A program made the translations under genes and the position numbers. The notes beneath the pieces are model-generated. The model had not been told where the DNA came from and ran no database searches. It was given only the letters and a program-made list of their open reading frames with translations. This document shows positions 1 to 23,107 of a DNA stretch of 23,107 bases, piece after piece; the first letter of the stretch is position 1; every line of letters begins with the position of its first letter. Origin of the DNA: a virus. Location: positions 1-23,107 of the IMG/VR virus record IMGVR_UViG_3300035199_000306; one strand, 5' to 3'.

Positions 1-249
1 CTTAAACGACCCCCATTTTATTCAGACATAAAAGGACCGAACTTCTCAAAAATTGTAAATATTAAAAACTATGATGTGTATGATAAGGGCCATTTTAAAA
101 ACCCGGTTGGTCCGGTAATCTTAAAGGAAGATCTTGACGGAGATATGAATACTTTTTGGGATTTAAAGACGGTCGAAAATGCAAGATTGACTGAAGAAGT
201 ACAATCTATGTTACAAAACCTCGGTAAAAAAATAGTTAATAAAGACTAG
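1..249 (+). CDS. C-terminal end of an unrecognised phage protein (5' truncated)
   Basis: An open frame runs from the first base of the window to a TAG at 247-249 and gives the last 82 residues of a protein whose start lies outside the window. The fragment is Lys/Asn/Asp-rich and soluble-looking. It ends in a helical stretch with the segment TEEVQSMLQNLGKKIVNKD. I do not recognise the family. In T4 the portal gene lies just upstream of the core and protease genes, so a portal C-terminus is conceivable from position alone, but no portal motif is visible in the fragment. The next gene starts 15 bp downstream on the same strand, so the two are probably co-transcribed. Confidence 0.7.
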   Translation, partial: LKRPPFYSDIKGPNFSKIVNIKNYDVYDKGHFKNPVGPVILKEDLDGDMNTFWDLKTVENARLTEEVQSMLQNLGKKIVNKD

Positions 250-264
250 CAACGCGGAAATACT

Positions 265-1116
265 ATGAATAAACAACATAATAAAAAAAGAAATACGGGA
301 CTTATATACGAATTCTTAGTGCGATATATGGCTAGAAGTATTATAGAGGGAAATACATCTAGTTTTAAAAAAACAAAAAGAATTCTTAAAAAACATTTTA
401 AACAAGATACGCAACTATACAGGGAGTTTAGATTGTTTAACTCGCTTGTAACAACAACTGCAAGTAGCAGAGAGGTTGCAAAATCAATAGTGTCTGAGGC
501 CCGCCGTGCCGCGATAGATTATGAAATGGATCAACTGAGTCGTGAAAAGTCGTTGTTAATTAAAAATATTAACTACGGTTTAAAAGATAAGTCGGTTTAC
601 GAAGCGAGTGTTCCCTACTATACAATTTATGCCACAGTCCAAACTCTTTTGAACGATTGGCGATTAAATCGTTTAGAGAATATCCATAGAACTGCTGAAT
701 ACGAAAATAAAGTGGTCGATTGGCTTGTAAAACAAAAGCCACAACAATATGAACCAGAGCAATCTCATTCTGATTCCACGAATTTAGTATTAGAAATTGC
801 AAGAAATAAGTTAAACAAGAAATACAACGGAACCCTAAATGATCGCCAGAAAGATTTAATAAGAACGTATGTGTTTGATGATACAAGTGACAGTATAAAA
901 TCTCGTGTTGATGAAATTTTACAGTCTACCGTTAGTGCTATGCAATCATTAAACATGGAATTTATCAATGAGAATCACATGCTAGAGAAGATTATACGCG
1001 TAGAAACGCTAGTGGAAAAACCAGGACAAAAAGTTACAGACGATCTGGTAGTTCGTTGTCTAAAGTATTGTGAATTAATAGAAGCCGTGGAGGATAAAAA
1101 TGACAATCGGGGATAA
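265..1116 (+). CDS. Conserved-looking helical protein of unknown function upstream of the prohead protease
   Basis: This 283-aa protein is predicted to be mostly alpha-helical, with a basic N-terminus containing the segment KRNTGLIYEFLVRYMARSI (about residues 8-26) and no signal peptide or membrane segment. No catalytic motif is visible. A weak purine-rich site (GCGGAAA) precedes the ATG. The stop codon overlaps the start of the protease gene by 17 bp, which suggests translational coupling and a role in head assembly. In T4 the small core genes 67 and 68 occupy the slot before gene 21, but this protein is much larger and I see no similarity to them. Function is unknown; that it is a real gene is nearly certain from its length, its coupling and its position. 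Confidence 0.85.
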   Translation: MNKQHNKKRNTGLIYEFLVRYMARSIIEGNTSSFKKTKRILKKHFKQDTQLYREFRLFNSLVTTTASSREVAKSIVSEARRAAIDYEMDQLSREKSLLIKNINYGLKDKSVYEASVPYYTIYATVQTLLNDWRLNRLENIHRTAEYENKVVDWLVKQKPQQYEPEQSHSDSTNLVLEIARNKLNKKYNGTLNDRQKDLIRTYVFDDTSDSIKSRVDEILQSTVSAMQSLNMEFINENHMLEKIIRVETLVEKPGQKVTDDLVVRCLKYCELIEAVEDKNDNRG

Positions 1117-1711
1117 ACACTTGATCAGGGATTGTATGGGGTTTGATTATACTCCAGATATGGTAAGGGAATCAAGGGAACAAAATGATGGAAAGGTCGT
1201 ATTGAAAGGTGTATTACAAAAAGCGGAAACGTTAAATCAAAATGGGAGAATATATCCCCAGGATTTATTGGAACGTGAAGTGACAAACTACCAAAAGTTT
1301 ATTAGAGAGGGCCGAGCCCTTGGCGAGTTGGATCATCCCGATTCCTCGGTAATAGAACTTAAAAATGTATCCCATGTTGTCCGAGAAGCTTCGTTCGATG
1401 GAAACGTTGTATACGGAAAAGTAGAGTTGTTAAATACTCCATCTGGAAAAATTCTCCAGAGCCTTCTTGAGTCGGGGGTAACGCTAGGTATATCTTCACG
1501 TGGTGTAGGATCTACGCGAAGGGATGGAAATAAACAGGTTGTACAAGATGATTTTCAGCTTATCTGTTGGGATTTTGTATCAGAACCATCCACTCCCGGT
1601 GCGTTTATGTTGAAAGAGGGAAAGATCTCTGAGGAAGAGATCAATAAATTTTTTACCCGTTCAGATAGAATTGATAGGATTCTAAATGACATTATTAACT
1701 TGGAGAAGTAA
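1100..1711 (+). CDS. 21: Prohead core protease (T4 gp21-like)
   Basis: This 203-aa protein has the layout of the T4 gp21 / S77 prohead proteases (T4 gp21 is 212 aa). Landmarks are NQNGRIYP at residues 46-53, GELDHP at 75-80 with the probable catalytic His79, and GISSRGVGS at 130-138 with the probable nucleophile Ser132 or Ser133. A final WDFVSEPSTPGA segment (about 154-165) is also typical of the family. In T4 this serine protease sits in the prohead core, cleaves scaffold and capsid proteins after (L/I)-x-E, then degrades itself. The ATG at 1100 is supported by GGAGG at 1088-1092. The gene overlaps the preceding one by 17 bp. It lies upstream of core and capsid genes, as in T4. The start at 1133 (MGFDY) is a less likely alternative because it has a poorer ribosome site. 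Confidence 0.95.
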   Translation: MTIGDKHLIRDCMGFDYTPDMVRESREQNDGKVVLKGVLQKAETLNQNGRIYPQDLLEREVTNYQKFIREGRALGELDHPDSSVIELKNVSHVVREASFDGNVVYGKVELLNTPSGKILQSLLESGVTLGISSRGVGSTRRDGNKQVVQDDFQLICWDFVSEPSTPGAFMLKEGKISEEEINKFFTRSDRIDRILNDIINLEK

Positions 1712-1714
1712 AAA

Positions 1715-2191
1715 ATGCCACAAGATAATTACACGATGGGAATCGGATACCCACCAGCATACCAAATATCCGCAGAACCGTACTGTACAGCATCCACTGC
1801 TATCGAGGTGACGACAACAACTCCGATAGAAATAAAGTTTCCACGTCTTACACGGTTTTTTGTTGTAACGAATACCGGAACTTCTCCTCTTCGCGTTGGA
1901 TTCACATCCAATGGAGTCTTAGGAAAGGGCGGATTTTCCGGATCACTAGAAAGCGGAAATGGGGGACCAAACCCACCCGTTGGCGACCACAATGGGTTTT
2001 TAAATGCATTTGTTGTACCATCTGGTACGATGTCACCAAGGATGGAATTAAGGTTGGAAAGACTATTTTTTCTATCGGCAGGAAATTCACCAAATACCTC
2101 AGGGTTTAGCGTGATTGCTGGTTTATCACCGATACAAAAGAATAAGCAGGTACTTCTTACAGGTTCCAACGGGTATATGGGGGTTGGCTAA
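1715..2191 (+). CDS. Beta-rich putative head-associated structural protein
   Basis: The 158-aa product is Gly/Thr/Ser/Pro-rich with alternating short hydrophobic stretches, for example FFVVTNTGTSPLRVGFT around residue 49. This is the look of a small beta-sandwich. There is no signal peptide, coiled coil or enzymatic motif. It starts three bases after the protease stop, with GGAG at 1702-1705, and its stop overlaps the next start (TAATG). Position between protease and core genes suggests a virion head component, such as a decoration or vertex protein. That is inference from context and composition, since I do not recognise the family. Confidence 0.8.
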   Translation: MPQDNYTMGIGYPPAYQISAEPYCTASTAIEVTTTTPIEIKFPRLTRFFVVTNTGTSPLRVGFTSNGVLGKGGFSGSLESGNGGPNPPVGDHNGFLNAFVVPSGTMSPRMELRLERLFFLSAGNSPNTSGFSVIAGLSPIQKNKQVLLTGSNGYMGVG

Positions 2192-2547
2192 TGAGAATTA
2201 ATAAGTCGCAATTAAAAGGTATCGTTAAAGAGTGTCTTGTCGAAATTTTGAGCGAAGGCATTGGAAAAGCTGTAGCCACTAATTCCCATACTTCAGAAAG
2301 AAAAAAGAGCACTCACTTAGATAAAATTAAATTTGAAGAGAGACGAAAAAAAGCTGTTAAGCAGAAAGTGAATTCGCTAACGTCCGATCCTGTAATGGCA
2401 GCCCTATTTGAGGATACGGCAAACACCACACTTCTTGAGCAAAACGAAAGAGCCTCCGCTGTTCCTACCCCGCCTGGTCAACATCCCATTACAGTTGATG
2501 AGCTTCCCGGTGCAAATAACTGGGCTGCGCTTGCATTTGATGATTAG
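2191..2547 (+). CDS. Small putative prohead core protein with a capsid-targeting-like N-terminus
   Basis: The 118-aa protein begins with an amphipathic helix, MRINKSQLKGIVKECLVEIL, followed by SEG. It contains two (L/I)-x-E tripeptides, LVE ending at residue 18 and LSE ending at residue 22. T4 internal proteins carry a short N-terminal capsid-targeting helix ending in a gp21 cleavage site of this form (for example IAE), so this protein could be packaged and trimmed by the protease encoded two genes upstream. The middle is very basic (KKKAVKQKVN-like), which would suit contact with DNA. The rest is low complexity. The ATG overlaps the preceding stop (TAATG). The packaging role is inference. 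Confidence 0.75.
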   Translation: MRINKSQLKGIVKECLVEILSEGIGKAVATNSHTSERKKSTHLDKIKFEERRKKAVKQKVNSLTSDPVMAALFEDTANTTLLEQNERASAVPTPPGQHPITVDELPGANNWAALAFDD

Positions 2548-2562
2548 TTTTTAACACATTGA

Positions 2563-2570
2563 CATATTTA
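2563..2570 (+). promoter_or_regulatory. CATATTTA element, candidate late promoter
   Basis: CATATTTA lies 28 bp before the ATG at 2591, in the gap after the previous stop, and is preceded by TTGA. The same octamer at similar spacing recurs before the genes at 3827, 12964, 16345 and 19708. It may be a late promoter core or an RNA-processing signal. Confidence 0.45.
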
Positions 2571-2590
2571 ATCTAGAACGGAGGTACGAT

Positions 2591-2848
2591 ATGCACGACT
2601 GTCGTAAATTAACTGTGGAACAACTTAAGGCGTTAATTCTAAACGAGCAACAAAAGATGAAATCATTTGGAGCGGTAAAGGCAACCGAAAAGGTAGCCAA
2701 GGAGACCGATGAGGTACCAGCTTCAGATTTTGCAAAACATCTTTCTAAGCCCACGGATTACGTAAAAGCATTAAAAATAAAAGAGGCACGCCTGCTGTCA
2801 CAGCTAAAAGACATTCGTAGAAACCTCAACGAACTACAGGGAGAGTAA
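2591..2848 (+). CDS. Small helical protein with a protease-site-like N-terminus
   Basis: This 85-aa protein is strongly helical and charged. Its first 20 residues form an amphipathic helix ending in ALILNEQ, with an L-N-E tripeptide (residues 17-19) that fits the T4-type prohead protease consensus (L/I)-x-E. The C-terminal half, about residues 55-85, looks like a coiled coil (KALKIKEARLLSQLKDIRRN). The start is set by GGAGG at 2580-2584, six bases before the ATG. It is flanked by core and head genes and preceded by a CATATTTA element. A minor core or internal head protein is plausible; no family is recognised. Confidence 0.75.
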   Translation: MHDCRKLTVEQLKALILNEQQKMKSFGAVKATEKVAKETDEVPASDFAKHLSKPTDYVKALKIKEARLLSQLKDIRRNLNELQGE

Positions 2849-2851
2849 AAG

Positions 2852-3523
2852 ATGTCAACATACAAATCACCAAAAGCAATAACGGGCCTCACAGGTTACG
2901 GAACGCACGGAAAGGGTTCGGCCAGTCATAGTACTCTAAAGACGATATTTCCAAATTCTCCCATATACGGCGACACTTATGATGCTACCAAGGATGGCGG
3001 CGGCAACGCCGTGACCCTCAGCGACAGCTTCCCAACGGTCGACGAGGCAATGCTAGCCCTTGTCGGTATGGATAAAGAAGGAAAATCAAAGAAACCAAAG
3101 ATTCAATCTCCAGATGTTTTACCAGGCGTTTTTAAAGCGGTTCCTGGTCTAAACTTTGAAGGACCTACAGGCGCTCTAAGTAAGAATATTGAATTAGGAA
3201 ACAAGATACCGAATATCACCGCTCCAAACACTGTTGGTGTACCGTCCAATCCTACCTCAACTCAAGACCTAATTGATGCAAAGGGTCCATCAACGTACGG
3301 TGCCCTCGGAAAGGCCCAACCAGGAACTGGAGACTATTCATCAGTAAAACCAAGTACCACAATAAAGACGTTGGGTGACTATATGAAAAAGGCAATAATG
3401 GGTGCTGACCCCGCAGATGACGTATTTAAGTGGGACGCGGTTGATGAATCTCCGAACCAGTACGCCGCCCTGACAGCGGTCGTGAAGGATTCCCCGAAAG
3501 ACGGCGGCGACAACGGTGGATAA
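2852..3523 (+). CDS. Low-complexity protein of unknown function in the head module
   Basis: The 223-aa protein is rich in Gly, Pro, Thr, Ser and Lys, with few long hydrophobic stretches and no predicted membrane segment. The N-terminus MSTYKSPKAITGLTGYGTHG and the Pro/Asn/Thr-rich middle suggest an extended or partly disordered chain. A short helical patch (TIKTLGDYMKKAIMG) lies near residue 170. It starts three bases after the previous stop, preceded by GGGAG. Two stretches, about 2995-3050 and the last 50 bases, are noticeably richer in GC and use different codons from the rest, which may reflect patchy recombination. Position argues for a head component; I do not recognise it. Confidence 0.75.
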   Translation: MSTYKSPKAITGLTGYGTHGKGSASHSTLKTIFPNSPIYGDTYDATKDGGGNAVTLSDSFPTVDEAMLALVGMDKEGKSKKPKIQSPDVLPGVFKAVPGLNFEGPTGALSKNIELGNKIPNITAPNTVGVPSNPTSTQDLIDAKGPSTYGALGKAQPGTGDYSSVKPSTTIKTLGDYMKKAIMGADPADDVFKWDAVDESPNQYAALTAVVKDSPKDGGDNGG

Positions 3524-3564
3524 CCACTCATTGTTTTGTCTAATGACGGAGTAGGGTCGTAAAA

Positions 3565-3798
3565 TTGAACGGACTTAATTTATTGCGTGAGTATCTTGGG
3601 TGGGTTGTTAAATCGTATGGTAACTATGAATTAGGCGGTAAAACGATGGGAAAGATAGACAGTCCTTCGCTTATTTTTAATAAGACATATCCCTACATAG
3701 ATAAGACAACCAGCGATTTCGAAGACGATGTCACGGAAGAAAACGAAGATGAACCAGAGCATTGGGTCGATGATGTGAGTAATGTTTCACTGTTTTGA
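3565..3798 (+). CDS. Small acidic protein with a probable TTG start
   Basis: The 77-aa frame starts at a TTG preceded by GGAG (3548-3551) and TAGGG (3552-3556). The only in-frame ATG, at 3646, would remove the N-terminal amphipathic segment NGLNLLREYLGWVVKSYG and leave 50 residues with a weak ribosome site. The C-terminal third is highly acidic (DFEDDVTEENEDEPEHW). It sits between an unknown head gene and the core scaffold genes in the same orientation, without overlap. A hydrophobic N-terminal helix plus an acidic tail would suit a small core or assembly factor, but this is inference and the start codon is uncertain. Confidence 0.55.
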   Translation: MNGLNLLREYLGWVVKSYGNYELGGKTMGKIDSPSLIFNKTYPYIDKTTSDFEDDVTEENEDEPEHWVDDVSNVSLF

Positions 3799-3806
3799 CA
3801 TATTTA
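3799..3806 (+). promoter_or_regulatory. CATATTTA element, candidate late promoter
   Basis: The exact octamer CATATTTA lies 28 bp before the ATG at 3827 and begins immediately after the preceding stop codon. The flanks (TTGACATATTTATTGA) resemble those of the copies at 2563 and 16311. Confidence 0.45.
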
Positions 3807-3826
3807 TTGATGACTAGGAGCGATAT

Positions 3827-4633
3827 ATGCAAGGATCTGGCATACTTGAAGAAGCATTAGCCGACGCTAAAAACTTAAGAAGGCTAGCGGAACAGAACGC
3901 AAAAAATGCTATTATAGAGGCGGTAACCCCTCGAATAAAAGATATGATAGAAGCCCAGATGGGCGTAAGTTCCTTAAACGAGGAAGAATCTAAAGATTTA
4001 TACGATAAAATTATGACAGATTCTACCGAGGTAAACTTCCCACATCCAGATGAGTATGGAAAAGAGTCGGAAGATCAAGAATCATATCTAGAAATACCCG
4101 AATACAGTATAGCAGAGGGAACGGACGAAAAAGATAAGCAGGAAGATGCAACGGATCAACCTGCGGGTGTGTTATTGCAACAGGTAATTGACCTATCTCA
4201 AAATGTTAAAAAATTTCGAAAAGTCATTGATAAATTTAACGAAAAAAATAAACAGTTTAACAACGAAAAAAGTAAAGAGATAGCCACTGGTTTAAATGAA
4301 TCTATTTTAAAGGTTTATGAATCATTGTTGGCAGCAAAAGATGTTATAAACAACAACGCACACGTGTTTTTAAAAGAACAGTTAGAACTGATTAATCATC
4401 AGTTAAATAAATCATTTGATAAGCGAATAAGTGGGATTCAAGACAATTTATTCAAACTAAACGTATATTCCCAAAGAATCGATGAATCGACATCGGGAAG
4501 TGATATGAATCCAAAGCTTCGCAAGGCTTATTTAAAGCTGTATTCAAAGGCTGTAGTGCTTGAACGGTATAACGATATAAATCGTAAAGTCGTAACAATA
4601 CTTCAGCGAAATATAATTTCTAAAATTAGGTAA
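3827..4633 (+). CDS. Putative prohead core protein, first of two scaffold candidates
   Basis: The 268-aa product is almost entirely helical and charged. The N-terminus has an Ala-rich amphipathic helix (LEEALADAKNLRRLAEQNAK, residues 7-26) leading into AIIEAVTPRIKDMIEAQM. Residues 50-115 are acidic. The remainder, about 118-268, looks like long coiled coils. Several (L/I)-x-E sites suit cleavage by the gp21-like protease, notably LAE near residue 22 and IAE near residue 97. The start is set by AGGAG at 3816-3820. It lies directly upstream of the gp22-like gene and overlaps nothing. A core or scaffold role is inferred from composition, candidate cleavage sites and position; it may share gp22's job. 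Confidence 0.65.
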   Translation: MQGSGILEEALADAKNLRRLAEQNAKNAIIEAVTPRIKDMIEAQMGVSSLNEEESKDLYDKIMTDSTEVNFPHPDEYGKESEDQESYLEIPEYSIAEGTDEKDKQEDATDQPAGVLLQQVIDLSQNVKKFRKVIDKFNEKNKQFNNEKSKEIATGLNESILKVYESLLAAKDVINNNAHVFLKEQLELINHQLNKSFDKRISGIQDNLFKLNVYSQRIDESTSGSDMNPKLRKAYLKLYSKAVVLERYNDINRKVVTILQRNIISKIR

Positions 4634-4647
4634 TTACGGAGGAAACT

Positions 4648-5451
4648 GTGGAAGACTTACTTAACGAAAAAAAGCTCATGCTATCGCTTGAGTTACCTGA
4701 TGATAAGTCAGTTGCAGATCTTGGAGAAGATGATATCACATTTGAACTAGATCTTGAAGAGCTTATGGAAGAACCAGCAGAAGGCGACGATGATGACGCC
4801 CCAGTTGAAGCGGATGATTCCGAATCAACTGAGGTTGACGTTGAGGCTGCTGAGGAAACATACGAGGGTGATGAGGTGTATGCAGGTGATCTGGACGACG
4901 ATGCACATGAAGACATGGCAGAGGGTTTAGGTGATCTTGACGACGATGAAATCATCGAAATTGACGAAAATATGCTCCGCCAGGAGCTAGCTCGTATGAG
5001 AGCACTTTTTGAGGGATCTGATGATGAAGATCAGATCGAAATTGAAGAACGGACCGATACCTCCGTTACTAAAGAAGCGCGGGTAAATCGTGCTCTACAG
5101 CAGCAGATCGTTACTGCAGAACAGGCAATCCAACAGCTAAAAGAGCAGTTGGAGGACCTTAATTTGTTTAACGCGAAGCTGTTATACGCAAATAAGCTTC
5201 TACAAAATGAGAATCTGACCAAGGGTCAGAAGCTTAATATTATCAAGTCACTTGATAGAGCGGAAAGCTTGCGTGAGACAAAACTTCTGTATAAGAGCTT
5301 GCTTGAGTCTGTTTCGACCAAGCAAAAAGTTATGAATGAATCCAAAAAGCATGCACGTCTTGGGTCAGCTAGTAGGGTAACACGTTCCGGTGGAACGCCT
5401 AAAGCAACCCCGGAATTAGACCGTTGGTCAGTGCTTGCAGGTCTCAAGTAG
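4648..5451 (+). CDS. 22: Prohead core scaffolding protein (T4 gp22-like)
   Basis: At 267 aa it nearly matches T4 gp22 (269 aa) in length and lies immediately upstream of the capsid gene, as in T4. Residues 14-135 are extremely acidic (Asp/Glu runs). Residues 140-190 form a Gln/Leu-rich coiled coil. The segment ENLTKGQKLNIIKSLDRAES (about 191-210) resembles the T4 gp22 C-terminal LTESQKEKV region. The last 30 residues are basic. In T4 this protein forms the internal scaffold that shapes the prohead and is then digested by gp21. The start is GTG at 4648, with GGAGG at 4638-4642 five bases upstream; no in-frame ATG fits as well. The gene ends 19 bp before the capsid ATG. Confidence 0.88.
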   Translation: MEDLLNEKKLMLSLELPDDKSVADLGEDDITFELDLEELMEEPAEGDDDDAPVEADDSESTEVDVEAAEETYEGDEVYAGDLDDDAHEDMAEGLGDLDDDEIIEIDENMLRQELARMRALFEGSDDEDQIEIEERTDTSVTKEARVNRALQQQIVTAEQAIQQLKEQLEDLNLFNAKLLYANKLLQNENLTKGQKLNIIKSLDRAESLRETKLLYKSLLESVSTKQKVMNESKKHARLGSASRVTRSGGTPKATPELDRWSVLAGLK

Positions 5452-5470
5452 TAATAGGAGAAATAAAAAA

Positions 5471-7432
5471 ATGTCAAACGATTTTAGTTTAGAGTCTTTG
5501 ACCCGGGGAATCCGGGAACGTCATATTGGTAATTCCAACGCGCTCTTGGTCGAAAAGTGGAACCGTACTGGTTTACTTCGCGGCCTGGCCGACGTTGAGC
5601 AGGAAGGCATGTCCCGCCTTCTTGAAAATCAAGCAGCCCAGCTGCTTAGAGAACAAAACGCACTTTCTACCGGCGGCGGAAGCATGTCATCCAGCGGCAA
5701 CGTCACTGGTTTTTCTAACATCGCATTTCCGATCGTTCGAAGAGTTTTTGGTGGTCTTGTATCGAATGAGCTAGTGTCTGTCCAGCCGATGAGTCTGCCA
5801 TCTGGTCTGTTATTCTATCTTGACTACACCTACGGCACGTCTGTCGGTGGTGATGTCAATTTATCAACAGGCGCAGCGGGTGATGCTGAAGCTAATACCT
5901 ACACCAAGGGTAATTCAATTTACAATAATCCCGCTGGTAAAGGTGTCCGCTCCGGATCACTGGCAACTGGTGGTATGTATGATCTCGCAGGCGCAGGTTA
6001 TTCAAGGGTTCATGGTGTGACCGCCGAGGGATCTGCGGGTGAAAAACTCGTCTGTCTCGCTTCGGGAGCATTTGCATCTGCAAATACGCTGACGGCTGGT
6101 AATAAGTGTCATGCAACCGGTTCCGATGGTCGCCTTATTCAGTTCGACCCTCAGATCTCGAGACTAATCGAAGAGGATTCGTCTCTCGGTGGAACTGGAC
6201 AATTCCAGTTCTTAGTATTCGATCTTACCGCATTGAACAGCTCTAATATCGATCTTGATGCAGCCAAAGAGTTCTCTCTCTTTTCGAAGGATCTTGGTGA
6301 GGCAAATCATGCTAATTTAACTGATCTTACAACGCTCAAACCTGTCCCTGAATCGATTCAGGGTGGACAGAACATATTTAATGTTCGTCGTTTAAATCAG
6401 GTAGGAAAGTTTGTTAACGGTACTTTTACTGCAGATCCGCTTGTTACGACTTCCACAACCAACGCAGCGATTTTAACTGTCGTTACGGGTACCTATAACG
6501 GTACTGGAGGTGATGATGTTAATCCTGCACCTGCTCTAACTGCATCATTTGCACTGGCACCGTCTGTTAGTGTTGATTCGGGTATCGGTTCCACGCTTAC
6601 AATTCCAGCATTTGAATCAAATTTCGGAACAACGCCGTCACCGGCAATTCCAGATATTGATATTAAGGTTGAGTCCATCGCAGTGACGGCAATCACCAGA
6701 AAGCTTCGAGCTCGCTGGTCGCCAGAGCTCGCTCAGGACTTAAACGCTTATCATAGTTTGGATGCAGAGGTTGAGCTTACCCAGATCCTGTCTGAACAAA
6801 TCGCACTTGAGATTGATCGTGAGATTCTCAATGATCTGTTAACACAGGCAAATGGTGCGAACCTGTACTGGAGTCGTTCACCCGGTAAGTTTGTCAATAA
6901 GGAAACTGGTGCCGAAGTTACTAGAGCTTCATCCCTTACTCCTGGACCAGCATTTACTGGTACTGTGCGTGAGTGGTATGAGACTCTTACTGAGACCATC
7001 ATCGATTGTGCTAATACAATTCACCGTAAGACCCTTCGTGGTTCTGCGAACTTTATTGTTACTAGCCCAGACGTTTCTACTATCCTTGAAGCATCGGTTT
7101 ACTACAAGCCAAGTTACAAAGTGGACGGAAATGGTCAGGTAAGCAATCCAATGACGATGGGCGCCGAGGCAGTCGGTACGCTCTCCAACCGCTTCACTGT
7201 CTACAAGGATCCTTACTTCCCACGGAACAAGGTACTTGTCGGATACAAAGGCGGAAGCTATTTGGAGACAGGCTATGTCTATGCACCGTATGTACCATTG
7301 ATTGTTACTCCAACGATCTTCGCCCCTGAGGACTTCACCCCGAGAAAGGGTGTCATGACTCGATACGGTAAGAAGATGGTTCGTAGTGATTTCTACGGTA
7401 CGGTCACCGTTATGGATCTGAACATCATTTAA
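5471..7432 (+). CDS. 23: Major capsid protein (T4 gp23-like, HK97 fold)
   Basis: This 653-aa protein is larger than T4 gp23 (521 aa) but shares its landmarks: VQPMSLPSG (residues 104-112), an ARWSPELAQDLNAYHSLDAE segment near residue 415, GSANFIVTSP near 530, and a C-terminal GYKGG...YAPYVPL...TRYGKKM block from about 587. It forms the capsid shell. An LRE tripeptide at 59-61, followed by QNALSTGGG, matches the (L/I)-x-E consensus near the T4 maturation cleavage (Glu65), so a precursor peptide of about 61 residues is likely. The extra length lies mainly between residues 120 and 400, probably a surface insertion. The ATG at 5471 is chosen because AGGAG lies at 5456-5460; an upstream in-frame start at 5435 overlaps the scaffold gene and lacks a ribosome site. 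Confidence 0.97.
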   Translation: MSNDFSLESLTRGIRERHIGNSNALLVEKWNRTGLLRGLADVEQEGMSRLLENQAAQLLREQNALSTGGGSMSSSGNVTGFSNIAFPIVRRVFGGLVSNELVSVQPMSLPSGLLFYLDYTYGTSVGGDVNLSTGAAGDAEANTYTKGNSIYNNPAGKGVRSGSLATGGMYDLAGAGYSRVHGVTAEGSAGEKLVCLASGAFASANTLTAGNKCHATGSDGRLIQFDPQISRLIEEDSSLGGTGQFQFLVFDLTALNSSNIDLDAAKEFSLFSKDLGEANHANLTDLTTLKPVPESIQGGQNIFNVRRLNQVGKFVNGTFTADPLVTTSTTNAAILTVVTGTYNGTGGDDVNPAPALTASFALAPSVSVDSGIGSTLTIPAFESNFGTTPSPAIPDIDIKVESIAVTAITRKLRARWSPELAQDLNAYHSLDAEVELTQILSEQIALEIDREILNDLLTQANGANLYWSRSPGKFVNKETGAEVTRASSLTPGPAFTGTVREWYETLTETIIDCANTIHRKTLRGSANFIVTSPDVSTILEASVYYKPSYKVDGNGQVSNPMTMGAEAVGTLSNRFTVYKDPYFPRNKVLVGYKGGSYLETGYVYAPYVPLIVTPTIFAPEDFTPRKGVMTRYGKKMVRSDFYGTVTVMDLNII

Positions 7433-7473
7433 TAGCGTGGGTTATTTTATGATGGTGTGATTTATTACACTTT

Positions 7474-7509
7474 AAGAGGGAAAGGTGTTAACCTTTCCCT
7501 CTTTTTTTT
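7474..7509 (+). terminator. Rho-independent terminator after the capsid gene
   Basis: A perfect 13-bp stem (7474-7486 with 7491-7503) closes on the 4-base loop GTTA and is followed by an uninterrupted T8 tract (7502-7509). It lies 42 bp after the capsid stop and would end most transcripts there, limiting expression of the downstream gene to read-through or a separate promoter. Confidence 0.93.
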
Positions 7510-7547
7510 ATAAATTGAAGATAGTTATTATTATAGGAGGTAATAAC

Positions 7548-7820
7548 ATGGTAGATACCACAAGTATTGATGAGACTGTAGCTGATGTTGAAGCAGCTCC
7601 CGTTGTAAAGAAAAAGGCTACGAAAAGTAAACCGCGACCGACCAGAGGGTCAACCGGGTCCTTTAAGGTAAAATCAAGGGTTACCGGTAAAGATGGGTGG
7701 TCCAACTTAGAGGGCCACGTCGCTGAGGTTTCCCAGCGCAATGGAGCACCCTACCTGGTTGTTGTGTGGGATAACGGAAGTCGAGTGACGTCCCCAGCAG
7801 ACAGATTCAAACTGGTATAA
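7548..7820 (+). CDS. Small basic protein with a C-terminal SH3-like segment
   Basis: The 90-aa product has an acidic N-terminus (to about residue 22), a Lys/Arg/Pro/Thr-rich linker (VKKKATKSKPRPTRGSTG) and a compact beta-rich end of about 50 residues with KVKSRVTGKDGWSNLEGHV and VVVWDNGSRVTSPADRFKLV. The latter resembles an SH3/KOW-type small barrel. The ATG at 7548 is fixed by AGGAGG at 7535-7540; the longer frame upstream would run through the terminator. Being alone behind the terminator and ahead of the putative decoration genes, it may be a minor head protein or a nucleic-acid-binding protein. This is inference and no family is assigned. Confidence 0.75.
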   Translation: MVDTTSIDETVADVEAAPVVKKKATKSKPRPTRGSTGSFKVKSRVTGKDGWSNLEGHVAEVSQRNGAPYLVVVWDNGSRVTSPADRFKLV

Positions 7821-7834
7821 ATCTTACGTAGGTG

Positions 7835-7842
7835 TATATTTA
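7835..7842 (+). promoter_or_regulatory. TATATTTA element, variant of the candidate late promoter
   Basis: TATATTTATCAAT differs by one base from the recurring CATATTTA octamer. It lies 83 bp before the next ATG (7918), farther than the other copies, so the transcript would carry a leader containing the hairpin at 7870-7890. Confidence 0.3.
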
Positions 7843-7869
7843 TCAATAGGCCCGGTCCACCATAGTCAG

Positions 7870-7890
7870 CCGACATCCCCGGCGGATCGG
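7870..7890 (+). other. Possible leader hairpin before the tandem head-surface genes
   Basis: CCGA (7870-7873) can pair with TCGG (7887-7890), and TCC (7876-7878) with GGA (7884-7886), with a 2-base bulge and the loop CCGGC. The hairpin ends about 15 bases before the AAAAGGAGG ribosome site at 7904-7911 and is GC-rich against an AT-rich background. There is no T tract, so it is not a terminator. It may stabilise the mRNA. Confidence 0.3.
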
Positions 7891-7917
7891 AATCGTGGGA
7901 TCAAAAGGAGGAAGATT

Positions 7918-8394
7918 ATGCCAAAGACAAAAATTTCAGATTCTCAAGGTCTTGTTACTTTAACGGGTAACGGTACACAGATAACCAACCACTGTAACAT
8001 TACGGATGGTACATTAAACTATAAGACAAAAGTAGTAACGCTCCCCGACGCTGCCAAGACGCTAGCTCCCGGGGATTCGGGTTCTAAAATTTTGATGGCA
8101 GCCGCCACAGGTGCAAGAGTAGTTACTCTTCCAACCGCTGAGGCCGGTTTAAATTTCGAGGTGTATGTCGTCGACACGGGACAGAATATAGATTTCGAAG
8201 GTAGTTCTGCAGGCATGATCGGTATCATGGTTGACAACAACGGTGTGCTCACAAACTCGACGACAACGAACTCGATTTTCAGAGTTGCAGACAACGCCTC
8301 CGCCGCTGATTCCTTTACGTTAACATGCGATGGTACAAACTGGCATGTCCGTGGAGTTACTGCTGACACCTCTAAATTCACCTTCGAAGCGTAA
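7918..8394 (+). CDS. Putative head decoration/fibre protein, paralogue A
   Basis: The 158-aa protein is Thr/Gly/Ala/Asn-rich and predicted to be all beta. It ends with DSFTLTCDGTNWHVRGV followed by about 12 residues. A DGTNWHV-type motif recurs near the C-terminus of many phage virion surface proteins. The next gene is a paralogue with the same architecture. The start is backed by AAAAGGAGG at 7904-7911. Placement just after the capsid gene and before the neck genes suggests a protein on the capsid surface. There is no signal peptide or coiled coil. The family is inferred from the C-terminal motif and the context. Confidence 0.7.
   Translation: MPKTKISDSQGLVTLTGNGTQITNHCNITDGTLNYKTKVVTLPDAAKTLAPGDSGSKILMAAATGARVVTLPTAEAGLNFEVYVVDTGQNIDFEGSSAGMIGIMVDNNGVLTNSTTTNSIFRVADNASAADSFTLTCDGTNWHVRGVTADTSKFTFEA
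8320..8357 (+). repeat. 38-bp direct repeat, copy 1
   Basis: These 38 bases are identical to 8877-8914 in the adjacent paralogous gene and encode the LTCDGTNWHVRGV motif. Identity ends abruptly on both sides even at synonymous positions. Confidence 0.95.
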
Positions 8395-8405
8395 GGGAGT
8401 AAAGC

Positions 8406-8963
8406 ATGTCAAAAACTACAGTAACCGATTTAAACGGTGTAAATCAGACGCGTGGCGTGGGATCCGTGTTTAAAAACGCAGTTGATGTCACCAATGGTAC
8501 AATCGCCTATAAAATGGGTCTAAGAAAGATGCCCCTGAACTCTAGCGAAAACGGTCTAACAACTGGTGACGTAGGTGCTGCTTTTACACTAAGCGCTGCC
8601 AACAGTGGGGGTGTCTTACAGATGGTGTCCGGTTCGGGTGCGCTTACCGCGACCCTTCCGCCAACGCTGGCCGGGCTTCACTTTGACGTCATGGTCACCG
8701 GTTGTGGCGACGCCGGCGGCAAAGCAAACCAGACATTTCCATTCTTTACATTTAAGGCACAGTCAGGTGGGGTACTAGGTATCGTTGTAGATGCTGATGG
8801 TGTTTTAACGAATACTTCCACAGCGAGAGGATCATTCTGTGTATCGGGAACAGCACATGCTGAGGATTCTTTCTCATTAACATGCGATGGTACAAACTGG
8901 CATGTCCGTGGAGTCGTTCGCGACACAACACAGTATAACTTTATAGTTTCTGACCTCGGATAG
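8406..8963 (+). CDS. Putative head decoration/fibre protein, paralogue B
   Basis: The 185-aa protein aligns end to end with its upstream neighbour: both open M-x-KT, share TNGT/TDGT-x-x-YK, A-x-TLP-x-x-x-AGL-x-F-x-V, GVLTN, and the C-terminal DSF(S/T)LTCDGTNWHVRGV. It differs by an insertion of about 20 residues in the middle (around GDAGGKANQTFPFFTFKAQSG) and a longer tail. GGGAG at 8395-8399 precedes the ATG, and only 11 bases separate the two genes. The pair probably arose by tandem duplication and makes related surface proteins. The 38 bases covering the DGTNWHV motif are identical in both, while the rest has diverged widely. Confidence 0.7.
   Translation: MSKTTVTDLNGVNQTRGVGSVFKNAVDVTNGTIAYKMGLRKMPLNSSENGLTTGDVGAAFTLSAANSGGVLQMVSGSGALTATLPPTLAGLHFDVMVTGCGDAGGKANQTFPFFTFKAQSGGVLGIVVDADGVLTNTSTARGSFCVSGTAHAEDSFSLTCDGTNWHVRGVVRDTTQYNFIVSDLG
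8877..8914 (+). repeat. 38-bp direct repeat, copy 2
   Basis: This segment is identical to 8320-8357. The spacing between copies is 557 bp, about one gene length, as expected for tandem paralogues with a conserved or recently homogenised 3' segment. Confidence 0.95.
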
Positions 8964-8983
8964 CGTTTAAGCTAGAAGTTAAC

Positions 8984-9622
8984 TTAAGATTGAGACACCT
9001 GTTTGACGGTTATGTTAATCGCGAATGATCGTCTTTCACCATCTGTTCTATACGGATAAACAGTGTGCAGTATTCCAGCGGGCCACATGTAAAAATCTCC
9101 CACCTTTGGAATAATTCTTAGTTGGTGCGGACACAACATTTCTGCCTGTCCATGAATTAGCTCCAAACAACCCGTAGAAATGTCCCCCTGTCCGCCTCCA
9201 GCCTCTTTTTCATGCTCTAATGACATGTTGGGCATCTTCAAGAATCCTGTTCCAACAAGCTGGCACTGTCCCTGGTGGTGGTGGGCGGGATTAAAGTCTC
9301 CCGGGAACATACTGTTTATCCATGCTTGACTAACGCCAACCAGCAATTTATCATTCGGAAGAGCATCTGGCCTTCGTTCCTTCACACTGGCATAGTACTG
9401 TTGCGCGCAAGAAATAAAGAATTCCAAATATTCATTCAATACAGCGGGTGGAACCGCATATTCATGCGTTACCTTACCTGCCAGAGTGTTTGATATATCA
9501 TGTTGCTTAAGCTGTTGTTCATCGTTAATGACTTGTTCTGCGAACGTATTTAGGACATCAATAATCGTGTCTGGCATTGCGAATTTACAGACAGAGGGTC
9601 CAAAGGGTCTTAATTCTTCCAT
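8984..9622 (-). CDS. 2-oxoglutarate/Fe(II)-dependent oxygenase
   Basis: The 212-aa protein fits the small 2OG-Fe(II) oxygenases (prolyl-hydroxylase-like double-stranded beta helix) often carried by aquatic phages. It shows WINSMFPGDFNPAHHHQGQ (residues 101-119) with candidate iron ligands at His114-His116, then GTGFLKMP. GDFYMWPAGILHTVYPY (175-191) carries the distal His186, and RRSFAINI (197-204) the probable 2-oxoglutarate-binding Arg. The acidic residue of the usual H-x-D/E pair is not evident. Such enzymes hydroxylate protein side chains or small molecules using O2 and 2-oxoglutarate; the substrate here is unknown. GGAGA lies before the ATG on the minus strand. It is the only minus-strand gene here and converges on paralogue B with a 20-bp gap, so it looks like an inserted accessory gene. 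Confidence 0.88.
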   Translation of the reverse strand: MEELRPFGPSVCKFAMPDTIIDVLNTFAEQVINDEQQLKQHDISNTLAGKVTHEYAVPPAVLNEYLEFFISCAQQYYASVKERRPDALPNDKLLVGVSQAWINSMFPGDFNPAHHHQGQCQLVGTGFLKMPNMSLEHEKEAGGGQGDISTGCLELIHGQAEMLCPHQLRIIPKVGDFYMWPAGILHTVYPYRTDGERRSFAINITVKQVSQS

Positions 9623-9751
9623 GTCGTCTCCTGTAATTATTAGGTTATTGTATTCATGAGATATAAAAAGTTAATTTATTTGGAGAATATCGTCCCATTT
9701 TACGGACCTAGCATGAACTCGTGATATTTAGTATATAAACCAGGTGTAAAG
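9623..9751. promoter_or_regulatory. Divergent intergenic region between the oxygenase and neck genes
   Basis: These 129 bp separate two genes pointing away from each other, so at least one promoter per direction should lie here. On the plus strand GATATTTA (9723-9730), 29 bp before the ATG at 9752, matches the recurring candidate late element with one change. On the minus strand no copy of the element is evident; AT-rich tracts around 9660-9685 are the only candidates. Confidence 0.5.
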
Positions 9752-10966
9752 ATGGCAACATTCGCAAATACAACAAGTCCAACTCCGTTTGGGTTTTTTG
9801 ATAATGACTCGCACTTTCAGTCAGAGGCTGATTCAGTGGTGACATTTGTGAAGAGATCGCTGGGTGACGATATTCTGTCTGTCGAGCTTACAAAAAAACA
9901 GATATGGATGACTTTCGAAAGAGCATTTCTTGAATTTGGTGCAATTACAAATCAGTATCAGGCTCGAAGTAACCTAAGTACACTTCTTGGGTTTCCAACT
10001 GGTAGCGTATCAATTGTTTCGGGTACGTATAAAACGGGTCCAACAGGGTTTGAAGCAAGATTGCCTAGATACAACCTAGAATTCATCGAAAGGCTCGCCG
10101 AACCATACGCTATGGAAGCCGGCATTGGCGGCTCATATAACATGGTTTCCGGTGCTATCTCGCTTACTGATGGTAAACAGGACTACGATTTATATACCGA
10201 CTTAAAAAATGACAACGACACCGCGTTGTTCGATACCCAAACAGCGGCAAAAAAAACAAAGATGAAAATTAGTGAAGTCTTTCACTTCTCTCCTCAGGCA
10301 GCCTATCGCTATTACGGATCAACATCGGGTATAAGCTATTTGGCAAACGAGTTTAATTTTGAATCTTTTACACCAGAAACCATTTTTTACGTTTTACCTG
10401 TATTTGAAGATATTTTGCGAGCAGCACAGATGGATACCTCGTCCCGCGTAAGACGATCAAATTATTCGTACAAGGTTATAGGGACCAAGATAAGAATATA
10501 TCCTACACCAAATTCCAATGCTTTATTCGTTCCACCAAAGAAACTTTGGGTACGGGTATTACTTGCTCCAGATCCATTTTCTCCTGCATATACCGATAAA
10601 TCTATTTACGGAATAACCGATCTTTCGAATATTCCTTACGGTAACTTGATATACAGCCAGGTTAACAGTATATCGCGAAATTGGGTAAGAAATTATTCAC
10701 TAGCCTTGTGCAAAGAGCTCCTTGGATTGATTAGGTCAAAGTTTTCTAATATTCCAGCCCCTGGGGCAGAGCTCCAATTAAATGGAACTGATTTAGTTAA
10801 CCAGGGTCGTGATGATCAAGAGACACTTAGAACCGAGCTACGGGACTTGCTAGATACGATGACGTATGATAAGCTTATAGAGATGGACGCAGATAAGGCT
10901 GAAAACATGCAGCGACAATTAAACTTTATTCCTATTCCGAACGGAAGAGCGATAGAGATGCATTAG
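9752..10966 (+). CDS. Putative neck / head-completion protein (T4 gp13-like)
   Basis: The 404-aa protein is soluble, mixed alpha/beta, and begins MATFANTTSPTPFGFFDNDS. Landmarks are KKQIWMTFERAFLEFGAITN (about residues 48-67), RVRRSNYSYKVIGTKIRIYP (about 232-251), then SISRNWVRNYSLALCKELLGLIRSK (about 310-334) and a helical C-terminus. It is followed in order by gp14-like and gp15-like genes, which matches the T4 order 13-14-15 and is the main reason for the assignment. In T4 gp13 closes the portal vertex after packaging and joins gp14 in the neck ring. It is longer than T4 gp13 (309 aa). The ribosome site is weak (AGGTG). An A8 run at 10249-10256 is read in frame. Direct similarity to gp13 is not obvious to me. 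Confidence 0.6.
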   Translation: MATFANTTSPTPFGFFDNDSHFQSEADSVVTFVKRSLGDDILSVELTKKQIWMTFERAFLEFGAITNQYQARSNLSTLLGFPTGSVSIVSGTYKTGPTGFEARLPRYNLEFIERLAEPYAMEAGIGGSYNMVSGAISLTDGKQDYDLYTDLKNDNDTALFDTQTAAKKTKMKISEVFHFSPQAAYRYYGSTSGISYLANEFNFESFTPETIFYVLPVFEDILRAAQMDTSSRVRRSNYSYKVIGTKIRIYPTPNSNALFVPPKKLWVRVLLAPDPFSPAYTDKSIYGITDLSNIPYGNLIYSQVNSISRNWVRNYSLALCKELLGLIRSKFSNIPAPGAELQLNGTDLVNQGRDDQETLRTELRDLLDTMTYDKLIEMDADKAENMQRQLNFIPIPNGRAIEMH

Positions 10967-10976
10967 GAAATAGAAG

Positions 10977-11642
10977 ATGTCACGTTTATTCATAACACCC
11001 AGAGAAGTTAATTTTATAAGTGATCTTACAAAAGAGTTCATGAAGGATGTGGTCGGCCACAAGATATACTATTATTCTATTTCTGAGACAAAATCGAATA
11101 TTAACGAAACTTATGACGAGGCAACAAAAAAGGTCTATAACGATCCTATAGAGTTAGAAGCAATGGTTGAATGGAACCCAGAAGAAGTAACAACAACCCA
11201 GTTCGGTATTGAGCAAAAATCACGCATTGCAGCATTTGTACATGCAAGAGACCTGCTCGATAAGGGAATAGAGGTATTTGAAGGGGATTTCTTTAGTTTC
11301 GGAGAAAAGTTTTTTGAAATTATTCATAAAACAACCGTGAGCAATGTCTACGGACAGATCGAGCATAAAGTCGGTTTTCGCTTAGAGGGCCGAGAGGCCA
11401 GAAGAGGCCAGTTTACGTCCATCCCGTTCGGTCCAACAAACGAAGCATATAGCGATTCTGACGCAGTCCAAGATACGTTTGTTCAGCAACGGGGATTTAC
11501 AGAGAATCGGGAAGGTCCCACTGGTGATAAACGTGAGATGATATCTAGGGGTATCGTGGATGAACCAATTTCAGGCCCCGCTGAGATTTCCGATAGGGAT
11601 GATTCCTCAAATGCAGGAAGCAATTTTTATGATGAGACGTAA
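10977..11642 (+). CDS. 14: Neck protein (T4 gp14-like head-tail connector)
   Basis: The 221-aa protein has the spacing of motifs seen in T4 gp14-type neck proteins: an N-terminal segment ending in HKIYYYSISETKSN, then NETYDEATKKVYNDPIELEA (about residues 39-58), an FGIEQKSRIAAFVHARDLL beta-hairpin region (75-93), and GDFFSFGEKFFEIIHKT (103-119), equivalent to the family's 'GDlI...FEI' strand. The C-terminal 80 residues are polar, Asp/Ser-rich and probably disordered. In T4 gp14 and gp13 form the ring to which whiskers and tail attach. It starts 10 bp after the previous gene and ends 2 bp before the next, so the three are a tight operon. A generic connector is the main alternative. Confidence 0.65.
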   Translation: MSRLFITPREVNFISDLTKEFMKDVVGHKIYYYSISETKSNINETYDEATKKVYNDPIELEAMVEWNPEEVTTTQFGIEQKSRIAAFVHARDLLDKGIEVFEGDFFSFGEKFFEIIHKTTVSNVYGQIEHKVGFRLEGREARRGQFTSIPFGPTNEAYSDSDAVQDTFVQQRGFTENREGPTGDKREMISRGIVDEPISGPAEISDRDDSSNAGSNFYDET

Positions 11643-11644
11643 TA

Positions 11645-12907
11645 ATGGCTAGAGAACGTAATATTAGGGATGCAAAATTTAGGGCCTCCACTGATGATAG
11701 TGTAACACGCGAATCAGATGGTCAAAATATCCCCACCGATTTTAAGCTTGCAAGGCTTGGCATCGAGGAAGTCGATAGAGCAATATTTAAGCTATTTGAC
11801 CAAGACATAGGTCATTCAATCGAAAATAGCGGCCCCCACACAATTAATGCTGGACCTGGAATAACGCAAAATATTCCAGTGATATTTGCGACTGGTGAAC
11901 GCTTTGCGCTTGTTAAACGTCGTCGACCCCTAAGGGATAAAAACGGTCAAATAATCCTTCCTCTAATTTCTATTCGTAGAACTGGTATGGATCAAGATAC
12001 AAGCATCGGGCGTGGTGTAGCGCAGGATATCGGTGGTCTTAAAATTAAAAAACGTTTATCTCCCAAGGATAGAGATTATCAGAATATTATTAATAAACTG
12101 GGTCTAAGGAATCAGGATAATCTTTCCACAAAGGAACATTTTATTGATCAGTTAAATCTTACAGGATCGTTCGCAGGTCAAGTGGCCACCCGCCGCCCTG
12201 GCCAGGGTTCTACAAAGGTTCATACTGGGGGTCTTTTGGAAGCCAAGCTGGGAAAAAATATATTCGAAGTGTTAGAAATACCCTTTCCAAATTTTTACAC
12301 TTTAAAATATGAGATAGTATATTGGACGCAATACACCCAACACATGAACACATTGCTTCAACAGTTTATGAACTCGCTGCGGGGACAGGGAGATCAGTTT
12401 ATATTACAGTTTGATAACGGATATTATCTTGTCGCATATCAAGAGGGATCATTCTCCCCTCAAGACAATGTTACAGATTTTTCCGCAGATGAAAGGATAC
12501 TAAAATATTCAATTAGTTTAAACGTTCCAGCGTGGTTGTTTGAGACAGGCGACCCCGGACAGATGCTAGGAGTGCGCAGGTATCTCTCAGCACCAACTAT
12601 AAATTTTTCTATATACGATGGAGCAATTCCAGCACCTCCTGCTGGAAACGGAGCTTTTAAGAGTAGCGGCGTCGCATCGGGTGATATCGATAAATTTATA
12701 CTTCAAGATGTCGAGCTCCTTGACAAGGATGGAAATCGAGAACCCACAGATAGATTCCAACCTGACTATACCATCGTAACCCGTGTTGACAAGATAACTG
12801 GAAAGAAGATTACGAGGCGTATCCGCATAAAAGACAGAAATCAGAGAAAGGGCGAGACGGTCTTGGACGCAAAAAGCTTAGAAGAGTTGGAACGGTTTAT
12901 AACATAA
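11645..12907 (+). CDS. 15: Tail sheath stabiliser / tail terminator (T4 gp15-like)
   Basis: This 420-aa protein is longer than T4 gp15 (272 aa) but shows the same two blocks. One is an IPVIFATGERFALVKRR strand followed by LPLISIRRTGMDQD (about residues 76-117), corresponding to gp15's IRVPITYASKEHF and LPRINLHL. The second is PFPNFYTLKYEIVYWTQYTQ (about 215-234) with MNTLLQQFMNSL, then ERILKYSISLNVPAWLF (about 280-296), corresponding to gp15's YELSIFTRY and RRIEWSLTFEVNGWMY. In T4 a gp15 hexamer caps tube and sheath and docks the tail to the head. The extra ~110 C-terminal residues are polar and basic. It lies between the gp14-like gene and the sheath genes, as gp15 function would predict. 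Confidence 0.75.
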   Translation: MARERNIRDAKFRASTDDSVTRESDGQNIPTDFKLARLGIEEVDRAIFKLFDQDIGHSIENSGPHTINAGPGITQNIPVIFATGERFALVKRRRPLRDKNGQIILPLISIRRTGMDQDTSIGRGVAQDIGGLKIKKRLSPKDRDYQNIINKLGLRNQDNLSTKEHFIDQLNLTGSFAGQVATRRPGQGSTKVHTGGLLEAKLGKNIFEVLEIPFPNFYTLKYEIVYWTQYTQHMNTLLQQFMNSLRGQGDQFILQFDNGYYLVAYQEGSFSPQDNVTDFSADERILKYSISLNVPAWLFETGDPGQMLGVRRYLSAPTINFSIYDGAIPAPPAGNGAFKSSGVASGDIDKFILQDVELLDKDGNREPTDRFQPDYTIVTRVDKITGKKITRRIRIKDRNQRKGETVLDAKSLEELERFIT

Positions 12908-12930
12908 CATGAATTTTTGGACAAAAAGAG

Positions 12931-12938
12931 CATATTTA
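12931..12938 (+). promoter_or_regulatory. CATATTTA element, candidate late promoter
   Basis: The exact octamer CATATTTA is found 33 bp before the first sheath ATG, within the 56-bp gap after the gp15-like gene. Confidence 0.45.
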
Positions 12939-12963
12939 ATTTGTAGTGTTATAGGAGTTATCG

Positions 12964-15900
12964 ATGGCAAAAGAACAAACATTTAAATCACCAGGGTTTT
13001 TTGATAGAGAGATTGATGCAACGGCAACGAATCCTCTTGGTCCAGTTGGAACACCATATGGTGTGATTGGAACCGCAGAGCGAGGTCCGGCATTTGTCCC
13101 AATCACGGTTGGTGATATGGACCAGTATAGAGAGATTTTTGGCGGATTAGACTCAAAACGATTCGCACCATACGCAGTGGATCGTATCTTTAAGGCAAAA
13201 TCTACGGGAAGAGGCGCTGTAACATTTTTGCGTGTCTTAGGAGCTGGCGCAAATGTATCCGTCGCAGATTTTAACCTTACTAAGACAGCGGGCGTTGTAA
13301 ACAACGCTGGATTCAAGATCACAGGTGATGCTGTGGATTATGCTGGACCCCACGCAGGAGCGGTACAATTTATTGTGGCCCGCCATTCTAGTTCGTTAGG
13401 AGCCAACATCTTAGATGGCCAGTTTAGTGATAACGACACATTTCCAAATAATAAGACAGCCGACGGCGTTTTGGCAGGAGGCCACTTTGGAACAAACCTC
13501 GTGCGTGGCGTCGTGTTTCTTGCCACTGGCACGAGGTTAATGATTACCAGCACCGCGGTCCCCCTATCATCAGCCTTCTTTGCAGGTAGCGATCAGGGGA
13601 CCTGGACCGCCGGCGATGGGGCGAAGGGCGAAAATCCATTCCTAGGCGCTGCAACCACCAAAGACGGACTATTTACACTCATACTATCCGCCTCCGGTGA
13701 TGGATCTGCTAATGCTTCGGCCGGGTCTTCTGGCGGCGGTGGCGCAACATTCTTTGGTGCTTCTGATGCAAAGTGGAAAACAAACGGTATCGAAGGTATT
13801 AGGGCCTTCACGGCATCGCTTGACCCAGGCTCAGATAAATATTTCGGAAAGATACTAAATAAGAATCCTCTACGATTTGCAGAGGAGCAGCACCTGCTAT
13901 ACCTAGACTATCAGGTGTCCGCAGTATTGCAGTCCTCCAGCTATGATGGCATCCAATCCGACAATCCGGGCAGTCGTTCTTCCCGCCAAACGAACGTTGC
14001 AGTCGTAAGTGGTAGCGCTAACTCAAACGGTGATTCAGGAATTGTTGGACAGAGCTATCTCGAGGCCTTTGGTCGATACGATACTCGCTTCCGCCCAGCA
14101 AGAACGACATATTTCATATCCCAACCATTTGGTAGGAAAGAGCACGATTTATTTTACCTAGAATCGCTGGACGATGGAGCGTATGCCAATGAACGTATAA
14201 AGGTCTCCGTAACAAATCACAAGGCATCTACTGATCCAAGCTATCCCTATGGAACATTCACGGTAATGATTAGGGATTTTAACGATATAGATGGATCAGA
14301 AAAGATTCTTGAACAGTTCTCCGGTTTAAATCTGGACCCAGATTCAGGTAAGTTTATTTCAAAGGCCATTGGAGATATGAAGACGGAGTACTACTTCGAT
14401 ACTGCGAATGAATCCGACCGCGGATTTAAGAGAACTGGTAGGTATCCCAACGTATCTAGGTTTGTGCGAGTTGTTGAATCTATAAATTTAAAGACGGGTA
14501 AATTACCAAAAGCAGCAATTCCTTTCGGATTCCGGGGCATACCAGCCCTAAAGACGGTACCGGGAATCGTGTGTTCTGACATCAACTACGCACCTGGCAA
14601 CATGCCACTTGGTGCTCTCATGGGTAACGATCCACAAGTGGGCCAACCAGGTGGAGCAAATCGTGGTGGAATAACAAGATCACTTACGGGTTCTGTCATT
14701 CCACCGCTGCCACTTCGCTCTCATATTGCCGCCGGTCCGCTAACATCCTCTATCAACGAAACGTTAAACTTCGAGTATAGAGGTGACTGGGGTCCGTTGG
14801 CTCGTATAAACGCAAACCTGTACTGGGGAGTTAAATTTGAACACCCCCCAATGAGCTCGTCAGTTAGTACTACGGATAATACTTTCGTTAAGAATGCGAT
14901 CCTATACCCTAATGAGGGATCTGAAAAGAACCAGCTGGTAAACGCGTATACAAAGTTTCAGGGCATAATGAAATTAGGGGTTCTATACTCTGGTTCATCG
15001 GCTGATGAGTTTAATAACAATAAGTTTTCTCTTGCGAGAGTGTGTCTCGCGAATGATAACATAGCTGATTTAACTGCATCCGCGAGGGTTCACATGAAAA
15101 GGGCGGTGTATGCTCGTAATGGAAAGAATGATTCAAACACCTACAGGATTACTCCCGGTGGAAGTTTACCCCGGGAATCTTCACGCATTACGTTTGCATC
15201 GTTGTTAAACTCATCATCTGCACCAACCTTCAATAGGTTCAGCGACTATACGAAGTTTACGAACATATTCTATGGTGGGTTCGATGGTCTGAATATCTTG
15301 AACAGGGATGCAAGGTCTATGAACGACAAAGCCGCCTCAACCGATTCGGGCGGCCACGCAAATTCATCGTATTCCGATAACTCGTTATTATCAAACGTTG
15401 AGGGCACAAAAACTACAAATAACGCAATTAATACATACCGTCAGGCTGTTCGTATTATGACAAACCAGTCGTACGTATCAGTTAATGTGTTGGCAGTTCC
15501 GGGTATTAGAGATGATCTTGTAACTGAAGAGGCAATGGATCTCGTTAAGAAATATGCTCTCGCCATGTACATCCTGGACGGAAGAAGCTACGATAAAAAC
15601 AGTAATCGTTTGTTTATGTCAGATAAAAACAGGCCCGATACTGTTAAAACTGTTGACAAGTTTGAAGAGCGAGATATTGATAACAACTATGCTGCGACAT
15701 ATTATCCAGATGTTATAATACCAGATACCGACAACAGTAGAAATGTAAAGGCACCATCATCGATTGCAGCGCTTGCAGCATTATCATTCAATGATGATAA
15801 TGGGTTCCCGTGGTTTGCCCCAGCAGGATTCAATAGGGCAAGCCTGGATTTTGTTGTGAATGTTACGACTCGGTTAAATTCACGTGATCGAGATGACCTG

Positions 15901-16308
15901 TATGAAGCTCGCATCAATCCAATCGCAACTTTCCCGCGACAGGGTTTTGTAATCTTTGGCCAAAAGACACTTCAGGCCGCAAAATCTTCATTAGATCGTG
16001 TTAATGTTAGACGGTTATTACTGGAAGTAAAGCGACGTGTTAGTTCAATTGCACGAGATTTTCTGTTTGAGCCAAATACACAATTAACGCGTCAACGTCT
16101 AAGCAATAGAATAATCGCGCAGCTAGCTATTATTCAATCAAATGCGGGTGTGGAACAGTTTAGGGTTATTGTCGACTCTACAAATAATACAGAGGAAGAT
16201 GTGAATAACTATAGATTGAATGGACGTATCGTTATCGTCCCCACAAGGACCGTTGAATTTATAGCTGTTGATTTCATCGTCACTAATGATGGAGTGAATT
16301 TCGTATAG
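12964..16308 (+). CDS. 18: Tail sheath protein, paralogue 1 (T4 gp18-like)
   Basis: The 1114-aa protein carries the contractile-sheath signature. At the N-terminus there is KSPGFFDREID, then PYGVIGTAERGPAFVPITVGD (residues ~38-58). In the C-terminal core there are AVPGIRDDLVTEEAMDLV (~850), PWFAPAG (~947), and GQKTLQAAKSSLDRVNVRRLLLE (~998-1020) leading into FLFEPN. The sheath polymerises around the tube and contracts to drive injection. T4 gp18 is 659 aa, so about 450 residues have been added between the termini, including a Gly/Ser-rich stretch (SSGGGGATFFG, near 255-265). AGGAG at 12953-12957 sets the start. The next gene is a full-length divergent paralogue, so the sheath may be hetero-oligomeric. 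Confidence 0.95.
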   Translation: MAKEQTFKSPGFFDREIDATATNPLGPVGTPYGVIGTAERGPAFVPITVGDMDQYREIFGGLDSKRFAPYAVDRIFKAKSTGRGAVTFLRVLGAGANVSVADFNLTKTAGVVNNAGFKITGDAVDYAGPHAGAVQFIVARHSSSLGANILDGQFSDNDTFPNNKTADGVLAGGHFGTNLVRGVVFLATGTRLMITSTAVPLSSAFFAGSDQGTWTAGDGAKGENPFLGAATTKDGLFTLILSASGDGSANASAGSSGGGGATFFGASDAKWKTNGIEGIRAFTASLDPGSDKYFGKILNKNPLRFAEEQHLLYLDYQVSAVLQSSSYDGIQSDNPGSRSSRQTNVAVVSGSANSNGDSGIVGQSYLEAFGRYDTRFRPARTTYFISQPFGRKEHDLFYLESLDDGAYANERIKVSVTNHKASTDPSYPYGTFTVMIRDFNDIDGSEKILEQFSGLNLDPDSGKFISKAIGDMKTEYYFDTANESDRGFKRTGRYPNVSRFVRVVESINLKTGKLPKAAIPFGFRGIPALKTVPGIVCSDINYAPGNMPLGALMGNDPQVGQPGGANRGGITRSLTGSVIPPLPLRSHIAAGPLTSSINETLNFEYRGDWGPLARINANLYWGVKFEHPPMSSSVSTTDNTFVKNAILYPNEGSEKNQLVNAYTKFQGIMKLGVLYSGSSADEFNNNKFSLARVCLANDNIADLTASARVHMKRAVYARNGKNDSNTYRITPGGSLPRESSRITFASLLNSSSAPTFNRFSDYTKFTNIFYGGFDGLNILNRDARSMNDKAASTDSGGHANSSYSDNSLLSNVEGTKTTNNAINTYRQAVRIMTNQSYVSVNVLAVPGIRDDLVTEEAMDLVKKYALAMYILDGRSYDKNSNRLFMSDKNRPDTVKTVDKFEERDIDNNYAATYYPDVIIPDTDNSRNVKAPSSIAALAALSFNDDNGFPWFAPAGFNRASLDFVVNVTTRLNSRDRDDLYEARINPIATFPRQGFVIFGQKTLQAAKSSLDRVNVRRLLLEVKRRVSSIARDFLFEPNTQLTRQRLSNRIIAQLAIIQSNAGVEQFRVIVDSTNNTEEDVNNYRLNGRIVIVPTRTVEFIAVDFIVTNDGVNFV

Positions 16309-16310
16309 CG

Positions 16311-16318
16311 CATATTTA
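16311..16318 (+). promoter_or_regulatory. CATATTTA element, candidate late promoter
   Basis: The exact octamer CATATTTA begins two bases after the stop of sheath paralogue 1 and 34 bp before the ATG of paralogue 2, in the context CATATTTATTGAGGAATTAGGAG, like the copy at 3799. Confidence 0.45.
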
Positions 16319-16344
16319 TTGAGGAATTAGGAGCGAATAGAGAT

Positions 16345-19300
16345 ATGGCAGAAAAAGTTTATAAGTCCCCCGGGGTTTTTACCATAGAAGTAGACAAGAC
16401 TGTCCAGGAAGCGGTATCCACCATTTCTGGTATTCCAGCAGGTGTCATAGGCACGTCCAATCAGGGCCAAGCATTTGTTCCAATTACAGTTGGAACCTTC
16501 AAGGAGTTCGAGGATTATTTCGGTTCTGTTACTGAGCCCGTAACGAAGCAACCTCACTTTGGTGTTCTCGCTGCCAACGAGTGGCTTAGAAAAGCATCCG
16601 CCTTAACATACATAAAAGTTCTAGGAGTGGGTGATGGTAAAAAGAACCTGGGAAGTGATACATCAAATCTTTCAGGTCAGACAGTGGAGGCCGGTGGTGT
16701 AAAAGATGCCGGTTTCATAGTCGGTGAACGCCAACCACAGGGCGATGGAAATCTTAGCGCAAATATAAGAGCTGTAGATGCTGGGCAGCTCGGTCGCACA
16801 TATTTCCTGGGTTGTTTCATGTCTGGTTCACCTGGAAGCACACTCGGCCACGATTACTTTAATAAGACAGGACTCGTATCGGAGTTCTGGACAAGCCAGG
16901 TCGTTGCTCCCAATACTCAACACCTCACAGGAGCGGTGCCAATCATTCGTGGTGTCCTTATGACTGCATCCGGTGTTGTTCCAAGGCTCTCCTCATCGTG
17001 TGGCCACGCCGGAGGTGACGCCCCCACCGCAGGTCCATTCTCTAACGATGTAAACAGGAATAGGACCATCGAATATACCGGTATCGGATCACAGGTTGCC
17101 GATGTGCCAAACGGTTACGGCGCTTTCGCCGCAGTTGGCGGCGGCCTCACAGGCACAGTAGATCTATCGAACGGCGGATCCACATTCGAGCTGATACTAA
17201 ATGGTTTTAAGGGAACCGATGCTAAAGCTACCAATGATCGTATATTTAGTTGCTCCTTTAATCCAACAGATGCGAGCTATTTTGCGAATGTTTTAAACAC
17301 TGATCCGGAACTATTTGAAAAGAAAGGCCACTATCTGTATTCCTCGTATGACATGACCGATGCCATTGGTGTCGTTACAGGCACTGCAGTGGTCAATATC
17401 TTTAGTGGAGCCTCAGCAGACATTACAACCGACGGGTTAAGTCGTCATCCGGATCCAAGTGGCCACAATCGTTGTGCCACTGGTGAGGAACCAGGTATCG
17501 TATTCATTACGACCTCATCGCTGGGTAGAAATGAAGGATCGTCAGCGATTCCAAACTACGAGGGATTTAGTGATCGATTCAGAGCCCCACAGACCCCCTG
17601 GATTGTCTCGCAACCATACGGTGGAAGATTCTATAAGCTGTTTAGGGTCGTTGCGCTGGACGATGGCGACTATGTGAATGATAGGTATAAAGTGACCATC
17701 TCTGGTTTGGACAAGACAGGAAAGCAGTTCAAGTTATCACTAAGGGATTTCGATGCGCAGGATGGGTTGGATTCTCCGATACAATCGTGGTCTGGCCTTG
17801 TCATGGATCCAAATGATTCTAACTTTATCGGTAAAGTTATCGGAGATACAGACACGTACTTTGATTTTGATCAGGAAGAACGATCTCAGCGGCTTGTTGT
17901 TGAGGGTAACTATCCGAACGTCGGACGACTTATACGCGTTGAGCTTCACGATGATGTCCTGGATGGAAAGATTCCGTCGGACGCTATTCCATTCGGATTC
18001 CACAGTCCAGACCACCTATTCACCAGTGGATCGCTAACATGGGCGACAAACGGTGAACGTTCGTATTTACCCCGCACAGGAGAACAATGGGACGCGACTG
18101 TGAGCCCGACTAAGGGAACATCATATTCCTCAGATTACTCAAACGAGTACGGTATCAAGAGTGCAATCATACCGCCACTACCATTTAGGGATAACCTGAG
18201 AACAAATAAGGCCACCGCCAATAACGTTCTAACTAACAGTGAATTGACATGGGGTATCCAGTTCTATCTCAAGACGGATAAGGATGTACCGAATAAAACG
18301 TCAACGAAGGCCGCCGGTGGAGCCGCTGGTAAGGGTGTAGCGAGGCTTGACGAGACGGTAAGGTCATACACCAAGTATTTCCCAAGGTACACCGCCTCGA
18401 ACAAAAAAGCCATGAGGGAAGATCCAGCAGCATCAATAGCTGAATCATTTAATCGTAATATGTTTAACCTATCAGCTATTTCCTGTCCAACTTCATCTAT
18501 AACGGGACTCGCAGACTGGGAGAAGCCAGAACTATGGAACTATAAGCGTGATGCGCTTATTCCGCTCGGTAGCAAGTCATTGGATTTAAATGATATGGAT
18601 GTGCCCGGTATTAGCAACCTTGCCAAGTTTACAACGATATTCCAGGGTGGATTTAACGGAGTAAACATGTTTAATAAAGACGCCGCCTTATTTAGGAATC
18701 CGACCGTCCATCGTGAAATGTCGTATCCATCCAATCGCGGTGGTAAGGACGGTCCAACCGTCAAGGCGTATCTAAAGGCGCTTGATGTAATGGCTAATAC
18801 TGCAGATGTCGATGTTAAACTCATGGCAATTCCAGGAATACGTCATGAAGTTGTATCGAATGAAGCGATTGATACCGTTGAGACTCGTTTCGATGCCATG
18901 TATATAATGGATATCGAGGAACGTGATGAAAATAACTCTGTCATCACGGGTTCCTTCCCGGACTTTCCGCCCGTTGCATCTAATACAGCGACGGCATTTA
19001 AAAATCGTGCGTTAGATACAAACTTCGCAGCTGCTTATTTTCCGAATGTTACAATGACTGCAACTCTTGCTGACGGATCAGTAAAGATGTACGAAAATGT
19101 ACCACCGTCAGTTGCGGTTCTTGGTGCGTATGCGTTAAATGATTCATTAAAGTTTCCTTGGTACGCACCTGCTGGCACAACGCGGGGAGCATTACCACGT
19201 GTCGTAAGTCTACAGGGAGCCACTGATAACCAGACGAATAGGGATCAATTGTTCGGAGCGGGTATTAATCCCCTGGTCTATCCAGCGGGAACACCCCAGC

Positions 19301-19656
19301 CGTATGTCTTTGGACAGTCAAATCTTCAAGCTGCTCATTCTGCACTAAATCGTGTCTCCGTTAGAAGGCTATTAATAGAGCTTAGGAGATCGGTGAAAGA
19401 GGTTGCAAATGTGATGTTATTTGAACCTAATAGGGCCGAGACATTATCAAGGTTTAGCGCCCTTGTCAATCCGATCCTGGCAAATATCCAACAGGAACAG
19501 GGTATAGAACGATACAAGGTACAAATTGACACAACCACAACCACGCAAGCTGATATCGAAAATAATACAATTCGGGGTAAAATCTTCCTCCAGCCTTCCA
19601 AGACGGCTGAGGTTATTGCGCTTACTTTCGAGGCAGCTAATGAAGCGAAGGATTAA
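16345..19656 (+). CDS. 18: Tail sheath protein, paralogue 2 (T4 gp18-like)
   Basis: The 1103-aa protein is collinear with the preceding sheath gene: YKSPGVFTIEVD at the start, then GVIGTSNQGQAFVPITVG, DAIPFGFHS mid-protein, FQGGFNGVNMFNKDA (~770), AIPGIRHEVVSNEAIDTV (~830), PWYAPAGTTRGAL (~938), and GQSNLQAAHSALNRVSVRRLLIE (~989-1011) followed by FEPN. Core and C-terminal blocks are clearly shared. The regions around residues 100-330 differ strongly, as expected for outward-facing insertions. Both copies are complete with good ribosome sites (AGGAG at 16329-16333), so neither looks like a decaying duplicate. It may co-assemble with paralogue 1, form a distinct tail zone, or replace it under some condition. 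Confidence 0.95.
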   Translation: MAEKVYKSPGVFTIEVDKTVQEAVSTISGIPAGVIGTSNQGQAFVPITVGTFKEFEDYFGSVTEPVTKQPHFGVLAANEWLRKASALTYIKVLGVGDGKKNLGSDTSNLSGQTVEAGGVKDAGFIVGERQPQGDGNLSANIRAVDAGQLGRTYFLGCFMSGSPGSTLGHDYFNKTGLVSEFWTSQVVAPNTQHLTGAVPIIRGVLMTASGVVPRLSSSCGHAGGDAPTAGPFSNDVNRNRTIEYTGIGSQVADVPNGYGAFAAVGGGLTGTVDLSNGGSTFELILNGFKGTDAKATNDRIFSCSFNPTDASYFANVLNTDPELFEKKGHYLYSSYDMTDAIGVVTGTAVVNIFSGASADITTDGLSRHPDPSGHNRCATGEEPGIVFITTSSLGRNEGSSAIPNYEGFSDRFRAPQTPWIVSQPYGGRFYKLFRVVALDDGDYVNDRYKVTISGLDKTGKQFKLSLRDFDAQDGLDSPIQSWSGLVMDPNDSNFIGKVIGDTDTYFDFDQEERSQRLVVEGNYPNVGRLIRVELHDDVLDGKIPSDAIPFGFHSPDHLFTSGSLTWATNGERSYLPRTGEQWDATVSPTKGTSYSSDYSNEYGIKSAIIPPLPFRDNLRTNKATANNVLTNSELTWGIQFYLKTDKDVPNKTSTKAAGGAAGKGVARLDETVRSYTKYFPRYTASNKKAMREDPAASIAESFNRNMFNLSAISCPTSSITGLADWEKPELWNYKRDALIPLGSKSLDLNDMDVPGISNLAKFTTIFQGGFNGVNMFNKDAALFRNPTVHREMSYPSNRGGKDGPTVKAYLKALDVMANTADVDVKLMAIPGIRHEVVSNEAIDTVETRFDAMYIMDIEERDENNSVITGSFPDFPPVASNTATAFKNRALDTNFAAAYFPNVTMTATLADGSVKMYENVPPSVAVLGAYALNDSLKFPWYAPAGTTRGALPRVVSLQGATDNQTNRDQLFGAGINPLVYPAGTPQPYVFGQSNLQAAHSALNRVSVRRLLIELRRSVKEVANVMLFEPNRAETLSRFSALVNPILANIQQEQGIERYKVQIDTTTTTQADIENNTIRGKIFLQPSKTAEVIALTFEAANEAKD

Positions 19657-19679
19657 AGGGATGGAAACGTATGATAACC

Positions 19680-19687
19680 CATATTTA
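19680..19687 (+). promoter_or_regulatory. CATATTTA element, candidate late promoter
   Basis: The exact octamer CATATTTA lies 28 bp before the tail-tube ATG, in the 51-bp gap after the second sheath gene, followed by the ribosome site AGGAGG at 19697-19702. Confidence 0.45.
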
Positions 19688-19707
19688 TGTAAGATTAGGA
19701 GGAACTA

Positions 19708-20196
19708 ATGGCTGAGATTCTTACAGTTGAACAAATGCTGCCAAATAAGTTTGAACCAAAACGAAAATTTAGGTGGCTATTAGCAGTTGAAGGTATCGAT
19801 GCGTTTATCATTAAGACAACCGCACGTCCCCAAATGACATTCGAAGAAATCACTATGGATTTCATTAACCACAGAAGGTATCTGGCTGGTAAGCATACAT
19901 TTAATGACTTGTCGGTTACTCTTTACGATCCGATTGCTCCATCAGGAGCACAACAGGTCATGGAATGGATCAGATTAAATTTTGAGGCCGTATCAGGAAG
20001 ATCGGGATACGCAGATTTTTATAAGCGTGACATTCAATTAAAGCTTCTTGATCCCGTTGGTACAGTCGTTGAACTGTGGGACATTAAGGGAGCATGGTGT
20101 AAAGATATCAACTTTGGAGATCTGGATTACACAAATAATGATGCCACTGATATCACTATGACAATTCGATACGATCTCTGTGTATTACAGTATTAA
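19708..20196 (+). CDS. 19: Tail tube protein (T4 gp19-like)
   Basis: At 162 aa this is almost exactly the length of T4 gp19 (163 aa), and it follows the sheath gene as in T4. It shows the tube-protein pattern: an N-terminal VEQMLPNKFEPKRKFRWLL, TTARPQMTFEEITMDFINHR (about residues 37-56), YLAGKHTFNDLSVTLYDPI (about 58-76), AQQVMEWIRLNFEAVSGRSGY, then a C-terminal WCKDINFGDLDYTNNDATDI and a last strand TMTIRYDLCVL. Hexamers stack to form the inner tube through which DNA and the tape measure pass. A strong AGGAGG site precedes the ATG. It is the most confidently assigned tail gene besides the sheaths. Confidence 0.95.
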   Translation: MAEILTVEQMLPNKFEPKRKFRWLLAVEGIDAFIIKTTARPQMTFEEITMDFINHRRYLAGKHTFNDLSVTLYDPIAPSGAQQVMEWIRLNFEAVSGRSGYADFYKRDIQLKLLDPVGTVVELWDIKGAWCKDINFGDLDYTNNDATDITMTIRYDLCVLQY

Positions 20197-20333
20197 TTCG
20201 ATAGAAATCATCAGTCCTCAGTTTACAATTATTTAGCGCTCCTAATACAATGTGTTAAAGTGTTTTCATGTTTAACATTTAATCGCAATAAAGATTTAAT
20301 TAAGCCATTAGTTTCTATAATGAAGGAGTTTTA
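20197..20333 (+). other. 137-bp AT-rich intergenic gap after the tail-tube gene
   Basis: No coding frame of note is present. It contains AATTATTTA (20227-20235), a weak 7-bp inverted repeat TGTTAAA/TTTAACA (20253-20259 and 20271-20277, 11-base loop) without a T tract, and the AAGGAG ribosome site of the next gene. It is the longest gap in the window and may separate transcripts. No convincing promoter or terminator is identified. Confidence 0.5.
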
Positions 20334-20918
20334 ATGTCTGATGTAAGAGATTCAAATACTGTTTTTCAAAAACAGGAAGTCCCCGCCCCTCCACCACCAC
20401 CGATACCATCCGTAAACACAGTTAAGGAATATGATATTCCTGTGGAGTCTATTCCACTACCAAGTACCGGTATCGTATATCCCCATGGCCATCCACTACA
20501 CAACGTAGCGACTGTTGATGTTAGGGCAATGACAGCTAAGGATGAAGATATTTTAATGTCACGCGCGTTAATAAAAAACGGCACCGTTATCAGTAAGTTA
20601 CTTGAGTCTTGTATGACCAACAAGGATGTGCGAGCAACCGAAATGCTTTCCGGTGACAGGAACGCTGTTATGGTCGGTCTTCGTACCATTGGATACGGCG
20701 CAGATTATGATGTTGTTGTGCCATGTCCTGAGTGCGATCACCAAAATGAAGCAACGTTTAACTTAACAAACGTTCCAATAAAATCGCTTGAGCTCCAACC
20801 AGTGAATCCTGGTCAAAATTATTTTGAGTTTGCACTTCCTGTATCTAAAAAAAGGATTCAAGGAAGAGAACCTTGTGACTCAACGATTGGTATACAGTAT
20901 AATTTCTATCGACGATGA
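20334..20918 (+). CDS. 26: Baseplate-hub assembly protein, gp26-like, N-terminal part (frame 1 of 3)
   Basis: The frame encodes 194 residues. After a Pro-rich start (PAPPPPPIPS, residues 18-27) it shows the T4 gp26-family core: ESIPLPSTGIVYP, VDVRAMTAKDEDILMSRALI, KLLESCMTNKDV, MLSGDRNAVMVGLRTIGYG, then a CxxC knuckle, CPEC at residues 131-134, and FEFALPVSKK. In T4 gp26 acts in assembly of the baseplate hub. Family-like sequence ends at the A7 run (20847-20853). The last 21 residues of this frame, from RIQGREP on, look random, while the expected continuation, including a second CxxC, is in the +1 frame. The start is set by AAGGAG at 20323-20328. See the frameshift features. Confidence 0.85.
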   Translation: MSDVRDSNTVFQKQEVPAPPPPPIPSVNTVKEYDIPVESIPLPSTGIVYPHGHPLHNVATVDVRAMTAKDEDILMSRALIKNGTVISKLLESCMTNKDVRATEMLSGDRNAVMVGLRTIGYGADYDVVVPCPECDHQNEATFNLTNVPIKSLELQPVNPGQNYFEFALPVSKKRIQGREPCDSTIGIQYNFYRR

Positions 20919-21114
20919 GACAGATCGTGCGAAGCTTGGAAATATGGTTAGAAATATGCTTGCTCGAGATTCTCTCGCTCTCCGACGATATATCGATAAG
21001 AACGAACCCGGCATCGATCTTAGCGATTACATGGTTTGTGATAGCTGTGGAGAGGAGACAAAGGTGAGCATCCCACTCGGGATGTCGTTTTTTTGGCCTG
21101 ACACCGGAGCATAG
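20824..21114 (+). CDS. 26: gp26-like protein, C-terminal part (frame 2 of 3)
   Basis: This frame is open from before the A7 run to a TAG at 21112-21114. Meaningful sequence starts at the A7 run: KKGFKEENLVTQRLVYSI, IDDETDRAKLGNMVRNMLAR, DSLALRRYIDKNEPGIDLSD, CDSC (a CxxC), then IPLGMSFFWPD, the usual kind of end for this family. The nominal TTG at 20824 has no ribosome site, so this is not an independent gene. Joined to the preceding frame by skipping one base at the A7 run, the product is 259 aa, and its two CxxC pairs (CPEC and CDSC) would form one four-cysteine zinc site. The linker between them looks short, so a small deletion is also possible. Confidence 0.75.
   Translation: MSLHFLYLKKGFKEENLVTQRLVYSIISIDDETDRAKLGNMVRNMLARDSLALRRYIDKNEPGIDLSDYMVCDSCGEETKVSIPLGMSFFWPDTGA
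20847..20853 (+). other. A7 run at an apparent +1 frame change inside the gp26-like gene
   Basis: In the upstream frame the run reads TCT AAA AAA AGG. The downstream half of the protein continues in the frame reading AAA AAA GGA TTC, which needs one base fewer (or a -2 slip). Candidates are an extra A in the sequence, transcriptional slippage, programmed frameshifting, or a true inactivating mutation. Confidence 0.75.
21088..21094 (+). other. T7 run at an apparent frame change joining the gp26-like protein to a third frame
   Basis: In the gp26-like frame the run reads TCG TTT TTT TGG CCT (SFFWP) and stops 18 bases later. The next conserved-looking segment (LTPEHREYVLEYAFILMYYGG) is in the frame reading TTT TTT GGC CTG, again +1 (or -2). 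The third frame has no usable start codon before 21146. Confidence 0.7.
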
Positions 21115-21343
21115 GGAATATGTTCTAGAGTATGCATTTATCCTCATGTACTATGGAGGATTTACATATACTGAGGCAATGAATATTCCTCTTAGTTATC
21201 GTCGCTGGTTTACTGAGAGGATTCAACGAGAGATAGAAAGATCAAACGGTGTTAGCCGTCAGACCCACACAAATCCAGCCGGAGCACAGATGATGGGTAA
21301 TCCAAAGCCCATTGGCGGTATGCGAACTCGCCGTTTTGGATAA
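21089..21343 (+). CDS. Third-frame extension, probable tail-assembly chaperone-like C-terminal part
   Basis: This frame is open from 21068 (a TGA lies at 21065-21067) to TAA at 21341-21343. It encodes FFGLTPEHREYVLEYAFILM, then YYGGFTYTEAMNIPLSYRRWFTERI and a charged, Gly/Pro-rich tail. An aromatic-Gly-Gly-Phe segment followed by an NxPLxxRR helix recalls the short proteins that follow gp26-like genes in T4-type phages and the second products of frameshifted tail-assembly genes. The only ATG, at 21146, lies inside this segment and lacks a ribosome site, so translation probably arrives by frameshift from the T7 run. A fully joined product of the three frames would be about 335 aa. It directly precedes the tape-measure gene. 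Confidence 0.65.
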   Translation, partial: FFGLTPEHREYVLEYAFILMYYGGFTYTEAMNIPLSYRRWFTERIQREIERSNGVSRQTHTNPAGAQMMGNPKPIGGMRTRRFG

Positions 21344-21357
21344 TTATTTAAACTCCT

Positions 21358-21365
21358 CATATTTC
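21358..21365 (+). promoter_or_regulatory. CATATTTC, imperfect copy of the candidate late element
   Basis: It differs from CATATTTA only at the last base and lies 37 bp before the tape-measure ATG, within the 51-bp gap. It is weaker than the exact copies. Confidence 0.25.
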
Positions 21366-21394
21366 GCAATAACGGATACGGGACTGTTTGAGCT

Positions 21395-23107
21395 ATGCCA
21401 CCACCTAATATAAATGCCAGAATGATGCGAGACCTAAATCGCGTCCTCCGTCAAGTTTCTGAACAACAGGCACAGATTAATGAACAATTAGGGTCACAGG
21501 TGGACATGTATCGTCAGATGCATGAGATCCTTGTAAGAATTCAGACTGAAACGTTACCAGATATTGCGGAGGGTCTTGAAGATGCTGCTGATAGCATGGG
21601 AGACCTAGGAACGCAAGGCGGAATTTTATCGGGAGTCATCGGTGGCCTCGGAAAGGCTTTTGAGTTTGTATTCGGAATAGTGGGTACACTCGGCAAGGCT
21701 GCCTGGGGTATATTAAAGGGTGTAGGGTCCACACTCATCGGTATCGGAAAATTTGTCGGAAAAACCCTCGTCGGCGTATTTAAAACGGCGTTTCAAGTTG
21801 CGGGTGCAGCCATAGGTGGATTCATGACAGTCTGGCTGTATCCGCTACAGAAGGGGTTTGAAGTTCTCTATAGTGTTGTAAAAAGTATTTTAGGCGAATT
21901 TAAGCTTCTTGGAGGCGTAATTCCAGATTTCGGTAGGCTTGCCGAGGAAATGGCCCAATACCGCAGGCAAGCCGCAATTGCTGCAGAGTCAATCCGCGGA
22001 AGCTTTGGTGATATCGGTAAGGGTTCCGGAGAGATGGGCTCCAAGGTTATGAGAGCCGTCCGCAACGCCGGTAACTCGTTCGGTCGATTCGGACCAAATG
22101 CAGGACAGATGGCTCAGGAAGTTGGAAAGATATTCGCAGATTTTGGTGTAACGGCTTTCGGTAGGTTGGGCAATGAGATTGCGAGAAATTCCAAGCTTAT
22201 GTTTAGGTTTGTAAAGGGCTCTGGTGTATCCGGCGAAGCTCTTAAGAATCTAGGAACATATGCTCTATTTACGGGGCAAACGTTAACTAAACTTGTCAGA
22301 GTGACAACCACGCTCTCAGCAAAATTCGGTAGGCTAACTGGCGGAACATACACGGTCCGTAAACAATTTGCCGAAGCAAGGGGAGACATCCGCGCGTTCG
22401 GTAACGTATCAGACAAGGCACTAGGCGCCGCAATTGCACATGTGAATAGCCTTGGGTTAAGCATGCGTGACCTCAAGGGAATGATGACAGCATTCGATGA
22501 TTTCCCCAAGGCGGCTGAGAATGTCTCAATGTTGAATCAACAGCTGGGTATGAACCTAGATGTAATTGGTCTAGTCAGGGAACAGGATCCAGCGAAACGA
22601 TTTGACATGATCCGTAAGGAATTCCTTAGACAGGGCAATAGTTTTGCAGACCTGACTCGCCAGCAGAAAGACCTGCTGTCCAGGACTCTTGATACTCCGG
22701 TAGAGATCCTTGCCGCGGGCTTCCGCGAGGGCGGAGCTGGTCTCGATGAGCTAAGAAGAAGGGTCAGGCATGAAAAGCCTATGGAAAGGATGGCCCGAAC
22801 CCTTAGCCGACTCGCCGCGTCTATCGAGAGACTGTTCGTAACAAAAGTTCCCGGCGGCGGACTTTTTGGTTCGTTTTTCGATGGTATCGCGGAATCCGTC
22901 AAGTATTCCTCCGCCACCACCAAAATGGCCGCAGCGATGGAACGATCCCAGCGGGCAGGCATGGCGTTTGGAAGAAACATGATGGGAGCAGACAAACCCG
23001 TTGGTAGAATGTTTAACTGGCTGTTAAATCTGTTCGATGGCGGTCGTTTCTCAAGGGCCCTTACCATGGGTCTTGAAGCTATCGAGAGCTTTATCAATGA
23101 TCCAACG
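21395..23107 (+). CDS. Tape-measure protein, N-terminal part (runs off the window)
   Basis: An ATG at 21395 opens a frame of 571 codons with no stop before the window ends. The first 60 residues are a Gln-rich helix (RQVSEQQAQINEQLGSQVDM). Residues ~75-150 are Gly-rich and hydrophobic with repeated G-x-x-x-G/K units (IGGLGKAFEFVFGIVGTLGK), consistent with membrane-active segments. The rest is long amphipathic helices with recurring F-G-x-x-G/A motifs (SFGDIGKG, FGRFGPN, FADFGVTAFGRLG, KFGRLTG). This composition and the position after tube and chaperone-like genes identify a tape measure, which sets tail length and is ejected during infection. The ribosome site is weak (ACGGGAC), so the start could be later, for example the ATG pair near 21422. 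Long minus-strand frames opposite it are shadows. Confidence 0.85.
   Translation, partial: MPPPNINARMMRDLNRVLRQVSEQQAQINEQLGSQVDMYRQMHEILVRIQTETLPDIAEGLEDAADSMGDLGTQGGILSGVIGGLGKAFEFVFGIVGTLGKAAWGILKGVGSTLIGIGKFVGKTLVGVFKTAFQVAGAAIGGFMTVWLYPLQKGFEVLYSVVKSILGEFKLLGGVIPDFGRLAEEMAQYRRQAAIAAESIRGSFGDIGKGSGEMGSKVMRAVRNAGNSFGRFGPNAGQMAQEVGKIFADFGVTAFGRLGNEIARNSKLMFRFVKGSGVSGEALKNLGTYALFTGQTLTKLVRVTTTLSAKFGRLTGGTYTVRKQFAEARGDIRAFGNVSDKALGAAIAHVNSLGLSMRDLKGMMTAFDDFPKAAENVSMLNQQLGMNLDVIGLVREQDPAKRFDMIRKEFLRQGNSFADLTRQQKDLLSRTLDTPVEILAAGFREGGAGLDELRRRVRHEKPMERMARTLSRLAASIERLFVTKVPGGGLFGSFFDGIAESVKYSSATTKMAAAMERSQRAGMAFGRNMMGADKPVGRMFNWLLNLFDGGRFSRALTMGLEAIESFINDPT

Follow-up and report, generated by a model that had tools for sequence, protein, structure and literature searches.

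A conserved T7 run at the end of a gp26-like gene as a probable programmed frameshift site ahead of the tape-measure gene in T4-type phages

Introduction

How does a tail module of the T4 type express a conserved reading frame that has no start codon of its own and lies between a gp26-like gene and the gene of the tape-measure protein? The question is raised by a 23,107-base IMG/VR virus record, analysed here over its whole length and called the window, which carries a T4-type head and contractile-tail module with the gene order gp23-like capsid, two very long sheath proteins, gp19-like tube, gp26-like protein and tape measure. An earlier note, made from the letters of the window, had proposed that a run of seven T joins the gp26-like protein to this frame by a +1 or -2 shift, forming a system like lambda G/GT on gp26.

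Tail-assembly chaperone genes of T4-like phages were reportedly identified, and their frameshifting described, by Vladimirov, Gautam and Davidson in 2022 (Virology 566:9-15). As that work is relayed by later papers, some T4-like phages have separate genes for a short and a long chaperone and use no shift (Vladimirov et al. 2022 via PMC10885494), and poly-T -1 signals occur in T4-like TAC-N genes (Vladimirov et al. 2022 cited by PMC12846349). A 2016 review lists -1, -2 and +1 shifts in tail chaperone genes, with T4 as the exception (PMC5009743), and gp26 and gp51 of T4 have been listed as hub assembly chaperones (PMC3004832).

Results

The locus and its two overlapping frames

All the features of the locus lie on the + strand. 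As in the lambda G/GT layout, two overlapping frames, gp26 and the frame that we call ORF3, are placed between the gene of the tail tube protein (gp19-like, 19708-20196; phrog_4542 tail tube, E 1e-34; Pfam Phage_T4_gp19) and that of the tape-measure protein, which begins at 21395 and runs off the window at 23107 (phrog_167 and phrog_305 tail length tape measure, E 9e-6 and 3e-5). The order of tube, gp26/ORF3 and tape measure is identical in immuto, LIS04 and SP-15 and is compatible with that in Mel-JY01. At the junction Flavobacterium phage immuto has TTTCTTTGG and Microcystis phage Mel-JY01 has T7GGCC. The 5' part of the gp26-like tail-assembly chaperone gene (TAC-N, 20334-20856) was delimited by PF12322, phrog_150 and tblastn to related loci; its frame matches PF12322 T4_baseplate over residues 59-169 (49.9 bits against a cut-off of 24.5, E 4e-13) and the phrog_150 baseplate hub family (E 2e-14). 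The 3' part (20848-21114), 46-62% identical to 21 viral loci, ends in MSFFWPDTGA*, the end of the short product, and FFWP is nearly invariant at the gp26 C-terminus in 61 sequences. The terminating TAG occupies 21112-21114, where the earlier note had placed it. The predicted fold of gp26 from one relative (mean pLDDT 95.0) matches hub or gp26 proteins of other phages; against the PDB it gave no significant match, the HK97 chaperone 2ob9 being listed at E 2.3 and probability 0.23.

ORF3 is open from 21068 to its stop codon at 21341-21343, in +1/-2 register to gp26. It contains no ATG, GTG or TTG before 21146, the ATG at that position has no Shine-Dalgarno sequence upstream, and the conserved segment, GLTPE and what follows, lies further upstream; on each of these points the first reading of the locus was accurate. 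The segment begins exactly at the T-run. The run itself (21088-21094) is read in the gp26 frame as TTT TTT TGG, in codons 21088-21090, 21091-21093 and 21094-21096, and it is near-invariant in about 200 distinct junctions; the P-site codon of the slip is most likely 21091-21093. Only one other + strand run of at least seven T occurs in the window, at 7502. After a shift ORF3 would encode GLTPEHREYVLEY...GGMRTRRFG, 82 amino acids counted from 21095.

The ORF3 domain was compared with known families. Three of 50 members match gp51 (phrog_634; best 7e-6), the window's own ORF3 being unmatched, and 16 of 50 match DUF6760 (best 3e-5); a match to a 'tail assembly chaperone' family is weak (0.015), as is the alignment of the T4 gp51 C-terminus to ORF3. 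Genes 26 and 51 of T4 are divergent, and as single sequences in profile comparison their products gave no significant score. A control search for DUF6760 in named genomes found nothing. ORF3 of one relative is predicted to be a helical domain, with pLDDT above 90 over the core, and the predicted structure found no match in the PDB. The best reading of gp26 and ORF3 is that they would form a short and a long chaperone, because of the family matches and the position before the tape measure.

Elsewhere in the window, the tandem tail sheath proteins (12964-16308, 1114 aa; 16345-19656, 1103 aa) are very long for sheath, and it is mostly their C-terminal parts that match known sheath families. Adjacent and apparently paralogous proteins with similar ends (SFTLTCDGTNWHVRGV and SFSLTCDGTNWHVRGV) are encoded at 7918-8394 (158 aa) and 8406-8963 (185 aa), and a 212-aa frame on the minus strand at 8984-9622, amid + strand genes, resembles by eye a putative 2-oxoglutarate/iron oxygenase.

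A second frame break is private to this contig

The gp26-like gene of the window is also broken at an A-run (20843-20860), past which the 5' frame runs on to 20918 out of the family register. The A8 near 20847 had been taken for a first slippery run, and this part of the proposal does not stand: relatives read straight through in a single frame and carry there an FKFLTGxDE..ERKK segment, whereas about 74 nt of gp26, including the conserved FKFLTGxDE, are missing from the window between two A-rich stretches. An additional programmed shift at A8 is thus ruled out, and by comparison with relatives the gap belongs to this contig alone, as either a deletion or a misassembly. Since the gene is broken by it, the window may hold a defective or wrongly assembled gp26, one that is non-functional as given. 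The T7 junction is intact despite the break upstream.

The register and the run are conserved

Scans with ORF3 and with the gp26 end gave 90 loci, 88 of which have both parts; with the window these make 89 loci and 60 distinct junctions. ORF3 stands in +1/-2 register to gp26 at every one of the 89, and the 60 junctions read almost invariantly TTTTTTTGGCCTRAC or near it. That string alone retrieves at least 80 loci in viral contigs, and 79 of the matches listed are the gp26/ORF3 junction. The wide gp26 alignment (A1) was too diverse to scan with. A non-circular scan used a gp26 profile that ends before the site and was joined by 6 loci from bacterial-genome contigs. Among 80 distinct junctions with an FFWP-like end in the motif-independent scan, 74 read TTTTTTTGG (TTT TTT TGG), four TTTCTTTGG and two TTTTTTTTC; the gp26-profile scan gave the further variants TTTCTTCTC (L236 and L237), TTTTTTTAC (L295) and TTTTTTTAT (L305). 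Of 200 distinct junctions, 199 keep the +1 frame open over 55 codons or more, and none does so for the remaining frame. The comparison of homologues that the earlier note had called for finds both the T7 run and the +1/-2 relation kept, and the register at the junction is far from chance. At one locus, L093 (about 3213) in the huge-phage genome LR756508, the +1/-2 frame is kept and the junction reads TTT CTA TTC CCT, where a slip site is not evident.

A synonymous footprint precedes the run

Codon use in gp26 is as expected from codon -30 to about codon -16, and from there to the T-run it is sharply biased. In the window an SD-like element, GGAGAGGAG, lies inside gp26 at 21049-21057, 30 nt before the run. 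Its counterpart in relatives is GGAGG, which stands at codons -11 to -9, with G favoured in third place, in 97 of 131 representatives and ends mostly 17, 23 or 26 nt before the run. Synonymous randomisation predicts an SD core in 44.6 +- 5.5 of the 131; 104 have one in gp26. Glu is encoded by GAG in 72% of cases from codon -15 to codon -4 and in 23% elsewhere. SD-like sequences act at a spacing of 3 nt in prfB and of about 10 nt in dnaX. At the 17-26 nt seen in most relatives, the element is too distant from the run for either classical spacing.

Just 5' of the run an RNA hairpin, GCATCCC-ACTC-GGGATGT, can be drawn at 21068-21085. The segment before the run is more stable than its synonymous randomisations (-4.22 vs -1.98 kcal/mol; difference -2.24 +- 0.25), which makes the hairpin suggestive as a signal. 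As a universal element it is ruled out, since its pairs share no register and are weak in several subclades. Downstream of the run, RNA structure over 70 nt showed nothing general, the mean z being only -0.9.

The run is also bounded. The base before it is T in one of 180 cases against 102.7 expected, and in none of 40 against 19.8 expected after clustering at under 50% identity. A T there would create the -1 heptamer T_TTT_TTT, and a -1 shift at the junction meets a stop almost immediately (median open length 1 codon; the CCTRAC end has TRA in the -1 frame). All 124 junctions that were not chosen by motif have TTT as their first Phe codon (log10P -11.6), TTC being 19% of Phe codons. The +1/-2 clade has a lone T8 member, L257, which reads GAT TTT TTT TGG CCA GGG just after its gp26 match (1501-2064) and which also is without the CCTRAC end; its site is a natural test of the rule that excludes T.

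Sister lineages carry their start-less frame in the -1 register

In gp26 homologues with T before the run, a start-less frame lies in the -1 register behind T_TTT_TTY. This group comprises C48C1 and relatives, PA5oct, RaK2, Munch, 121Q and Hallingskeid, and further Syn19, P-SSM7 and MED4-213 (cyanophages), phiM12, Mendera, KVP40 and Atu_ph04. The last four may have a separate start, because an ATG overlaps or follows their gp26 stop. The gp26 tree separates the +1/-2 sequences from the others by a single branch (95/70; present in 95% of bootstrap trees), so that the group requires one change. The BRock group, inside the +1/-2 side, has CT[GA] TTT C in 10 of 10 counted.

Cyanophage gp51, annotated as 'baseplate hub assembly catalyst', is called from an internal start at L221 (3256-3360), L343 (1765-1902) and L344 (1801-1896). 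Such calls are as short as 31-34 codons, and the frame is open back to T_TTT_TTY in gp26; the real cyanophage 'gp51' product, as judged from the frame, is probably a -1 fusion with gp26.

Discussion

We find it very probable that ribosomes undergo a programmed frameshift at the junction, with +1 as the likeliest direction, which would give a long chaperone made of gp26 and the gp51-like domain. This agrees with the shift that the earlier note had proposed for gp26 ahead of the tape measure, given about 200 conserved junctions, a lack of usable starts, the synonymous footprint and the family assignments. It is from the conserved register and slip site, the missing start, the footprint and the gene order that we infer the translational nature, the direction and the efficiency of the shift, as well as the chaperone function. 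Most ribosomes would finish gp26 at its stop and release the short tail-assembly chaperone. Some would pause at TTT TTT TGG while Phe-tRNA occupies the second TTT, and the tRNA would re-pair one base downstream on UUU. The slipped ribosomes would enter the start-less frame, adding the gp51-like helical domain, and the long and short forms might act jointly on the tape-measure protein encoded next to them, as lambda gpG and gpGT do.

The alternative that survives best is a Mu-like -2 shift, which we regard as unlikely though worth keeping in view. Phe-tRNA would move back from bases 4-6 of the run to bases 2-4, and the ribosome would enter the identical frame with one extra Phe (SFFF-GLTPEHR); for the window the predicted junction peptides are VSIPLGMSFFGLTPEHR with two F after +1 and VSIPLGMSFFFGLTPEHR with three F after -2. 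Mu itself employs -2 (PMC5009743), LIS04 (TTTTTTA) re-pairs better by -2, and bases 2-4 of the run are always T, T, Y. The fixed third base of the first Phe codon, T in 124/124, would be needed by a -2 slip and not by a pure P-site +1 slip and so counts against +1, although the invariant first TTT can alternatively be explained by a weak E-site codon. We favour +1, at roughly twice the likelihood of -2, because the BRock group (CTG or CTA, TTT, C; thus CTGTTTC) and GXN1 (TTC TTT C), both on the +1/-2 side of the tree, can re-pair only by +1 and allow no -2 re-pairing at all. In accordance, CUU U and UUU U, the codons of the prfB site, are known +1 slip sites (PMC10885494).

Slippage of RNA polymerase, in which a nascent hairpin followed by T7, much as in a terminator, would yield transcripts one U short, is improbable. 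The window does have a hairpin directly before T7, and in relatives this segment is on average stronger than synonymous random sequence; yet the hairpin is not general, being weak in many members, the TTTCTTTGG, TTTCTTCTC, TTCTTTC and CTGTTTC sites hold no run long enough, members with TTTCTTT lack the homopolymer as well, and a T8 would slip better whereas T before the run is excluded.

That ORF3 is a separate gene with an unusual start of its own is more improbable still. Some members do have an upstream or early ATG, GTG or TTG, with an SD-like sequence before one in 33 of 200 junctions, and in KVP40, a -1 relative, an ATG overlaps the gp26 stop. Across the 200 distinct junctions, however, no candidate start is common to the members: 83 lack a start codon in the interval from the last ORF3-frame stop to the conserved segment, 14 have a stop within four codons before that segment, which begins exactly at the T-run, 164 are free of starts over its first ten codons, their first downstream start coming ten or more codons in, and one lacks a start altogether. 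CTG as a start codon is ruled out, as it is not kept (CTA in 27/136). We thus reject an own start, and the ribosome site and start codon that were to speak against a shift are not general in relatives.

Last, a sequencing or assembly error that splits one fused gene can be dismissed: the contig does have its second break at the A-run, and L088 likewise shows one, yet both T7 and the register are met again at about 200 distinct junctions, as well as in named isolates, and among those junctions no six-T run gives one fused gene, so that relatives refute T7 as an error.

Among known systems, the chaperone frameshift as a kind is already known for T4-like phages, as far as the citing papers convey it, and the case described there (Vladimirov et al. 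2022) shares with ours a gp26-type short chaperone with a gp51-like C-domain, the position before the tape measure and poly-T sites. The published T4-like signals reported there are -1, whereas here a large clade has the +1/-2 register, a base other than T before the run and an SD-like element in gp26. As in lambda gpG/gpGT, one gene would yield both chaperone forms, short and long, beside the tape measure; lambda does so by a low-level shift close to where G ends (PMC5009743). Like the lambda type, too, the locus has a second frame without its own start, joined at a conserved slip site. Unlike lambda, which shifts -1, the window has the +1/-2 register, and T is excluded from the position where it would complete T_TTT_TTT; the -1 direction at X_XXY_YYZ is usual in G/GT systems and not obligatory. 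Mu (-2) and HSTV-2 (very likely +1) likewise reach a long chaperone through the +1 frame (PMC5009743), in other phages and at other slip sequences. The +1 shift of prfB (RF2) also has a P-site CUU or UUU that slips onto an overlapping U with an SD-like sequence upstream, whereas here the A site holds no stop codon (UGG, rarely UUC, UAY or CUC) and the SD-like element lies far more upstream. In the literature searched, in which Vladimirov et al. 2022 was represented by citing papers, we find no description of a +1/-2 clade, a bounded T7 or the SD-like element, and the direction together with these signals looks like a new variant.

It is conceivable, and we put it forward tentatively, as somewhat short of an even chance, that a compound recoding signal of far-upstream GGAGG, small hairpin and exactly bounded T7 pushes the ribosome +1 in a mostly metagenomic T4-type lineage whose sisters shift -1, so that the direction would have switched once in one gene family and would be set largely by the base before the run. 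A gene family in which some members shift -1 and others +1/-2, told apart by a single base, makes the determinants of slippage direction directly testable. The finding also amounts to an annotation correction for a very common group of uncultured T4-like phages, in which annotation either misses the long-chaperone domain or begins it at a false internal start, and it bears on how T4-like phages produce both chaperone forms and on the roles of gp26 and gp51.
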